57,908 nt of DNA, taken from positions 1 through 57,908 of the IMG/VR virus record IMGVR_UViG_3300023208_000397; one strand, 5' to 3'. Source of the DNA: a virus. Below, one piece after another: positions 1-57,908 of the stretch. The first letter of the stretch is position 1. The number at the start of each line of letters is the position of its first letter. The notes below the pieces were generated by a model that worked only from the letters and a program-made list of their open reading frames with translations, was not told the DNA's origin and did no database searches. The translations under genes were made by a program, and so were the position numbers.

Positions 1-225
1 TCAGCCATGGTGCGGCTCCTTGGCGGCACTTTGGGCCTGCCGCTTCCGGATGGAGTAGGCGAACCCTTCATTGAACAGGTACTGGCCCCGGGTGCCAGGC
101 TTGTAGGGGCAGGGGAAGGTGCCCCAGGTGCGGCCCAGGATGATCCCGACGCGAAGCGGGGAGGACCGGCCGAACTCCGCGCGGGCGGCTTCGTGGGCCT
201 TCTTGAGCAGCTCGCGCTCTCCCAT
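1..225 (-). CDS. Small RMF-like protein
   Basis: A 74-residue product. The C-terminal half has a CPY motif, a following arginine and a glycine/aromatic segment (CPYKPGTRGQYLFNEGFAY) that resembles the ribosome modulation factor/CrpP family, whose members are about 55-70 residues with a CPY...W..GW pattern. RMF dimerises and inactivates 70S ribosomes; whether this copy does is inference. The ATG at 225 is preferred over the in-frame GTG at 228 because AGGAGG lies seven bases upstream. It overlaps the stop of the DUF1643 gene (ATGA). The gene stops at base 1, so the next leftward gene would lie at the other end of the window. Family assignment is weak. Confidence 0.5.
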   Translation of the reverse strand: MGERELLKKAHEAARAEFGRSSPLRVGIILGRTWGTFPCPYKPGTRGQYLFNEGFAYSIRKRQAQSAAKEPHHG

Positions 226-728
226 CACGACCCCTCCTTTCCGATGCCGCCCATGTCCAGCAGCGGCGTCGTGTAGCTCAGCATGAGGGGATGCTTGGGG
301 TCGCCGGCATTGGTGAGGCCGAAGTGCTTTACAGGCTTGCCGGAGGAAACCAGCGCGTCCATCAGCACATCAAAAGCAAACTGCAGCTTCGGAGGAACCT
401 TGCTGATGTTGCCCCAGCACGGCACCAGGATGTCGGCCTCGCCGATGATGCCGGTCGTGTGGTCGCCAATGTCATCGCCGAATGGATCATCGACGCTGGC
501 CAGCTCACGCACGTCGGTGGCGCGGTAGGCGAAGACATTGCCAACGATGAACCGCGAGGCGCCCCAGCGTTTGGCAAAGCCGATCCATTTGCGCACAGTG
601 GCATCGTCCAGGTTGGCGTCCGCAGTGCTGGGGTTGATGCCGAAGAAGGCGTAGACCGGTCCCTCCATGGCGACCGAGCGGTCCAGACGGTAGCGGTACT
701 TGCCGCACGGGCTGATGATGGCGCTCAT
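225..728 (-). CDS. DUF1643 domain protein
   Basis: 167 residues. The hallmarks of DUF1643 are visible: an N-terminal YRY..R...W-like strand, FFGINPSTAD near residue 30, then DATVRKW and VGNVFAYRATD, and a C-terminal GLTNAGDPKHPL. The family occurs in phages and defence or mobile regions and has no firm biochemical role. The ATG at 728 follows GGAG by eight bases and overlaps the stop of the upstream gene as ATGA, so I prefer it to the GTG at 737. It sits inside the leftward early operon among nucleotide and DNA metabolism genes. The family call is fairly sure; the function is unknown. Confidence 0.8.
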   Translation of the reverse strand: MSAIISPCGKYRYRLDRSVAMEGPVYAFFGINPSTADANLDDATVRKWIGFAKRWGASRFIVGNVFAYRATDVRELASVDDPFGDDIGDHTTGIIGEADILVPCWGNISKVPPKLQFAFDVLMDALVSSGKPVKHFGLTNAGDPKHPLMLSYTTPLLDMGGIGKEGS

Positions 729-2374
729 CACGCACACTCCTTGCCGATGCCGCCCAGCTTCACGCCCCAGCGGTCGGCCAGGTCGCGCTCGGCGATGCGG
801 ATGATGCGCGCGAACTCGGGAGCGTCCTCGCCGCAGTCGTCTTGCTTGCGCAGCACTTCGATCTGCTCATCCGTCAGCGGCTCGCGCTCCTCGGCCTGCT
901 GGGCGGCCATGGCTTCGGCCTTCGTGAAGACATGGGCGTTTGCGTTCACGTCGCGCGACGGCAGGCAGCCAAGGGCCCGAGCTGTCGCCCAGAAGAGCTC
1001 TCGCCATTGCTGGGCCTCGCGGCCGTAGTCCCAGAATCGCTTCAGCCAGTGACCTTCCGGTGCCGGGTTCTGGTTGCACTGGCCGAGCGCGAGGGCTCCC
1101 ACGATGGCGTCGTCTGTGCGCGCACGAATTCCCTCCGGGTCTGCATCAATGCTGTAGGCCCGCTGCTCTGCCTGGGGTGCTGCCATCTGGGGCTCCTGAG
1201 GCTCCAGGTCAGGGCGCGCTGCCAGCCAGTCCTCGGCCAAATCCATGATCGGCACTTCGCCGCGTTCAGATCGGCCTCCAAGGGTGTCATCCTGCAGGTC
1301 AATCGCATACTGATGAAGATCAGCAAGAATCCGCTGGGCCTCATCCAACAGTGCAGCTAGGTGACCAGCTGCCGCCGCGTGGCCTGCTTCGGATGCTCCA
1401 TCATCATGGTGGGCGGCTCGCACGGTTGGGACCGGTGCATCCGGGAACAGCACCTTCCAGCGCTCGATCATGTGATCAAGGCCGCCAGAGCAGGCCGCCT
1501 GGATGACGTTGCGTAGGCGGTTGATCTCGTCTGCCCGGTGTGCCGCCAGTTTCGCCTCGGCGGTCTTTGCACGCTCTGCCCAGTCGTGGATGGCTTCCTT
1601 ATGCGCGAGGTGAAGCTCGCACCATTGCACTTGAGTACCGCCGTCCCAGCGGCAGTTGCATCCAGTCATCTGGGGCACGGCCTGCTGCGCGAGGGCGGCT
1701 TGCGTGCGCTTGGGCCAACCGGACGGCGGAGTCCAGCCCATGTCGATCAGCTTGGCGCTGATCGCGCTGTCGGGGTTCAGGCTCGGGCCCAGGTCGTAGA
1801 TCGTGACGCCGGGACGAAGGTCGGACTTCAGGCCGACCATAGAGGCATGTGGGTCTGCCGGTGCTGCGGCGAGCATGGCGTCCAGCATGCGCTGAGGCAG
1901 GCCGTCCAGGCCGTGGGCGCGAAGCAGGACTTTGCAGGCGGCGACATGCATCGCCTCGGAGACGACGATCCGGCGAGCGGGCACGGCCTGCTGCGCGAGG
2001 GCGGCTGCCTGGCCAGGCAGGGGCGAGTGCTTGGGCTTGGCGGCCTGCTTGGCCCGGATGGCCTCCACCTTGGTCCAGATGCGCGCCAGCTCCTTCTCGC
2101 CGGCCTCGTGCATGCTGAGGCCCTGGGCCCGGCACAGCGCCGCCAGCGTCACCATCACGCCGCCGGCCTCTTGTTGCACCTCGCCGACCGGGCGACCGAA
2201 CACATAGTCCACCAGCTGATGGGCCTCGCTCTGCGTGCAGCCGCAGGCCTGCACCAGCTCCAGCGCTTCCTCAAGGAATCGGTGGTTGCGCTCGATGGTG
2301 TCGGCCGCGATCTGCTCGCCGAAGCAGGCCAGCAGCCAGGGCTCCACGCGCTGTTGAAAAGTGATGTTGCTCAA
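728..2374 (-). CDS. MazG-like N-terminal domain phage protein
   Basis: 548 residues. The first 115 or so match a MazG-like helical nucleotide-pyrophosphohydrolase fold, with EEALELVQA followed by a VDYVFGRPVGE segment and a helix ending in RIWTKVEAIRAKQ. MazG-type enzymes hydrolyse (d)NTPs. The rest is a patchwork common in phage proteins: alanine/glutamine-rich linkers, an RLRNVIQAA helix and a C-terminal acidic segment ending RWGVKLGGIGKE. The start is a TTG at 2374, eight bases after AGGAGA and overlapping the stop of the preceding gene; no better ATG is nearby. Enzyme activity is inferred from the N-terminus only. Confidence 0.7.
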   Translation of the reverse strand: MSNITFQQRVEPWLLACFGEQIAADTIERNHRFLEEALELVQACGCTQSEAHQLVDYVFGRPVGEVQQEAGGVMVTLAALCRAQGLSMHEAGEKELARIWTKVEAIRAKQAAKPKHSPLPGQAAALAQQAVPARRIVVSEAMHVAACKVLLRAHGLDGLPQRMLDAMLAAAPADPHASMVGLKSDLRPGVTIYDLGPSLNPDSAISAKLIDMGWTPPSGWPKRTQAALAQQAVPQMTGCNCRWDGGTQVQWCELHLAHKEAIHDWAERAKTAEAKLAAHRADEINRLRNVIQAACSGGLDHMIERWKVLFPDAPVPTVRAAHHDDGASEAGHAAAAGHLAALLDEAQRILADLHQYAIDLQDDTLGGRSERGEVPIMDLAEDWLAARPDLEPQEPQMAAPQAEQRAYSIDADPEGIRARTDDAIVGALALGQCNQNPAPEGHWLKRFWDYGREAQQWRELFWATARALGCLPSRDVNANAHVFTKAEAMAAQQAEEREPLTDEQIEVLRKQDDCGEDAPEFARIIRIAERDLADRWGVKLGGIGKECA

Positions 2375-2565
2375 TTCATCTCTCCTGGCTTGATCTCGGG
2401 CCCGCAGAACAGGCGCTGCATGTGCTCCATGGCGGCCTCGGCCTGCCGCTGGGTGGCGAGGCCGTGCAGCTTCAGGTCCACGCCGTAGCTGCCGTCCTCG
2501 AAGCGGACCCAGTTCATGGTGAAGCTAGGCACGGATGCCACAGGAGTTGGAACTGGGGCGTCCAT
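2371..2565 (-). CDS. Small hypothetical early protein
   Basis: 64 residues: a proline/valine N-terminus, a segment MNWVRFEDGSYGVDLKLHG that looks like two beta strands, then a helix rich in Q, A, E and M. I do not recognise the family. Support is positional: its ATG overlaps the stop of the lipoprotein gene (ATGA) and its stop overlaps the TTG start of the MazG-like gene, so it fills the operon exactly. Probably translationally coupled to both neighbours. Confidence 0.6.
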   Translation of the reverse strand: MDAPVPTPVASVPSFTMNWVRFEDGSYGVDLKLHGLATQRQAEAAMEHMQRLFCGPEIKPGEMN

Positions 2566-2780
2566 CACCGCCGCCCTCCAGCCGGGCTGTGCTGCGGCAT
2601 GTCGCGCCGGCCCAGCTCCTCGTTGATGCGGTCCTTGGTGGCCTCCTTGCCCTCCAGCTTCTTGCAGTAGGGGCGGCGGCTGCAGTCGTCGGATTCGGCC
2701 GCCGGCTTGCTCTCCTGCTGCAGGCTGGCCGCGCAGGCGCCCAGCAGGGCGATGACCAGGATGAAGGCGAAGAGTTTCAT
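2565..2780 (-). CDS. Small early lipoprotein
   Basis: 71 residues. A lysine, a hydrophobic core (FAFILVIALLGA) and a cysteine near residue 16 (LLGAC) form a signal peptidase II lipobox. The mature part is short, polar and charged, with two further cysteines (DDC, PYC). It is therefore likely anchored in a membrane leaflet facing the periplasm or cell surface. It is expressed with early genes (ATGA overlaps on both sides), not with lysis genes, so a spanin role is unlikely. Small early phage lipoproteins in other phages block receptors or superinfection (for example T5 Llp); that role here is inference. Confidence 0.65.
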   Translation of the reverse strand: MKLFAFILVIALLGACAASLQQESKPAAESDDCSRRPYCKKLEGKEATKDRINEELGRRDMPQHSPAGGRR

Positions 2781-3364
2781 GTGGTGCTCTCGATTCGCTT
2801 GAAGGTGATGGCCCAGACCCAGGGGTTCGCGCCCCAGGACTCGGCGCCGTTGATGGACTCCCAGAGCTTGCGGAACGAGTCGGCCGCGCTGTCGGAGCAG
2901 CAGTGCCCCAGACCGGACACGTGGAAGGTGCCGCCCTCGCCGGGGTCGTATTCCACGCCTTCGGCCCGGGCATCGGCCTCGCTGATCGCCTGCAGCCGCT
3001 CCACGCGCACGCTGGTGATCTCCAGGGTGATGCGGCTGGCCCAGCGTGGCATGTGGATGGACGGCCGCCAGACCGGCGACAGCCACGCGTCCGGCCCGTC
3101 GTTGGTGGCGGCGTAGACGACGCGCGGATTCTTTGAGTCAGCGCCGCCGACGATGAGATGCGCTTCCCTCACCCACAGCCGGTCGCCGGGCTGGCCGTAG
3201 GGGCACGGGATGCGCGGGCCGGCGCTGTCGAGTTGCGCTAGGGCCTCGCCGGTGTGCTCGTGGACGATGTGCACACCCTTGGCGACCCGGCGCGTCTGCG
3301 TCTTCGTCCCGGCCAGGATGGCGCGCACCATCGGAGCGCTGAAGAGGATGGGGCGGTCTTTCAT
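2777..3364 (-). CDS. ASCH-domain phage protein
   Basis: 195 residues. The N-terminus (ILFSAPMVRAILAGTKTQTRR) is the signature of phage ASCH-type proteins: a strand, then the GTKTQTRR loop. It is followed by a GDRLWVREAH segment and, near the C-terminus, NPWVWAITF. ASCH is a PUA-like RNA/nucleotide-binding fold. The ATG at 3364 is chosen because it overlaps the stop of the upstream gene (ATGA) and begins exactly where similarity begins; an upstream in-frame extension to 3451 is low-complexity. Likely a modulator of nucleic acid metabolism early in infection; substrate unknown. Confidence 0.75.
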   Translation of the reverse strand: MKDRPILFSAPMVRAILAGTKTQTRRVAKGVHIVHEHTGEALAQLDSAGPRIPCPYGQPGDRLWVREAHLIVGGADSKNPRVVYAATNDGPDAWLSPVWRPSIHMPRWASRITLEITSVRVERLQAISEADARAEGVEYDPGEGGTFHVSGLGHCCSDSAADSFRKLWESINGAESWGANPWVWAITFKRIESTT

Positions 3365-3960
3365 GCGGACTCCCCGAGAAGGGCTGTGCGTGCTGCCTTC
3401 ATGGCCTCGCAGCTTGGTTTTAGGACGCGCACGATGCGCGCTTTCTCGCATTCGAAGGACAGGCCAGGCGCGTTGCAGTCCGGGTCAGGTGTGACCTGGC
3501 CGACCGGCTCGCACTCGTAGACGACGCCATCCGGATGGCCCGCGGCGAAAACCAACGCCGCGGCCTGCACGGTTGTGACATAGACCCTGTCGCGTCGGTG
3601 CACACCTGCGGCGCCGAAGTCCGAACAGCTCGGCGCCTTGGTGATGTTGGGCGGCAGAAGGAAGGTGCCCGGCTTCAGGCCCGGGCGGCCGCCGTGCCAG
3701 TAGGTGACCGGCGACGGCTCCACCAGTTCCACCGCTGCCGCCAGCAGCTGCACCGCATCCATGCCCTGCAGCTCACCGGCCCGGATGATGTCCTGCGCCG
3801 CCTGCAGCTCGTTCTGGTTGCGCTTGGCGGCCACGCTCTTGATGACGGCCCCCAGCTCGGCCATGCGGGGCGCGAACTTGTCGCCCAGGATCCGGCGCAT
3901 CGCGTCCCGGGCCTCGTAGAGCTTGGCCGCCATGGAAACCTGCTTCTGGGTGACGCTCAT
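3361..3960 (-). CDS. Candidate Arr-like ADP-ribosyltransferase
   Basis: 199 residues. Residues 1-80 are helical. Residues 86-182 resemble the rifampin ADP-ribosyltransferase (Arr) fold: YWHGG (H89), LKPGTFL, DFG, VYVTT (Y127), then VYECEPVGQVTPDPD with acidic residues at 151, 159 and 161. Arr uses an H-Y-D triad at similar spacing. If active it would move ADP-ribose from NAD+ to a host protein or a small molecule. The ATG at 3960 overlaps the upstream stop (ATGA); the in-frame extension upstream is not protein-like. The family match is by eye and moderate; it could instead be an inactive relative. Confidence 0.55.
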   Translation of the reverse strand: MSVTQKQVSMAAKLYEARDAMRRILGDKFAPRMAELGAVIKSVAAKRNQNELQAAQDIIRAGELQGMDAVQLLAAAVELVEPSPVTYWHGGRPGLKPGTFLLPPNITKAPSCSDFGAAGVHRRDRVYVTTVQAAALVFAAGHPDGVVYECEPVGQVTPDPDCNAPGLSFECEKARIVRVLKPSCEAMKAARTALLGESA

Positions 3961-4478
3961 GCCGCACCTTCCTGCACCTTGGCCAACTCCTCGGTCCAGG
4001 TGCTCCCGTTCTCCAGGGCTGTGGCCAAAGCCCAGCGCGCGGGCGCGGCCAGGTCTTTCCACAGGCAGCACTCCACCGCCTCGTGCGGCGAGGTGCTGGC
4101 TTTGCCACAGACCGGGCAGACGTGGCTGGGCACCGAGGCGGGCCCGCTCACGCGGCCGGCCTTGCCGGCGGTGATGGCCATGGCAAGCTCGCCGGCCGAG
4201 CTGTACTCCTTGCCGGTGGCGTCATCTACCCAGATCCTGTCGATGTCGCGCGGGCAGCATTGCTCGGCGTCTTCCTCGCTGGTGTGGGTCTTTTCGCAGG
4301 ACGGGCACACATAGCGGCAGGCGCTGCGGGCCCAGCGCCGGCATGCGGATTCCCACTTGTGATACGGCATGCCCTCCTCGCGCTTCGGCGGCAGGCCAAG
4401 CTCTCCGCCCTCCGGGCAGGCGTACTCGGTGTGGTGTTCGGCCGTGGCGCGGATGCTGGCCAAGGTGGCGGGGTTCAC
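3957..4478 (-). CDS. Protein with two C-x2-C...CC zinc-binding-like repeats
   Basis: 173 residues. Two similar units, CPSCEKTHTSEEDAEQCC (residues 58-75) and CPVCGKASTSPHEAVECC (121-138), have identical cysteine spacing and the same helix between, which suggests duplicated zinc knuckles. Additional CPEGG near residue 21 and a YHKWESACRRWARSAC helix. The start is GTG at 4478, overlapping the rdgC stop as GTGA. Function unknown; zinc proteins of this size in early operons often bind nucleic acid or host proteins. Confidence 0.6.
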   Translation of the reverse strand: MNPATLASIRATAEHHTEYACPEGGELGLPPKREEGMPYHKWESACRRWARSACRYVCPSCEKTHTSEEDAEQCCPRDIDRIWVDDATGKEYSSAGELAMAITAGKAGRVSGPASVPSHVCPVCGKASTSPHEAVECCLWKDLAAPARWALATALENGSTWTEELAKVQEGAA

Positions 4479-5428
4479 GCTTGAGCCCCTTCGAGCGCCT
4501 CGGCAGTAGCCTGGACAGCGGCCTGGCTGCCCAGGAAGTCGTGCTCGCCGCCCAGGGCTTCGATCAGGGCCGGGATCATCGCCGACAGCTCTCCCGCGGC
4601 GATGGTGGCGTCGGCGTCGAATGCATCCGCCGTCTCCGGCTTGTCGCGCCCCTCGAAGACCAAGTCCAGGAAGCTGATCTTCTTGATCTGCAGGGTGTCG
4701 GTGAGCACGAACGACACCCGGTCCTTGTAGGACAGCGCCAGCCTCGTCGGGCGCTTGCCGGCCTGCAGGTGCTGGCGCACCTCGTCAATGTCCAGGGCGT
4801 GGCGGCCGTAGCGCACCGTGCTGCGCATCTCGTCCTCGCTCTTCAGCTCGGCGTCGCGGTCGATGGTGAAGCCCTCAGGAGCATCGCCGTCCAGCAGCCA
4901 GGCCGCCATGCAGGTGGCGGGGGCCTCGGCGCTCTGCACCAGGTGCAGGGTCAGGCCGTCCAGGGTCTTGACCAGCAGGCTCACGACTTCCTCGCAGCGC
5001 GCCGGGCTTGAGGCATCGATCATCAGCAGGTGCTGCTCGGGCGCGATCCAGACGCGGATGCTGCTGCGCTTCTTGAAGCACAGGGGCAGCAGTTCCTGTG
5101 TGGCTTGCTCCTTCAGGTCCTTGAGCGCCTTCTTGCCGGGCTTGCGGCCGGTCTGCTCCTCGATCTTGGCGGCGATCTCGTCCACCCGTTCCTTGACCAC
5201 CGAGCCGGGCAGCACGCGGGACTCGATGAGCAGCTGCAGGTGGAGATTCCCGTCGATGGATTCGACCAGTGCGCCGTGCTCGATGCCGCGCGCCGGCACC
5301 CATCCCAGGGACAGGGGCTCGGTGGCGCCGCAGGGCTGGAACTGGCCCTTGGCCAGGGCCTCCTCGATGTCTTCGAGGCTGGGCCGCCAGCCGGCGCCCA
5401 GGCGGTAGATCGTCAGGTTCTTGAACAT
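4475..5428 (-). CDS. rdgC: Recombination-associated protein RdgC
   Basis: 317 residues, close to the usual RdgC length (about 300). The N-terminus MFKNLTIYRL, the GWVPA and LQLLIESRVLPGSVV segments and the central GRKPGKKALKDLKEQ helix are typical. RdgC forms a DNA-encircling dimer and modulates RecA; phages use homologues around recombination-dependent replication. The start is the ATG at 5428, where the family begins; an upstream in-frame extension is unrelated. It lies next to a zinc-binding protein gene and downstream of the exonuclease and SMC-like genes, consistent with a recombination module. Confidence 0.93.
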   Translation of the reverse strand: MFKNLTIYRLGAGWRPSLEDIEEALAKGQFQPCGATEPLSLGWVPARGIEHGALVESIDGNLHLQLLIESRVLPGSVVKERVDEIAAKIEEQTGRKPGKKALKDLKEQATQELLPLCFKKRSSIRVWIAPEQHLLMIDASSPARCEEVVSLLVKTLDGLTLHLVQSAEAPATCMAAWLLDGDAPEGFTIDRDAELKSEDEMRSTVRYGRHALDIDEVRQHLQAGKRPTRLALSYKDRVSFVLTDTLQIKKISFLDLVFEGRDKPETADAFDADATIAAGELSAMIPALIEALGGEHDFLGSQAAVQATAEALEGAQA

Positions 5429-5441
5429 GGGTGGCTCCAGG

Positions 5442-5531
5442 TCAGACGTCGAGCGGTCCGATGGGGATGCGCTTGTCCTCTTCAGGGTGCGCGTCATCGG
5501 GCGGGGTGATCGGCTTGTTCGGGTCGGTCAT
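5442..5531 (-). CDS. Possible 29-residue ORF before rdgC
   Basis: A short, acidic and proline-rich reading frame (begins MTDPNKPITPPDD, ends PIGPLDV) fills most of the gap between the exonuclease gene and rdgC, ending 13 bases before the rdgC start. There is no clear ribosome site. It may be a leader peptide or only a chance ORF. Confidence 0.3.
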   Translation of the reverse strand: MTDPNKPITPPDDAHPEEDKRIPIGPLDV

Positions 5532-5630
5532 GGTCGGCGTAGGAAAGTGGGCGTCCCCTGGGGGAGCACGCTAGGCAAGACTTAGGGAGGAGGCGATGCG
5601 GCCCAGCGTGGCGCGCCCGAAACTGGGTGG

Positions 5631-6281
5631 TCAGGCGGGAACGAAGCGGGCGTCCGCGCCGGGGTCGAAGTACTCGGCGTCGACGACATTGCCGGCATCG
5701 GCATGCGGATGGATGCCGCGGTAGATGCGGCGGCAGGCCTCGGTGTCGGCCATGGCGCGATGTGCGCCGACAAGCACCAGGCCAGTGAAGTGCTTGTAGG
5801 CCTCGGCCAGCGTCGGCATCTTGTAGCCGCGGCCGCTCGCCTTCGGGATCTGGACCAGGTCGGTGGCGTTGCGGGCCGTGCAATAGGCCGGGGCCGCCTT
5901 CCATTCGTCGGCCAGCTGGTCATCCTGCAGCAGACGCTTGATCGCGATCCGGATGATCCGGGCGTCGAAGCTCTCGTTGTGGGCCACGCGCTCGCCGGCG
6001 GCGCGCCACAGGCCCAGCAGAGCCTCGAGTGCCACGCGCTCCGGGATGCCCACGAGCATGGCGTGCTCCGTGGTGATACCGTGCAGTGCAGCCACGTCCT
6101 CGGGGATCACCCAGCCGTCGGGCTTGACGATCACGTCCAGGCTGGAGATGGTGCGGTCCTGGTCGACGTCCACCAGCTGGGCGCCCAGCTGCACGATGTG
6201 GGGTTGGCGCGGGTCGCCGCTGGGCTCGCTGTAGAGGGGCAGGCCGGTGGTTTCGGTGTCGAAGAAGAGCTTGATGTTCAT
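5631..6281 (-). CDS. DnaQ-like 3'-5' exonuclease (DEDDh)
   Basis: 216 residues. The exonuclease motifs are in order: DTETTGLP (residues 8-15, motif I), HGITTEHA then AHNESFDARI (about 99-108, motif II), and GAHRAMADTEACRRIY (about 171-186, motif III with the general-base histidine). This is the proofreading/RNase T type DEDDh fold needing two metal ions. In phages such enzymes trim ends for recombination or degrade host DNA. The ATG at 6281 starts exactly at the first beta strand. About 140 bases separate it from the SMC-like gene upstream. Confidence 0.9.
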   Translation of the reverse strand: MNIKLFFDTETTGLPLYSEPSGDPRQPHIVQLGAQLVDVDQDRTISSLDVIVKPDGWVIPEDVAALHGITTEHAMLVGIPERVALEALLGLWRAAGERVAHNESFDARIIRIAIKRLLQDDQLADEWKAAPAYCTARNATDLVQIPKASGRGYKMPTLAEAYKHFTGLVLVGAHRAMADTEACRRIYRGIHPHADAGNVVDAEYFDPGADARFVPA

Positions 6282-6368
6282 GGTGTGGTCCAGAGTGAGA
6301 GGTTTGGAGGGGCGCCTGCCGGGTTCTGCCCGGCATGGCCGCTGGCCGCCGCTGTCGCTACCGTTACG

Positions 6369-6386
6369 CGCGGCCCCGGGGCCGCG
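6369..6386. repeat. 18-bp perfect GC palindrome between genes
   Basis: CGCGGCCCCGGGGCCGCG is its own reverse complement and sits in the gap (6282-6419) between the exonuclease and SMC-like genes. A second small hairpin, CCGGG-TTCTG-CCCGG, lies at about 6319-6335. Neither is followed by a T-run, so intrinsic termination is uncertain; they may pause transcription or process the operon mRNA. Confidence 0.45.
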
Positions 6387-6419
6387 TGCCGCATAGGCGC
6401 CGGGCGCCCCGTTGATGGG

Positions 6420-8219
6420 TCAGGCCGCGGCCTTGAGCTGCTGCACGACACCGCCCTGCAGCCAGTGGCCGCTCACGGTCGGGCGCAGGTCGGCCGGGAT
6501 GCTCTTGAGGGTGCCGAAGAGCAGAGCGCTCCCGATCTCACCCTCGGCGGCCAGGATGTCCAGCCAGGCGAAGAGGTCCTCGCGCCCCTTGAGGTCCAGG
6601 ACGTCGATGCGATCCAGCAGGAGCACCTTCAGGCCCGAGAGGTAGCTGATGGCCTCGGCCAGCATGGCGTCGGCGCGCCACTTCTCGGACTCGCTGAGCA
6701 GCCGGTAGGGGCGGCCGTCGGTGGTGGTGACCGCCATATCGGCGTCCAGCTTGACCACCGGCCACTCGGCATCACGGGCGGACTGCTCCAGTCGCTGGTT
6801 GAACGGCGTCAGCGCCTCGGACAGCAGCTCGCCGGGGATGCCGTCCGGGGCCAGGGCCTGGGCGATCAGGTCCCAGGCCACGACGTCCGCGTGATGGCCG
6901 GCCGCGGCCTCGGTCTTCTGCTGTGCCACCTCGGCCGCAGCCTTCTGGATGCGCAGCGTCTCCAGCTTCTTGAGCAGCTCCCCGCGCGCCGCCTTCAACT
7001 TGTCCGACTCGGCGCGGGCGCTGGCCAGTGCCGCGCCGTCGAACTCGGCCTTCAGCTGCTCGCTGATCTCCGCGGCTTCGTCCCGGGCCCGCAGGGCCGC
7101 CGCGAGGTCGCGCTGGCTGTTCGCGACCGCGGTGTCCATCAGGTCGCGGCTGGCGCGCACCTCGGGCAGCCGGGCGGCGGCGGCCGGATCGCCGACGGCG
7201 CCGATGCGGCCGTGCTCGCGCTCGTAGGCGTTCAGCGCGGCCTCGGCGTCACATTCCTGCGCCGGCGGTTCCTGGCTCACCGGAGTCTGGGCCAGCGGCA
7301 GCAGGTAGGCGACGGCCGCGGCCAGGTCATGGATGAGGCCATCGCGCTGGCTCTGGCCGGCTGCAGCCGTGACCTCAGCCAGCTGCCGCTCGGCTTCCGC
7401 GAGGTTCTTGCGGTCCGCCGCCAGCTTCTTCTCGATGCGGTCGACCTTGCCGGCCAGCTCGACCAGGGCCGGCAGCTTGCCCGCGATCTCGGCGCGGCGC
7501 TGCTCCTGGGCGGCCAGCCGGCCGATGGTCTGCTGCCACTGCTCCTGGGCGTGCTCCAGGTGCTGCAGCTCGGTGCTGAGCGTCTTGAAGGCCTCGGCAT
7601 CGTAGGCGGGCACCGGGGCCGCCCAGGTCTTGGCCTTCTCGCTGCCGTAGGCCTCGCCCGTGACTTGGCGCCAGGCGCCCTTGGCCTCGGTGGCCTTGCG
7701 CTTGGCCTCGTCGCAGGCAGCATCGAAGCCGGCTTTCAGCAGGGGGCCCACGCGCAGGGCCTTCTTCTCGTCGACGCCGCGCTTAGCCAGCCGCTCGATC
7801 ACCTCCTCGGCCTTGATGCCGATGCCCAGGAGCCCGAAGAGAAAGCTGCGGCGGCCGTTGCCGTCCAGAGCGGCAAAGCGGTGCGGCTCCAGCACGTAGG
7901 GCAGGGCCCGGTGCGGGACATAGACATCCTGGGCCGGGGTCTTGCCAGACGGCACCAGGGCGTAGGGCGTCAGGCCCCCCTCCAGCTCCACCTCGACGGC
8001 GCCGTTCTTGGCCCCCTCGTGGACCAGGGCGGCCAGGTCCTTCTTCAGGGTCACGCCCCGGGCGGCCACGTCGCCGCAGAGGGCCATGCGCACGGCCTCG
8101 GCGAGGCTGCTCTTGCCGTTGCCGTTGGGGCCGGCGAACAGGGTGATCGGGGTGTTGAGCGCCACCGAGGCGGCGCGGATGCCCAGCACGTTCTGGGCGT
8201 CGATGTGCGTGATCTTCAT
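6420..8219 (-). CDS. SMC/SbcC-like AAA ATPase
   Basis: 599 residues. Walker A GPNGNGKS is at residues 30-37, long central helices rich in A/E/K/Q form a coiled coil interrupted near the middle, then an ABC-type signature LSESEKWRADAML (509-521) and Walker B LLLDRIDVLD (533-542). This is the RecF/SbcC layout in a short phage form without a separate nuclease domain. The likely partner is the neighbouring DnaQ-like exonuclease or the PD-(D/E)XK exonuclease. The Walker B aspartate is followed by RID rather than the usual EP, so hydrolysis may be atypical. Role: DNA-end processing in recombination, or defence counteraction (inference). Confidence 0.88.
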   Translation of the reverse strand: MKITHIDAQNVLGIRAASVALNTPITLFAGPNGNGKSSLAEAVRMALCGDVAARGVTLKKDLAALVHEGAKNGAVEVELEGGLTPYALVPSGKTPAQDVYVPHRALPYVLEPHRFAALDGNGRRSFLFGLLGIGIKAEEVIERLAKRGVDEKKALRVGPLLKAGFDAACDEAKRKATEAKGAWRQVTGEAYGSEKAKTWAAPVPAYDAEAFKTLSTELQHLEHAQEQWQQTIGRLAAQEQRRAEIAGKLPALVELAGKVDRIEKKLAADRKNLAEAERQLAEVTAAAGQSQRDGLIHDLAAAVAYLLPLAQTPVSQEPPAQECDAEAALNAYEREHGRIGAVGDPAAAARLPEVRASRDLMDTAVANSQRDLAAALRARDEAAEISEQLKAEFDGAALASARAESDKLKAARGELLKKLETLRIQKAAAEVAQQKTEAAAGHHADVVAWDLIAQALAPDGIPGELLSEALTPFNQRLEQSARDAEWPVVKLDADMAVTTTDGRPYRLLSESEKWRADAMLAEAISYLSGLKVLLLDRIDVLDLKGREDLFAWLDILAAEGEIGSALLFGTLKSIPADLRPTVSGHWLQGGVVQQLKAAA

Positions 8220-8252
8220 GGCCTTCCTTTGCCTGGGGATGGTGGCGGGCGA

Positions 8253-8558
8253 TCAGCCGCGGTGCGCGCGGCGGTTCTTAGCCTGGTTGAAACGCTTGCG
8301 CGCCATGCGTCGGTCGTGGGCCACGCTCCAGCCCTTAGCCGGGTAGCGGCTGCGTGTGGCCGAGTAGCCGCCATAGATGGCGCGCTCGATTGCGCTGCGC
8401 GATTCGACCTTGGCGGGCGATGAACCCTTGTCAGCCTGCTGGCCGTTGCCACTTTTGGCGATGTGGGTCGAACCGGTGCTGGCGCCGAAGCCGGCAGAGA
8501 GGCCGGAGAAGGCCAGGGCCGCGGCTGCGGCGCTTAGAAAGACTGAACGTCCGCGCAT
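8253..8558 (-). CDS. Small basic protein with N-terminal hydrophobic segment
   Basis: 101 residues. The start at 8558 is favoured by AGGAG six bases upstream. An N-terminal RGR and a stretch of alanines, leucine and glycine (VFLSAAAAALAFSGLSAGFG) look like a signal or membrane anchor; the rest is basic and ends with RMARKRFNQAKNRRAHRG. No family recognised. It lies between the RecT and SMC-like genes in the same direction, so it is co-transcribed with the recombination genes. Confidence 0.6.
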   Translation of the reverse strand: MRGRSVFLSAAAAALAFSGLSAGFGASTGSTHIAKSGNGQQADKGSSPAKVESRSAIERAIYGGYSATRSRYPAKGWSVAHDRRMARKRFNQAKNRRAHRG

Positions 8559-8666
8559 GTGCGCTCCTAGTGGTGGGGTTGGTGGTGGGCGGCGCACTTC
8601 GTCGGTGCTGCCAACGCCGGGCCGAAACCGGCGCCCGTTACGCGCTACGGCGCGCCGCCCGTTGAC

Positions 8667-9842
8667 TTACTCGATGGACGAGCCGCTGGCGCTGCGTGCG
8701 CGGCGGGCGCCGGCCTGGGGCTGCTGGAGCTCGGCCCGGCGCTTCTCGTAGGCGGCCTGGATCTGGCCGGCCAGCTCCTGGCTGATGTCCGCCGGCACCT
8801 CGTCGGTGAGGATGTCCAGGCCTTCCTGGCTGGTCACGGTGGCCATGCGGGCCAGGAGGTTGGCGGCATCGAAGGGCTGTGCCTCGCTCTCCTGCTGGTC
8901 GTGCTGCTGGATCTCACCGGTGGCCGGGTCCACCGAGCCGGCGGGCGTGGCGGTTTCGGAGGCCTCGACAACCTCGGCCATCGGCGCCGGGCCGGCGGGC
9001 CCGCGGCGCAGCTCGGCAGCCGGCACAGGGGTCGCGGTGCCATCGGCTGCGACATCGAAGGTCTGCAGCGGAGCATCCTGCAGCTCCTCGGTGGTCCGGC
9101 CCATGCCCATCACGATGTCCGGGGCGTGGATGCGGCCAAAGAAGGCGCCGCTGCGGTACTGCAGCATCTGGAACTTCATCTCCGTCTGCCACTTGCTGCC
9201 CGGCTTGCTGTACCAGCCTTCCTCCACCGCAAGCTTCATGGACACCGGCGAGGACTCGATCACAGGCAGGCCGGCGTCACGCGCCTGCTGCAGGGTGTAG
9301 ACGCCCTTGGGCAGCACGAAGCCGGCCGGAAGCGTCCAGGCGATGCAGACGTGATCGTCCAGCTCGACCATCTTGTCCTCGAAGTCGTAGCCGCCCTTGT
9401 TCTTGTTCCAGCCGAGCTTCTCGCGGTACTTCGCCTTGATCATGCCGCGCGACTTCATGTCGAAGCGCAGGGGCTGGAAGCGGCCCGAGGCGTTGATAGC
9501 GGCGATCACGAACTGGGCGGACCAGGACAGCTTGCCCTCGATGATGTTGGCCTGCTGCATGACCGCCGTGATGCTCATGCCCACGGCGCGGGCGGTTTCG
9601 ATGGCGACCAGGCAGTTGCCCATGGCCGAGGGGTTCTCGATCCACTGTCCGCCGTCGCGATCCTTCTTGAACACCATCGCCCGAAATTGCGTCGGGACGG
9701 CGTCGCTGGTCGCGAAGGCCTTGGCGATGCGCTGGGCCAGCTCGAAGCCGCGGAGGCTGAACATATCGATCTTGAGGTCGGCCTGCTGGGCCAGGGCGCC
9801 GCCCTGCTGCTGCAGCGTCGCGACGGGAAGAGGGGCGTTCAT
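8667..9842 (-). CDS. recT: RecT-family single-strand annealing protein
   Basis: 391 residues. Typical RecT features are visible: MGNCLVAIETARAVGMSITAVMQQ, IIEGKLSWSAQFVIAAINASGRF and, after a variable loop, KWQTEMKFQMLQYRSGAFFGRI. RecT-type proteins bind resected single strands and anneal or invade homologous DNA. The C-terminal 120 residues are an acidic, alanine/glutamine-rich tail, possibly for partner binding. The upstream gene encodes the exonuclease expected to supply its substrate. Spacing to that gene is 24 bases, suggesting one operon. Confidence 0.92.
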   Translation of the reverse strand: MNAPLPVATLQQQGGALAQQADLKIDMFSLRGFELAQRIAKAFATSDAVPTQFRAMVFKKDRDGGQWIENPSAMGNCLVAIETARAVGMSITAVMQQANIIEGKLSWSAQFVIAAINASGRFQPLRFDMKSRGMIKAKYREKLGWNKNKGGYDFEDKMVELDDHVCIAWTLPAGFVLPKGVYTLQQARDAGLPVIESSPVSMKLAVEEGWYSKPGSKWQTEMKFQMLQYRSGAFFGRIHAPDIVMGMGRTTEELQDAPLQTFDVAADGTATPVPAAELRRGPAGPAPMAEVVEASETATPAGSVDPATGEIQQHDQQESEAQPFDAANLLARMATVTSQEGLDILTDEVPADISQELAGQIQAAYEKRRAELQQPQAGARRARSASGSSIE

Positions 9843-9866
9843 CGTTGATGGTCCTCGGTGGGTGGG

Positions 9867-10679
9867 TTACTCGTGATAGGGGCAGGTGGACCAGCGGGCG
9901 CAGTAGCGCTCGCTGCAGAGCACGCTCTGGGGGTTGGGCGGAAAGAGCCCGGTGCGGAACATCTGGGCCGCGATCTCGATCAAGCCCGGCGCGTCCTCGC
10001 TGCCGACCATGGCCCGCTTGGCGTTGAACACGGGGCTCACGGCCGCTGCCGGCTTGCCCTTGGTCTGCAGGGCCAGGATCTGGCCGCCGACCGTGGGAAT
10101 GCCCTCGGTGTGCTCGAACATCAGCTGGTAGGTGCCGAGCTGGGCGCCGCGGCCCTTGATGACCGCCTCGCCCTTCTGGACCACGGCCGAGCCGGTCTTG
10201 ATGTCGGGGATGACCACGCCCTCGGCAGACTCTGCAACCCGGGCCCGGTCCATGCTGCCGGTCAGGCGCACGATCTGGCCGCCGCCGCAGTCGATGTCCA
10301 GCGGGGTCAGGGTCTGCTCCACGCTGCGGAAGGTGAAGCGCGGGCTGATGTCGTGGCAGTAGATGCTGTGCAAGCTCAGGCCGATGGCCTCGGCCTCGCC
10401 GACCGTCAGGTCGTCGCGGCTGAAGTCGACCTCGCGCTCGGGATTGCGCAAGGTGGCCACCACCAGGTCGGCGGCGTCCATCACGCTCACCGGGGCAGCG
10501 CCCGGCAGGCGGCCGGCGTCGAAGGCGGCGGTGCTGGCGTGTACCGCGGTGCCGAGCTGGGCGCGCAGGCCGGCCGGGCGCTTGTAGCCCAGCAGGTGCT
10601 CGCCCTCCCACGCGTAGGCGCAGTCGAACAGCTTGCCCCAGCTGCTGGCGCGGACGGTGAGGATGTGGGGGGCGCTCAT
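9867..10679 (-). CDS. PD-(D/E)XK exonuclease with Cas4/AddB-type cysteines
   Basis: 270 residues. Nuclease motifs: LGTAVHAS (conserved H), GSMDRAR and IPDIKTG (D-x-K), then a QLGTYQLM helix (Q..Y). One cysteine near the N-terminus (C20) plus three at the end (C255, C260, C266 in CSERYCARWSTC) give the four-cysteine Fe-S pattern of Cas4/AddB nucleases. Likely a 5'-3' dsDNA exonuclease producing 3' tails for RecT. The ATG at 10679 overlaps the preceding stop (ATGA), so it is chosen over an upstream in-frame start at 10694. Confidence 0.88.
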   Translation of the reverse strand: MSAPHILTVRASSWGKLFDCAYAWEGEHLLGYKRPAGLRAQLGTAVHASTAAFDAGRLPGAAPVSVMDAADLVVATLRNPEREVDFSRDDLTVGEAEAIGLSLHSIYCHDISPRFTFRSVEQTLTPLDIDCGGGQIVRLTGSMDRARVAESAEGVVIPDIKTGSAVVQKGEAVIKGRGAQLGTYQLMFEHTEGIPTVGGQILALQTKGKPAAAVSPVFNAKRAMVGSEDAPGLIEIAAQMFRTGLFPPNPQSVLCSERYCARWSTCPYHE

Positions 10680-11008
10680 GGCTTCGCCACCCACAGCAGC
10701 AGGGCGATGAAGCCCAGACCCAGCAGAGACCAGCAGGCGGCCTTGGCGTGCAACAGGCGGCGCTCCCAGGGGCGCAGCGCGCCCATGCGCTGACGGCGGC
10801 AGGGCTCGGCACCGATCTCCGTGCAGGCCTCGGCCGGGGCCAGAGCCGCGTGCACCACGTTCAGTGCCGCAGCATCGAGCTCGCCGACGGTGAGCCGGCG
10901 CGAGAACAGCGCCTGCTCGGCGGCCTCGGCCATGTCGTCCATGCCGGCGTGGGCCACGGCCACGTCCCAGTCGCGCGGCGCCGGGACTCGGATGTCTTCG
11001 GCGGCCAT
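10676..11008 (-). CDS. Hypothetical protein with C-terminal membrane helix
   Basis: 110 residues. The first 80 are soluble and helical (DDMAEAAEQALFSRR, LNVVHAALAPAEA). A basic stretch, RPWERRLLHAK, precedes one hydrophobic helix (CWSLLGLGFIALLLWVA) at the very end, so the protein is probably tail-anchored in the inner membrane. It lies three bases after the first gene of the leftward operon. Family unknown. Confidence 0.6.
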   Translation of the reverse strand: MAAEDIRVPAPRDWDVAVAHAGMDDMAEAAEQALFSRRLTVGELDAAALNVVHAALAPAEACTEIGAEPCRRQRMGALRPWERRLLHAKAACWSLLGLGFIALLLWVAKP

Positions 11009-11011
11009 GGC

Positions 11012-11431
11012 TCAGGCCTCCGCAGCTTCAGCCGCGTACTGCTGCAGCAGCTGGTCGGCGTCGATCAGGTAGCGCGCGGCGATCAGGCGCATGGCCTCGA
11101 AGCAGCCGTCGCGGTCGCCGCGGTCGGCGGCCACCAGGGCGGCGTGCACGAGCTCGGCGGTGTCGGCGGCCTGCAGGCGCTCCGGGGTGCGGGTGGCGCG
11201 GTCGCTGTCGACCTGCTGACGGCCGTAGCACTCGGCGCCCAGGAACTCGGCGAAGTGATCGGTGTTGCTCAGCAGGCGCTGAGCGGCGTACTCGACGTGG
11301 ATGTCACGGATGCCGGCCGCTTCGGCGCGGGCGGCGTGGCGCGCTTCGGCGCGCGAGACCAGGCAGGGGACGAAGCCCTGGTAGGCCGAGAGGTGGGTGA
11401 CGTTGTGAGCACCCCGAGTCGCTGTCTGCAT
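11012..11431 (-). CDS. First gene of the leftward early operon, hypothetical
   Basis: 139 residues if translation starts at the ATG at 11431, which lies six bases after GGAG; an ATG six bases earlier would place the ribosome site too close. The protein is alanine-rich and helical (SRAEARHAARAEAAG, AADTAELVHAALVAAD, ARYLIDADQLLQQYAAEAAEA). No family recognised. It is the promoter-proximal gene behind the proposed early promoter at 11459-11487. Confidence 0.6.
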   Translation of the reverse strand: MQTATRGAHNVTHLSAYQGFVPCLVSRAEARHAARAEAAGIRDIHVEYAAQRLLSNTDHFAEFLGAECYGRQQVDSDRATRTPERLQAADTAELVHAALVAADRGDRDGCFEAMRLIAARYLIDADQLLQQYAAEAAEA

Positions 11432-11458
11432 CGCCATCTCCGTGTTGGTATGGAATGC

Positions 11459-11497
11459 AGTATCTACAAGAAAAACTAGCAATGCAAGAGAAACTAG
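11459..11497 (-). promoter_or_regulatory. Proposed leftward early promoter with operator-like CTAG repeats
   Basis: On the minus strand TTGCAT (11487-11482) and GATACT (11464-11459) are spaced by 17 bases, a plausible sigma70 -35/-10 pair, with the first early ATG about 28 bases downstream. CTAG tetramers at 11476-11479 and 11494-11497 flank the -35. The block CTAG-N4-TCTTGCATT recurs with the same spacing upstream of the repressor gene (14969-14985), which suggests a shared operator. Confidence 0.55.
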
Positions 11498-11605
11498 TAT
11501 TTGTAGGGGTTTGCACCTAGTTGTGTATACGGATCAGGCCGGCCCAGTGAGCTTGTGGCGGTGCCATGCCCGAGCAATCATCAGGCGCTGACAACAGGGG
11601 TGTTC

Positions 11606-12058
11606 ATGAGAAAGCTCAGGGGGCTTTGCGCAGCCATCGCCATGCTGTTTGCTTGCGGCGCAGCGGGCGCCGAAGAGGCTGAGATCGATCTCTACGATCT
11701 AGGGCACACGCTGGCGAGGTGTGCAGGCTTCTACAAGATGGCTGCAAGCATTGCCCAGAAGGCCGGCAAGCCTGCAGCGGCAGATCACCTGTCCAACCTG
11801 CACCGAGGGTGGATGCTCGCTGGTGCCTATGCCATCGGTGCAGCGGGCGAAGGGAAGTCGGTCGTTGCGCAGCCTGTTCAGGTCGCCACAGGCCTTGCAG
11901 ACTCCCGCGCAACAGAGTTGCTCGCAAAGCTTGAGCTCGACCCTGGTGCGGTCCTGGCGATGAAAAGCGAGCATGACCGCGTGTGTGAGCCGCTTACCCC
12001 TTATCAGGTGAAGCTCGTTGACATGATGCGAAGAAGCGCGGCCGGCGTCCGGCCGTAG
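11606..12058 (+). CDS. Secreted hypothetical protein
   Basis: 150 residues. A signal peptide is clear: MRKLRGLC followed by AAIAMLFACGAAGA, with cleavage expected after the last AGA. The mature protein is small and helical with few cysteines (RCAGFYK, RVCEPLTPYQ) that could form one periplasmic disulphide. AGGGG seven bases upstream supports the ATG at 11606 over the earlier in-frame ATG at 11555. It is rightward and divergent from the early operon, followed after six bases by the nuclease gene. Family not recognised; an envelope-level host modifier is possible. Confidence 0.7.
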   Translation: MRKLRGLCAAIAMLFACGAAGAEEAEIDLYDLGHTLARCAGFYKMAASIAQKAGKPAAADHLSNLHRGWMLAGAYAIGAAGEGKSVVAQPVQVATGLADSRATELLAKLELDPGAVLAMKSEHDRVCEPLTPYQVKLVDMMRRSAAGVRP

Positions 12059-12064
12059 TAATGC

Positions 12065-12520
12065 ATGTCCTTGCTGATCTGTCTTGTGGTCGGCATCGTT
12101 GACGGCGACACCATCAACGTGCGCTGCCCAGATGCGGATCAGACCTCGGTCAGGATCGAGAAGATCGATGCACCTGAGAAGGGGCAGGCGTGGGGCGAGC
12201 GCAGTCGCCAGGCCTTGGCCATGTTGTGCCACCGCCAGTCCGCGGAAATAAGGCCATCCGGCCATGATCGATACGGCCGCATGCTGGCCAGCGTCTCGTG
12301 CGGTGGCGAAGACGCCGGCCGTGCGCAGGTCGCAGCGGGGCTCGCGTGGGCCTATCGCGCATACCGGCCAGGGCGTGAGCTGCTGGAGTTGGAAGAGGCT
12401 GCCCGTGCCGCGCGCCGCGGACTATGGGGCTCTTCCGATCCGATGCCACCATGGGAATGGCGGCTCAACGCTCGCGCTTCGCGGCCTGTGCCTGCAGGAT
12501 CAGCTCCAGCGCCTCATTAG
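12065..12520 (+). CDS. Staphylococcal nuclease-like (thermonuclease) protein
   Basis: 151 residues. The SNase fold motifs are visible: GIVDGDTINVRC (metal-binding aspartate), VRIEKIDAPE (catalytic arginine, aspartate and glutamate), SGHDRYGRMLA (second catalytic arginine) and a final helix ending ARRGLWG. Ca2+-dependent cleavage of DNA/RNA is the family activity. There is no cleavable signal peptide, only a short hydrophobic start, so it may act in the cytoplasm. The last 56 bases overlap an opposite-strand ORF. A role in host DNA breakdown or competition is inference. Confidence 0.85.
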   Translation: MSLLICLVVGIVDGDTINVRCPDADQTSVRIEKIDAPEKGQAWGERSRQALAMLCHRQSAEIRPSGHDRYGRMLASVSCGGEDAGRAQVAAGLAWAYRAYRPGRELLELEEAARAARRGLWGSSDPMPPWEWRLNARASRPVPAGSAPAPH

Positions 12521-12677
12521 GCACGGGGCCGCCGATGATGATGATGTTGCCGCCGCCAATCTGGCCGACGATCTGGCTTGCCGCATCGCCCTGGCTTGCC
12601 TGACTGGCTGGCTGTTCGTGCGGCGGGATATTCACAGTTTTGAGCAGGCGCTTCAGCGCTGCTGACGTGTCGGTCAT
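12465..12677 (-). CDS. Small hypothetical protein on the opposite strand
   Basis: 70 residues: an N-terminal helix (MTDTSAALKRLLKTV), a glutamine/serine linker, a GGGNIIIIGG strand-turn and a C-terminal helix EALELILQAQAAKR. GGAG nine bases upstream of the ATG supports translation. Its 3' end overlaps the nuclease gene on the other strand. No family known. Confidence 0.5.
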   Translation of the reverse strand: MTDTSAALKRLLKTVNIPPHEQPASQASQGDAASQIVGQIGGGNIIIIGGPVPNEALELILQAQAAKRER

Positions 12678-12698
12678 CTCAAGTCGCTCCCATGCGAT

Positions 12699-12730
12699 GG
12701 GCGCGCCTGTCGTCAGCTACCGGCGCGCCC
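12699..12730. promoter_or_regulatory. 9-bp inverted repeat between divergent genes
   Basis: GGGCGCGCC (12699-12707) and GGCGCGCCC (12722-12730) are perfect inverted arms separated by 14 bases, in the 111-base gap between the small leftward gene and the LuxR-type gene. They could be an operator for a dimer or an RNA hairpin. No T-run follows in either direction, so a terminator is less likely. Confidence 0.4.
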
Positions 12731-12788
12731 GTGGTCCACCCGGTTGCGGGCTGCTGCCTTTTCCGGTTTCGGGTAGTCTCGCGCGGCT

Positions 12789-13526
12789 ATGCCCCTCGCC
12801 ACAACTGTAAGAACCCCGCAACGAACAACACCTGACCTGGCGCTGGCTTGCGAAGCGATAGCCAGATTCCCGGCAGCGACAAGCCTTCCTGACCTCAGCG
12901 AGTGCGCTACGCTGATGAGCGAAGCTCTAGGGTTGCCGCTGCACATCATGCTGCACTTCAGCGGCGCGGCTGCGCGCCTGCGCAATGCTGTCCACAACGG
13001 GGCCGTAGGCCTGCCGCTCAGCGAGCTGGTGTGCGATCCGCGCGTGGTGGATGCTCTGGGGTCACCGATACCGAGGTTCGTGCCGGATGGCTTAGACCCC
13101 TTCGTGAGCGGGCCCTGCATCGTCGTCGCAGGGCGCTACTCGAACACGAGTTGTGTGGTGATCTTGGGAGGTCGGGCCGATCTGACCCAGGATGAAGCGG
13201 TGGCACTTGCGGGTGCGGCCGTGATGGCGGCCAACGGCGCGGCCACAGCGATGCGCAGCATGGTCGCCGCGGATTGCCCGCTAACCGTGCGTGAGCTGGA
13301 GTGCCTCTCGTTCGTCGCGGCCGGGGCCGGCTACAGAGAGGTCGGGCAGGAGCTGGGTATCAGCCCCCGCACCGTGGAAAAGCATGTCGAGCGGTGCCGA
13401 CAGCGGCTCGGCGTGGACACCAGCCTTGCAGCTGCATTGGCTGCAGTGCGAGCCGGCTGGATCAGCGACGCCGAGCTGGAGGACATTGAGCTTAGAAGCC
13501 GCCGCCGCCAGTACGGGGCAGGCTGA
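12789..13526 (+). CDS. LuxR-family transcriptional regulator
   Basis: 245 residues. The C-terminal 60 are a clear LuxR/FixJ HTH: PLTVRELECLSFVAAG, then the recognition unit ELGISPRTVEKHVERCRQRLG and a final helix AALAAVRAGWI. The first 150 residues form a sensor-like domain (SLPDLSECATLMSEALGLPLH... CDPRVVDAL) of GAF or autoinducer-binding type that I cannot assign firmly. No phosphoacceptor receiver domain is seen, so ligand sensing is more likely than phosphorelay. It lies in the phage switch region, convergent with a second LuxR-like gene. Target promoters unknown. Confidence 0.82.
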   Translation: MPLATTVRTPQRTTPDLALACEAIARFPAATSLPDLSECATLMSEALGLPLHIMLHFSGAAARLRNAVHNGAVGLPLSELVCDPRVVDALGSPIPRFVPDGLDPFVSGPCIVVAGRYSNTSCVVILGGRADLTQDEAVALAGAAVMAANGAATAMRSMVAADCPLTVRELECLSFVAAGAGYREVGQELGISPRTVEKHVERCRQRLGVDTSLAAALAAVRAGWISDAELEDIELRSRRRQYGAG

Positions 13527-13557
13527 ACAGTTCGGCGAGTGCGGCGAAGATCGACAT
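13492..13557 (-). CDS. Possible 21-codon peptide gene with sequestered ribosome site
   Basis: The ORF starts MSIFAALAELFSLP and ends in a glycine run and phenylalanine: a short hydrophobic helix plus a flexible tail. AGGAG lies six bases before its ATG, better than most genes nearby. That site is the 3' arm of an inverted repeat (13562-13601), so folding would hide it. It lies downstream of the leftward LuxR-like gene and overlaps the 3' end of the rightward LuxR gene. A small toxin, leader or signalling peptide are all possible; none is shown. Confidence 0.4.
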   Translation of the reverse strand: MSIFAALAELFSLPRTGGGGF

Positions 13558-13561
13558 GAAA

Positions 13562-13601
13562 GGCTCCTGAAAAGGTTGTCTGGTCAACACGACCAGGAGC
13601 C
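13562..13601 (-). promoter_or_regulatory. Nested hairpins covering the small ORF's ribosome site
   Basis: On the minus strand GGCTCCTG (13601-13594) pairs perfectly with CAGGAGCC (13569-13562), which contains the Shine-Dalgarno of the 21-codon ORF. Inside, CTGGTC and GACCAG form a second six-pair stem with loop GTGTT. The two stems share three bases, so they compete or must trim, as in translational switches. Confidence 0.5.
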
Positions 13602-13617
13602 ACTATCGCCGCTTGCT

Positions 13618-13642
13618 CAGGGTTGCGAAACTGTCAACCCTG
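13618..13642. terminator. Hairpin between convergent LuxR-type genes
   Basis: CAGGGTTG (13618-13625) and CAACCCTG (13635-13642) form a perfect 8-bp stem with a 9-base loop, 20 bases after the stop of the leftward LuxR-like gene. There is no T-run on either strand, so termination is only a positional guess; it could also be an operator. Confidence 0.35.
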
Positions 13643-13662
13643 TCAGATTTACGTACATCGCC

Positions 13663-14379
13663 TCATGGGTGTATTAACCCACCGTCGACGGCCTTCAGCA
13701 CCAGGTCGGCGCTGGTGCGGGCGCCCATCTTGCGGGCCGCGCTGGCCAGCGCGGGGCTGGCGCCCAATTCGCTGATGCTCATGAGCCGCCCCTTGCGGCG
13801 CAGGACCGTGGCGCCAGCGGTCTGGACCGCGGCCCGCTCGGATCTGTTCAGCTGGTCCGTGGGGTTTGCGCCTGCGCGCATGGCCAGGATGCGCAGCGCG
13901 CCCGCCTGGGCGTGCATGGCAAGCATCTGCAGGTTGGCCTGCAGCAAAAACAGGTCCGGGCCGGAGGGGAGGGCGTCGGGGCGGTCCACACCGAGCATGA
14001 ATGCCTCGGCGTGGGTGGGGGCGTGTATCGAGACGGCCATGCCGGCGCGGAAGCCGAACGCCGCCTGGGCGTCCCACAAGTCCGAGGCACCCGCTCGCGC
14101 ATAGGTGCCTTGGTCATACTGGGCGTGCCCGGGCCGCGCCATCAACTGGGTGAGCAGCGGGTCTCGCAGGCCGTCGCCAGCGCTGTACATGGCGTCCTCA
14201 TAGCCGGCCGGTGGATTGCCGAAGGCATGCAGGCCGGAGGGGCGCTCTAGAGGGCCACGCAGCAGCACAGCAGAGGCCAGGCCAAAGCCCATGTCCTGTG
14301 CGAGCGCTACCGTCCGCGCGGTCAGCGCGTCGACGGTGTCGGCGGCGCTCAGCTCAAGCAGGGCCTGGTATCGAAGCAT
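13663..14379 (-). CDS. LuxR-like protein with autoinducer-binding-type domain
   Basis: 238 residues. Residues 25-165 resemble the autoinducer-binding domain of LuxR/TraR proteins. At the six usual key positions I see Y60 (for W57 of TraR), M64 (Y61), D73 (D70), P74 (P71), Y88 (W85) and G113 (near G113). The acyl-HLA contact aromatics are thus changed but DP is kept, as in LuxR solos that bind other ligands. The C-terminus has LuxR HTH length (LNRSERAAVQTAG ... VLKAVDGGLI), but the usual recognition helix with TV..H is replaced by SPALASAARKM, so DNA binding may be altered. It starts 33 bases after the repressor gene and is probably co-transcribed with it. Confidence 0.72.
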   Translation of the reverse strand: MLRYQALLELSAADTVDALTARTVALAQDMGFGLASAVLLRGPLERPSGLHAFGNPPAGYEDAMYSAGDGLRDPLLTQLMARPGHAQYDQGTYARAGASDLWDAQAAFGFRAGMAVSIHAPTHAEAFMLGVDRPDALPSGPDLFLLQANLQMLAMHAQAGALRILAMRAGANPTDQLNRSERAAVQTAGATVLRRKGRLMSISELGASPALASAARKMGARTSADLVLKAVDGGLIHP

Positions 14380-14412
14380 CGCTGGATTCTGCGCGGCCGG
14401 AGGGTTTGGTGT

Positions 14413-14934
14413 CTATCGCCCCAGCGGGGCGGTACGCCGTCTCGGCTGCTTCGGTACGGCTGATGCCACTGAGGCGCGCTCTGCGAGCGCGTCATTGACC
14501 CTTGAGAGAAAGCCGGCAATCACCGCCCGCTCCTTGACCGGCTCCTGCTCGGCCATGGCAAAGACAGCGTTGTGCCAATCGCGCAGGCGCTGCAGTTCCT
14601 CGCGCTCTGGGTCTATCAAGGGGGAAGGCGCAGCACCGATGCTGGGGGCCATCTCGGTGATCGCCTGGGCGATCTTGTCAATGATGGCGTTCCGATTGGC
14701 CTCGACTGCGGCACCCTCACCGAACAGCAGATCGCTCTCTGTGCATCCCAGTGCCTTCGCTACATAGCCCAGGCGTGTTCTTTTCGGCGCTGAGCCACCG
14801 TTCTCCCATTGCTGGACGGTTTGCCAGGCCAGGGGTTTCTTCGCCCCCTCCAGCTCGCTGACCTTCGCGGCCAGGGTTGCATGTGACCAGCCCTTCGCCT
14901 CTCGGCGCCGCTTGATCTGCTCGTGAATCGACAT
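14413..14934 (-). CDS. XRE-family prophage repressor (CI-like)
   Basis: 173 residues. The N-terminal HTH_XRE is clear: SIHEQIKRRREAKGWSHATL, a WQTVQQWENG recognition helix, then LGYVAKALGCTESDLLFG. There is no C-terminal S24 peptidase domain; the rest is helical and probably oligomerising, so RecA-induced self-cleavage is not expected and induction must differ from lambda. The ATG at 14934 has no Shine-Dalgarno site and lies about a dozen bases from a possible -10, so a leaderless mRNA is plausible. Divergent from the Cro-like gene; the LuxR-like gene follows. Confidence 0.82.
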   Translation of the reverse strand: MSIHEQIKRRREAKGWSHATLAAKVSELEGAKKPLAWQTVQQWENGGSAPKRTRLGYVAKALGCTESDLLFGEGAAVEANRNAIIDKIAQAITEMAPSIGAAPSPLIDPEREELQRLRDWHNAVFAMAEQEPVKERAVIAGFLSRVNDALAERASVASAVPKQPRRRTAPLGR

Positions 14935-14946
14935 GGGCACAAGTTT

Positions 14947-15009
14947 TTCATGTACCCGTGCATCCTCAAATGCAAGAACATCTAGCGATACTAGAAAATC
15001 TGGTATAGC
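14947..15009. promoter_or_regulatory. Repressor/Cro divergent control region
   Basis: The 83-base gap between the repressor and Cro-like genes is AT-rich compared with its surroundings. On the minus strand TTGCAT (14975-14970) could be the repressor -35 with a weak -10 17 bases further. On the plus strand TATAGC (15004-15009) could be the Cro -10, nine bases before its ATG. CTAG tetramers at 14982-14985 and 14991-14994 are operator candidates; the CTAG-N4-TCTTGCATT block equals that at the early promoter. Confidence 0.55.
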
Positions 15010-15017
15010 ATTGGGCG

Positions 15018-15278
15018 ATGGACCGCAGCACCCACTACCCATCCGAGGCGCACCGCGCGATTGCCATCCTGGGCGGGCCTGTTCAGGCAGCAAGGCTGCT
15101 GGATGTGCCGAACCACCGCTATCAGACGGTGCAGTCATGGCTCAAGACGCGGGTCCCCGCTGAGTACTGCCCGGTGATCGAGAAGCTGACTCGCGAGCTC
15201 GGCGATGAAGTGCGGTGCGAGTCCATCCGCTCCGACGTCGAGTGGGGGGTTCTGCGCAGCACGGCGAGGGCCTCCTGA
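15018..15278 (+). CDS. YdaS-like Cro regulator
   Basis: 86 residues. HRAIAILGGPVQAARLLDV and YQTVQSWLKTRVPAEYCPVIEKLT form the YdaS/Cro-type helix-turn-helix with the VPAEYCP motif common in lambdoid Cro-like proteins. It is the first rightward gene after the switch and divergent from the repressor, as expected for Cro. No strong ribosome site precedes the ATG; a -10-like TATAGC nine bases upstream suggests a leaderless transcript. Confidence 0.85.
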   Translation: MDRSTHYPSEAHRAIAILGGPVQAARLLDVPNHRYQTVQSWLKTRVPAEYCPVIEKLTRELGDEVRCESIRSDVEWGVLRSTARAS

Positions 15279-15289
15279 CATGGCCAGCT

Positions 15290-15694
15290 TCACCCGCCCA
15301 TCGCCCCGCGCGCGCGCCAGCACAGCACGGCAACGTGCTGCGCGTACAGCTCGGCAGCCCGCGGCCCATGCGCCTCAGCCACCTGCGCTTCCCCTGGTGG
15401 ATGGTCCGCGAACGCTTGCAGCGCTTGCGCCAGTTCCTCCGGTGCCGAGCCATTCGCAAGCTGGGCGACCAGCAGGTCAGCGAAATGGGTGGTCGCTGTG
15501 AACAGCGCGGCCGCGGCTTCATCCCCGGCATCGGTCTCTCTGCGGCCGGCCCAGCGCGCCCGAGCATCGCGCGCCAAGTCCTCGGCCTCGCCGGCCTCGT
15601 CTTCCCATGCCAGCGCTGCCATCTCCACGGATGTCCGCAGCGCCTCCTGCAGCGCGCGGTCGCTGCGGGCTCTTTCCAGCAACTCCTCGCTCAT
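15290..15694 (-). CDS. Acidic alanine-rich hypothetical protein, opposite strand
   Basis: 134 residues, almost all helix: SEELLERARSDRALQEALR, a long acidic helix with WEDEAGEAEDLARDAR, and FTATTHFADLLVAQLANG. GGGGAG nine bases before the ATG at 15694 supports translation. The rightward frame across this stretch is arginine/proline-rich and not protein-like, so this leftward reading is the better gene. It lies convergent to cro within a rightward operon; function unknown. Confidence 0.5.
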   Translation of the reverse strand: MSEELLERARSDRALQEALRTSVEMAALAWEDEAGEAEDLARDARARWAGRRETDAGDEAAAALFTATTHFADLLVAQLANGSAPEELAQALQAFADHPPGEAQVAEAHGPRAAELYAQHVAVLCWRARGAMGG

Positions 15695-15709
15695 CACCAG
15701 GTGCTCCCC

Positions 15710-15976
15710 ATGAACGACGACGATCCCATGTTCTCCAGGTCCGGCCGGACTGATGCCGGCGGGAAGTGCACAACACGCATCGACATCCCCTGCAGCGTCG
15801 AACTGGAAGAGGCGGTCATTGCCATGGCCACGATGCGGGGCGTCCCGAAGGCTGAGTTCGTGCGCGGCCTGTTGGAGCGTGCGGTGTGGGGTGATTTCGC
15901 CATGCTCCGCAGGGTAGCCAAGCAGGCTGGTCTGGGTCCATGGGATCAGCTTCCCGACCAGCAGGGACGGGGCTGA
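15710..15976 (+). CDS. Ribbon-helix-helix-like small DNA-binding protein
   Basis: 88 residues. TTRIDIPCSVELEEAVIAM, then a turn and PKAEFVRGLLERAVWG, match the strand-helix-helix layout of Arc/MetJ-type regulators. An 18-residue N-terminal tail precedes it. The start at 15710 has AGGTG upstream; a longer in-frame extension is not protein-like. It ends two bases before the next gene. Likely an early transcription regulator; targets unknown. Confidence 0.65.
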   Translation: MNDDDPMFSRSGRTDAGGKCTTRIDIPCSVELEEAVIAMATMRGVPKAEFVRGLLERAVWGDFAMLRRVAKQAGLGPWDQLPDQQGRG

Positions 15977-15978
15977 CG

Positions 15979-16488
15979 ATGAGCGTCCGTACAGACGGCA
16001 TCAGGTCCATCGCGGATCTCCGGGGGCGCTGCGTCATCGACGCCATCACCGGCTGCTGGCACTTCAAGGGATCGACCCGTCTGTGGCTGCCGGCCCTGGG
16101 CAGGCGCACGAGTCTCGGCGGGGCGATCTGCACCTTGATCACCGGCGCGCCGCCGGCTCCCGGGGTCTTCTGGTTCTGCACCTGCGAGACGCGTGAGTGC
16201 GCCAATCCAGCCCACCGGCGGGCCGGCAATCGCAGCGAGCAGATGCTCGTGGTCGGTCACAGGCACACGCCAGGCGCCCGCGCCCGCATGGCGCGCAGCA
16301 TGCGCGAGCGCTCTCGTCTCAGCGAGGAAACCATCGCCGAGATTCGGGCCGCAGAGGGCACCCTCAAGGAGATCGGCGCCCGCTTCGGCATCCACTTTTC
16401 GCACGCAGCCCGGATCCGCCGCATGGAGGTCCGTGCGCCTCTGGCCGCCCAGGGCAGCAGCGTGTTCAACCTCGGGACGCTCGCATGA
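15979..16488 (+). CDS. HNH-like endonuclease-type protein with C-terminal HTH
   Basis: 169 residues. CVIDAITGCWHF near the start, a FWFCTCETRECANPAHRRAGN segment split by the family's typical C...C.NP.H pattern, and NRSEQM are reminiscent of phage HNH endonucleases, though the first catalytic histidine is not obvious, so it may be a degenerate relative. The end (LSEETIAEIRAAEGTLKEIG, FGIHFSHAARIRR) is a helix-turn-helix like those in homing-type proteins. Its last codon overlaps the next start (ATGA). Confidence 0.55.
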   Translation: MSVRTDGIRSIADLRGRCVIDAITGCWHFKGSTRLWLPALGRRTSLGGAICTLITGAPPAPGVFWFCTCETRECANPAHRRAGNRSEQMLVVGHRHTPGARARMARSMRERSRLSEETIAEIRAAEGTLKEIGARFGIHFSHAARIRRMEVRAPLAAQGSSVFNLGTLA

Positions 16489-16835
16489 ACGGCATCGACT
16501 GGCTGGCCAGCCGAATCATCGCCGCCGCCAACCGCGACCTTGAAGAGGGCGCGTCCGCGGCATCTCAGCGCTTCAACCCGCGCCCACCTGGCGTCATCCG
16601 CGACGGCAGCGCGACCCAGGCGGTGCTGGAGTTCCTGGCCAAGCACCCCGGCCGCTTCTTCAGCCACCCGCAGATCGTGGCCGCCACGAGCCGCAGCCCG
16701 AAGAGCGTGGACTGGGCCCTGCTGTTCCTGCGGGCCAAGAAGAAGGTGCGCGCCGTGCCCGCGAACTCCGCGCACAGCAACAACTATCTCCGGTACTCAG
16801 TCGCTCAGGAGGGTGACGATGCGAAATCTCAGTAG
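16485..16835 (+). CDS. Winged-helix-like early protein
   Basis: 116 residues. The centre (QAVLEFLAKHPGRFFSHPQI, then SRSPKSVDWALLFLRAKKKV) has a winged-helix pattern with a basic wing, and the end is short and polar. Likely DNA-binding. The start overlaps the preceding stop as ATGA, so translation is coupled. No specific family named. Confidence 0.6.
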   Translation: MNGIDWLASRIIAAANRDLEEGASAASQRFNPRPPGVIRDGSATQAVLEFLAKHPGRFFSHPQIVAATSRSPKSVDWALLFLRAKKKVRAVPANSAHSNNYLRYSVAQEGDDAKSQ

Positions 16836-16839
16836 GGCA

Positions 16840-17067
16840 TCAGCCCTCAACCACCACAGGCACCATGCCGCGGCGCACCTTGTCGCCCAGCAGGGTCAGC
16901 CAGCGCCGGCCATCGGCCGGATTCAGGGCGGCCAGGCCTTTCGCTTCCAGCGCCGCCTGCACATGCTCGGGCACTTCCTTCCCGCCATCGGCCTGCGGGA
17001 TGAACCAGATCAGGTCGCGCTCCTCGGCGGTGAGCACAACGGGGGCGGGCTGGGTCTGGTCGGTCAT
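16840..17067 (-). CDS. Small hypothetical protein, opposite strand
   Basis: 75 residues with good protein character: LTAEERDLIWFIP, EHVQAALEAKGLAALNP, DGRRWLTLLGDKVRRGM. GAGGAG eight bases before the ATG at 17067 is a strong ribosome site. The rightward strand has no gene here. It is one of two leftward genes embedded in the rightward early block. Function unknown. Confidence 0.6.
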   Translation of the reverse strand: MTDQTQPAPVVLTAEERDLIWFIPQADGGKEVPEHVQAALEAKGLAALNPADGRRWLTLLGDKVRRGMVPVVVEG

Positions 17068-17093
17068 GGTCGGGGCTCCTCGGGGAGGGCATT

Positions 17094-19606
17094 GTGACCC
17101 AACCCGACTACACCACCTTCCTGCGGCGCAAGATCCGCATGGCCAGCTTCAAGGGCTTCGAGGTGAAGCCCGAGGCCGTGCACGAGAAGCTGTTCAGCCA
17201 CCAGCGCGACATCGTGCGCTGGGCCGTGCTGGGTGGCAACCGCGCGATCTTTGCCAGCTCGGCCTGGGCAAGTCGGTGATGCAGATCGAGTGGCTGCGCC
17301 AGATCCTCCTGCAGGTGGAGGAGGGCCCGGGCCTGATCATCTGCCCGCTGGGCGTGCGCCAAGAGCTGATCCGCGACGCGGCCATGCTCGGCGTAGATCT
17401 GCGGTTCATCCGCACCGCCGCGGAGATGACCCCGGACCACCGCTTCTACGTCACGAACTACGAGTCCGTGCGCGACGGGAAGCTGGACCCGAACCTGTTC
17501 ATCGCGGTCAGTTTGGACGAGGCGAGCGTCCTGCGCAGCTTCGGCAGCAAGACCTACCAGGAGTTTCTGCCGCTCTTCGAGCGCGTGCGCTTCAAGCTGG
17601 TGAACACCGCCACGCCCAGCCCCAACCGCTTCAAGGAGCTGATCCACTACGCCGGCTTCCTCGGCGTGATGGACACGGGCCAGGCCCTGACCCGCTTCTT
17701 CCAGCGCGACAGCGAAAAGGCCGGGAATCTCACGCTCTACCCGCATAAGGAGCAGGAATTCTGGATGTGGGTCAGCAGCTGGGCCGTCTTCATCCAGAAG
17801 CCCAGCGACCTGGGCTACAGCGACGAGGGCTATGACCTGCCGCCGATGGAGGTCCGGTACCACGAGGTGCCCACCGACTACAGCCTGGCCGGCGAAGACC
17901 GCGATGGCCAGGTGCTGATGTTCCAGGACCCGGCCCTGGGCCTGTCCGCTGCTGCCGCGGAGAAGCGGGAGAGCATGCCGGCGCGCGTGGCCAAGGTGGC
18001 CGAGCTGGTCAACGCATCGCCCGATGACCACTTCGTCATCTGGCACGACCTGGAGGCCGAGCGGCATGCCATCCAGGCGGCTATCCCGGATGCAGTGAGC
18101 GTCTGGGGCACCCAGGACCTGACCGAGCGCGAAGACCTGATCGTCGGGTTCGGCAATGGCGCATTCCGCCTGCTCAGCACCAAGCCGGTGATCGCCGGCA
18201 GCGGCTGCAACTTCCAGCGGCACTGCCACCGGGAGATCTTCGCGGGCATTGGGTTCAAGTTCAACGACTTCATCCAGGCGGTCCACCGCGTGCAGCGCTT
18301 CCAGCAGCGCCACCCGGTGGTGATCGACATCGTCTACAGCGAGGCGGAGCGCGAGGTCCTGCGCACGCTGCAGCAGAAATGGGCCCAGCACGAGGAGATG
18401 GTGGCCAACATGACCGAGATCATCAAGAAGTACGGCCTCAACCAGCTGGCCATGGCCGAGACCCTGGCGCGCAGCATCGGCGTGAAGCGCATCGAGGTGA
18501 AAGGCGACCTCTTCACGGTCGCGAACAACGACTGTGTGGAGGAGGCGCGGCTGCAGGGCGAGGGCTCGGTGGACCTGATCGTCACCAGCATCCCGTTCGC
18601 CAACCACTACGAGTACAGCCCGAGCTACAACGACTTCGGCCACACCGAGGACAACGAGCATTTCTGGGCGCAGATGGATTTCCTGACGCCCGAGCTGCTG
18701 CGCATCCTGAAGCCGGGCCGGATCTACGCCTGCCACGTAAAGGACAGGATCCTCTTCGGCAACGTCACGGGGGCCGGCGCGCCCACGGTCAGCCCTTTCC
18801 ATTGCGAGGCCATCATGCACGGCCGCCGCCATGGCTTCGATTACATGGGGATGATCACCGTCGTCACCGATGTGGTGCGGGAGAACAACCAGACCTATCG
18901 CCTGAGCTGGACCGAGCAGTGCAAGGACGGCACGAAGATGGGTGTCGGCTCGCCCGAGTACATCATCCTCTTCCGCAAGCCCCAGACCGACCGGTCCAAG
19001 GGCTACGCCGATGAGCGGGTGGTGAAGTCCAAGGATGACTACACCCGGGCCCGCTGGCAGGTGGATGCGCATGCGTTCTGGCGCAGTAGCGGCAACCGGC
19101 AGCTGACGGCCGAGGAGCTGGCGAGCCTGGGACCCGACAAGCTGGCCAGCCTGTTCACCCAGTACAGCCTGGCCAACGTCTACGACTACGAGTTCCACAT
19201 CCGCATCGGCGAGGAGCTGGAGGCCCGTGGCGCGCTGCCGGCCACTTTCATGAGCCTGGCCCCGGGCAGCCTGCACCCGGAGGTCTGGCACGACGTGACC
19301 CGCATGCTCACCCTCAACAGCGAGCAGAGCAAGCGTGCGGTCGAGAAGCACGTCTGCCCGCTGCAGTTCGACATCGTGGACCGTCTGATCGAGCGCTACA
19401 GCAACAAGGGCGAGCTGGTCTACGACCCGTTCTGTGGCCTGGGCACCGTGCCCTATCGCGCGATCCTGAAGGGCCGCCGCGGTGGCGGCTCCGAGCTGAA
19501 CCCCGGCTACTTCATGGACCAGGTGCACTACCTGAAGTCCGCGGAGCAGCAGGTCTCCATGCCCAGCCTGTTCGACACGCTGGAAGAAGAGGCGGAGGCG
19601 GCCTGA
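17094..19606 (+). CDS. SNF2-like helicase fused to DNA methyltransferase, frameshifted
   Basis: From the GTG at 17094 (GGGAGG six bases upstream) the frame encodes the expected N-terminus (FLRRKIRMASFKGFEV, EKLFSHQRDIVRW) up to RAIFAS and then stops at 17279. The rest continues one frame over from LGLGKSVMQ. Inserting one base near 17259 restores FGLGKS, the Walker A. Downstream are helicase motifs (SLDEAS; QAVHRVQRFQQ) and a beta-class methyltransferase with TSIPF near 18590 preceding DPFCGLGT near 19430. About 837 residues if repaired. The methyltransferase half could still be made from an internal start such as the ATG at 17279. Sequencing error or true inactivation cannot be told apart here. 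Confidence 0.85.
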
Positions 19607-21882
19607 TGAAGCGCGACAACTTCACCATGCCGCTGGACCTGGGCCGCGAGTTGATCATCGACAACTTCGCCGGCGGCGGCGGCACGAGCGAGGGGCTGGA
19701 GCAGGCCTTCGGCCGGCCGGTGGACGTGGCCATCAACCACGATCCCGAGGCGCTGGCCATGCACGCGCTGAACCACCCGCACACGCTGCACCTGTGCGAG
19801 TCGGTCTGGGAGGTGGACCCGATCAAGGTCACCAAGAACCAGCCCGTGGCCCTGGTGTGGCTGAGCCCCGACTGCAAGCACTTCAGCAAGGCGAAGGGCG
19901 GCACCCCGGTGGCCAAGCACATCCGCGGCCTGGCCTGGGTGGGCATGCGCTGGGTGGCGCTCACCAAGCCGCGCGTCCTGATGCTGGAAAACGTTGAGGA
20001 ATTCCAGGACTGGGGGCCCCTGATCGTGGACGCCGAGGGTAACGCCCGGCCCGACCCAGCCAAGAAGGGCAAGACCTTCCAGAGCTTCGTCCGCCAGCTG
20101 CGCGCGCACGGCTACGCGGTGGACTGGCGCGAGCTGCGCGCCTGCGATGCCGGGGCGCCCACCATCCGCAAGCGCCTGTTCCTGATCGCGCGCCGCGACG
20201 GCCGGCCCATCGTCTGGCCCCGGGCCACGCATGGCGAGCCCACCAGCAAGGCGGTGCTGGCCGGCCAGCAGCTGCCCTGGCGCACGGCCGCCGAGTGCAT
20301 CGACTTCAGCCTGCCGGCGCAGAGCGTGTTCGGCCGGCCGCGCGCGCTGGCCGAGAACACGCAGCGGCGGGTGGCCAAAGGCCTGTGGCGGCATGTGCTG
20401 ACCAGCGCCAGCCCGTTCATCGTGGGCGTGGGCGGTCGCATGGGCCAGTCACCGGCCCGCAGCGTGCAGCAGCCGGCGCAGACCATCACCAGCAAGGCAG
20501 ACAGCTGCGTGGCCCAGCCGCAGCTGCAGCCCTACATGGTCAACACTCGCAACGGCGAGCGGCCTGGCCAGGATCCGCGCGTGCGTGGCGCGGACCAGCC
20601 TTACTGGACCGTGACCGGGCAGGGCTCGCAGGGCGCCGTGGCACAGCCCGTGGTGGCGCCGTTCATCACCGAGCACGCCCAGGCGGCGAACCAGCGCACC
20701 ATGCCCGTGGATGAGCCGCTGCGCACCTTGTGCGCCCAGGTCAAGGGTGGCCACTTCTCGGTGGTGGCCCCGGCCCTGGCGCCAATGCGCGGCACGAGCC
20801 CCGCCCACATGGGCGGCCACAGCGTGCAGGACCCGCTCAGCACCATCTCGGCCCAGGGCACCCACCACGGGCTGATGGCAGCGCGCATGGCCCCATTCGT
20901 TACCGGCCTTGCCCACGGCCTGCGAGCCGATGGCAGCTGCTCGGGGGATCGCTCCCACACTGTTGGCGAACCGCTGCGCACCATCCATGCGGGCGGAGGC
21001 AATCAGGCTGTGACGGTGGCCCATCTGGTGGACATGGGCCACGGCGAGGGCAAGGACGGCGGCAAGCGCTTCAGCCACGGCGTGCGCTCGCTCGAGGTGC
21101 CGCTGAACACCGTGACGGCCAGCGGGGCCACGAGCGCCCTGGCCGCGGTGCACCTTACGCACCTGACCCACCACGGCGAGCGCAGCGGCTACAGCCCGGC
21201 CGAGCCGGCCAAGACCATCACCGGGGCCAACCGCGGCGAGCAGGCTCTGGTGGCCGCCTGCCTGGAGCAGGCCAACGGCGGCTTCTACGACGGCGACGGT
21301 CGCTCCGTAGATGCGCCAGTTAGCACGATCACGGCCAGCGGCACGCAGCAGCGCCTGATCACGGCCTATGCCGTGAAGTACTACAGCAGCGGCGGCCAGT
21401 GGCAGGCGCTGGATGACCCGATGCACACGCTGCCCACCAAGGGCCGCATGGGCCTGGTGCAGACCATGCAGGTGCCGGCCGCCTGCCTGGCGCCCGAGCA
21501 TGCCGAGCGCGCGCGCCAGTGCGCCCAGCTGCTGCATCGCTACCTGCCCGAGCAGTTCGCCGAGCCGGCGGACATGGTGCTGGTCTTCCAGCAGGGCCAA
21601 TGGTGGGTGCTGGTGGACATCACGCTGCGCATGCTCAAGCCGCGCGAGCTGTTCAACGCCCAGGGCTTCCCGGCGCACTACGTGATTGACGAGATCCCGG
21701 ACCCGAAGCGCCTGTTCGTGGGCGGCATCCAGGCCGAGCACCCGCTGCAGGTGCCGCGCGTGCCTCTGTCCGCCACCGCCCAGGTACGGATGTGCGGCAA
21801 CAGCGTGAGCCCGCCGCAGGCCCGGGCCCTGGTTGAGGCGAATTTCGCGCATGAGCTGCAGATCTATGGGGAGGCTGCCTGA
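19606..21882 (+). CDS. DNA (cytosine-5) methyltransferase with tandem-repeat target domain
   Basis: 758 residues. C5 motifs: I, DNFAGGGGTSEGL (19-31); IV, WLSPDCKHFS with catalytic C90 in PDC rather than the usual PCQ; VI, MLENVEEF (126-133); VIII, TIRKRLFLIARR (186-197); and a late RMCGNSVSPPQA (motif X-like). Residues about 265-622 hold about nine repeats of 35-45 residues, each with P...T(I/V)(S/T)A.G and an A..(V/A)P-like end, in the target-recognition position. Such repeats may broaden sequence specificity or protect against several restriction enzymes; inference. The start overlaps the preceding stop (TGATG). Confidence 0.9.
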   Translation: MKRDNFTMPLDLGRELIIDNFAGGGGTSEGLEQAFGRPVDVAINHDPEALAMHALNHPHTLHLCESVWEVDPIKVTKNQPVALVWLSPDCKHFSKAKGGTPVAKHIRGLAWVGMRWVALTKPRVLMLENVEEFQDWGPLIVDAEGNARPDPAKKGKTFQSFVRQLRAHGYAVDWRELRACDAGAPTIRKRLFLIARRDGRPIVWPRATHGEPTSKAVLAGQQLPWRTAAECIDFSLPAQSVFGRPRALAENTQRRVAKGLWRHVLTSASPFIVGVGGRMGQSPARSVQQPAQTITSKADSCVAQPQLQPYMVNTRNGERPGQDPRVRGADQPYWTVTGQGSQGAVAQPVVAPFITEHAQAANQRTMPVDEPLRTLCAQVKGGHFSVVAPALAPMRGTSPAHMGGHSVQDPLSTISAQGTHHGLMAARMAPFVTGLAHGLRADGSCSGDRSHTVGEPLRTIHAGGGNQAVTVAHLVDMGHGEGKDGGKRFSHGVRSLEVPLNTVTASGATSALAAVHLTHLTHHGERSGYSPAEPAKTITGANRGEQALVAACLEQANGGFYDGDGRSVDAPVSTITASGTQQRLITAYAVKYYSSGGQWQALDDPMHTLPTKGRMGLVQTMQVPAACLAPEHAERARQCAQLLHRYLPEQFAEPADMVLVFQQGQWWVLVDITLRMLKPRELFNAQGFPAHYVIDEIPDPKRLFVGGIQAEHPLQVPRVPLSATAQVRMCGNSVSPPQARALVEANFAHELQIYGEAA

Positions 21883-22787
21883 TGAACACCAGCGTCAAGA
21901 TGAGCCACGACGAGCTAGCCAGCGACCTGGCCCAGCACCTGCGGGGCGGCAGCCAGCGGATCACCTGGGAGGACATGCAGCTGGGCCCCGCTGGGAGCCC
22001 CCGGCCGGATGTCTATGCCATGGAGCCGACCTACAGCCGGCTGTCCTTCGAGGCCTTCGAGATCAAGGTCAGCACCTCGGACTTCCGCAGCGATGTCACG
22101 AGCGGCAAGTGGCAGAGCTACCTGCGCTATGCCAACAGCGTGACCTTCGCGGCCCCGCTGGGCCTGATCACCAAGGACCAGGTACCCGCGACCTGCGGGC
22201 TGATCCTACGCGGGCCGTCAGGCTGGCGCTACGCGAAGAAGCCGGTGCTCCATCAGCTGACCGAACTGCCGTGGCAGGCGTGGATCAAGCTGCTGCTCGA
22301 TGGCGTGGAGCGTGCCAATGGGACCCGGCGAGAGGCCTATTTCAACCAATGGTCGGCTGAGAAGAAGCTGCGCGAGCGTTTTGGCGACGATGTGGCCAGG
22401 ATGCTCTCCGACCTGCAGGGGCTGCCCGCCCGGTATCAGGCGGCCATGGACGAGCACGAGCTGAAGCTGAAGACGCTCAAGGAACTGCGCGCGCGCGTTT
22501 CGGCGGAGAACCAGGAGGTGCGAGAGCAGGCCCGCGAGGCCTGCTCCGGCAACCTGGCGAAACTCGCGGTCGCCCTGGGCCTGCCCGCCGATGCGCTGGT
22601 CTCGGACCTCAATGGCCGGGCGAACCAGGTGCTGCGACTGCTGCGGGACTCGCCAGAGTCCTGGCGCCGGCATCCTCTGCTCGACCTGGCCGACCGCATG
22701 GAGTCCGTGGCCAGGGAAGCCCGCGAGGTCGGTGCCGCGCTGTCCGGTGCACGCAGCGGCGCCGCGGAGGAGGGCGCCCAGGCATGA
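21882..22787 (+). CDS. MmcB-like PD-(D/E)XK nuclease-fold protein
   Basis: 301 residues. RPDVYAM, then FEAFEIKVSTSDFRSD, KWQSYLRYANSVTFAAP form the core of the MmcB/VRR-like restriction fold, with the D...E-x-K pattern. The second half (ELKLKTLKELRARVSAENQEVREQ) is a coiled coil followed by helices. Likely acts on branched or phage DNA. The gene lies between the methyltransferase and the replication gene with a four-base overlap at its end. Metal-dependent cleavage is inferred from the fold. Confidence 0.75.
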   Translation: MNTSVKMSHDELASDLAQHLRGGSQRITWEDMQLGPAGSPRPDVYAMEPTYSRLSFEAFEIKVSTSDFRSDVTSGKWQSYLRYANSVTFAAPLGLITKDQVPATCGLILRGPSGWRYAKKPVLHQLTELPWQAWIKLLLDGVERANGTRREAYFNQWSAEKKLRERFGDDVARMLSDLQGLPARYQAAMDEHELKLKTLKELRARVSAENQEVREQAREACSGNLAKLAVALGLPADALVSDLNGRANQVLRLLRDSPESWRRHPLLDLADRMESVAREAREVGAALSGARSGAAEEGAQA

Positions 22788-23833
22788 GCAAGAAGAACGA
22801 CACCTGGATGCCGCTCTATATCGGCGACTACCTCGCTGATACCTCGCGGCTGTCCACGGAGCAGCACGGCGCCTACCTGCTGATCCTGATGGACTACTGG
22901 CGCAATGGTCCACCGCTCGACGACGACGAGGAGCTGGCCAACATCACGAAGCTGAGCACCGCCCAGTGGAAAAAGCACGCCGCCAAGATCCGCGCCCTGT
23001 TCCGCGCCGAGGGCGGCCGTCTGATCCAGAAGCGGTCGGATGCCGAGCGAGCCCGCGCCGGCCTGGTCAGCAGCAAACGCAGCGAGGCCGGCAAGCAAGG
23101 CGCTGCCGCCCGCTGGGGCAAACAGGCACCGAGTCCTGATGCCAAAACAGATGGCAAACCGATGGCAAATGGCATGGCAAGTGACATGGCAAACGCCTCG
23201 CAAAACGATGGACCGTCACAGTCACAATCACAATACCCCTTAGCGCCACCCTCCGAGCTCGACCGCCCCGCGTGCGCACCTGCGCCCGCGTGTGAGGGCC
23301 GGCCCACCCCATCGGAGGCCGCGCCCAGCCCGCCCGAGGCACCACCGCCTGCGCCACCACCGCCGCCTCCCGCACCGGTCACCACCCCCCAGGCCCAGGG
23401 CACGCCCTACGGGGCGATCACGCGGCGCCTGATGGCCGCGGGCATCAGCCGGGCCAACCCCGGGAACCTGCTGTTCCGGGAGCTCGTGGACGCGGGCGTC
23501 ACCGCCGACGAGTTCCTGGCCTACCGAGACCGGGCCATCCAGGCGGAGGACCCGTTCGCCTACCTGCTGGGCACCGTGCGCAACGAGCGCAAGCGCGCCA
23601 AGTTCCAGGCCGCCCAGCTGCAGCTCGGCGCACCAACACCGCAGGGCCGCCCTCCGGCTCCCCAGTCCTTCCGCCAGCAGGACGAGGAGGCGGCTATGCG
23701 CCGCTGGGAGGAGGCCACAGGCCGGGTGCACCCCGACCGCCAGCGGCCGCAGGACCCGAGGCCCGTGGGCCCCGATGTGATCGACATGGAGTCGCCGGCC
23801 CTGCCGGCTCTGGAGCACGACGATGCAGCCTGA
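22784..23833 (+). CDS. DUF1376 (YdaU-like) replication initiation protein
   Basis: 349 residues. The N-terminus WMPLYIGDYLADTSRLSTEQ, GAYLLILMDYWRNG is the DUF1376 signature, a winged-helix origin-binding-like domain in phage replication proteins. A proline-rich linker (PPAPPPPPPAPVTTP at about 190) separates it from a C-terminal helical domain (NPGNLLFRELVDAGVTADEF). It overlaps the P-like gene that follows. The pair resembles lambda O and P. The origin is possibly inside or near this gene; no iterons were recognised. Confidence 0.85.
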   Translation: MSKKNDTWMPLYIGDYLADTSRLSTEQHGAYLLILMDYWRNGPPLDDDEELANITKLSTAQWKKHAAKIRALFRAEGGRLIQKRSDAERARAGLVSSKRSEAGKQGAAARWGKQAPSPDAKTDGKPMANGMASDMANASQNDGPSQSQSQYPLAPPSELDRPACAPAPACEGRPTPSEAAPSPPEAPPPAPPPPPPAPVTTPQAQGTPYGAITRRLMAAGISRANPGNLLFRELVDAGVTADEFLAYRDRAIQAEDPFAYLLGTVRNERKRAKFQAAQLQLGAPTPQGRPPAPQSFRQQDEEAAMRRWEEATGRVHPDRQRPQDPRPVGPDVIDMESPALPALEHDDAA

Positions 23834-24299
23834 CGAGCGCCACCCCATCGACCGGATCTTCGACCGGCTCAGCAGCACCTACGGCAAACCCTTCCTGGAC
23901 CTGTACGCGGGCACGCCGATGGGGGACGTCAAAACCGCGTGGGCCCATGAGCTGGCACCGTTTGCCACCCGGGCAGGCCTGTCGGCCATCGCCTGGGCCC
24001 TGGACAACCTGCCGGAGCGGCCGCCCAACGCCGTGCAGTTCCGCAACCTCTGCCGTCAGGCACCGGCACAGCCGGCGCCCAGGCTGCCGGAGCCCGAGGC
24101 GGACCCCCGGCGCGTACAGGCCGCGGTCGCCGATCTCGGTGCAGTCCGCAACGCCGTTGGCGCCGTCAGCGCCGCCGGTGACCGGGAGCGAGCCCGGGCG
24201 AACCTCCAGAGGCTGATCGACTCGGGCAAGCGGCTCACGCACGCCCAGGCGGCCATGGCCAGGGCCATCCTCGGCGACGGCAGCGGGGCCGCCCGATGA
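23823..24299 (+). CDS. Lambda P-like replication protein
   Basis: 158 residues. IDRIFDRLSSTYGKPFLD, KTAWAHELAPF and IAWALDNLPERPPNAVQFRNL follow the pattern of phage replication protein P-type helicase loaders: a short domain ending PN..QF..LC. The C-terminal part is helical. It follows the DUF1376 gene with an 11-base overlap and would recruit host DnaB. Assignment by pattern and position. Confidence 0.7.
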   Translation: MQPDERHPIDRIFDRLSSTYGKPFLDLYAGTPMGDVKTAWAHELAPFATRAGLSAIAWALDNLPERPPNAVQFRNLCRQAPAQPAPRLPEPEADPRRVQAAVADLGAVRNAVGAVSAAGDRERARANLQRLIDSGKRLTHAQAAMARAILGDGSGAAR

Positions 24300-24754
24300 G
24301 CCGCGGCATGCGCCTGAGCCCCCGCCAGCTGCTGGAGCTGCGGGCCCGGGCCGTGGGCCAGCCGGCGCTCGCCGCGGTGCTGGCCCAGGCCGAGCAGGCA
24401 GTCCAGGAGCCACCGCGGCGTCCGAAGTTCGGGAACGCAAAGGTCGAGGACGGCGGCCACACCTTCGACTCCCGGGCCGAGCACCGCCGCTGGCGGCACC
24501 TGGTGGTGCTGGAGCGAGCGGGCGAGATCTCGGAGCTGCAGCTGCAGGTGCCCTACGAGCTGATCCCGGCCCAGCGCCGGCCCGGTGGCGGCAAGGAGCG
24601 GCCCACGGTCTACGTTGCGGACTTCGTGTACCGCACCAAGGCTGGCACGCTCGTCGTCGAGGACGTCAAGGGCGTGGTGACGCCCGAGTTCCGTCTGAAG
24701 CGCAAGTTGATGCTCTGGCGGCATGGAATCGAGGTGCAGGAGATCCGTTTATGA
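24296..24754 (+). CDS. DUF1064 endonuclease-like protein
   Basis: 152 residues. KFGNAKVEDGGHTFDSRAE, HLVVLERAGEISELQLQVPY, ADFVYRTKAGTLVVEDVKG and LKRKLMLWRHGI define DUF1064, a PD-(D/E)XK-like phage nuclease sometimes in the place of a RusA Holliday-junction resolvase. The catalytic-like residues are E (RAE), D (ADF) and E-D-x-K (VEDVKG). Within its coding sequence CACCAAGGCTGGCA (24634-24647) matches the repeat seen elsewhere; here it encodes TKAG. ATGA overlaps on both sides. Confidence 0.8.
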   Translation: MSRGMRLSPRQLLELRARAVGQPALAAVLAQAEQAVQEPPRRPKFGNAKVEDGGHTFDSRAEHRRWRHLVVLERAGEISELQLQVPYELIPAQRRPGGGKERPTVYVADFVYRTKAGTLVVEDVKGVVTPEFRLKRKLMLWRHGIEVQEIRL

Positions 24755-25119
24755 AATCGAAGCTGATCGCTTTCGTTGCCGCGGCCACCGGTTGGGCTTT
24801 GGTCGCCGGGTTCCTTGTCGGCCTCATCGGTCGTGTGCCGGAACGGCCTGCGCAGCCGCTATCGGCCGACGTGGCTATCGCGGTGGTCATCGTTATGACA
24901 GGGCTGATGGTTCTCGCCTACTTCGCGGGCCAAGCTGCCGCCGAGGAGGACTTTGGCGACGACGGCGCCTTGCTGGATGAAGCGCTGGATGCCCTACACG
25001 AACTCGAGGACGAGGCCGCTATCCATTTGCGACTGCGCGACGAGCGCGGAGCCCATGTCGTCAAGGAAGCCCAGCGGGTGCTGCTTACCTCTGGCCGAGG
25101 CGTGAAGGGCTGGAACTGA
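24751..25119 (+). CDS. Two-helix membrane protein
   Basis: 122 residues. Two hydrophobic helices (IAFVAAATGWALVAGFLVGLI; AIAVVIVMTGLMVLAYFAG) are joined by a short proline loop. The remainder is an acidic, helical cytoplasmic tail (EALDALHELEDEAA). The family is unknown. It sits between the DUF1064 and terminase genes and is not next to the lysis genes, so a holin role is unlikely but cannot be ruled out. Confidence 0.65.
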   Translation: MKSKLIAFVAAATGWALVAGFLVGLIGRVPERPAQPLSADVAIAVVIVMTGLMVLAYFAGQAAAEEDFGDDGALLDEALDALHELEDEAAIHLRLRDERGAHVVKEAQRVLLTSGRGVKGWN

Positions 25120-25121
25120 CC

Positions 25122-25346
25122 ATGGTCCTCAATAGCCGCGCCCTCAACCACGTCCACGGCCTGCTCCGCGACAAGGGTATGGCCTGGCGCAACGATGCCG
25201 AGGCCGCCCAGGTCCTGGCACAGCATGCGACCCAGCGGGAGCTCGCCCTGCGGCCCAAGTGCGGGCATGTGCTGGCCCGCCAGATCGCTGAATGGGTGGC
25301 CGGGCACGGCCATCTGCTGCCCGCAGGGGAGGGCGTCAAGGTATGA
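25122..25346 (+). CDS. Small hypothetical protein before terminase
   Basis: 74 residues: ALNHVHGLLRDKGM, EAAQVLAQHATQRELALRP, CGHVLARQIAEWVAGHG. Helical and histidine-rich. It begins two bases after the membrane protein's stop and overlaps the terminase small-subunit start. No family recognised. Confidence 0.6.
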   Translation: MVLNSRALNHVHGLLRDKGMAWRNDAEAAQVLAQHATQRELALRPKCGHVLARQIAEWVAGHGHLLPAGEGVKV

Positions 25347-25915
25347 CCGAGAAGGCGCTGACCGCGGCTCAAGAGGCCTTTGCACGGGGCGTGGCCACCG
25401 GTGAGAGCCAGGCCGAGGCCTACCGCATGGCCTACCCAAAGAGCCGGGCGTGGAAGCCCGAGGCGGTGCACCAGGCCGGGGCCAAGCTAATGGCAAACCC
25501 CAATGTTTCGGCAAGGGTGAGGGCCCTGAAGGATGCGGCCGCGGCGCGCGCGGTCATCACGTCCGCCGAGGTACTGAAGATGGCGGCGAACCTGGTGCGC
25601 TTCGATGTGCGCCGGCTCTACCGCGAGGACGGCTCGCCGATCCCGATCCATGAGCTCGATGCGGAGACCGCCTCGGCGATTCAGGGCGTGGACATCCACG
25701 AGGAGTACGCGGGGCAGGGCGCTGAGCGGGTGTTCGTGGGCTACACGAAGAAGTACAAGGTCGCGGACAAGAACGCGGCGCTGGAGAAGCTGTTCAAGCA
25801 CTTCGGGCTCTACGAGCTCGACAACAAGCAGAAGGCCGATCCCCTAGGTGATCTGCTGAGGGAACTAAGGGGCAACGTGGTGGGGCCTGTGGCCCAGGAT
25901 CGGAAAGGGAGCTGA
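25343..25915 (+). CDS. Terminase small subunit
   Basis: 190 residues. LTAAQEAFARGVATGESQAEAY and a helix with ANPNVSARVRALKD match the Terminase_2 family: an HTH that binds the packaging site. The middle (NLVRFDVRRLYREDG) and end (KNAALEKLFKHFGLYE) are also typical. It recognises pac/cos DNA and loads the large subunit. The ATG at 25343 overlaps the preceding stop (ATGA). Its large-subunit partner is 3.3 kb downstream, separated by small accessory genes. Confidence 0.88.
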   Translation: MTEKALTAAQEAFARGVATGESQAEAYRMAYPKSRAWKPEAVHQAGAKLMANPNVSARVRALKDAAAARAVITSAEVLKMAANLVRFDVRRLYREDGSPIPIHELDAETASAIQGVDIHEEYAGQGAERVFVGYTKKYKVADKNAALEKLFKHFGLYELDNKQKADPLGDLLRELRGNVVGPVAQDRKGS

Positions 25916-26127
25916 TGATGATCGGGTTCAAAGGTGGCGACGAAATGTTGCCCGCGATGACGGGTTTCGATCTGGCGACGCCTGGCGCCGACAAGACCTT
26001 GACGGTTGTGGTTCGTGATGGCAAGTGCTCCGCTTGCCTTGATGAGACGCCGTCTGACCGCGAGGGCATTGCGCGACCGCAGGAAGCCGCCGCGCCCGCG
26101 GGTGGGGTCGAAGATCCTTCGACCTGA
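25915..26127 (+). CDS. Small hypothetical protein
   Basis: 70 residues, with GFDLATPGADKTLTVVV and GKCSACLDE, then a proline/alanine-rich tail. Its ATG overlaps the terminase small-subunit stop, supporting translation. Family unknown. Confidence 0.5.
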   Translation: MMIGFKGGDEMLPAMTGFDLATPGADKTLTVVVRDGKCSACLDETPSDREGIARPQEAAAPAGGVEDPST

Positions 26128-26140
26128 GCGGCTGGTTGTT

Positions 26141-26156
26141 CGTGCCAAGGCTGGCA
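26141..26156 (+). repeat. Start-associated repeat, copy a
   Basis: CGTGCCAAGGCTGGCA ends 35 bases before the ATG at 26192. A hairpin CCGTGG-CCTTAT-CCACGG (26161-26178) follows. The core TGCCA-AGGC-TGGCA is itself an inverted repeat. Confidence 0.7.
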
Positions 26157-26191
26157 TTTTCCGTGGCCTTATCCACGGAAAGGAAGCCGAG

Positions 26192-26434
26192 ATGAAGACT
26201 CAATCTGAGACGCGCATCGTGGCGCACATGCTTTTCACCAGGGCGAGCATGGAGGAAGAGCTCCGCGACGCGGAGAGTTGTCGCCAGACGGCCGGTAGGG
26301 CCCTGGAGAAGGCTGTGGCCAAGGAACTGCAACTCGCCGAGGACCTCGAAGCCTACGACGCACTCCTCAAGCGCAGCGGCATCGAGGTTCCTGTGGGCGC
26401 CAAGGACCAGCCCGCGTCGGATGGTGCGGCATGA
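26192..26434 (+). CDS. Small coiled-coil protein
   Basis: 80 residues, mostly a charged helix (MEEELRDAESCRQTAGR; EKAVAKELQLAEDLEAYDALL). AAGGA eight bases upstream fixes the ATG at 26192. It is the first gene after repeat copy a and overlaps the next gene. Function unknown. Confidence 0.6.
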   Translation: MKTQSETRIVAHMLFTRASMEEELRDAESCRQTAGRALEKAVAKELQLAEDLEAYDALLKRSGIEVPVGAKDQPASDGAA

Positions 26435-26946
26435 GCCGCCGCTACGGTCGCAATCAGAAGCGCCGGGCCCGCGCTGAGATCGCGCAGCTCATGGCGGACC
26501 TGGAGCGGTCAGCCGGCATCGCTCGACGATTTGCCGACAAGAGCGCTCGCCTGGATCGCGAGATTGAACGGGCGAAGAGCTTGCTGCCGCTCGGGTCGGT
26601 CCTGATCTCTGAGCCGGCCACATTCTGCGACGGCGGTGAGCCACGCGAGCACATGCAGGTGTGTAGTCATGGTCCGCTACCTGATCTACTCGCCAGCGAC
26701 GCTCACGCTGAAGCCTGCTCGTTGCAGCAAGACATTCCCTTGGACATGCTGCTCACCGACGTCTTGATCGACAAGGTGCGCGATGAGCTGCACTTCCAGG
26801 TGGAGTTCGCTGGCCAGATCTGGCGCTACGGAATCACCCGTGCCGGCCTCCGACGACTCGGCCGCCGGGAACTGGTGGCGATGATCTCGAAGAAGCTGGC
26901 GCAGCAGATCTCGGTTGATCTTGACCGGATGGGGATCACGCGATGA
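26431..26946 (+). CDS. Hypothetical protein
   Basis: 171 residues. A basic helix starts it (RRYGRNQKRRARAEIAQL), followed by a long coiled segment and a C-terminal domain with ELHFQVEFAGQIWRYGITRAG, perhaps a small beta sheet, and a final helix. No family recognised. It overlaps its neighbours by four bases on each side. Confidence 0.55.
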   Translation: MSRRYGRNQKRRARAEIAQLMADLERSAGIARRFADKSARLDREIERAKSLLPLGSVLISEPATFCDGGEPREHMQVCSHGPLPDLLASDAHAEACSLQQDIPLDMLLTDVLIDKVRDELHFQVEFAGQIWRYGITRAGLRRLGRRELVAMISKKLAQQISVDLDRMGITR

Positions 26947-27278
26947 CTGCCATCAGAGCCAGCGCCGTTCGTGTTCCGGCCATCCCTGGCCGGCTACGCC
27001 TTGGGCGTCCGCATCACGAGGCGCGCCTGCGGGCACTGCGGCGGCGCGCTTGCACGGTCATGCTGCTGATTGCGGAACACCACCTGCGCGGCGTGCGCAG
27101 CGAGAAGGACCTGCATCTGCAGCTTGGCTCGCACCTGCCGCGAGGAGCGAAAGTGCTTTGGACGGAGCATCAGCATCATGGCCTGCGCTATGCGATAGGC
27201 CTCCAGATGACGGAGGCTGATCGGCTCACGCACCGTTTCCCGGAGTGGATTCAAATCTCGAAAGGACGCCAAGCATGA
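26943..27278 (+). CDS. Hypothetical protein
   Basis: 111 residues. The N-terminus is arginine-rich; VMLLIAEHHLRGVRSEKDLH and KVLWTEHQHHGLRYAIGLQM look like helix and strand of a small domain. Coupled to the HAD phosphatase gene by ATGA. No family recognised. Confidence 0.5.
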   Translation: MTAIRASAVRVPAIPGRLRLGRPHHEARLRALRRRACTVMLLIAEHHLRGVRSEKDLHLQLGSHLPRGAKVLWTEHQHHGLRYAIGLQMTEADRLTHRFPEWIQISKGRQA

Positions 27279-27853
27279 CGCCCCTCTACATCTTCGACCT
27301 TGATGGCACGCTGGCGCTGATTGAGCACAGGCGGCACCTGGTGGATGGGCGGTGCCAGGATTGCAGTGGCGACGGCGGAAGCCCGACGTGGGAGAACACC
27401 GAGGACGGCGGCATGCATACCGCTGGGCGGAATGTGTGTGGAACCTGCGGTGGAACCGGAGAACGCGCGAAGGATTGGCCCGCCTTCTTCGCGGCCTGCA
27501 AGCACGACCAGCCCAACTGGCCGGTGATCAGCGCCATGCACGCGCTGCTGAAGTCGGGCGCCGACGTCCAGATCTGGTCCGGCCGTAGCGCTGTGGTGAT
27601 GAACGAGACGCTAGCCTGGCTGCAGCGTTTCGTGTTCGGTGACGGCTCAGTCGATCCCGAGGAGGTCGGGCTGATGATGCGACGCGAGGGAGACTTCACG
27701 CCGGACGAGCAGCTGAAAGCTGGCTGGCTCGATGAGCTCAGCGAGTTTGACCGTCGGCGCCTGGTGGCGGTATTTGATGACCGGCAGAAGGTGGTTGATA
27801 TGTGGCGGGCCAAGGGCGTGGCCTGCTTCCAGGTGGCGCCGGGCGAGTTCTGA
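27275..27853 (+). CDS. HAD-superfamily phosphatase with inserted DnaJ-type zinc motif
   Basis: 192 residues. HAD motif I is FDLDGTLAL (nucleophile D8, D10); motif II is IWSGRSA; the C-terminal acidic motif is AVFDDRQKVVDMW. The arrangement resembles the 3'-phosphatase domain of phage polynucleotide kinases. Between motif I and II are two C-x2-C-x-G-x-G units (CQDCSGDG; CGTCGGTG) spaced about 32 residues, as in DnaJ zinc centres, so a zinc-binding cap is likely. Substrate could be nucleic-acid ends or nucleotides. No kinase P-loop is present. Confidence 0.78.
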   Translation: MTPLYIFDLDGTLALIEHRRHLVDGRCQDCSGDGGSPTWENTEDGGMHTAGRNVCGTCGGTGERAKDWPAFFAACKHDQPNWPVISAMHALLKSGADVQIWSGRSAVVMNETLAWLQRFVFGDGSVDPEEVGLMMRREGDFTPDEQLKAGWLDELSEFDRRRLVAVFDDRQKVVDMWRAKGVACFQVAPGEF

Positions 27854-27856
27854 GCC

Positions 27857-27872
27857 CGTACCAAGGCTGGCA
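27857..27872 (+). repeat. Start-associated repeat, copy b
   Basis: CGTACCAAGGCTGGCA (one change from copy a) starts four bases after the HAD gene stop and ends 34 bases before the ATG at 27907. Confidence 0.65.
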
Positions 27873-27906
27873 CCCTGGCCCTTCCATTCAACTCGGGAGG
27901 GCCGCC

Positions 27907-28002
27907 ATGGGCGCCAAGCTGCAGCTGCATCACATCCCAGGCGCGGTCGGGGGCTTCCGCCTCCACGCCATCAGCTTCGCGATCCTGCTGGCCTGGCCAT
28001 GA
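27907..28002 (+). CDS. 31-residue peptide, possible leader
   Basis: Starts MGAKLQLHHIPG and ends with a hydrophobic segment (AISFAILLAWP). GGGAGG seven bases upstream is a strong ribosome site, and the stop overlaps the next ATG (ATGA), so it may couple translation. Family unknown. Confidence 0.45.
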   Translation: MGAKLQLHHIPGAVGGFRLHAISFAILLAWP

Positions 28003-28271
28003 GCGCCGAGCAGGCCGAGGCCTCGGCCCAGCCACTGTCGAAGAAGGAAGCCCGCAAGCTGCAGGGCTTCGAGCTCTCGCCCGCGCGCTGCCTGAACTGC
28101 GCCCGCTTTGACCCGCCGCGCCACGGCGTGCCGCCCATGGACGGCCGGCCGGGCCAGGCCTACAAGCCGCCGCAGTGCGGCCTCGGTGGGTTCCAGGTCA
28201 AGCCCAGCTCCATCTGTGACGAGTGGCAGGGCAAGGGCGGGGAGACGCTGGAGGGGCCCGGCGGTGAATAA
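27999..28271 (+). CDS. Small putative zinc-binding protein
   Basis: 90 residues. CLNCARFDPP (C-x2-C), then PPQCGLGGF and SSICDEW supply four cysteines for one zinc site. The ends are charged and glycine-rich. Starts by ATGA overlap with the small peptide gene. No family recognised. Confidence 0.55.
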   Translation: MSAEQAEASAQPLSKKEARKLQGFELSPARCLNCARFDPPRHGVPPMDGRPGQAYKPPQCGLGGFQVKPSSICDEWQGKGGETLEGPGGE

Positions 28272-28482
28272 CCCCAAGGTCATCGAGCTGCCGGCCAGCA
28301 CCAGCTTCAGGCCCGAGCAGGCGCTGCACTCGGCGCTGGCCTGCGAGCTCACCGATGTGCTGGTCATCGGCTACGACGCCCAGGGCGAGCTCGTGATCCG
28401 CAGCTCGCAGATGACGCGCGCCGAGGCGCTGTTCATGGCCGAGGCGGCGCGGGAGTGGGCGTTGCGCGGAGGGCTTACATAG
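28264..28482 (+). CDS. Small hypothetical protein
   Basis: 72 residues starting at GTG 28264. LTDVLVIGYDAQGELVIRSSQ suggests a small beta sheet, then MTRAEALFMAEAAREWALRG a helix. This layout occurs in many phage genomes as an unnamed family. Its stop shares bases with the GTG of the homing endonuclease. Confidence 0.6.
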   Translation: MNNPKVIELPASTSFRPEQALHSALACELTDVLVIGYDAQGELVIRSSQMTRAEALFMAEAAREWALRGGLT

Positions 28483-29264
28483 TGCGGGCTCGCCGAGATC
28501 AAGCCATTGAGGGCGTTGTCTATCGCATTCACTGCCGGCCGAATGGGCGTTTCTACATCGGGTCGAGCATGGCTGTTGGCCGGCGTTGGTACCGGCACAA
28601 GCTGGATCTGGCTGCTGGGCGCCACCACAGCCCGAAGCTCCAGGCCGCATGGAACAAGTATGGTGCGGAGGCTTTCGAGTTCAGCATCGTTGAGCGTGCT
28701 ACTGGGCTTGCTGCGTTGCTTATGGCTGAGCAGCGGCATATCGATGCCGCTGGGGAGCAAGCGCTGAACTGCGCAAAGAGGGCGGGCTCTCCTTTCGGTG
28801 TGGTGAGGACCAGTTCACAGCGAGCGGCAATTTCTGCTGCAAAGCTGGCGTTCTACAAAACGGACGCCGGTCGCTCCGCAATCGAAGCGCGCCGAGCGAA
28901 GGTTGTTGGGCGCGTCCAGTCGCCCGAAGAACGCGCCAGGCGGTCAGCAGCTCTGAAGGGGAGGGGCTGTGGGCGCATATGGACCGCCGAGCAGCGTGCC
29001 GCCCACGCACTTGCACTGACTGGGAGAAAGATGCCGCCAGTGAGCGAGGAAACGAGGGCAAGGATCTCGGCGGCGAAGAAGGGAAAGAGCAGATCGCCGG
29101 CGGCTGTAGCCGCGTCGGTTCAGGCCAGGATCGCATGGATCGAGCATGAGGTTTCAGACTGGCTTGTCATGCGGAAGGAGGGGCTTAGCTACAGAGAGAT
29201 AGAGCGGCGCACAGGCCGGTGTCGCCAGGTTGTGGCGCGCGAGTGCACGAAGAGGGGCGCATGA
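28482..29264 (+). CDS. GIY-YIG homing endonuclease-like protein
   Basis: 260 residues, GTG start at 28482 with GGAGG nine bases upstream. GVVYRIHCRPNGRFYIGSS gives the GIY...YIG motifs (here VVY and YIG), followed by RRWYRHKLDL and AWNKYGAEAFEF with the catalytic arginine and glutamate region. Short modular repeats (TSSQRAAISAAKLA; EERARRSAALKG) are NUMOD3-like DNA-binding units, and a C-terminal HTH (YREIERRTGR) ends it. Wedged directly before the terminase large-subunit gene, a usual landing place for free-standing homing endonucleases. Some codons look more AT-rich than in neighbours. Confidence 0.85.
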   Translation: MRARRDQAIEGVVYRIHCRPNGRFYIGSSMAVGRRWYRHKLDLAAGRHHSPKLQAAWNKYGAEAFEFSIVERATGLAALLMAEQRHIDAAGEQALNCAKRAGSPFGVVRTSSQRAAISAAKLAFYKTDAGRSAIEARRAKVVGRVQSPEERARRSAALKGRGCGRIWTAEQRAAHALALTGRKMPPVSEETRARISAAKKGKSRSPAAVAASVQARIAWIEHEVSDWLVMRKEGLSYREIERRTGRCRQVVARECTKRGA

Positions 29265-30844
29265 CTGGAGAACTCACTGTGGAGCAGTTGGCGGAGATCC
29301 TTGATGACCCAATCAAGCGCCTGAGCACTCTCTACAAGATCGTCACGAAGGGGGATGGCGACGGCGCCGACGACCTGGTGGTGCAGTTCAAGCCCAACCG
29401 GGCCCAGCGCCGGCTGCTCGCCAGACTCTGGCACCGCAACATCATCCTGAAGGCGCGCCAGCTCGGCTTCACCACGCTGATCTGCATCCTCTGGCTCGAC
29501 ACCGCGCTCTTCAGCAAGGACCCGATCCGCTGCGGCATCATCGCCCAGGACAAGGAAGCGGCGGAGGCGATCTTCCGCGGTAAGGTGAAGTTCGCATACG
29601 ACCAGCTACCCGAGAGCCTGAAGGAGAAGTTCCCGCTCTCCAAGGCCACGGCCTCGGAGCTGGAGTTCGGCCACAACGGCGCGAGCATCCGCGTCGCGAC
29701 CTCGATGCGCTCGGGCACCATCCACCGGCTGCTGATCAGCGAGTTCGGCAAGATCTGCGCGAAGTACCCGGACAAGGCCCGGGAGGTCGTCACCGGCTCG
29801 ATCCCCGCGGTGCCCGACAGCGGCATCGCGGTCATCGAGTCCACGGCCGAGGGCCAGGAGGGCGACTTCTACAAGATGACCCAGCTGGCCATTGCCGCGA
29901 TGGAGCAGGGCAAGCCGCTGACGCGCAAGAGCTGGCTCTTCCACTTCTTCGCCTGGTGGCAGGACCCGAACTACACGCTGCACGACGAGAGCGTGGAGTT
30001 CACCGAGGCGGACCTGACCTACTTCAACGAGGTCGAGGCCAAGATCGGGCGCACGCTCACCGATGACCAGTGGACCTGGTATGTGGTGACCCGCGAGCAG
30101 CTGTTCGCCGGTGACGCGCCGCTGATGTGGCAGGAGTACCCGAGCTTCCCGGCCGAGGCCTTCCAGGTCAGCACCCAGGGCTGCTACTACTCCACGCAGC
30201 TGTCGCGCGCGCGCCTGCAGCGCCGGATCCGCAAGCAGCTGCCGCAGGCTTCGGCGCCCGTGAACACCTTCTGGGACATCGGGCGCGGCGACATGACCGC
30301 GATCTGGTTCCACCAGCGCGTCGGGCCCGAGAACCGGTTCATCCGCTACTACGAGGCCAGCGGCGAGGACCTCGTGCATTTCACGACCTACATGCAGGGC
30401 CTGGGCCTCGTCTTCGGCCGCCACTACCTGCCGCACGAGGCGAGCCACAAGCGCATGGGGAAGACGCCGGACACGAACCAGTCGCTCAAGGAGATGCTGG
30501 AGGAGCTGATGCCCGGCCAGCGCTTCGAGGTCGTGCCACGCGTCACCTCGGTCACGGCTGGCATCCAGGCCACGCGCAACGCGTTCGCGAGTTGCTGGTT
30601 TGATGAGACGGGGTGCAAGGATGGGCTGGCCCGCCTCGGCAACTACCGGAAGGTCTGGGACAAGGTCAACGGTTGCTGGAAAGACGAGCCGCGGCACGAC
30701 GACAACAGCCACGGCAGCGACGCCTTCCGGCAGTTTGGCCAGGTGGCGGAGGCCGGCGAGGTCTTCATGTCCTCGGTGGCGCCGCCGCCGCGGGCTCCTG
30801 GTACCGGGTTCGTGCGCCGGCGCGGGTCGCCGATGGCGGCCTGA
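29261..30844 (+). CDS. Terminase large subunit
   Basis: 527 residues. An ATPase domain with a Walker A variant KARQLGFTT (64-72), a B-like segment RLLISEFGK (156-164) with VIESTAEG as coupling motif, and a nuclease domain with FWDIGRGDMTA (337-347) and HDDNSHGSDAF near the end. It packages DNA through the portal and cuts the concatemer. The ATG at 29261 overlaps the preceding stop (ATGA) and starts where similarity starts. Confidence 0.93.
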   Translation: MTGELTVEQLAEILDDPIKRLSTLYKIVTKGDGDGADDLVVQFKPNRAQRRLLARLWHRNIILKARQLGFTTLICILWLDTALFSKDPIRCGIIAQDKEAAEAIFRGKVKFAYDQLPESLKEKFPLSKATASELEFGHNGASIRVATSMRSGTIHRLLISEFGKICAKYPDKAREVVTGSIPAVPDSGIAVIESTAEGQEGDFYKMTQLAIAAMEQGKPLTRKSWLFHFFAWWQDPNYTLHDESVEFTEADLTYFNEVEAKIGRTLTDDQWTWYVVTREQLFAGDAPLMWQEYPSFPAEAFQVSTQGCYYSTQLSRARLQRRIRKQLPQASAPVNTFWDIGRGDMTAIWFHQRVGPENRFIRYYEASGEDLVHFTTYMQGLGLVFGRHYLPHEASHKRMGKTPDTNQSLKEMLEELMPGQRFEVVPRVTSVTAGIQATRNAFASCWFDETGCKDGLARLGNYRKVWDKVNGCWKDEPRHDDNSHGSDAFRQFGQVAEAGEVFMSSVAPPPRAPGTGFVRRRGSPMAA

Positions 30845-30851
30845 TCTGGCC

Positions 30852-31094
30852 ATGGCCGGGCGCTCCAACTGCCTGATCTGGGCCATGGCGCTCTACCTGC
30901 GCAGGCGGCGCAAGGGCGACGAGGTCTATCTGGCGGTCAGGCGCAGCCGCTGGGGGCGGTTTCCCCACGCGCTTGTGATGCGTCGGTGTGCCGATGGCCG
31001 CTTCAGGGCCGTGAGCTACAAGCCGGTGGATCCGCGCGCGAGATCCTGCCCGCCGCCTCTTTTCAGAGGGGCGAGCAGGTGGGGGGACCTGTAG
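30852..31094 (+). CDS. Small basic hypothetical protein
   Basis: 80 residues: NCLIWAMALYLRRRRKGDE, VYLAVRRSRWGRFPH, DGRFRAVSYKP. The C-terminal 20 residues look less constrained. Such a short protein after the terminase is common in podovirus genomes; family name unknown. Confidence 0.55.
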   Translation: MAGRSNCLIWAMALYLRRRRKGDEVYLAVRRSRWGRFPHALVMRRCADGRFRAVSYKPVDPRARSCPPPLFRGASRWGDL

Positions 31095-31147
31095 GTCCTG
31101 GAGCGCAGCGAGGCCTATGCGCGGTCGATCTGTGCCAATGGGCCGCC

Positions 31148-31315
31148 ATGGCCCAGGCCCTGGTGCGGATGTGGCCTGGCGCCCGTCAGCTCTTGTCCGG
31201 CGAAGCTGCTCAGCCCGGGCAAGTCCAGCCGGCCCAGCCCGCGCTCCCCGGCCTGGAGGTCAGCGAGTCCACATGGGCCGAGTGGGAGGCCGCGGCCGCT
31301 GAGCGGCTGCACTGA
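31148..31315 (+). CDS. Small hypothetical protein
   Basis: 55 residues from the ATG at 31148, or 78 from an in-frame GTG at 31079, which has AGGGG upstream. The end, VSESTWAEWEAA, is a frequent motif of short phage proteins near terminase/portal genes. Start uncertain. Confidence 0.45.
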   Translation: MAQALVRMWPGARQLLSGEAAQPGQVQPAQPALPGLEVSESTWAEWEAAAAERLH

Positions 31316-31317
31316 GG

Positions 31318-31722
31318 CTACTTTCCCTTTCCAGCACCCGCCGGCCAGTCGCCGCCCAACTCAGGCCCCATGCCATCGCTCAGGACCTCGTGCGCCTCCT
31401 CGGGAGAGAAGGGGCGCATCAGCCAGCTCTGCAGGTAGGCCGGCTCGTACAGCGGCTCATCCTTTGGGCGCTCGAACCCGGTCACCGTCCAGACGGACGC
31501 CTTGGCATAGATAAGCGTCGCATCCACCAGCGGCGGCAGCAGATCCGGCGCCCAGGCCTGGTGCCCGAGCGGGCGCAGCCGCGCCACCCGCACTCTGCGG
31601 CAGGTTTCCCGGTCCGATTCCTCTTCCAGGACGAACTCTCCCGGCACGCCGGGCAAGCGCACGACGTGGTGCCGCGGGATGACGCGGCCCTTCTCACGGA
31701 GGCGGTGAACGTGGAAAAGCAT
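31318..31722 (-). CDS. Lone leftward gene behind a LexA box, unknown product
   Basis: 134 residues from the ATG at 31722, which directly abuts the LexA-like box; no ribosome site fits, so either a leaderless mRNA or the upstream in-frame ATG at 31773 is used. The protein has VIPRHHVVRLPGVPGEFVLEEE and a C-terminal segment SWLMRPFSPEEAHEVLSDGM; no family recognised. It is the only leftward gene between the terminase and portal genes and ends three bases from the convergent small gene. An SOS-controlled anti-repressor or host modulator is possible. Confidence 0.6.
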   Translation of the reverse strand: MLFHVHRLREKGRVIPRHHVVRLPGVPGEFVLEEESDRETCRRVRVARLRPLGHQAWAPDLLPPLVDATLIYAKASVWTVTGFERPKDEPLYEPAYLQSWLMRPFSPEEAHEVLSDGMGPELGGDWPAGAGKGK

Positions 31723-31723
31723 A

Positions 31724-31739
31724 CTGTATAAATATACAG
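31724..31739 (-). promoter_or_regulatory. LexA (SOS) box
   Basis: CTGTATAAATATACAG is a perfect 7+2+7 inverted repeat, one base from the classical CTGT(AT)4ACAG LexA consensus used in beta/gammaproteobacteria. On the minus strand a -35-like TTGCGG and a -10 inside the box (TATTTA) are spaced 17 bases, placing LexA on the promoter and the start site at about the ATG. Confidence 0.75.
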
Positions 31740-31776
31740 CTTTCGGCCGTGCCGCAAGTTTTGGCCGGCTCATTCC

Positions 31777-31792
31777 CGTGCCAAGGCTGGCA
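31777..31792 (+). repeat. Start-associated repeat, copy c
   Basis: CGTGCCAAGGCTGGCA ends 28 bases before the ATG at 31821. Together with five following bases (GATTC) it is identical to copy e over 21 positions. Confidence 0.7.
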
Positions 31793-31820
31793 GATTCCCC
31801 GCAACTTCTGGGGCTGCCAC

Positions 31821-32270
31821 ATGGGTGTTTCTCTCGACCTGCGCAAAGCGCATCTCTCCCGTGTCCACGGCGACATCACGGCCGTGCTGACCTGGGTCAA
31901 TGACTCCCGCGCCATGGTCCTGATCCCGACGCTGCGCCGGGATGCGGGCTGGTACATCGTTGACGACTCGGCGGCCTACCGTTGGAACATCAACGCCATC
32001 GACTCGGTGGAGCGCGCCCAGGCCATGGCCCACGCCGATCAGCAGTCGCGCATCGCGTGCACGATGCTGGGCATTGAGCCCAGCCTGCGCAATCGGGCCC
32101 GCCTGGTCAACATCGTCACCGACATGCTGCCCGAGCTGGTGAGCATGCCCAGCGCGCCGATGCCCGAGTACCTGAAGGGGGCTGTCGGCCAGATGATCCT
32201 GAAGGCCGATGGCCAGGCCGTCGCCGGCGAGGACATCCGGATCGAGCGAGAGGGCGCGCAGTATGCGTGA
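31821..32270 (+). CDS. Conserved-type phage protein before portal
   Basis: 149 residues. GDITAVLTWVNDSRAMVLIPT and DAGWYIVDDSAAYRW form a beta-rich N-terminus, then helices with SRIACTMLGIEPS and VNIVTDMLPELVSM. It overlaps the portal start by eight bases. I cannot name it; the position suggests a virion or assembly-related role. Confidence 0.6.
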   Translation: MGVSLDLRKAHLSRVHGDITAVLTWVNDSRAMVLIPTLRRDAGWYIVDDSAAYRWNINAIDSVERAQAMAHADQQSRIACTMLGIEPSLRNRARLVNIVTDMLPELVSMPSAPMPEYLKGAVGQMILKADGQAVAGEDIRIEREGAQYA

Positions 32271-34653
32271 CGCGCTCGACGCGCGCCCGGTGCGCGGCCG
32301 GGCCCCGGGTGACCAGTACGACCGCCAGATGGAGGAGGCCGCCGCGTCGACGGCCGTGGCCACCGTGGAGGCCCACCCGCTGGACAGCGAGGCCAATCGC
32401 AAGATCCACCGCCAGCTGCTGCAGTGGTTCTACCTGGAGCGCGAGCTGCAGGCCGCGAACCGGCTCGAGATGGCGATGGACGCCGACGCCTACGACAACG
32501 AGCAGTGGGATCCGCAGGATGCGGCCATCGTCCGCGAGCGCGGCCAGATGCCTCTCGTCTACAACGAGGTGGCGCCGATGGCCGACTGGATCATCGGCAC
32601 CGAGCGTCGCACCCGCATCGACTGGCGCGTGCTCCCGCGAACCGAGGACGACGTCAAGCTCGCGGACACCAAGACCAAGGTCCTCAAGTACGTCAGCGAC
32701 ATCAACCGAGTGCAGTTCAACCGCAGCCGCGCCTTCGCCGATGCGATCAAGGCCGGTGTCGGCTGGGTCGATGACGGTGTGCGCGATGACCCGACGAAGG
32801 ACATCCTGTACTCGAAATACGAGGACTGGCGCAATGTCCTGTGGGACTCCAAGTCCTACGACCTGGACCTGGATGACGCCCGCTACGTGTTCCGCTGGCG
32901 CTGGGTGGACGTCGATGTCGCGCTGATGATCTGCCCGGACCGCAAGGCCCAGATCCTGGCCGCCGCCGAAGATGCGGCCACCTGGGGTGATGCCGATGTG
33001 GATGGCGACGAGTTCTCGACGCCGCTGGACCGCGAGATCAGCCGCTCGGGAGCGCTGCGCGCCCAGGGCGCTGGCGTGATCGTGGATGCCCAGCGCCGCC
33101 GGGTCCGTCTCATCGAGGCCCAGTACCGCATGCCGGTCAAGGTGAGCGTGGTGCGCGACGGCCCGTTCCGCGGGTCAATCCTGACGCCCCACGACCAGAT
33201 CCTGGCCGACAACGTCGGGCGCCTGGGCTCCAGCATCGTGGACCGGGTGATGATGCGCACCCACATTGCGCTCTTCACGGAGGGGGCGCTGCTGAGCAAC
33301 GAGCCGTCGATCTACCGGCACAACAAGTTCAGCCTGACCCCGATCTGGTGCTACCGCCGCGGCCGCGACCGACTGCCCTATGGCGTGATCCGGCGTGTGC
33401 GCGACATCCAGATGGATCTGAACAAGCGCGCGAGCAAGGCGCTGTTCATGCTCAACAGCAACCAGATCATCGCGGACGAGGGAGCCGTGGAGAGCTGGGA
33501 CGTCGCCCGCGAGGAGGCCGACCGGCCCGATGGCGTGATCGTCAAGAAGCAGGGCAAGGAGTTCGCGATCCGGCGCGACACTGATGCCGCGACCGGCCAG
33601 GTCCAGATGATGACCCTGGACGCCCAGAGCATCCAGAAATCTGGCGGCGTCAACGACGAGAACCTGGGCCGCCAGACCAATGCGGTCAGCGGCGAGGCCA
33701 TCCGGGCCCGCCAACTGCAGGGCAGCGTCTCCACCACCGAGCCCTTCGACAATCTGCGCTTCGGCACCCAGGCCCAGGGCGAGAAGCAGCTGAGCCTGAC
33801 CGAGCAGTTCTACACCGAGGAGAAGGTGGTGCGCCTGACGGGCGCCCAGGGCGCCATCGAGTGGGTCCGGATCAACCAGCCGGAGCAGCAGACCGATGGC
33901 TCGGTCCGCTTCTTGAACGACATCACGGCCAGCCAGGCGGACTTCATCGTCACCGAGCAGGACTATGCGGGCACGCTGCGTCAGGTGATGTTCGAGGCAC
34001 TGCGCGACATGGCCCAGCGCCTGCCCCCTGAGATCTCGCTGCGGCTGATGACCATTGCCATGCAGTTCTCGGACCTCCCGAACAAGGACCTGATCGCCGA
34101 CCAGATTCGCCGCCTGACCGGCGAGCGTGATCCTGAGAAGGAGCAGTCGCCCGAGGAGCTGGTCGCCGCCGAGCGGCAGGCCCAGCAGCAGGCCGAGGCT
34201 CTGGAGTTCCAGCGCCAGCAGGCCATGGGCACGCTCGAGGAGCAGCGCGCCAAGGTCCGGGAGATCAATGCCCGGGCCGCCAAGCTGGAAGCCGAGGCCA
34301 TGGCCGCCGGCGCAGGGCAGGGCAGCGAGCAGGCCGGGCAGATCGAGGCCGCGGTGCGGCAGGTGCAAGAGCAGGCCGCCCAGCAGATCGAGCGGCTCAG
34401 CGAGCAGCTGCGCGTCGCCCAGAACGATGCCGCGATCCGCGTGCGGCAGATCAACAAGGACGCGGACACGAAGCTGGAGCTGGCGGCCATCGAGCGCGAC
34501 ACCAAGCTCCGCGTCGCCGAGATCCAGGCCGCCAGCGATGAGCGCATCGCCAAGCTGCAGGCCCGGCTCGAAACCCTGGAGAACATCGCGCAGGACGCGC
34601 GCGGCGCCGGCCCGGCCGGCAGTGAAACTGAACCTGGAGAAGCCAATGGCTGA
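32263..34653 (+). CDS. Portal protein (P22-like)
   Basis: 796 residues, large as in P22-type portals. YNEVAPMADWIIGTERRTRIDW near the start, WRNVLWDSKSYDLDLDDARY, SLTPIWCYRRGRDRLPYG, VRDIQMDLNKRASKALFML and TNAVSGEAIRARQLQGS follow the family. From about residue 620 a long coiled coil (EEQRAKVREINARAAKLEAE; RVAEIQAASDERIAKLQ) forms the extended C-terminal barrel. It is the DNA channel and terminase dock. The last eight bases overlap the next gene. Confidence 0.92.
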   Translation: MRDALDARPVRGRAPGDQYDRQMEEAAASTAVATVEAHPLDSEANRKIHRQLLQWFYLERELQAANRLEMAMDADAYDNEQWDPQDAAIVRERGQMPLVYNEVAPMADWIIGTERRTRIDWRVLPRTEDDVKLADTKTKVLKYVSDINRVQFNRSRAFADAIKAGVGWVDDGVRDDPTKDILYSKYEDWRNVLWDSKSYDLDLDDARYVFRWRWVDVDVALMICPDRKAQILAAAEDAATWGDADVDGDEFSTPLDREISRSGALRAQGAGVIVDAQRRRVRLIEAQYRMPVKVSVVRDGPFRGSILTPHDQILADNVGRLGSSIVDRVMMRTHIALFTEGALLSNEPSIYRHNKFSLTPIWCYRRGRDRLPYGVIRRVRDIQMDLNKRASKALFMLNSNQIIADEGAVESWDVAREEADRPDGVIVKKQGKEFAIRRDTDAATGQVQMMTLDAQSIQKSGGVNDENLGRQTNAVSGEAIRARQLQGSVSTTEPFDNLRFGTQAQGEKQLSLTEQFYTEEKVVRLTGAQGAIEWVRINQPEQQTDGSVRFLNDITASQADFIVTEQDYAGTLRQVMFEALRDMAQRLPPEISLRLMTIAMQFSDLPNKDLIADQIRRLTGERDPEKEQSPEELVAAERQAQQQAEALEFQRQQAMGTLEEQRAKVREINARAAKLEAEAMAAGAGQGSEQAGQIEAAVRQVQEQAAQQIERLSEQLRVAQNDAAIRVRQINKDADTKLELAAIERDTKLRVAEIQAASDERIAKLQARLETLENIAQDARGAGPAGSETEPGEANG

Positions 34654-36073
34654 GCGCGTCAATCGAAATGTGGAGTGGGTCACCAACGACAACGGCGACG
34701 TTGTCGGCTATCAGCGCAAGCCCGGCGACGTGGTGTCGTTGGGCTCGGTGTCAGGGGCTGGGATTCGCACGCTGACGCTTGAAACTGCGCTGCAATCATC
34801 CATCCTGGATCAGTTGCCGAATGGAACCTACATCGGCACTGCCAATCTGCCGGAGTCGGTCGGCTTTTATGGCTCAAAGCTCTTCCTGGCCAGCGGCAAC
34901 CTGTCTGCGCTGACACAGGTCGGCCAGGACGCCACTCTGGCATCGGCCCTCAAGACCAGTGCTGGGGCGACCATCACGAACGGCACCGTCACGGGCGCCT
35001 GGGCGCTTCCGGATGGCAATGTGCTATTCACGGTTCGATCAAATGGCGGCGGAACGTCCGGCAAAGAGTACCTCTACTACGGCAAGGTCGCGGCCGGTGC
35101 AATCAATGCGGCCACAATGACCGTGGGCAACAACGCCGCCACGTATGACAACGGAAACGCCGTGCTTGACATCGGCAACAAGAGCGGCGTTCACCCGGCT
35201 GGAATTCGAATCTTGCACAGCCGCAGCATCTGTGTCGCCACTATCGCTGGCAGCACGGTGCTCTTCCTCAACGAGTACAACGTGGCGGGTGGGCGAGTAC
35301 CCGGCAGCACGAACGACCAGTGCCGCGTCTGGCGCTCCAACGACCTGGGAAAAACCTGGTCGATTTTCATGGAGTTCAACACCAACGGGACCACGACGCA
35401 GGTTCGGCATGGTCACGGCGTCGTGCAGGACCCGGCTACCGGCTACGTGTACTTCTTGTTCGGTGATGACCCGACGAGCGGGATCATCCGCTGGGACGGA
35501 TCTGCTGCTGCGCCTCCGGCAAACACCCCCATGCCCGACTACAACAAGTACGCGGGATGGCATGCCTTGGCCAGGCTGGATGCGCGAACCGACGACTATC
35601 GGACGGGTGACCTCGTGTTCAGCGGCGACATCGGCGGGTACCTGACAGACCGGGCGAACAGCCAGACATTCTGGCCTTCCACGGCTGTCTCCCGTTACGG
35701 CCAGATGGCTGCTACTAAGGGGCGCGCTGCTGATTTGAGTGCTGTGCGCGACCCACTCATTGGCCTTGCAGTGCCCGGCGGCGGTGCATTCTGGCTTTCG
35801 ATGTGGGATACCAGCATTGGCGGAACCCGTGGCTTTGATGTCTGGTCATCGCCTGATCTGCGCTCCTGGACCAAGATCGGCTTCTTGCCTGATGTCGGAT
35901 CGTCCGGATCCGTGGGCGTGCTCTTCAATGCATTTTGGTCCAGTGAAAACAAGATCGTGATCAGCATCGCCAATGCAGCCGCAAAGCTGGTGGCCGGCTC
36001 AAACAGCTACGGAGGCACTCTGGTGATGAATGCCGACGCCTTCTTTGACGGCACTCAGAAGGCCTTGGCCTGA
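34646..36073 (+). CDS. Asp-box beta-propeller protein, candidate glycosidase or receptor-binding
   Basis: 475 residues. Repeated strand patterns with Asp-box/BNR motifs SNDLGKTW and SSPDLRSWTK and many W/G turns (YGKVAAGAINAATM, GVVQDPATGYVYFLFGDD) indicate a sialidase-like propeller. The N-terminus (WVTNDNGDVVGYQRKPGD) looks like a virion anchor domain seen at the start of phage spike proteins. GC content is visibly lower than in the portal gene. It sits between portal and head genes, unusual for a tailspike. Enzyme activity is not established. Confidence 0.65.
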   Translation: MAERVNRNVEWVTNDNGDVVGYQRKPGDVVSLGSVSGAGIRTLTLETALQSSILDQLPNGTYIGTANLPESVGFYGSKLFLASGNLSALTQVGQDATLASALKTSAGATITNGTVTGAWALPDGNVLFTVRSNGGGTSGKEYLYYGKVAAGAINAATMTVGNNAATYDNGNAVLDIGNKSGVHPAGIRILHSRSICVATIAGSTVLFLNEYNVAGGRVPGSTNDQCRVWRSNDLGKTWSIFMEFNTNGTTTQVRHGHGVVQDPATGYVYFLFGDDPTSGIIRWDGSAAAPPANTPMPDYNKYAGWHALARLDARTDDYRTGDLVFSGDIGGYLTDRANSQTFWPSTAVSRYGQMAATKGRAADLSAVRDPLIGLAVPGGGAFWLSMWDTSIGGTRGFDVWSSPDLRSWTKIGFLPDVGSSGSVGVLFNAFWSSENKIVISIANAAAKLVAGSNSYGGTLVMNADAFFDGTQKALA

Positions 36074-36101
36074 TTCACCCGACCAAGCGAGGCAAAAAAA
36101 T

Positions 36102-36326
36102 ATGAAGGAAGTAGCTGATCTGAAGGCGGCGCACGAGATCCTGGAGCGAGACGAGAAGGCTGGAAGGGAGGGCTCGGGCTGGGAGTTCTTCTGCGAGCGT
36201 CTTGCAGACATCGATTTGCGCAAGGTGCTGGTCTACATCGAAACATTGGAGACAGAGGTCGCGTTGGCTCGGGAGCATCGGAGTCCCTTGGGGGCCGCTC
36301 AACCTAAGGCTAGCCCCGATGCTTGA
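36102..36326 (+). CDS. Small helical protein
   Basis: 74 residues: DLKAAHEILERDEKAGREG, FFCERLADIDLRKVLVYIE, LETEVALAREH. GAGG nine bases upstream, with an A-run (AAAAAAATATG), supports the start. Its end overlaps the convergent HEPN-like gene by 17 bases. Unknown function. Confidence 0.5.
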   Translation: MKEVADLKAAHEILERDEKAGREGSGWEFFCERLADIDLRKVLVYIETLETEVALAREHRSPLGAAQPKASPDA

Positions 36327-36834
36327 GCAAGAGGAATCTTTCGCCTGTGGAAGCGATTACTGGCAAGTCGGGGAACTCGCTGATCAGCTCTTGGCGAAGT
36401 GCTTCGCAAATCTCGTAGCAGGTCGGCATTTCGGGAACGTCGCCTTCGTAGCTGTAGCGCCATCTGATGAATGCGCTGGAGCCATGCGCAAGGTTGCTGT
36501 CAAAGTCAAACTCAAGTTTCACGCCGGCCGGCATTCTCATCATCACGGCGACGATCTGGGTAACGACTTCTGGCTTCGCGACCTCGGCGTCGTAGCGCGA
36601 GCGAATGCTGGCTTTTGCTTTGGCGGGCAACTTTCTAAACAACTCAACATGATCGTGCAGTCCCTTGTGCTTCAAGTTGTTGGCCGCCAGCAAAGTCTTG
36701 AGGTAGAGCTCTATCGCCAAGGCAACGAGCGTGATCCTCGGGCCGAAGAGCTCAGGCTCGCCCACCAATCTTTCCGAAGCGGCGCGGTTTCGCTCTGCGA
36801 CCTGAAAGATGTCACGCACAGTCTTCTCGTTCAT
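36310..36834 (-). CDS. HEPN-like protein
   Basis: 174 residues. ITLVALAIELYLKTLLAAN, KGLHDHVELFRKLP and the preceding helix match HEPN-type four-helix domains (A..EL.LK..L...G..H.L..L). The usual R-x4-6-H catalytic motif of toxic HEPN RNases is not evident, so it may be a nucleotide-binding or inactive form. It is leftward among rightward structural genes, with GGAG six bases before its own ATG at 36834; the start at 36876 is less likely. Its composition is less GC-rich than its neighbours, suggesting recent gain. Confidence 0.65.
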   Translation of the reverse strand: MNEKTVRDIFQVAERNRAASERLVGEPELFGPRITLVALAIELYLKTLLAANNLKHKGLHDHVELFRKLPAKAKASIRSRYDAEVAKPEVVTQIVAVMMRMPAGVKLEFDFDSNLAHGSSAFIRWRYSYEGDVPEMPTCYEICEALRQELISEFPDLPVIASTGERFLLLKHRG

Positions 36835-36876
36835 GTTTGCTCCCGGAGATACGCCGCGGAGCATGCCATGAGCCAT

Positions 36877-36892
36877 TGATTTCCCATCCCCT
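36877..36892 (+). repeat. 16-bp direct repeat, copy 1
   Basis: TGATTTCCCATCCCCT, repeated exactly at 37182-37197; here 14 bases before the DUF7352 ATG. The two copies bracket that gene. Confidence 0.6.
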
Positions 36893-36905
36893 CCGCGAGG
36901 ACCGC

Positions 36906-37184
36906 ATGACCATTGAACGCGTCTACAAGTACCCGCTTCCGCCGCTCGGCGACTGGATCAGCATGACGCTGCCAGAGGGTGCTGAGCCGCTTTGTGTGCA
37001 GGTGCAGGATGGCCAGCCGTGCATGTGGGCGCGGGTGGCTATCGGCAAGCCGCCCGTGACGCACCACTTCCGTGTCGCTGGCACCGGCCACGACCTGGGT
37101 AGCAATGTTGGCCGCCACATCGACAGCTTCCAGCTTCACGGCGGCGCCTTGGTGTTTCACCTCTTCGCTGACGCTGGCGCCTGA
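36906..37184 (+). CDS. DUF7352-type small protein
   Basis: 92 residues. YKYPLPPLGDWISMTLPEGA, LCVQVQDGQPCMWARV, HHFRVAGTGHDLG and a terminal GGALVFHLF are the recognised pattern of this small beta-barrel-like phage family. Function unknown. It is bracketed by two copies of TGATTTCCCATCCCCT. The start at 36906 is chosen because the family begins there. Confidence 0.7.
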   Translation: MTIERVYKYPLPPLGDWISMTLPEGAEPLCVQVQDGQPCMWARVAIGKPPVTHHFRVAGTGHDLGSNVGRHIDSFQLHGGALVFHLFADAGA

Positions 37185-37197
37185 TTTCCCATCCCCT
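37182..37197 (+). repeat. 16-bp direct repeat, copy 2
   Basis: An exact copy of TGATTTCCCATCCCCT, overlapping the end of the DUF7352 gene and 36 bases before the integrase start. Confidence 0.6.
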
Positions 37198-37232
37198 GCC
37201 GACGCCGCGCCGCCGGCCCGGCCCGGCCCTGA

Positions 37233-38222
37233 ATGAGCCTCACACACTCCGAGCTTGAAGAACTGCTGCGCCTGGCCCTCACCGCCCTGCGCGGCCAGGC
37301 CCTGGCGGCCGGCGTGCCCCCAGCGGCGCCGGCCAGCCTACCAGCGCAAACCAGCGCGGGCCCCACGCTCGCCGAATGGCTGGTGACCTACCGCAAGGTC
37401 ATCGCCGAGCGCGGCTACAACGAGCAGACCCTGAAGAACCGCGCGGCCAGCCTCAAGCACATTGAGGGCGCCTGGGGCGCGCTGGCCCTGCGGGCTAATT
37501 GTCCCGTGGACATCGCCAGCCGCATCAAGCGCTGGACGCCGCACACCGCCGGCCGGATCCTGGGCGAGCTGCGCGATGTGTTCGTGGAGGCCATCGCCCA
37601 CGGCGAGGCCGAGACCAGCCCGGCCGCGCACGTCAAGGCGCCTCGCGCGCCGGGCCTGCGCAAGCGCCTGACGCTGGATACCTGGCAGAGCATGCTCACC
37701 CTGGCCCAGGCCGGCCCGCAGGCCTGGGTGCCCGCCATGCTGCTGCTGGCCCTGCACACCGGCCAGCGCCGGGCCGACCTGGCCAAGATGCGCTTCGATG
37801 ATGTGGTGGACGGCTGCCTGCGCGTCGAGCAGCAGAAGAAGGCCCGCAAGCCCATCGGCGCCCGGGTGGCCATCCCGCTGCATCTTCGGCTGCAGGCCAC
37901 CGGCCTGAGTCTGGGTGAGGTCATCGAGCTGTGCCGCGGCATCGGCGCCCCGGGCGACTACCTGCTGCGCAAGCGCGGTGGTGGCCGCATCGAGGAGAGC
38001 TCGCTCTCGGCGCGCTTCCGGGAGCACATCGTGGCCGTGGCCGGGCAGGGCGCTTACCAGCGCTTTGAGTGGCCCAGCCTACACGAGGTGCGCAGCCTCA
38101 GCGCCCGCACCTACATCGCCAGGCTTCCATGCTGTGCTCGTGTTGAAGCGGTATCGGAGGTAAGCCAAGGTGAGCGCGACCATGACCCAGGTCTTCCACG
38201 GAGGTATCCCAAGATCCTGTAG
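37233..38222 (+). CDS. int: Tyrosine integrase, C-terminus lost
   Basis: 329 residues. An arm/core-binding N-terminus (WLVTYRKVIAERGYNEQTLK), then box I LLALHTGQRRADLAKMRF with the catalytic arginine, a K region and box II SLHEVRSLSART (H-x-x-R). After ART (residue 293, near 38111) the expected LLGH...T..Y block with the nucleophilic tyrosine is absent, replaced by an unrelated basic tail to the stop at 38222. The tail is antisense to the leftward membrane gene. It is therefore probably inactive in strand cleavage. Confidence 0.85.
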   Translation: MSLTHSELEELLRLALTALRGQALAAGVPPAAPASLPAQTSAGPTLAEWLVTYRKVIAERGYNEQTLKNRAASLKHIEGAWGALALRANCPVDIASRIKRWTPHTAGRILGELRDVFVEAIAHGEAETSPAAHVKAPRAPGLRKRLTLDTWQSMLTLAQAGPQAWVPAMLLLALHTGQRRADLAKMRFDDVVDGCLRVEQQKKARKPIGARVAIPLHLRLQATGLSLGEVIELCRGIGAPGDYLLRKRGGGRIEESSLSARFREHIVAVAGQGAYQRFEWPSLHEVRSLSARTYIARLPCCARVEAVSEVSQGERDHDPGLPRRYPKIL

Positions 38223-38339
38223 CTTGAGCGCCTCCTGGATGAGTTTGACCGGCTGCACCTGCAGGAATGTAACGACCAGAATCATCGTGCTGAACACGAC
38301 CAGATTACGCCTGACTTTGCTGTCTTCGTCTTCGATCAT
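38079..38339 (-). CDS. Two-helix membrane protein, convergent with integrase
   Basis: 86 residues from the ATG at 38339: a charged start (MIEDEDSKVRRNL), a helix VVFSTMILVVTFLQV, a linker, a second helix WVMVALTLAYLRYRF, then an atypical glycine/alanine tail where the ORF runs antisense through the integrase end. The tail looks accidental, as if the original end was lost at the same junction (about 38112-38130) that truncated the integrase. Confidence 0.55.
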   Translation of the reverse strand: MIEDEDSKVRRNLVVFSTMILVVTFLQVQPVKLIQEALKLQDLGIPPWKTWVMVALTLAYLRYRFNTSTAWKPGDVGAGAEAAHLV

Positions 38340-38370
38340 CTGAGCCTCCCTGCTCTGATTCTCACCCAGC

Positions 38371-38386
38371 CGTGCCAAGGCTGGCA
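38371..38386 (+). repeat. Start-associated repeat, copy d
   Basis: CGTGCCAAGGCTGGCA ends 11 bases before the Rz-like ATG at 38398. With copy e it brackets the spanin cassette. Confidence 0.7.
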
Positions 38387-38397
38387 CCGTGGCGGCC

Positions 38398-38898
38398 ATG
38401 CCCTGGTCCCACCTCATCGCCGCCGCCGCTGCCGCCCTGGCCGCCTGGCTCGTTCAGGACTGGCGCCTGGGCGAGCAGATCGCGCAGCTGCAGACCGCGG
38501 CCGCTGAACAGCGGGCCCAGGCCGCTGAGGACCTGACCGAGCAGGTCCGCCACGTCCTAAAAGCCGAGAGGTCCCAACATGCCCGAGTCGCCCAAGCCGA
38601 GCGCGCCGCGCGCGCCCGGGAGGTTTTGCTGCGTGACGCCGCTGCTGCTGCTCGCGCTGAGCGTGACAGCGTGCGCGACGCGTCCGCCGCCGCCGTCCGA
38701 ACTGCCCAGGAATCCGCCGCCGCCTGCCCTGAGCGAGCTGCTGCCCTCGGAGCCGTATTCGACCAGTGCACAGCGCGATATGAGGCGCTGGCGCAGCGAG
38801 CTGACCGCCACGCCTCCGACGTCCGCACGCTGATCGAGGCCTGGCCGGCCGACGTGCCAAGGCTGGCAGATTCGCCGCCACCACAGCAATCGGAGTGA
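38398..38898 (+). CDS. Rz-like i-spanin
   Basis: 166 residues. The N-terminal membrane anchor (IAAAAAALAAWLVQDW) is followed by a long alanine-rich coiled coil (QTAAAEQRAQAAEDLTEQV; ERAARAREVLLRDA) and a short end. This is the Rz layout: inner-membrane protein spanning the periplasm to fuse with the outer membrane. The Rz1 gene is embedded in another frame, which strongly supports the call. The ATG at 38398 is used; a GTG at 38389 is also in frame. Confidence 0.85.
   Translation: MPWSHLIAAAAAALAAWLVQDWRLGEQIAQLQTAAAEQRAQAAEDLTEQVRHVLKAERSQHARVAQAERAARAREVLLRDAAAAARAERDSVRDASAAAVRTAQESAAACPERAAALGAVFDQCTARYEALAQRADRHASDVRTLIEAWPADVPRLADSPPPQQSE
38579..38833 (+). CDS. Rz1-like o-spanin lipoprotein, embedded in Rz
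   Basis: 84 residues in a different frame inside the Rz-like gene. PLLLLALSVTAC is a lipobox (cysteine near residue 32), and the mature part is proline-rich (RPPPPSELPRNPPPP), as Rz1 lipoproteins are. GAGAGG seven bases before the ATG supports translation. It pairs with the i-spanin to disrupt the outer membrane at lysis. Confidence 0.85.
   Translation: MPESPKPSAPRAPGRFCCVTPLLLLALSVTACATRPPPPSELPRNPPPPALSELLPSEPYSTSAQRDMRRWRSELTATPPTSAR
38853..38868 (+). repeat. Start-associated repeat, copy e
   Basis: CGTGCCAAGGCTGGCA lies inside the last codons of the Rz-like gene and ends 33 bases before the ATG at 38902. Confidence 0.7.
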
Positions 38899-38901
38899 GC
38901 C

Positions 38902-39096
38902 ATGGGTATGTCTGTCGCCATGCGCAAGGAAGAAGAGGAATGGCGCGTCGAGTCCGATATGCGGACCCTGATGGAGGCCGAGGAGATCCGCCGCGATCCC
39001 AAGCGCCTGGCCAAGGCCACTGCGAAGGCTCAGGAAAAGCTGCTGGAGATCGCGGCCGTGGCCGGCGAGTCCAAGCCGCCTGCCAAGAAGGCCTGA
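38902..39096 (+). CDS. Small charged helical protein
   Basis: 64 residues: a helical acidic/basic protein (RKEEEEWRVESDMRTLMEAE; RLAKATAKAQEKLLEI) ending KKA. Four bases after the Rz-like stop. It resembles short capsid-region proteins of podoviruses in composition only. Function unknown. Confidence 0.55.
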   Translation: MGMSVAMRKEEEEWRVESDMRTLMEAEEIRRDPKRLAKATAKAQEKLLEIAAVAGESKPPAKKA

Positions 39097-39137
39097 GGGC
39101 CACCAACTTCACCACCACCTCCTAGAGGACAACGAGC

Positions 39138-40226
39138 ATGAGTTCCAAGGACCCCAACGACCAAGACCTGGGCCCCATCAGCGAGCAGGATGCCCAGCAC
39201 GCGCTGTCGACGCTGACCGACGAAGAGCGCGCCGCGATGGCGGACGAGCCGTCCGAGCACGAGGTCGCGGCCCTGCGCGCCGTGGCCGCAGCTGCCGGCG
39301 GCGACGATGACGAAGGCGAGGAAGAGGAGGGCGCTGCTGCAGCTCCCGCTCCGGCCCCGGCCCCGGCCCCGGCCGCTGCGACTCCCGCTGCCGCGCCTGC
39401 TCCCGCGGCCTCCATCCAGGCCGAGCCCTCCGGTGATGCTGCTGCCGCGGAAGCGCCGGCTGCCGCGCCCGCCCCCGCGCCGGCTGCTGTGGCCGACATC
39501 GTGATCCCCGAGGCCCGCCCCCAGGCCGGCTACGTCGCCAAGCTGCCCGATGACTACCAGGACCGGGTCACCAAGTTGGCGGCCGATTCCGAGGAACTGG
39601 CCAAGAAGTTCAAGGCTGGCGAGATCGAGCTGGACGCCTTCCAGGCCGAACAGGCCCGGCTGCTCGAGGTGCGCGACGAGCTGACCAAGCTGCGCTTGAA
39701 GAGCGAGATCTCGGAGGAGATGCAGGCCCAGAGCCAGGAACAGGTCTGGCGCAACACGGTCGCGAGTTTCATGGACCAGGTCGTGGTCGCTGGTGGCGTG
39801 GACTACCGCAAGGACGCTGCGCGCCAGAACGACCTCGACGGCTTCCTGAAGGTGCTGGCCGCGAACCCTGCCAACGAGGACAAGTCCATGGGCTGGTTCC
39901 TCAATGAGGCCCACAAGCGCGTGGTCGCCCTGCACGGCGACGGCCGTGCCGCGGCGCCGGCACCGGCCCCTGCTGCTGCGCCCGCTGCGGCACCCGCTGC
40001 GGCGCCGGCGGCTCCTGCTGCCGCACCGACAGCACCGACAGCACCGAACCGCAAGCCGCCCGTGGAGGCCGTGCCCGCGAACCTCGCCCATGTGCCCGGC
40101 AGTGACGGCCCGGGTGATGTCGGCGACGAGTTCGCTGATCTCGACGCGCTGGAGGGCGAGCGCCTGGAGGCCGCGCTGCGCGCGATGTCTCCCGAGAAGC
40201 GCGAGCGCTACCTGGCGGGGGCCTGA
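39138..40226 (+). CDS. Scaffold-like head assembly protein
   Basis: 362 residues. Acidic N-terminus (DDEGEEEEG), two long alanine/proline low-complexity stretches (about 68-118 and 273-300), and a helical core between (DDYQDRVTKLAADSEELAKK; QAEQARLLEVRDELTKL) that ends in a conserved-type MGWFLNEAHKRVV. The C-terminal helix is MSPEKRERYLAG. High charge, coiled coil and place before the capsid gene fit a scaffold. GGA-rich ribosome site AGAGGA precedes the ATG. Confidence 0.8.
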   Translation: MSSKDPNDQDLGPISEQDAQHALSTLTDEERAAMADEPSEHEVAALRAVAAAAGGDDDEGEEEEGAAAAPAPAPAPAPAAATPAAAPAPAASIQAEPSGDAAAAEAPAAAPAPAPAAVADIVIPEARPQAGYVAKLPDDYQDRVTKLAADSEELAKKFKAGEIELDAFQAEQARLLEVRDELTKLRLKSEISEEMQAQSQEQVWRNTVASFMDQVVVAGGVDYRKDAARQNDLDGFLKVLAANPANEDKSMGWFLNEAHKRVVALHGDGRAAAPAPAPAAAPAAAPAAAPAAPAAAPTAPTAPNRKPPVEAVPANLAHVPGSDGPGDVGDEFADLDALEGERLEAALRAMSPEKRERYLAGA

Positions 40227-40423
40227 TGTCGCTGCAGCCCTCGATCCTCTTCATCGACCTGCAGCCCGGCCAGGCCCTGGTGGTGGGCGAGGGCAACGTG
40301 ATCGTGCAGCTCGTGCACAAGACCGGGCGTGTTGCGCGGATGCGGGTGACCGCACCGCGCGACGTAAAGATCGACAAGAAAACCGACGAGCCTGGGCCCG
40401 AGGTTCGTACCAAGGCTGATTGA
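40226..40423 (+). CDS. CsrA/RsmA-like small regulator
   Basis: 65 residues, CsrA length. LQPGQALVVGEGNVIVQLV, then KTGRVARMRVTAPRDVKIDK, follow the CsrA pattern of five strands, with RMRVTAPRDV against the family's RIGVNAPKEV. The RNA-contact residues are partly changed: the family's R44 would be a lysine, and the N-terminal arginine pair is not kept. It lies between the scaffold (stop/start overlap) and the major capsid gene, whose ribosome site contains AAGGAG, a possible GGA target. Assignment is by eye. Confidence 0.6.
   Translation: MSLQPSILFIDLQPGQALVVGEGNVIVQLVHKTGRVARMRVTAPRDVKIDKKTDEPGPEVRTKAD
40406..40420 (+). repeat. Degenerate start-associated repeat, copy h
   Basis: CGTACCAAGGCTGAT matches the repeat core but then diverges. 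It lies at the end of the CsrA-like gene, 88 bases before the capsid start. Confidence 0.35.
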
Positions 40424-40508
40424 ATCCAGCCACGGTCGCTGATAAGGCGGCTGCGAAATGCGAGCGCAGGAAGTGCTCTTTCAAGTTCAAAACTGAAGGA
40501 GTGTTTCC

Positions 40509-41624
40509 ATGGCCCGTACTATCGTGGGCGTCAACGACCCGAAGGCTGTCAAGCGCTTCGGCGGCATGCTGGCGCTCGACACCTCGCAGAAGTCGTACTG
40601 GAACACGCGCTTCATGGCGCGTGGCGCCGAAGCCGAAGTCCCCATCCAGATCCTGACCGACCTGGAGTCCGACGCCGGTGAGCAGATCACCTATGACCTG
40701 CTGGCCGAGCTGAAGATGGCCCCGGTCGAGGGCGAGGACACCCTCGAGGGCAAGGAAGAAGCCCAGAAGTTCTACACCGACTCGATCTACATCGATCAGG
40801 CCCGCTGCGGTGTGAACACCGGCGGCCGGATGACCCGCAAGCGAACGCTGCACAACCTGCGTGAGAAGGCCAAGCGCCAGCAGTCCAGCTGGTGGGCCCG
40901 CCTGCAGGACGAGCTGCTGTTCATCTACACCTCGGGTTCCCGCGGCATGAACCCCAACTTCCTGCTGCCGCTGGGCTACACCGGCCGCGCCGGCAACCCG
41001 CTGTATGCCCCGGACTCCAATCACGTCCTGTACGGCAACGACGCCACCGCGTTCAACAACATCGACGCGACCGACAAGTTCGACCTGCGCATGGTGGACC
41101 GGGCCAAGACCCGTGCCGACAGCCAGGGCGGCGGCGCCACCGGCATCCCGGTCCTGCAGCCTTGCAAGATCGACGGCAACGAGACCTTCGTGTGCGTGAT
41201 GCACACCTTCCAAGAGGATGACCTGCGTAGCAACACGCAGACCGGCCAATGGCTGGACATCCAGAAGGCCGCCGCCTCGGCCGAAGGTCGCAACAGCCCG
41301 CTGTTCAAGGGTGCGCTCGGCATGTACCGCGGCGTGGTCCTGCACAGCCACCGCAATGTGATCCGCTTCAACAACGCGGGTGCGGGCGCCAACGTCGAGG
41401 CCGCGCGCGCGCTGTTCCTGGGCAGTCAGGCCGCCGTCGTCGCCTTCGGCAGCCCGGGCACGAACATGCGCTTCAGCTGGAACGAGGAGACCCGCGACAA
41501 CGGCGACAAGGTCGTGATCACCACCTCCTCGATCTTCGGCGTCAAGAAGGTGCGCTTCACTACCGACATCGGCGACCAGGACTTCGGCGTCTACGCGCTG
41601 GACACGGCCGCGGCGAGCCGCTGA
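40509..41624 (+). CDS. Major capsid protein, N4-gp56 family
   Basis: 371 residues. The family pattern is visible: FGGMLALDTSQKSYWNTRFM, IQILTDLESDAGEQITYDLL, QSSWWARLQDELLFIYTSGSRG and a C-terminal VVITTSSIFGVKKVRF. HK97-fold capsid without an obvious cleaved delta domain; scaffold is separate. AAGGAG nine bases before the ATG. Very likely strongly expressed; an intrinsic terminator follows the next gene. Confidence 0.93.
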   Translation: MARTIVGVNDPKAVKRFGGMLALDTSQKSYWNTRFMARGAEAEVPIQILTDLESDAGEQITYDLLAELKMAPVEGEDTLEGKEEAQKFYTDSIYIDQARCGVNTGGRMTRKRTLHNLREKAKRQQSSWWARLQDELLFIYTSGSRGMNPNFLLPLGYTGRAGNPLYAPDSNHVLYGNDATAFNNIDATDKFDLRMVDRAKTRADSQGGGATGIPVLQPCKIDGNETFVCVMHTFQEDDLRSNTQTGQWLDIQKAAASAEGRNSPLFKGALGMYRGVVLHSHRNVIRFNNAGAGANVEAARALFLGSQAAVVAFGSPGTNMRFSWNEETRDNGDKVVITTSSIFGVKKVRFTTDIGDQDFGVYALDTAAASR

Positions 41625-41663
41625 GCGGCAGTCGGATCGACAACCTGACATAGGAGAACCGAC

Positions 41664-42131
41664 ATGCCTTTCAGCAACTCCAACGACTACACCACCGGCC
41701 GCAAGCCCCCGGTCACCCCGGCGGGCGCGGAGGTGGTGGCCTGCCGCTTCGAGCTGGATCTGACCACCGGCGACCTGGCGCTCAACAACGTGGGCCAGAT
41801 CGGCTGGCTGCCGGCCGGCTGCTTGCCCGTCGACGTCCTGGTGGATGGCGATGACCTGGACTCGGGCGCCGCGGCCATGGTGCTGCAGGTCGGTGTCTGG
41901 GACGGCGTGGGCGCCAACCTGTCCACGGCGGCCGCCGACGGTGGCAAGCACTGGGGTGTGACCACCGCGGTCAACACCGACTTCCAGCAGCGCCTGACCC
42001 CCAACGGCAACGCCATGGCGCGGGTGCAGACGACCCAGGCTGACCGCCGCATCGGTGTGAAGGTCGCGACCGCGCCGACCACGCCGGTCGCCGGCAAGCT
42101 GGGCCTGACGGTCCTGTACCGCGCCGCCTGA
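41664..42131 (+). CDS. Head decoration-like protein
   Basis: 155 residues, almost all short strands: VVACRFELDLTTGDLALNNV, DVLVDGDDLDSGAAAMVLQV, AGKLGLTVLYRAA. Beta-rich and placed between the capsid protein and a terminator, so a capsid decoration or minor head protein is likely, but no motif proves it. Confidence 0.6.
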   Translation: MPFSNSNDYTTGRKPPVTPAGAEVVACRFELDLTTGDLALNNVGQIGWLPAGCLPVDVLVDGDDLDSGAAAMVLQVGVWDGVGANLSTAAADGGKHWGVTTAVNTDFQQRLTPNGNAMARVQTTQADRRIGVKVATAPTTPVAGKLGLTVLYRAA

Positions 42132-42170
42132 TCCGGAACCTAGCGCGCCTCGCCTGGCGTACCGCAACAC

Positions 42171-42196
42171 GGGGGAGGCGCTGCTTCCCCCTTTTT
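42171..42196 (+). terminator. Intrinsic terminator after capsid genes
   Basis: GGGGGA (42171-42176), a 9-base loop, TCCCCC (42186-42191), then five T. This is a strong rho-independent signal for rightward transcription, presumably partial so that the downstream late genes are expressed at a lower level than capsid. Confidence 0.85.
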
Positions 42197-42212
42197 CTAC
42201 CGGGATAGCACC

Positions 42213-42617
42213 ATGAAGCTGCAGACCACCATCGCCCCGCGTCGTGACGGCACCGTCATCGTCCGCGGCCACAAGGGCCAGGAGTTCAAGTTCACGCCCG
42301 ACGAGCATGAGGAACTGACCTGCGACGTCGCCGACGAGATGCTGGTCGCCAAGCTCCTGGCCAGCGGAAACTTCTTCCCCGCCGACGAATCCGACTTCGC
42401 TGTGGCCACGGCCCTGGTGCAGTCTGCGGTCGAGCCCCCCGTGGAGCCCGACGAGCCCGACGACGATCACGGGGAGGTCGATGACCTGCCCGACGACACC
42501 GGCGACCTGAATGCGCTGCCCATCGAAGGCGAGGCCGCAGAGGATGGCGCTGCCGCCGACGAGGCCTCCAGCGCGCCCGCCGCCCAGCCCTCGCGTCGCC
42601 GCCAGCGCGCCGCCTAA
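42213..42617 (+). CDS. Head-region protein with acidic tail
   Basis: 134 residues. A small folded N-terminus (TIAPRRDGTVIVRGHKGQ, EFKFTPDEHEELTCDV, LVAKLLASGNFF) and a long acidic, alanine/proline-rich tail ending RRRQRAA. Placed between the capsid terminator and connector-like genes. Family unknown. Confidence 0.55.
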   Translation: MKLQTTIAPRRDGTVIVRGHKGQEFKFTPDEHEELTCDVADEMLVAKLLASGNFFPADESDFAVATALVQSAVEPPVEPDEPDDDHGEVDDLPDDTGDLNALPIEGEAAEDGAAADEASSAPAAQPSRRRQRAA

Positions 42618-42632
42618 GGTCCCCAGCTGACC

Positions 42633-43250
42633 ATGGCCGACTGGTCGCGCTTCCTGCCCTATCTACTACCCCACGTTGCCGGGGTGGCAGAGCCGGCTGC
42701 CGAACAGGCGTTGCGGGAATCCGCCAGCCTCTTCCTGAAGAAGACCAGGGCGTGGCGGGAATGGCTTGCCGAGATCACGGCTGTCGATGGCCAGCGCACC
42801 TATGCGCTTGTGCTGCCCGCCGGCGCCCAGGTCGTGCAGATCGAGAAGGCCACGGCCAATGGATCGGACATCAGCACGCTGGCCTGGGCCGGATTCAAGG
42901 CCGACCCCGCGCTCTACCCGCCGAACGAGGCGGGCGTGGCCTCGCGTGATCGCGTGTCGGTCACCCTGGGCCAGGCCTGGCCAGCCGGTACCAAGATCCA
43001 GGTGCAGGTGTCGCTGACCTGTTCGGAGGACGCCACGGGTGTCGCCGATGCCATCTTTGCCCATCACCGCAAGGCCATCGTGGACGGGGCCAAGGCTGAC
43101 CTGATGCTCAAGCCGGGGGCGACCTACGCCGACCCCGACCGGGCGGCCGTCGCGCGCGCGGACTTTCAGGCGGCCATCGATGAAGAGGCCGCCCGCGTCT
43201 ACCGGGCTCACTCCAACAACATGCCGCGGCGCCGCCCGGCCTGGTGCTGA
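42633..43250 (+). CDS. Head completion/connector-like protein
   Basis: 205 residues. WSRFLPYLLPHVAGVAEPAAE, LRESASLFLKKTRAWREWL, then strands and a helix GADKADLMLK-like region; this fits an adaptor-type protein of podoviruses. The first helix with RESASLFLKKT is typical of such connectors. Precise family not named. Confidence 0.6.
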   Translation: MADWSRFLPYLLPHVAGVAEPAAEQALRESASLFLKKTRAWREWLAEITAVDGQRTYALVLPAGAQVVQIEKATANGSDISTLAWAGFKADPALYPPNEAGVASRDRVSVTLGQAWPAGTKIQVQVSLTCSEDATGVADAIFAHHRKAIVDGAKADLMLKPGATYADPDRAAVARADFQAAIDEEAARVYRAHSNNMPRRRPAWC

Positions 43251-43252
43251 TC

Positions 43253-43936
43253 ATGGCCACGCTCGCCAAGAAGATCCTGCAGCGCGCCACGGACATCCTG
43301 TCCGATTCCGGGAGCAAGGCCTGGACCGTCGACGAGATCGTCCGCTGGTTCAACGACGCGCGCCGCGAGCTGGCCATTCACCGGCCCGATGCGTTCGCGA
43401 CCACCGCTGCTGTGGCGCTGGCCCCGGGGGCCCGGCAGACGCTGCCGGCCACGGCCATCAAGCTCATCAACATCCCCAACAACACCGGCGGCGCCAAGAC
43501 GGCGATCCGCCAGACCGAGCGCCGGGAGCTCGATGAGCTGCTGCCCAGCTGGCGCAGCGGTACCGCCAGCACCACGATCAAGCACTTCATCCACGACCCC
43601 AGGAATCCCCTGGAGTTCGAGGTCTACCCGCCGGCAGCCGCCGGTGCGAGCGTGGACGCCGTCTTTGCGGCGTACCCCACGGACATCGCCGAGCCCGGCG
43701 CCGGCAAGACCTTCGCCGACGTCACGGGCGACATCGGCGTCCCAGACATCTACGGCTCGGTTCTGGTGGATTTCATCCTCTACCGGGCCTACCTGAAGGA
43801 CAGCGACTTCGCCGGCCACATCGCGCGCGCCAGCGCGCACTACGGGGCCTTCGCGAATGCGCTGGGTATCGAGGTCAAGGCCTCGCTCACCGTTGCGCCC
43901 GCGGCCAAGAACCCCGGCGGCGCCAGCAGCCCATGA
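43253..43936 (+). CDS. DUF6682-like tail adaptor protein
   Basis: 227 residues. ILQRATDILSDSGSKAWTVDE, IVRWFNDARRELAIHRPDAFA, LINIPNNTGGAKTAIRQTERRELD-type ordering (short strands, then a helix bundle) and a final LVDFILYRAYLKDSDFAGH helix match the DUF6682 adaptor pattern that joins portal to tail in N4/G7C-like viruses. The ATG at 43253 is used, the longer GTG start at 43244 being less likely. Confidence 0.72.
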   Translation: MATLAKKILQRATDILSDSGSKAWTVDEIVRWFNDARRELAIHRPDAFATTAAVALAPGARQTLPATAIKLINIPNNTGGAKTAIRQTERRELDELLPSWRSGTASTTIKHFIHDPRNPLEFEVYPPAAAGASVDAVFAAYPTDIAEPGAGKTFADVTGDIGVPDIYGSVLVDFILYRAYLKDSDFAGHIARASAHYGAFANALGIEVKASLTVAPAAKNPGGASSP

Positions 43937-43959
43937 ACACCACTCACGAGGGAGCACGA

Positions 43960-44175
43960 ATGACCGACCAGCACAGTACCGCCGTGATGAACGGCGCCCA
44001 GGCCGCGCCCGCGCTCACCGGTATCGCGATGTGGCTGGGGGGCAAGGACATCAACTTCTGGCTGGGCGTCGCTGGCATCGCCTTCATCCTGCTCCAGGCG
44101 GCCTACCTGGTGTGGAAGTGGCGCCGTGACATCCGCCGGGATCGTGAACGCGTGGGGCTCACCGACGATGAGTAA
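43960..44175 (+). CDS. Holin candidate
   Basis: 71 residues with one clear membrane helix (INFWLGVAGIAFILLQAAYLVW) followed by a basic cytoplasmic tail (KWRRDIRRDRER) and a short polar start. GAGGGAG seven bases before the ATG at 43960 defines the start. Overlaps the endolysin gene, as holin genes often do. It triggers membrane depolarisation or pores so that the SAR endolysin becomes active. Confidence 0.75.
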   Translation: MTDQHSTAVMNGAQAAPALTGIAMWLGGKDINFWLGVAGIAFILLQAAYLVWKWRRDIRRDRERVGLTDDE

Positions 44176-44668
44176 GCTGCGCGTCGCCATCGGCTCCCTG
44201 ACCTTGAGCGCCGCGGCCCTGGTGGGCCTGGCCGTGAAGGAGGGATACACCGACCAGGCGGTCATCCCGGTCAAGGGCGATGTGCCGACTGTTGGGTTCG
44301 GGAGCACGACGCGTGCCGACGGCTCGCCCGTGAAGATGGGGGATCGAACGACCCCGGTGCAGGCCCTGCAGCGCACGCTCGCCTACACCCAGCAGGCTGA
44401 GGCCGGCTTCAAGCACTGCGTTCGCGCGCCGCTCCACCAGGCCGAGTTCGACCTCTACCTGGACTTCAGCTACCAGTTCGGCATGGGCTGGACCTGCCGC
44501 AGCATCGCCCCGCTGCTCAACGCCGGCGACTATGTCGGCGCCTGCAACAAGCTGCTGGAGTTCCGGCGCGTGAACGGGTTCGACTGCTCCACGCCCGGCA
44601 ACAGGGTATGCGCCGGCGTCTGGACCCGGCAGCTGGAGCGCCATGCCAAGTGCATGGCGGCGCAGTAG
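44168..44668 (+). CDS. SAR endolysin, GH24 lysozyme
   Basis: 166 residues. A weakly hydrophobic N-terminal segment of G/A/S/L (residues 5-23) is a signal-anchor-release domain. The catalytic glutamate is E25 in KEGYTDQAV, with GDVPTVGFGS providing the downstream D38 and T41. It cleaves peptidoglycan glycan strands after release to the periplasm. Several cysteines may control folding. The start ATG at 44168 overlaps the holin end. Its spanins lie 5.3 kb upstream. Confidence 0.88.
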   Translation: MSKLRVAIGSLTLSAAALVGLAVKEGYTDQAVIPVKGDVPTVGFGSTTRADGSPVKMGDRTTPVQALQRTLAYTQQAEAGFKHCVRAPLHQAEFDLYLDFSYQFGMGWTCRSIAPLLNAGDYVGACNKLLEFRRVNGFDCSTPGNRVCAGVWTRQLERHAKCMAAQ

Positions 44669-46306
44669 ATGGCCGTCGTCCGCATCGCGTCCTTCATGGG
44701 GGCAGCCCAGGCCTTGCATCCCAAGCTGCTGCCAGAGGCGGTGGGTGTGATCTCGCTGAACCAGAAGGTGGGGCGCGGCGATCTGCGGCCGCTGCGCGCG
44801 CCCGCCAATGTCGCGACCGTGCCGGCCGGCCGCCAGAGCATCTATCGCATGGGCCGCGACGTGGCCAGCGATGCGAACTACTGGCTGTCGTGGGCGACCT
44901 GGGTCAGCGTCGTGCGCGGCTTCAACACCGCGGAGAACGGCGAGCGGACCTACTACACCGGCGACGGGTTTCCGAAGTGGACGGACACGGCCAAGGCCCT
45001 GGGTGGGGCGCCGCCCGTGGCCTGGCGCGCGCTGGGCGTGCCGGCGCCGGCTGCGGCCCCGACGCTGGCCGCCGCGGGTGGTTCCGGTACCGCGGCCGAG
45101 AACCGGGCCTATGTCTACACCTACGTGAGCGACGCCGACGAAGAGAGCGCGCCGTCGCCGGCCGCGACCATCACCTGCAAGCCCAATGACACGATCACCA
45201 TCAGCGCTCTGGCCGCGGCCCCGGCCGGTAGCTACGGGATCAACCGCATCCGGATCTACCGGACGGAGACGACGTCGGCGGGTGCTGAGTTCTTCTTCCT
45301 GCGCGAGATCTCCTCGGCGGCCACCAGCACCACCGACGACAACCGGGCCCTGGGCGAGGTCCTGCCCTCGCTGACGTGGGTGACCGCGCCCGGCGTCCCC
45401 CAGGGGGGCGCCCTGAATATCACCGAGCCGACGCTGCACTCCCTGACACCGCTCTGGAATGGCATGCTCGCTGGCATCAGCGGGCGCGAGATCCGCTTCT
45501 GCGTCCCCTTCATTCCCCACGCCTGGCCCATCCAGTACGGGATCACCCCCTCCGATGTGACCCCGGTGACCCTGGCCGCCTTCGGCGAGGCCCTGGTGGT
45601 GCTGACAAATGGCCGGCCGATCATGGTCACCGGTGGATCGCCGGACGCAATGAACGAGCAGCCGGTGGAGTTCGTGCAGGCCTGTGTGTCCCAGCGCTCA
45701 GCGGTGAGCCTGGGGCACGGCGTGGCCTGGGCGTCGCCCGACGGGCTGGCCTACATCGGCGCCGCCGGCGCCCGGCTGCTGACGGCCAAGACGATGACCC
45801 GGGATGACTGGCAGGCCCTGAAGCCCGAGACCATCATCTCCGCCTTCTTCGAGGGCCGGTACTACGGCTTCTATCAGCCTTCGGCGGGCGTGAAGCGCTC
45901 GTTCATGATCGACCCGGGCAACCCGGACGGCATCTACTTCAGCGACCTGGGCGCCGACGCCGTCTATGTGGATGAGCTGCAGGGCGCGCTCTACATTCTC
46001 AACGGCACGGCCGTCCAGCGGTGGGAGGCCGGTGCCGGGCTGTCGGCGACGTTCCGCAGCAAGGTCTTCCAGCAGCAGCGCGAGCTCCCCGACTTCAGCT
46101 GGGGCAAGGTCATCGCCGACGCCTACCCCGTGACCTTCAAGCTGTTCACCAACGGCGCCGAGCGCGCCGTGGTCACCGTAACGAGCGAGGATCCGTTTCG
46201 TCTCCCCACAGGCGACCGTGTGCGCAGCGTGCAACTGCACATTGAGACCTCGGTCGCGGTGCAGGGCGCAGTAATTGCCCACAGCCTCGAGGAGATCACA
46301 GGATGA
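44669..46306 (+). CDS. Tail structural protein
   Basis: 545 residues. A beta-rich protein with SIYRMGRDVASDANYWLSW near the start, a fibronectin-like segment (YVYTYVSDADEESAPSPA; YGINRIRIYRT) and repeated strand patterns such as PHAWPIQYGI and DGLAYIGAAGARLL. Similar proteins in podovirus genomes form the tail hub or stabilise the nozzle. No catalytic motif. It starts one base after the endolysin stop and overlaps the next gene by four bases. Confidence 0.65.
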   Translation: MAVVRIASFMGAAQALHPKLLPEAVGVISLNQKVGRGDLRPLRAPANVATVPAGRQSIYRMGRDVASDANYWLSWATWVSVVRGFNTAENGERTYYTGDGFPKWTDTAKALGGAPPVAWRALGVPAPAAAPTLAAAGGSGTAAENRAYVYTYVSDADEESAPSPAATITCKPNDTITISALAAAPAGSYGINRIRIYRTETTSAGAEFFFLREISSAATSTTDDNRALGEVLPSLTWVTAPGVPQGGALNITEPTLHSLTPLWNGMLAGISGREIRFCVPFIPHAWPIQYGITPSDVTPVTLAAFGEALVVLTNGRPIMVTGGSPDAMNEQPVEFVQACVSQRSAVSLGHGVAWASPDGLAYIGAAGARLLTAKTMTRDDWQALKPETIISAFFEGRYYGFYQPSAGVKRSFMIDPGNPDGIYFSDLGADAVYVDELQGALYILNGTAVQRWEAGAGLSATFRSKVFQQQRELPDFSWGKVIADAYPVTFKLFTNGAERAVVTVTSEDPFRLPTGDRVRSVQLHIETSVAVQGAVIAHSLEEITG

Positions 46307-48057
46307 GCGCCGACCAGCGGAAGGACCTCCCGCCGTCCAGCAGCCCGGGCTTCCTGGACGCTGTTCGTGAGGTGCTGAGCGTCTACCTGGGCAAGCGCGG
46401 CGATCCTCTGAACCGCGGGGTCACCCTGCGCGACCTGTCCGACGCCGGGATGGTCGAGTTGTCGCCCGGGTACCTGCAGGGCCGGGGCGGCCGGCCCCCG
46501 ATTGTTGGGCCCGGCCCGAATGTCGGATCTGGCGGGGAGGGGGGCGTCGTCGAGCCCGATCTGACCCCGCCGCCGATGCCCTCGGGTGTGATCGTTGCCG
46601 CCACCTTCAGCGCGCTGATCATGCAGCACGCGGCCCCGATCTACACCCAGGGGCACGGCCATGCGCGGACAAAGGTCTACGGCGCGATCCGGGCCGCTGG
46701 CGCCCCACAGCCGGTGTTCGGTGACGCCGTGGAGATCACGCAGTTCGTGGGCAACATCTTTGCCCACCCAACAACCCTGGGCACGACCTGGCACCTGTGG
46801 TTCACCTGGATCAGCCAGGATGGGGTCGAGTCGACAGTGCCAGCCGGCGGCGCCAATGGCTTCGTGGCCACCACGGGCCGGATCGGTAACGCAGACCTGG
46901 GCCCGCTGATCGTTGAGGCCGGGAACCTGGCCGCCGCCGCGGTGGATCTGGGGTCATCCAAGGTGACGGGCACGATCACCGACCCTGCGCGCTTCGGGGC
47001 CGTGGCCGTGGGCTACACGGTCACCCAGTACCTGGTGGCCACCAGCGGACTGTTGGCGAACCTGCGCGTCGATGATGCCCAGATGGTCTCGGTGTCGGCC
47101 GACAAGCTGCTGGCCGGCGCCATCCAGGTCGGCCGCCACATCCAGAGCGCCGACTTCGTGCCCGGGACCAGCGGATGGGTGATTCGCGGCAACGGCACCG
47201 CCGAGTTCGCCGCCGCCTCCATCCGCGGCAAGATCACCGCCAACCAGTTCGACGGCCGCGGGGCTCGGATTGAGGACGAAGCCGGCAATCTGATCCTGGG
47301 GGCTGGCAACGCTCTGGCGCTGGGCTACGTGCCGCCGGGGGCGCTGAACAGCAATGTTGGCGGGGTGAATCTCGCCTTTGGCTCTCAGCTCTCCGGCAGT
47401 GCAGGCCCCGGTGAGTACGGCAAAGGTCTCGGCATCCTCTACGACTATCTTGGGGGCTACAACCCGTTCGGTATCAAGGCCGGAGATGTCTTCACAATCT
47501 CGGCAGAAGTCTGGCAGGACGGAGCATCTGCTGCGGCTGGGCAAATTGCCGTGCTCTACCTCTACTGCGCCAATTCCGTTGGCACATGGGTGGCGCAGGC
47601 TGCGGTGTCAGGGGCGGGGCAGACGTCTGTCGGTGCCCGGTCCAGCGCGACGCTCACTGTGCATCCTGATACCGTCACCATTGGGTGGGCTGTCTACCAC
47701 CAGCTCGGAGCTACGAACACGGTTGGCACGGCATTGGCGGATCGCGTCCAAGTCGAGCGCGGGTCCGTCGCGACCCAGTACAAGCCTGGCGTTGAGCCTG
47801 GGGCAACGAGAGGGGCCACGTTCGGGGTCAACATCGGCGGCCAGATTACCCCTGGCAATGCATCGACCTACATCGCCAACGCAGCAATCGGTGCGGCCCA
47901 GGTCGGCGTGTTGAGCGCTGCGAACCTCACGGTCGGCGCGATCTCCCAGACCGTCAACGGCGGCGCCGGTAGCGGCCAGAGCCGGATCGTGATGAACACC
48001 AATGAGTTCGTGTTCTACAACGCATCCAACGTGGCCCGGATCCGCATGATCCCCTGA
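46303..48057 (+). CDS. Tail-tip-like protein with gpJ-type C-terminal module
   Basis: 584 residues. A proline/glycine linker precedes FSALIMQHAAPIYTQGHGHA. Then come segments such as VTGTITDPARFGAVAVGYTV, FAAASIRGKITANQFDGRGA and RIEDEAGNLILG, typical of the C-terminal half of lambda J-like tip proteins (DUF1983-type). Later modules have VNIGGQITPGNASTYI. Probably part of a receptor-binding fibre or tip. J-type modules in a podovirus-like gene order suggest modular exchange. Confidence 0.65.
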   Translation: MSADQRKDLPPSSSPGFLDAVREVLSVYLGKRGDPLNRGVTLRDLSDAGMVELSPGYLQGRGGRPPIVGPGPNVGSGGEGGVVEPDLTPPPMPSGVIVAATFSALIMQHAAPIYTQGHGHARTKVYGAIRAAGAPQPVFGDAVEITQFVGNIFAHPTTLGTTWHLWFTWISQDGVESTVPAGGANGFVATTGRIGNADLGPLIVEAGNLAAAAVDLGSSKVTGTITDPARFGAVAVGYTVTQYLVATSGLLANLRVDDAQMVSVSADKLLAGAIQVGRHIQSADFVPGTSGWVIRGNGTAEFAAASIRGKITANQFDGRGARIEDEAGNLILGAGNALALGYVPPGALNSNVGGVNLAFGSQLSGSAGPGEYGKGLGILYDYLGGYNPFGIKAGDVFTISAEVWQDGASAAAGQIAVLYLYCANSVGTWVAQAAVSGAGQTSVGARSSATLTVHPDTVTIGWAVYHQLGATNTVGTALADRVQVERGSVATQYKPGVEPGATRGATFGVNIGGQITPGNASTYIANAAIGAAQVGVLSAANLTVGAISQTVNGGAGSGQSRIVMNTNEFVFYNASNVARIRMIP

Positions 48058-48060
48058 GCC

Positions 48061-49077
48061 ATGCCGATCCGCACTTACTTCCCAGACGGGAGCCTGATGT
48101 TCGACAGCGACACGGCCGAGGGGGGGCTGTGCGTTGGGCTCTACTCCATCCCCGCAGGAAGCAGCTTCAGCAAGAGCTGGCCCCAGCTGGCAGGCGCCAC
48201 GCTGGTTGTCTGTAGCGACGCTGGCCGCATCGTGCCCCTGCCTTCAGTTGGCGGCAGCGTTCCGACCCTGACGCTGTCACCGTCGTCGGTGGACCGCTGC
48301 TACATGGTCTGGGCCCTGGGCCTCCCTGCCATCCTGAACGGGCCTGGCATCACCGCACAGGCCGGCGATGGCAACCTGTCCCTGGTGACCGGAGGCCGCG
48401 GCCTGAACTACATCGGGAGGGCCAGCTACGTGGGGACCGTGGAGCGGCCGTCTAGTGGGGCGATCCGAACCTCAGCCTACAAGATCGTGCGGGTGACATC
48501 GGCCACCCAGCCGGTGGGCATCGTTGACCTGTCCAGCGGCTGCTCTGTCCAGTCCTCTCCCGCATTCCGGAATGTCGGCGGCAATACCTGGGAGGGCCGT
48601 CTAGTCGCCTGCGCCACCGCGCCCACTGCCTTCGGCGTCCCGCCAGCAGCTGCGGACCTGCTGGAGCCTGTGATTCAGTGCTTTGCCGTCCCGGCGGCTC
48701 CTGGGCTCGGCACACAGTTCGCGCTCTATGACGATGACCTGAGCCTGGCCTACGACCTACTGGCCGGCCGGCTGCTGACCTGCGCCCAGATGGTCAGCTA
48801 TGCCGCCGGGGACCTGGTGCCAACCCTGGGGCACTCGGTGTCGACGGTCGGTGGATCGCTCGGGCTCTTCGGCAGCGCATCGGTTCGCATTGAGAGCGCG
48901 CGCGGCACCGCCTCGTCTACGTGGTCTACGGGCTTCTGGCGCCGAAGTGGATCCACGCTCTATCTGGAGCGTGGCGTCACCGAGTATGAGATCGACAGCA
49001 TTCCGCCCGACTCGCCGATCTTTCGATTCAACAACGGGGCGCGTGTGCTCCTCGTAGACCTTGCAGGACTGCCATAG
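48061..49077 (+). CDS. Tail fibre-like protein
   Basis: 338 residues, beta-rich and glycine/serine-rich: FPDGSLMFDSDTAEGG at the start, TGGRGLNYIGRASYVG, STWSTGFWRRSGSTLYLERG. No family named; the position between the tip-like protein and the tail-fibre assembly-like gene supports a receptor-facing role. Confidence 0.55.
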   Translation: MPIRTYFPDGSLMFDSDTAEGGLCVGLYSIPAGSSFSKSWPQLAGATLVVCSDAGRIVPLPSVGGSVPTLTLSPSSVDRCYMVWALGLPAILNGPGITAQAGDGNLSLVTGGRGLNYIGRASYVGTVERPSSGAIRTSAYKIVRVTSATQPVGIVDLSSGCSVQSSPAFRNVGGNTWEGRLVACATAPTAFGVPPAAADLLEPVIQCFAVPAAPGLGTQFALYDDDLSLAYDLLAGRLLTCAQMVSYAAGDLVPTLGHSVSTVGGSLGLFGSASVRIESARGTASSTWSTGFWRRSGSTLYLERGVTEYEIDSIPPDSPIFRFNNGARVLLVDLAGLP

Positions 49078-49079
49078 CC

Positions 49080-49736
49080 ATGCCGATCATCAAAGCCGCC
49101 TCCACCCCCCACGGCGCAGCCGTGGGCTACCACATCGCCCGCCGCGTTGAGGGCGATTTGTCCTCGGCAGAGCTGGTGGTCAGCGTCCACAGCTGGCCCA
49201 CCGAGGAGGACTACCTGCAGGCCGGTGCCACCGCGGGCCCGACCTTCCAGTTCTTCGTCCCGCTGCCGGTGTCGGTGCTCGCCGGCCCCGACGTCATGGC
49301 CTCGGTGGAGGCAGCGCTATGCGGGCTGCCGGTGGACGGCCACAACCCCTGCAAAGGCGGCGCCCGTGTGCCGCTGCCCAGCGCTCCCGACCATGCCAGG
49401 GCCCGGCAGTGGGCCATGATCAAACAGGCCCGGGCAATCCTGTCCGCGGAGCCGATCACCGTCAGCGGCCGTACCTTTGACGCCGATGAGGGCTCGGTGC
49501 GCAATGTGATGGGCGCACTGCAGGGCATGAGCATCACCGGGGGCCAGTCCATCGAGTGGACCCTGGCCGACAACAGCCGGGCCACGCTCAGCCTGGCTGA
49601 CCTGCAGGCGCTGGGCGCCTCGCTAATGGGCCGCCTGAACGATCTGCACGCCACGGCCCGGGGGCTGCGCGAGCAGCTGGACGCGGCACAAACGGTGGAG
49701 GAGATCCGGGCCGTGGTGTGGCCGAGCCAGCCCTAG
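49080..49736 (+). CDS. Tail fibre assembly-like protein, DUF4376-type
   Basis: 218 residues. The C-terminal half (ALQGMSITGGQSIEWTLADN, LSLADLQALGASLMGRLNDL, HATARGLREQLDAA) is the DUF4376 pattern found at the end of fibre or fibre-assembly proteins; the N-terminus is a small beta domain (VVSVHSWPTEEDYLQ). Likely helps fold or attach the preceding fibre. Confidence 0.68.
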   Translation: MPIIKAASTPHGAAVGYHIARRVEGDLSSAELVVSVHSWPTEEDYLQAGATAGPTFQFFVPLPVSVLAGPDVMASVEAALCGLPVDGHNPCKGGARVPLPSAPDHARARQWAMIKQARAILSAEPITVSGRTFDADEGSVRNVMGALQGMSITGGQSIEWTLADNSRATLSLADLQALGASLMGRLNDLHATARGLREQLDAAQTVEEIRAVVWPSQP

Positions 49737-49744
49737 CCGTTCCG

Positions 49745-49759
49745 GTGCCAAGGCTGGCA
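49745..49759 (+). repeat. Start-associated repeat, copy f
   Basis: GTGCCAAGGCTGGCA ends 11 bases before the GNAT ATG at 49771, the same offset as copy d. Confidence 0.7.
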
Positions 49760-49770
49760 GGCTCCCGGCC

Positions 49771-50199
49771 ATGAAACCCGAGCTGGACTTCGACCAAGAG
49801 GCGGTTTTCGCGTGGATGCGCAGCCGCCTGCCCGGGTACGGCCGCAGCGATGGCGCCCGGGCCATTGGCCTGCGCCGCGGCGGCGTGCTGGTGGCCGGCG
49901 TGGCCTTCGATGGCTTCAACGGCCGCAACCTCTGGATGCACGTCGCGGCCGACCCGGGCGGCCGGTGGCTGACCCGTGGCTACCTGGACGCGTGCTTCCG
50001 GTATGCGTTCGTGGTCTGCGGTGTCGACCGCGTCAGCGGCTATGTGGACGCCAGCAACGAGGCCGCCCGTCGATTCGATGAGCACCTCGGGTTCAAAGAG
50101 GAAGCCCGTCTCAAGGGCGCCGCACAGGATGGCGGTGACGTGATCTTGTATGTGATGCGCCGAGAGGACTGCCGCTATGGCCAAATTCCACCGCACTGA
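49771..50199 (+). CDS. GNAT-type acetyltransferase
   Basis: 142 residues. The GNAT fold order is visible: AIGLRRGGVLVAGVAFDGFN, then the strand and helix with VVCGVDRVSGYVDASNEAARRF and a final HLGFKEEARL. The acetyl-CoA loop is a variant. Phage GNATs near tail genes are common; substrate unknown, perhaps a host or virion component. The gene begins 11 bases after repeat copy f and overlaps the next gene by 23 bases. Confidence 0.78.
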   Translation: MKPELDFDQEAVFAWMRSRLPGYGRSDGARAIGLRRGGVLVAGVAFDGFNGRNLWMHVAADPGGRWLTRGYLDACFRYAFVVCGVDRVSGYVDASNEAARRFDEHLGFKEEARLKGAAQDGGDVILYVMRREDCRYGQIPPH

Positions 50200-51295
50200 G
50201 TTCGACCTGCTGCCGGAGCGAGCATTCCGGCCGCGCGCCGGGCGCCGCCATGGCCCCATGACGCTCGAAGGGGGCGGGAAGGGAAGCGATGCGCCGGCAC
50301 CGGATCCGCGCCTGGTCGAGGCTCAGATTCGCAGCATGGGCATCCAGGACTCTGCGATCCAGAGCATCCTGAAGAACAGCAACGAGCTGCTTCCCCTCCA
50401 GAAGGAGCAGCTGCAGTTCGGGCTCGATGCCAGCCGCAAGGCCTACGAGCAGTCGCAGTCCGACCGCCAGTGGATGCTCTCCCGCCGCGACCTGCTGTCG
50501 GGCGTGCAGGACAAGCTGGTCAAGGACGCCGCCGACTTCAACACCGAGGCCCGGCGTGAGGAGCTGGCGGGCCAGGCTCTGGCCGACGTCAACACCGCGG
50601 CATCCAGCGCCCGCGACCAGTCGGCCCGGGCCCTGGCCAGGATGGGCGTCAACCCGGGGAGCGGCCGGGCCCTGGCCCTGGACCAGCAGACTCAGATCGC
50701 CCAGACCGCTGCGGGTGCCGGCGCCGCGAACAAGGCCCGCGAGTCCGCACGCGCCGAGGGCTACGCGCTGACCGACCGGGCCAGCAACGCGCTGGCCGGC
50801 TACCCGGCTATGAGCTCGGCAGCCACCGGATCCGGTGCCTCGTTTGCAGCCGGTGGTGTGGGTCTGGTGAACTCTGGGCTCGCCGGCCAGAACTCGGGCT
50901 ATGGAGCCGCGGCCACGGGTGCCGGCCAGATGGGCGCGAACGCGACGAGCATGTGGGGCGCCCAGGCGAACTACAAGAACGCCCAGGACCAGATCAACCA
51001 GGGCGAGAGCTTCGGGAGCCTGGCGGGCGGCATCGGTGGCCTCGCCGCGGGCTTGGCGAAGACTGGCCTGTTCTCGGATCGCCGCCTCAAGACCGACCTG
51101 AAGGTGGTCGGTCGCGATGCCGCCACCGGGCTGCGCCTCTGGGCATTCCGGTACATCAGCGACCCGGCCCGGCGCTACATCGGCGTCATGGCCGATGAGG
51201 TCAAGCAGGTTCGCCCCGATGCTGTCTGGCGCGGCGCCGACGGCTTTGATCGTGTCAACTACGGCCTGCTGGGCCTCGAAATGGTGGAGGCCTGA
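50177..51295 (+). CDS. Virion protein with S74 intramolecular chaperone
   Basis: 372 residues. A helical, alanine-rich body (KEQLQFGLDASRKAYEQSQ; AQTAAGAGAANKARESARA) and a C-terminal Peptidase_S74 domain from about residue 298: SDRRLKTDLKVVGRD, LWAFRYISDPARRYIGVM, ADEVKQVRPDAV, VNYGLLGLEM. S74 domains trimerise and cut themselves from spikes; the S-D/K dyad appears as SDRRLKTD. Placed with injected proteins. Confidence 0.82.
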   Translation: MAKFHRTEFDLLPERAFRPRAGRRHGPMTLEGGGKGSDAPAPDPRLVEAQIRSMGIQDSAIQSILKNSNELLPLQKEQLQFGLDASRKAYEQSQSDRQWMLSRRDLLSGVQDKLVKDAADFNTEARREELAGQALADVNTAASSARDQSARALARMGVNPGSGRALALDQQTQIAQTAAGAGAANKARESARAEGYALTDRASNALAGYPAMSSAATGSGASFAAGGVGLVNSGLAGQNSGYGAAATGAGQMGANATSMWGAQANYKNAQDQINQGESFGSLAGGIGGLAAGLAKTGLFSDRRLKTDLKVVGRDAATGLRLWAFRYISDPARRYIGVMADEVKQVRPDAVWRGADGFDRVNYGLLGLEMVEA

Positions 51296-51296
51296 T

Positions 51297-53039
51297 ATGG
51301 CACGCAGGGGATTCTCCGACTTCGTCCGCAACTTCGGCCTGGGCTACGGCCTGGTCAACCAGATCGACCAGGACCTGCAGCTCGGCAAGATCGCTGACGC
51401 GAAGCCGGTGCAGTCGCAGGGCTTCACCGCGGAGGATGGCAAGCAGCTCGAGGCCATCGCCAACGCCAAGGATGCGGAGGGCAAGCCGCTCTACCAGGTC
51501 ACGGCCAATGAGGACGGCAGCTACGGCGTGGCCACCACCGCGGACCCGTCGATGGCCGGCGTGATCCGCCAGCAGGGCGTCACCGAGTTCCTGGGGCAGC
51601 GCACGGCCGGCGAGATGACGCCCGCCCAGGTCGACAGTGCGCGCCAGCGCGCCATGGCCGGGGTGATCATGCGGACCGATCCGGTGGGCGGCGGGCGCAT
51701 GCTGCGCGAACTCACGCAGGATGACCGCGAGGCCCAGCGTTTCAGCTGGGACAAGCAACGCAACGAGCGGGACCTGCGCCGCTCCGCGCAGGCCGAGGAC
51801 GACGAGACTTTCCTGCGCAACCTGGATGCGGAGGCGGCCCAGTGGCATGCCGAACGGCTCAAGAACCCGGACGGCACCTCGCGCGCGGCAACCACCGACG
51901 ACTTCCTGGCGGCCACCCAGTGGCGGGCCTTCAAGATGGCGGAGGCGGGCCGTCTCAACGAGGCGAGCCAGGCTTTTCGGGACTACGCGGCGCAGTCCCA
52001 CATCAAGCTGCAGCTGGAAACCGAGGCGCGCAATAAGGCCCTGGGCGAAACCGCCTCGCGCCTGGCCGCCGGCGACCTGAACTCGGTGCGCGACTTCTAC
52101 AACCAGTTCGTGCCCGATGGGGCGAAGGTCATTGATGTGCGCCGGGGTGCAGACGGCCAGATCACCATCGAGCGCGAGTCCCTGGACGGCCGCAAGATGC
52201 CGGCCACGGTGATGAAGGACACCGGGCAGCTTGTCAGCGCGCTGGCCACCTTCCGTGATCCGATGGCGATCTACAACTGGAGCCAGAACGAGTTCCGGAA
52301 CAACCTGGCGCTCAAGGCCGATGCCCGGGCGAGTGCCGCGGAAGGGCGTGCGGCCGCTGAGTTCAAGGCCGGTGAGACCCAGCGGCAGCTGGGCGGCGCC
52401 ATGGCAGGCCTGCAGATGGCCGTCATCAACGCCAAGACCCCGGAGGAACAGGCCGCTGCGCGTGCGAACCTGATCGGCGCCCAGAACGGCCTAGGGCTGA
52501 ACAAGAAGGAGGCGCCGACCGGGTACCGCTGGAAGGGGAATGGCGACCTTGAGCCGATCCCGGGCGGTCCTGGTGACAAATCCGCAGCGGCGCAGAAGAC
52601 CCCCGCTGAAGTGCAGCGAATGAACGTCGCGCTCCGTGCTCTGGACCAGGGCCTAGTGGAGTACGAGACGATACTCAAGAACTTCAACCCACGCGACCCG
52701 ACTGCGCAGCTGGACGCGCCGACCCGCGCACGCGTCGAGTCTCTGCTGGCTGACCTGCAGATGCAGTTCAAGGAAGCACAGGCCCTGGGAGCGCTCACTG
52801 GCCCCGACCTGGAGATCCTGGGTAAGGCCCTGGCCAGCCCGACCTCGCTGCGAGGTGCGCTGTACGGCCGAGACGGCCTGTCTGCCCAGCTTGGCGAGGT
52901 CCGCAAAGGCCTGGATCGCCGAAAGCAGGCTATCGCTGACGAGTTCGGGACCAAGCCGATCCCGCCCAGCACGCCGGCCGCCGGTGCCGCGCCCGCAGCT
53001 GCCGGCGGCAAGGACGGCTTCAGCGGACTGTGGAGGTAA
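51297..53039 (+). CDS. Internal virion protein
   Basis: 580 residues, mainly long helices (DDREAQRFSWDKQRNERDL; GRAAAEFKAGETQRQLGGA) with a glycine-rich start (FVRNFGLGYGLVNQIDQD). Helical, no enzyme motif. Typical of proteins packed inside the capsid and ejected with the DNA in podoviruses. Ends in an alanine/proline/glycine-rich tail. Confidence 0.65.
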   Translation: MARRGFSDFVRNFGLGYGLVNQIDQDLQLGKIADAKPVQSQGFTAEDGKQLEAIANAKDAEGKPLYQVTANEDGSYGVATTADPSMAGVIRQQGVTEFLGQRTAGEMTPAQVDSARQRAMAGVIMRTDPVGGGRMLRELTQDDREAQRFSWDKQRNERDLRRSAQAEDDETFLRNLDAEAAQWHAERLKNPDGTSRAATTDDFLAATQWRAFKMAEAGRLNEASQAFRDYAAQSHIKLQLETEARNKALGETASRLAAGDLNSVRDFYNQFVPDGAKVIDVRRGADGQITIERESLDGRKMPATVMKDTGQLVSALATFRDPMAIYNWSQNEFRNNLALKADARASAAEGRAAAEFKAGETQRQLGGAMAGLQMAVINAKTPEEQAAARANLIGAQNGLGLNKKEAPTGYRWKGNGDLEPIPGGPGDKSAAAQKTPAEVQRMNVALRALDQGLVEYETILKNFNPRDPTAQLDAPTRARVESLLADLQMQFKEAQALGALTGPDLEILGKALASPTSLRGALYGRDGLSAQLGEVRKGLDRRKQAIADEFGTKPIPPSTPAAGAAPAAAGGKDGFSGLWR

Positions 53040-53044
53040 GCCCG

Positions 53045-55531
53045 ATGGCGAAGAAATGGACTGAGGTCATCGCGTCGCCCGAGTATCAGGCGCTGAAGCC
53101 CGAAGACCGGGAGGCGGCGCGCGCTCAGTATTGGAACGAGGTGATCGCCCCCCAGGTGCCCAAGGACAACTTGGACGCCGTCCGCGCACAGTTCGATGCT
53201 GAGTTCGGCCCTGATGGCTCACAGCTCCCCAAGGTGGCGGCTCCAGAGCGGTCGGCGGTGCAGAGCGTTGGCCGCCAACTCGGCCTGACCGCGCGGCATG
53301 CGATTGCGGGTGTCGCGGCCATCCCGGCCATGGCCAGTGACGCGCTCACGGGCCTCTACAACACCGCGGCCGATGCAGTAGCTGGCAAGGGCAACGGCTT
53401 TCGCTTCATGCCAGCCCAGGCGGCGCTACAGGGCACGCTCTCCGCGGCCGGGCTGCCCGAGCCGGAGAACGCCCGCGAGCGCATCGTGGGCGACATGACG
53501 TCGGCGCTCTCTGGAACCGGGGCGAGCGTCAAGGCCGGCGAGGTGTTGGCGCGCGGCGCGAATTCTGTGGCCGCGGCGGTGGGGCGTGGACTGTCCCAGG
53601 GGGCCGGCGCCCAGGCTGTCGGCGCCGCCACAGGTTCGGCAGCCGCCGGCACAGTCCGGGAAGAGGGTGGTGGTGTCGGCGCCCAGATCGCTGCCGGGAT
53701 CGCCGGCGGCCTGGCGCCGTCGCTCGGCCCGACTCTCGCGCGCATGGGCGTCCGTGGGCTGCTCCGCGGCGGCGAGGAGGGCCGCAAGCGCGTCGAGGAG
53801 AACATCAAGCTCTTCCAGGAAGCTGGCGGAACCATGCCGACGCTGGGCCAGGCCACGGAGAGCCGGTCGCGTATGGCCCTGGAGTCTGGCCTGGCCAAGG
53901 CTCCCGGCGGTGCCGGCGTGATCGCCGGGTTTGCTCAGAAGCAGGCCGATGACATGCAGGCGGCGGTCCAGCGGCTGTCCGATGAGCTGGCGCCGAACGC
54001 GAGCGCGGTCAACGCTGGCGAGGCCATCAAGCGAGGCGTCGACGCCTTCAAGGCCGGCTTCAAGGCCCAGCAGGAAGAGCTCTACAACGAGCTGGGCGCG
54101 GTGCTGCCGAAGAACACGCCGATCACGGTGGATCGGACCCGAGAGGCCTTGGCCGCGATCAATGCCGACATCGACGGGGCTCCGGCCCTCTCGAAGTGGT
54201 TCAAGAATGCCCGAATCCAGGGCATTGAGCAGGCACTCCAGCAGGATCTCAAGGGCGCCGCAACCGGGGCCACGAAGATCACCGAGGCCGTTACCGGACG
54301 CGTTGCCCCGACCGGTGTCGATCTGATGGGCCAGCCGGTGTATCGCGGCCCGCAGGTCGGGGTATCGGTGCAGCCTGGAGCGACGGTCAGCCGCCCAGCC
54401 GCCACTCGCCCGGACATGATGGGGCGGCCAGTTCCTGTCGGCGGCGCCAAGGAGGTGGTGATCCCGGGCGAGCAGGTGCCGGTGCACGCTCCAGTGCGCA
54501 TGCGGCCTGATGGGATGGGTGGCCAGGTCCCCGTTGCTCCCGTGATCGGCGAGCGCACAACGATCATTCCGCAGGGCGGGACAGGCCCGTTCTCCGGTGT
54601 CGGTGTCGCAGCACGCCCGGGCGGAACACTGCCCTATGAGGCCATCAAGAAGCTGCGCACTCTGGTCGGCAACGAGATCACCGATGGTTCGCTGGTTTCC
54701 GATGTCCCGCGCAGCAAGTGGAAGGCACTCTACGCTGCGCTCAGCGAGGACCTCGGCGAGGCTGCAAAGGCGGCAGGCCCCAAGGCCGAGGAGGCCTGGG
54801 CCAAGGCCAACGACTTCACCAGCCAGCACATGACCCGCCTCGATGAGCTGTCGACCATCGTGAAGCGCGACAGCCCGGAGAAGATCTTCAACGCCGCGAT
54901 CTCAGGGACCGCTGAGGGCGACACGATCATCAAGCGGGTGATGACCGCGCTGCCGGCGGAGGAGGGGCGCGAGGTCGCGGCGGCGGTCCTTCAGCGCATG
55001 GGGCGCGCGACGCCCGGCCAGCAGAACGCCATGGGCGACGCGTTCAGTGCAGAGACTTTCCTGACAAACCTTGCCAGGCTCAGCCCCGCGGCGCGCGAAA
55101 CGCTGTTCGGCAAGGATGCAAAGGGCATCGAGAACCTGGGCAAGATGGCAGAGCTGCGGCGGGAGGGCGGGCGAGTGTTTGCCAACCCCTCCGGCACGGC
55201 CGGGGCCGGTGCACAGATGCTGGTTGGATCCAGCCTTGCCGGCGGTATCGTGGCCGCTGGCTTGGGGAACTTCGCGCCGCTTGCTGCTGCAGGCTCTGGC
55301 CTGGCTCTTTCCAACACGGCGGCCAAGGTCATGACCTCGCCACGGATCGTGCGCCTGGCGGCCACGAAGGCTCCGATCACCGAGGGCATGGGGGCGACCG
55401 CGGCGGCTACGGCCGGCCGCATCAGCACCGCCGCCGAGCTCCCGCCTGAGCAGCGCCAGGTCGGAGCCATCTATGAGACGCCCCGTGGGCGGATGCGCTG
55501 GGCCGGCAACGGCTGGGAGCCCGCACCGTGA
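53045..55531 (+). CDS. Large internal/ejection virion protein
   Basis: 828 residues. WTEVIASPEYQALKPEDREA and NLDAVRAQFDAEFGP are a helical N-terminus common in ejected podovirus proteins. The middle includes glycine/alanine segments (GAGAQAVGAATGSAAAGT) that could insert into membrane, and the C-terminus two more (QMLVGSSLAGGIVAAGLGN; PLAAAGSGLALS). Long coiled parts between. No lytic domain seen. The start ATG at 53045 follows the previous stop by five bases. Confidence 0.68.
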   Translation: MAKKWTEVIASPEYQALKPEDREAARAQYWNEVIAPQVPKDNLDAVRAQFDAEFGPDGSQLPKVAAPERSAVQSVGRQLGLTARHAIAGVAAIPAMASDALTGLYNTAADAVAGKGNGFRFMPAQAALQGTLSAAGLPEPENARERIVGDMTSALSGTGASVKAGEVLARGANSVAAAVGRGLSQGAGAQAVGAATGSAAAGTVREEGGGVGAQIAAGIAGGLAPSLGPTLARMGVRGLLRGGEEGRKRVEENIKLFQEAGGTMPTLGQATESRSRMALESGLAKAPGGAGVIAGFAQKQADDMQAAVQRLSDELAPNASAVNAGEAIKRGVDAFKAGFKAQQEELYNELGAVLPKNTPITVDRTREALAAINADIDGAPALSKWFKNARIQGIEQALQQDLKGAATGATKITEAVTGRVAPTGVDLMGQPVYRGPQVGVSVQPGATVSRPAATRPDMMGRPVPVGGAKEVVIPGEQVPVHAPVRMRPDGMGGQVPVAPVIGERTTIIPQGGTGPFSGVGVAARPGGTLPYEAIKKLRTLVGNEITDGSLVSDVPRSKWKALYAALSEDLGEAAKAAGPKAEEAWAKANDFTSQHMTRLDELSTIVKRDSPEKIFNAAISGTAEGDTIIKRVMTALPAEEGREVAAAVLQRMGRATPGQQNAMGDAFSAETFLTNLARLSPAARETLFGKDAKGIENLGKMAELRREGGRVFANPSGTAGAGAQMLVGSSLAGGIVAAGLGNFAPLAAAGSGLALSNTAAKVMTSPRIVRLAATKAPITEGMGATAAATAGRISTAAELPPEQRQVGAIYETPRGRMRWAGNGWEPAP

Positions 55532-56946
55532 GCGCATTGCTGGATGACAGCGCGGTGTTCTCAGGAGCGCCGAGCGACCTCGGTGTGCCCAGCATGCTCA
55601 CCGATGCTGATGTCTTTGCGGGGCCGCCGCTCGGGGAGCAGTCTGCCCAGGGTGGACCGGCTTGGTTCACTACGCCAGACGGCGAACAGCTGGCCGGCCA
55701 GTACGCTCTCGTGGACGCCTCCAAGGTCTTCGCCTCCCATGATGCCGACCTGAGAGAGCAGCCTGATCACCAGGCGGTGATTGCTCCGGCAGCGCGACCA
55801 CGAGCGGAACATGAGGCGCAGGTTCAGGCCATCGTCCGGGACTTCGACCCGGCGCTGGTGGGAGCCTCTGGCGACGTGGACACGGGAGCGCCGGTCATCG
55901 GCGAGGATGGCCTGGTCGAGGCCGGAAACTCGCGCGCCGTGGCCCTGCAGCGCGTCTATCGCGCCGACGGCCAGAAGGCTGAGGACTACCGCCAGTTCCT
56001 GCGCGACCACGCCGGCGAGTTCGGGCTGGCGCCCGCGCAGGTGGACTCCATGCCAAAGCCGGTGCTGGTGCGAGTTCGCACCTCTCCTGCGGACCGTTCA
56101 ACGGTCGGCCGCCGTGCCGAAGACTTCGACCTGGGCCCATCGATTGATGGCGCATGGCGCGAGCTGCAGCAGGCCCTTGCGGCCGATGGAGGCGTGGACA
56201 TCGTTGAAGCCGACGGTCTTAGCGATGAGACCGTCGAGATCCTGGACTTCCTGGCCAAGAACCCGGACGCGCCGCAGTTGCTCCACAAGGCGCTGTCCCC
56301 AACCGGAGATGAAGATGGCACAGCCGAAGGCTCTGACGCTCGCGGGCAAGCCGCTGCAGGAGACTGGATTCCTGATCAAGCGGCTGGAGGCGAATCCTCA
56401 GCTTCGCCGAGCCCTGGTCCAGCTGGTGCGGGCGATGAAGCCGCGGCAGAGATAAAGGCTAAGCTTCCAGATGGGTGGGAGGAATTCGCGCCAGAGTCGG
56501 GCACGCTAGGCATCCCCCGGGCTGAGATGCCGCAGGTCCGTGCAGAGCACCGCGGCGCCATGGTCAACTTCCTGAATGCGCGCGGCGTGTCGCACCAGAG
56601 CGACGCAGAGGTGGATGCGTCCGACCTGAAGCCGACGCAGCGCGAATTCTCGGCCGCGAAGGTGGCGGAGGCCGCAGTACGGGAGGCCGGAGATCGATCA
56701 ATCCTGGTCTCGGCTGATGGCCATGTACTGGATGGGCACCACCAGTGGCTGGCGGCGCGTGACGCGGGCAAGCCGATCAAGGTGATCGTGCTGGATGCAC
56801 CGATTCGGGAACTGGTTCAGTTGGTGAAGGCGTTCCCCAGCTCTGAATTTGCCCAGGACTCAGAAGAGCGGGCGAAGGAGGTAATGCCAGGCCGTGTAGA
56901 CGAGCGAGCCCACGAAAATAACCAGCAGGGCGCCGACAACCGATAG
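55528..56946 (+). CDS. Two-domain ParB-like polyvalent protein
   Basis: 472 residues as one frame. Residues about 58-150 resemble the DdrB-like ParB domain (VDASKVFASHDADLR; VIGEDGLVEAGNSRAVAL). Residues about 310-430 are a second ParB-like unit (LPDGWEEFAPESGTLGIPRA; ILVSADGHVLDGHHQWLAA). The stretch between (about 262-308) is G/S/A/D-rich and overlaps a better-looking frame (56315-56455), so the ORF may be a fusion of neighbours. The last residues overlap the convergent metalloprotease gene and look accidental. Such modules are known in injected polyvalent proteins. Confidence 0.7.
   Translation: MSALLDDSAVFSGAPSDLGVPSMLTDADVFAGPPLGEQSAQGGPAWFTTPDGEQLAGQYALVDASKVFASHDADLREQPDHQAVIAPAARPRAEHEAQVQAIVRDFDPALVGASGDVDTGAPVIGEDGLVEAGNSRAVALQRVYRADGQKAEDYRQFLRDHAGEFGLAPAQVDSMPKPVLVRVRTSPADRSTVGRRAEDFDLGPSIDGAWRELQQALAADGGVDIVEADGLSDETVEILDFLAKNPDAPQLLHKALSPTGDEDGTAEGSDARGQAAAGDWIPDQAAGGESSASPSPGPAGAGDEAAAEIKAKLPDGWEEFAPESGTLGIPRAEMPQVRAEHRGAMVNFLNARGVSHQSDAEVDASDLKPTQREFSAAKVAEAAVREAGDRSILVSADGHVLDGHHQWLAARDAGKPIKVIVLDAPIRELVQLVKAFPSSEFAQDSEERAKEVMPGRVDERAHENNQQGADNR
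56315..56455 (+). CDS. Alternative-frame small ORF inside the ParB-like gene
   Basis: 46 residues: ALTLAGKPLQETGFLIKRLE, NPQLRRALVQLVRAMKP. It has GGAG six bases before its ATG and third-codon-position G/C of a true gene, while the overlapping longer frame is low-complexity here. It may be a separate overlapping gene or a remnant showing frameshift between ancestral genes. Confidence 0.5.
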   Translation: MAQPKALTLAGKPLQETGFLIKRLEANPQLRRALVQLVRAMKPRQR

Positions 56947-57705
56947 CTGGCGCATGGCGTGGTTGTCCTCCCTGCGCTGCGCGCGCCGATCCTCGGCCGC
57001 GAGCAGCTCTTTGCTGGCCTCCCACGACATGGGCGGCCGGTGCGGATCAAGAGGGGTTGGCTTTGGCGGTGGCACGGTGCCAGCATACCAGTGCATCAGC
57101 CTGGCCGGCAGCCCGAAGAATCTCCCTCCGAATCGGAGATAGCGCTCCGCGGCCAGGATGGTCCCCTCCAACTGTGGCCGCGTGACAGGCCTGTCCAGGA
57201 GCAGCACCTCGCGCGCGACGTGGCCGGCCAGGGCCACCGCCTGCTTCTGCAGGGGCCGCTCAACGACCAGACGTCCGGTCACCGGGTCCATGACATGCTC
57301 AGCGAGTGACGCCGACACCTCGTCGGCTACGGCCAGGGCCGGCAGATCGCAGCGGCCTGATTCACCCACGTAGACCCGCTCGACGCGTTCACGCGCAGCC
57401 CGGATGCCGGGATCGCGCCGGGCGCCAGTGAGCACGTCGGTCATGAACGACCGCCAGGAGCCGCCCAGGGCGCCCCGCAGCCCATGGTGGCCTATCGCCT
57501 CATGGGCCAGCACCTTCGCCGCCCGTTCGGGCGACAGGGCATCCTCAACCAGCAGCACCCGGCCGCGGTGGTAGGCGCCCTCGGCGTCTGCTGGGGCCTC
57601 AAAGGGGAGGGCGTCCACGCTCGGAACGACCTCGATGGGAGGGGCACCGCGCCAGCGGGCCGAGATCCGGTCGATGGCCTGGCCGACCCTGGTCCGCGCG
57701 CTCAC
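56860..57705 (-). CDS. MPTase-PolyVal-like metalloprotease with membrane anchor
   Basis: 281 residues. VLAHEAIGHHGLRGAL (HE68-69, then GHHG) is the zinc-protease signature of the polyvalent-protein metallopeptidase (MPTase-PolyVal); the downstream EVSASLAEHV could supply the third ligand. A single C-terminal membrane helix (VVGALLVIFVGSLVYTAW) follows a charged stretch. It cleaves unknown proteins, perhaps virion-delivered. It overlaps the convergent ParB-like gene. Its ATG overlaps the stop of the next upstream leftward gene (ATGA). Confidence 0.75.
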   Translation of the reverse strand: MSARTRVGQAIDRISARWRGAPPIEVVPSVDALPFEAPADAEGAYHRGRVLLVEDALSPERAAKVLAHEAIGHHGLRGALGGSWRSFMTDVLTGARRDPGIRAARERVERVYVGESGRCDLPALAVADEVSASLAEHVMDPVTGRLVVERPLQKQAVALAGHVAREVLLLDRPVTRPQLEGTILAAERYLRFGGRFFGLPARLMHWYAGTVPPPKPTPLDPHRPPMSWEASKELLAAEDRRAQRREDNHAMRQLSVVGALLVIFVGSLVYTAWHYLLRPLF

Positions 57706-57908
57706 GGCTTCGGCTCCCGCGCGCGGTCAATGGCCTGCTCCAGCCACTCGCGGCCCAGGCGGCGCAGCTTGGCGCGCCGCTCGGTGCCGGCGACGCGAAT
57801 GCTGATCACCTCGCCCTTTTCTTCCGCGGACAACCTTGGCCTGATGGAACCCTTGGTGCGGCCTCGCCGCTTCGGTGCGTCGACTTTGACGCTCGATTCA
57901 TCGCTCAC
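57702..57908 (-). CDS. Small basic protein at the window edge
   Basis: 68 residues from the GTG at the last bases: an N-terminal KVDAPKRRGRTKGSIRPRLS, then EEKGEVISIRV and a basic helix. Possibly DNA-binding. If the molecule is circular this GTG follows immediately the stop at base 1, in a TGAGTG junction. If not, the true start may lie beyond the window. Confidence 0.5.
   Translation of the reverse strand: MSDESSVKVDAPKRRGRTKGSIRPRLSAEEKGEVISIRVAGTERRAKLRRLGREWLEQAIDRAREPKP

What the first reader, a model, noticed from the sequence alone, without database searches (positions are those of the whole stretch)
13663..14934. A LuxR-like receptor encoded directly behind the lysogeny repressor
The XRE repressor gene is followed after 33 bases, same strand, by a protein with an autoinducer-binding-type domain. 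At the TraR key positions W57, Y61, D70, P71, W85 and G113 it has Y60, M64, D73, P74, Y88 and G113: the DP pair is kept but the aromatics that fit acyl-homoserine lactones are changed, and the HTH recognition helix is unusual. Phage-encoded LuxR-type receptors are known but rare (an Aeromonas phage, for example). A receptor in the repressor transcript suggests that a small-molecule signal feeds the lysis-lysogeny decision.
Basis: partly seen in the sequence, partly recalled or inferred. Interest (0 to 1): 0.85.

Follow-up and report, generated by a model that had tools for sequence, protein, structure and literature searches.

The report
Phage LuxR receptor with own peptide
A bacterial virus carries, in the same operon as the gene that keeps it dormant, a quorum-sensing-type receptor followed by a tiny peptide gene placed where bacteria normally keep the signal-making gene; this suggests, but does not prove, that these viruses use their own peptide signal to decide between lying low and killing the cell.

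Summary
Window 13663-14379(-) is a LuxR-type autoinducer-binding protein (PF03472, E 9e-12), 33 bp behind an XRE repressor that lies divergent to a Cro/YdaS gene in a temperate podovirus. The ligand is probably not an acyl-homoserine lactone. About 17 bp beyond the receptor stop lies a lux-box-like operator (13631-13646). A hairpin covering the ribosome-binding site follows, then an unannotated 21-aa ORF (13492-13557, MSIFAALAELFSLPRTGGGGF). The same cassette occurs in three other (pro)phages, always with a second, convergent LuxR-type gene (here 12789-13526), and its C-terminal PRTGGG differs only at third codon positions. Chromosomal homologs of the receptor in Burkholderiales have the same layout: LuxR, lux box, peptide gene. 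In 21 of 22 checked loci with long precursors, HlyD and C39-peptidase exporters follow. Tails end in PxxxW or [LF]PRxGGW, and luxI is mostly absent from these genomes. The phage receptors nest inside this chromosomal clade. Best reading: a captured LuxR-peptide signalling module wired into the immunity region, i.e. xre-luxR-peptide instead of the known xre-luxR-luxI. Peptide binding and the effect on lysogeny are inferred, not shown.

The parts
14413..14934 (-). XRE (C1/DicA-type) repressor, 173 aa, HTH_3; no S24/LexA peptidase domain
   Evidence: Pfam HTH_3 E 7.8e-7 and PHROG repressors to 2.6e-9; its HTH is shared with many phage repressors
14935..15017 (.). divergent switch region between the repressor and the Cro-like gene, with palindrome CTAG-N5-CTAG at 14982-14994
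   Evidence: sequence; role inferred from layout
15018..15278 (+). YdaS/Cro-like HTH gene, 86 aa
   Evidence: PF15943 E 7e-14
13663..14379 (-). receptor A: LuxR-type autoinducer-binding domain with an altered C-terminal HTH, 238 aa
   Evidence: PF03472 E 9.4e-12; model pLDDT 86, VIA Z 17-20 to LasR/CepR2/QscR/TraR ligand-binding domains
13631..13655 (-). conserved non-coding element TACGTAAATCTGACAGGGTTGACAG holding the lux-box core CTG-N10-CAG (13631-13646)
   Evidence: identical in L119, 2 changes in L002, left part kept in L139; only perfect match in the window; same core in 53 of 70 homologous loci within 110 nt of the LuxR stop against 8.5% in controls
13562..13601 (-). RNA hairpin that pairs the Shine-Dalgarno sequence (AGGAG, 13564-13568) of the peptide gene
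   Evidence: RNA fold z-scores -2.9, -5.9, -3.4 and -3.9 in the four (pro)phages
13492..13557 (-). peptide gene: MSIFAALAELFSLPRTGGGGF, 21 aa, overlapping the 3' end of gene B antisense
   Evidence: homologous ORFs with a Shine-Dalgarno sequence in L002, L119 and L139; PRTGGG codons differ only at third positions
12789..13526 (+). receptor B: second LuxR-type protein, 245 aa, intact GerE HTH, divergent sensor domain
   Evidence: GerE E 6.8e-11; model pLDDT 79 matches full-length QscR/RhlR/SdiA (Foldseek E 7e-8); homologs in L002, L119, L139
12465..12677 (-). 70-aa small ORF divergent from gene B; possible antirepressor-type small protein
   Evidence: homolog (43%) at the same place in L002; no family hit

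Best explanation
The immunity region carries a peptide-signalling module captured from Burkholderiales chromosomes: cro/ydaS (divergent), then xre, then luxR-type receptor A, then a lux-box-type operator and a pheromone-precursor peptide gene. A second LuxR-type regulator, B, is convergent. Proposed working: the repressor operon makes repressor and receptor A; a LuxR-type dimer (most likely B, whose HTH is intact, perhaps with A or XRE) acts at the lux box to express the peptide. A processed C-terminal piece such as LPRTGGGGF binds receptor A, and the liganded receptor shifts the repressor/Cro switch, most likely towards lysogeny as in phage xre-luxR-luxI modules. Shown by sequence: the genes, their clustering in four (pro)phages, the operator, the conserved peptide ORF, and the chromosomal LuxR-lux box-peptide family with exporters. 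Inferred: that the peptide is A's ligand, that it leaves the cell, which protein binds the operator, and the direction of the effect.
For: Module found in the window, L002, L119 and viral contig L139 beside phage genes. Operator and peptide conserved, PRTGGG changed only synonymously; in L139 gene B is read in another antisense frame there, so B does not impose it. C-terminal motif P[RK]xG, fixed from the phage peptides, follows 24 of 66 chromosomal homologs against 11 of 1315 control ORF ends (Fisher p 6e-26). With a looser definition 51 of 70 have a peptide ORF, 25 short and 26 long, 25 of the long with a double-glycine-type leader. Lux-box core in 50 of 51 LuxR-peptide gaps (shuffles: mean 5, maximum 12). 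HlyD plus C39 ABC exporter next to 21 of 22 checked long-precursor loci; the exception is a precursor without a GG leader, and no short-peptide or phage locus has one. Mature tails are 7 to 25 residues, nearly all ending in W, some in tandem. RsaM-like DUF4902 divergent neighbours, 12 of 26 significant. luxI absent in 29 of 32 records, partial weak matches in 3. Phage receptors form a clade (100/99) inside the chromosomal tree. Prophage xre-luxR-luxI operons with a counter-oriented hth gene drive lysogeny in Phaeobacter (PMC13345283).
Against: No peptide, ligand binding, export or phenotype was tested. The phage peptides have no export leader and no exporter was found in the phage, so the signal may act only inside the cell. 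Receptor A has lost a standard HTH in three of four (pro)phages, so its output is unclear. The chromosomal peptides could be bacteriocins under LuxR control rather than ligands. Homologous loci are not independent, and some motifs were defined after seeing the data.
Confidence: 0.5

Rival explanations
1. Eavesdropper: receptor A (or B) senses a small molecule made by the host, as the Aeromonas phage LuxR proteins sense C4-HSL, and adjusts the lysis decision.
For: PF03472 fold, D73/P74/G113 kept; phage xre-luxR operons sensing host HSL exist.
Against: The lactone-contacting Trp is lost in 68 of 70 family members; luxI is missing from 29 of 32 searched records; a conserved peptide gene with a lux box sits next to the receptor.
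Confidence: 0.17
2. TF-smORF module: B (with or without A/XRE) activates a small protein, either the 21-aa peptide or the divergent 70-aa ORF 12465-12677, which directly inactivates the repressor and induces lysis.
For: B is divergent to a small ORF conserved in L002, as in the modules of Silpe et al. 2023; the repressor lacks a self-cleaving domain, and its C-terminal tail is conserved with L002 although the HTH is swapped.
Against: The peptide family exists in chromosomes with no repressor beside it, so antirepression is not its ancestral job. This can hold together with the main model.
Confidence: 0.2
3. Toxin or bacteriocin: the peptide is a small toxic or antimicrobial product regulated by the LuxR-type protein, with the hairpin as a translational brake.
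For: Short hydrophobic N-terminus and a sequestered ribosome-binding site; C39 exporters are also bacteriocin exporters.
Against: The N-terminal half varies freely while the C-terminal PRxGG(W) is kept and is shared between leaderless and exported forms; lux box and receptor adjacency are near-universal.
Confidence: 0.09
4. Relic: receptor A is a decaying captured gene with no function.
For: HTH degenerate in three copies.
Against: 57% identity and intact frames across three divergent prophages, C-terminal domain about as conserved as the sensor domain, operator identical in two phages.
Confidence: 0.04

Closest known systems
Prophage xre-luxR-luxI modules of Phaeobacter/Roseobacter (PMC13345283, preprint 2026)
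   Same: Counter-oriented hth gene, xre and luxR-type genes in the same order and inside the lysogeny switch
   Different: luxI and the HSL signal are replaced by a lux-box-preceded peptide gene; a second convergent LuxR-type gene is present; receptor A has an altered HTH
Aeromonas phage XRE-LuxR / TF-smORF modules (ARM81ld, Apop; PMC10432266, PMC6456758)
   Same: xre-luxR operon in a phage, small ORF nearby
   Different: There LuxR senses host C4-HSL and a counter-oriented smORF inactivates a separate cI; here the XRE lies at the cI position and the peptide follows the receptor on the same strand
Arbitrium (AimR-AimP, Bacillus phages; known from general knowledge)
   Same: Phage-encoded receptor with an adjacent short peptide gene near the lysogeny switch
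   Different: Receptor is of the LuxR fold, not RRNPP/TPR; Burkholderiales-type phage; no secretion signal seen
PipR/OryR LuxR solos (PMC4981722, PMC10134790)
   Same: LuxR-type receptors that do not respond to AHLs; PipR responds to a tripeptide
   Different: Those sense plant or other exogenous compounds through an importer; no cognate peptide gene is described in the passages read
RsaM-linked LuxR solos (PMC10710839)
   Same: Divergent DUF4902/rsaM gene beside the LuxR gene in the chromosomal relatives
   Different: No peptide gene is mentioned in the passages read; the phage copies lack this neighbour

Membership tests
LuxR-type AHL quorum-sensing receptors | Autoinducer-binding domain (PF03472 fold) | tested here: met
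   E 9.4e-12 and VIA Z 17-20 to solved AHL receptors
LuxR-type AHL quorum-sensing receptors | AHL-contacting residues W57, Y61, D70, W85 (TraR numbers) | tested here: not met
   Only D70 is kept; Y, M and Y at the others
LuxR-type AHL quorum-sensing receptors | C-terminal GerE HTH | tested here: not met
   No GerE hit and one HTH helix not formed in receptor A; met in receptor B
LuxR-type AHL quorum-sensing receptors | Cognate luxI in the same genome | tested here: not met
   PF00765 absent from the window; the host is unknown
Arbitrium (AimR-AimP-AimX) | Receptor with RRNPP/TPR fold | tested here: not met
   Receptor folds as LuxR
Arbitrium (AimR-AimP-AimX) | Peptide precursor gene next to the receptor | tested here: met
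   ORF 13492-13557 about 105 nt after the receptor stop
Arbitrium (AimR-AimP-AimX) | Mature peptide binds the receptor and promotes lysogeny | not testable with these tools
   No binding or phage assay available
Phage xre-luxR-luxI modules | Counter-oriented hth gene and xre-luxR operon | tested here: met
   ydaS/Cro 15018-15278(+), xre 14413-14934(-), receptor 13663-14379(-); co-transcription not tested
Phage xre-luxR-luxI modules | luxI as third gene | tested here: not met
   No PF00765 in the window; a peptide ORF stands in its place
TF-smORF induction modules | Small ORF counter-oriented to the TF that inactivates cI | tested here: inconclusive
   A 70-aa ORF is divergent from gene B and conserved in L002; antirepression not testable here

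The most novel reading that the evidence does not exclude
A phage communication system built on a LuxR-type receptor and its own ribosomal peptide pheromone, captured from a hitherto undescribed LuxR-lux box-peptide(-C39 exporter) quorum-sensing family of Burkholderiales chromosomes, controlling lysogeny in the manner of arbitrium.
Probability: 0.5. Interest if true: 0.96.

Novelty: categorically new. Interest (0 to 1): 0.88.

Why it matters
If right, LuxR-type receptors, long treated as detectors of acyl-homoserine lactones or plant compounds, have a large branch paired with gene-encoded peptides. Those 'LuxR solos' would then not be solos at all, and one lineage was taken into temperate phages as part of the lysogeny switch. 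It would give Gram-negative phages a peptide system parallel to arbitrium, and it is directly testable with synthetic peptides of seven to nine residues. Even if the peptide proves not to be the ligand, a conserved operator-plus-peptide gene in phage immunity regions needs an explanation.

Tried and rejected
Single-sequence searches for the receptors in INPHARED phages and IMG/VR found nothing, and neither did the two-sequence receptor A alignment or the small-ORF alignment in IMG/VR; the two-sequence B alignment gave only an HTH-level match, L015. The three-sequence alignment of receptor A gave L139, and genome scans gave L002 and L119. Repressor relatives in 59 viral loci carry no receptor A, B or small-ORF homolog. 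A DNA scan for the operator in IMG/VR gave three chance matches inside unrelated coding sequence besides L139. RNAalifold on the cassette gave little covariation, so the hairpin rests on individual folds. The idea that B's C-terminal coding forces the PRTGGG conservation was rejected because B is read in another frame in L139. The genus-level searches for more phage copies covered only 3 and 2 genomes. Literature searches (10, open-access only) found no LuxR receptor with a cognate ribosomal peptide; subscription papers were not searchable.

Full report
WHAT IS THERE. The window is a 57.9 kb virus record with Bcep22-like podovirus packaging and head genes, an integrase and recombination genes. 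The finding's coordinates are exact. On the minus strand an XRE-type gene (14413-14934) is followed after 33 bases by a 238-aa LuxR-type autoinducer-binding protein (13663-14379; PF03472, E 9.4e-12). A YdaS/Cro-like gene (15018-15278) is divergent from the XRE gene, with a CTAG-N5-CTAG palindrome between them. The XRE HTH is shared with many phage repressors but the protein has no S24 peptidase domain.

THE RECEPTOR. The model of A (pLDDT 86) matches the LasR, CepR2, QscR and TraR ligand-binding domains with VIA Z 17-20 over about 160 residues. The C-terminal HTH is altered in three prophage copies (window, L002, L119) and near-canonical in the fourth, L139.

THE MODULE RECURS. L002 (Burkholderiales bacterium C2, phage annealing protein and exonuclease nearby), L119 (genome G472, with terminase, portal and primase nearby) and IMG/VR contig L139 carry A, B and an XRE gene. 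In the window, L002 and L119 the order is xre, A, then B convergent; in L119 a small ORF lies between xre and A. In L139, B lies on the xre strand and A is convergent, with about 1 kb inserted between A and the peptide. The XRE proteins have different HTHs while a C-terminal tail is conserved between window and L002.

THE PEPTIDE GENE. Between the A and B stop codons, on A's strand, DNA is strongly conserved: TACGTRAATCTGACAGGRTTGACAG, then ATAGTGG, a hairpin, a Shine-Dalgarno sequence and an ORF. The peptides are MSIFAALAELFSLPRTGGGGF (window), MSFISILSFIALALPRTGGGW (L002), MSFFAAFLEVFSLPRTGGGW (L119) and MLSFLLQLLGIADAPQSQDFPRTGGGA (L139). The PRTGGG codons differ only at third positions, and in L139 gene B is read in another antisense frame over this stretch, so the conservation belongs to the peptide. 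The hairpin pairs the ribosome-binding region in all four (fold z -2.9 to -5.9). The element holds CTG-N10-CAG, the lux-box core, its only perfect CTGNCA-N4-TGNCAG match in the window. By spacing, ATAGTG could be a -10 box with the lux box near -43; that is inference.

CHROMOSOMAL FAMILY. In 98 of 401 genomes of the family of G001 there is a homolog of A (E below 1e-20). A sequence model of the phage cassette independently hit DNA about 100 bp behind one of them (G407). With the motif fixed from the phage peptides (P[RK]xG near the C-terminus), 24 of 66 chromosomal homologs have such an ORF downstream against 11 of 1315 control ORF ends (Fisher p 6e-26; relatedness not corrected). With a wider definition, made after seeing the data, 51 of 70 have a peptide ORF at a median 120 nt: 25 short (16-28 aa, ending LPRxGG, FPRTGW and the like) and 26 long, of which 25 have a double-glycine-type leader. 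Mature tails run from 7 to 25 residues and nearly all end in W (LPRVGGW, TDTPNKTW, VDGPNKYW), some in tandem (SPKGTWASPKGTW). HlyD and a C39-peptidase ABC exporter follow in 21 of 22 checked long-precursor loci. The exception (L200, the locus of L172) has a precursor without a GG leader, and no short-peptide or phage locus has them. A lux-box core lies in 50 of 51 LuxR-peptide gaps (shuffles: mean 5, maximum 12), or in 53 of 70 loci within 110 nt of the stop against 8.5% in controls. The chromosomal form CTGTAAGAGTTGACAGTTAC resembles the phage element closely. Of 26 divergent neighbours, 12 hit DUF4902, the RsaM family, which is described as always adjacent to luxI or luxR genes. PF00765 (LuxI) is absent from 29 of 32 records and only partial in the other three. 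In the tree the four phage receptors form one clade (100/99) sister to chromosomal receptors with short peptides.

HOW IT PROBABLY WORKS. In Phaeobacter prophages an xre-luxR-luxI operon with a counter-oriented hth gene is the lysogeny switch, and its autoinducer promotes lysogeny (PMC13345283). Aeromonas phages use xre-luxR to sense host C4-HSL and induce lysis through a smORF (PMC10432266). The window has hth, xre and luxR in the same layout but a peptide gene in the place of luxI. The economical reading is that the peptide is the signal: a LuxR-type dimer acts at the lux box, the peptide accumulates, binds receptor A and shifts the switch, more likely towards lysogeny. B, with its intact HTH, is the likelier DNA binder, with A as sensor or partner. 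Binding, processing, export and direction are not shown.

LIMITS. The label 'categorically new' rests on the receptor-peptide pairing. If the peptide is not the ligand, this is a new variant of phage xre-luxR modules.

Noticed in passing
L105 8481-12978 and L189-L208: Chromosomal operons luxR-type, lux box, GG-leader peptide, hlyD, C39 ABC exporter in Burkholderiales; an apparently undescribed peptide-signalling or bacteriocin family worth its own study.
   Followed up: partly
L002 7107-9377: The phage single-strand annealing gene contains what looks like an intein-type insertion splitting the annealing domain.
   Followed up: no
window 17094-19606: The helicase/methylase gene looks split into two overlapping frames, whereas the relative L139 (13489-16107) has one continuous ORF.
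   Followed up: no
window 37233-38222: The tyrosine integrase has an atypical C-terminus, possibly broken.
   Followed up: no
L119 9308-9544 and L139 10434-10670: Small cysteine-rich (zinc-ribbon-like) proteins encoded right after the XRE gene in two of the (pro)phages.
   Followed up: no
window 12065-12520: Thermonuclease-like endonuclease gene next to the immunity region.
   Followed up: no
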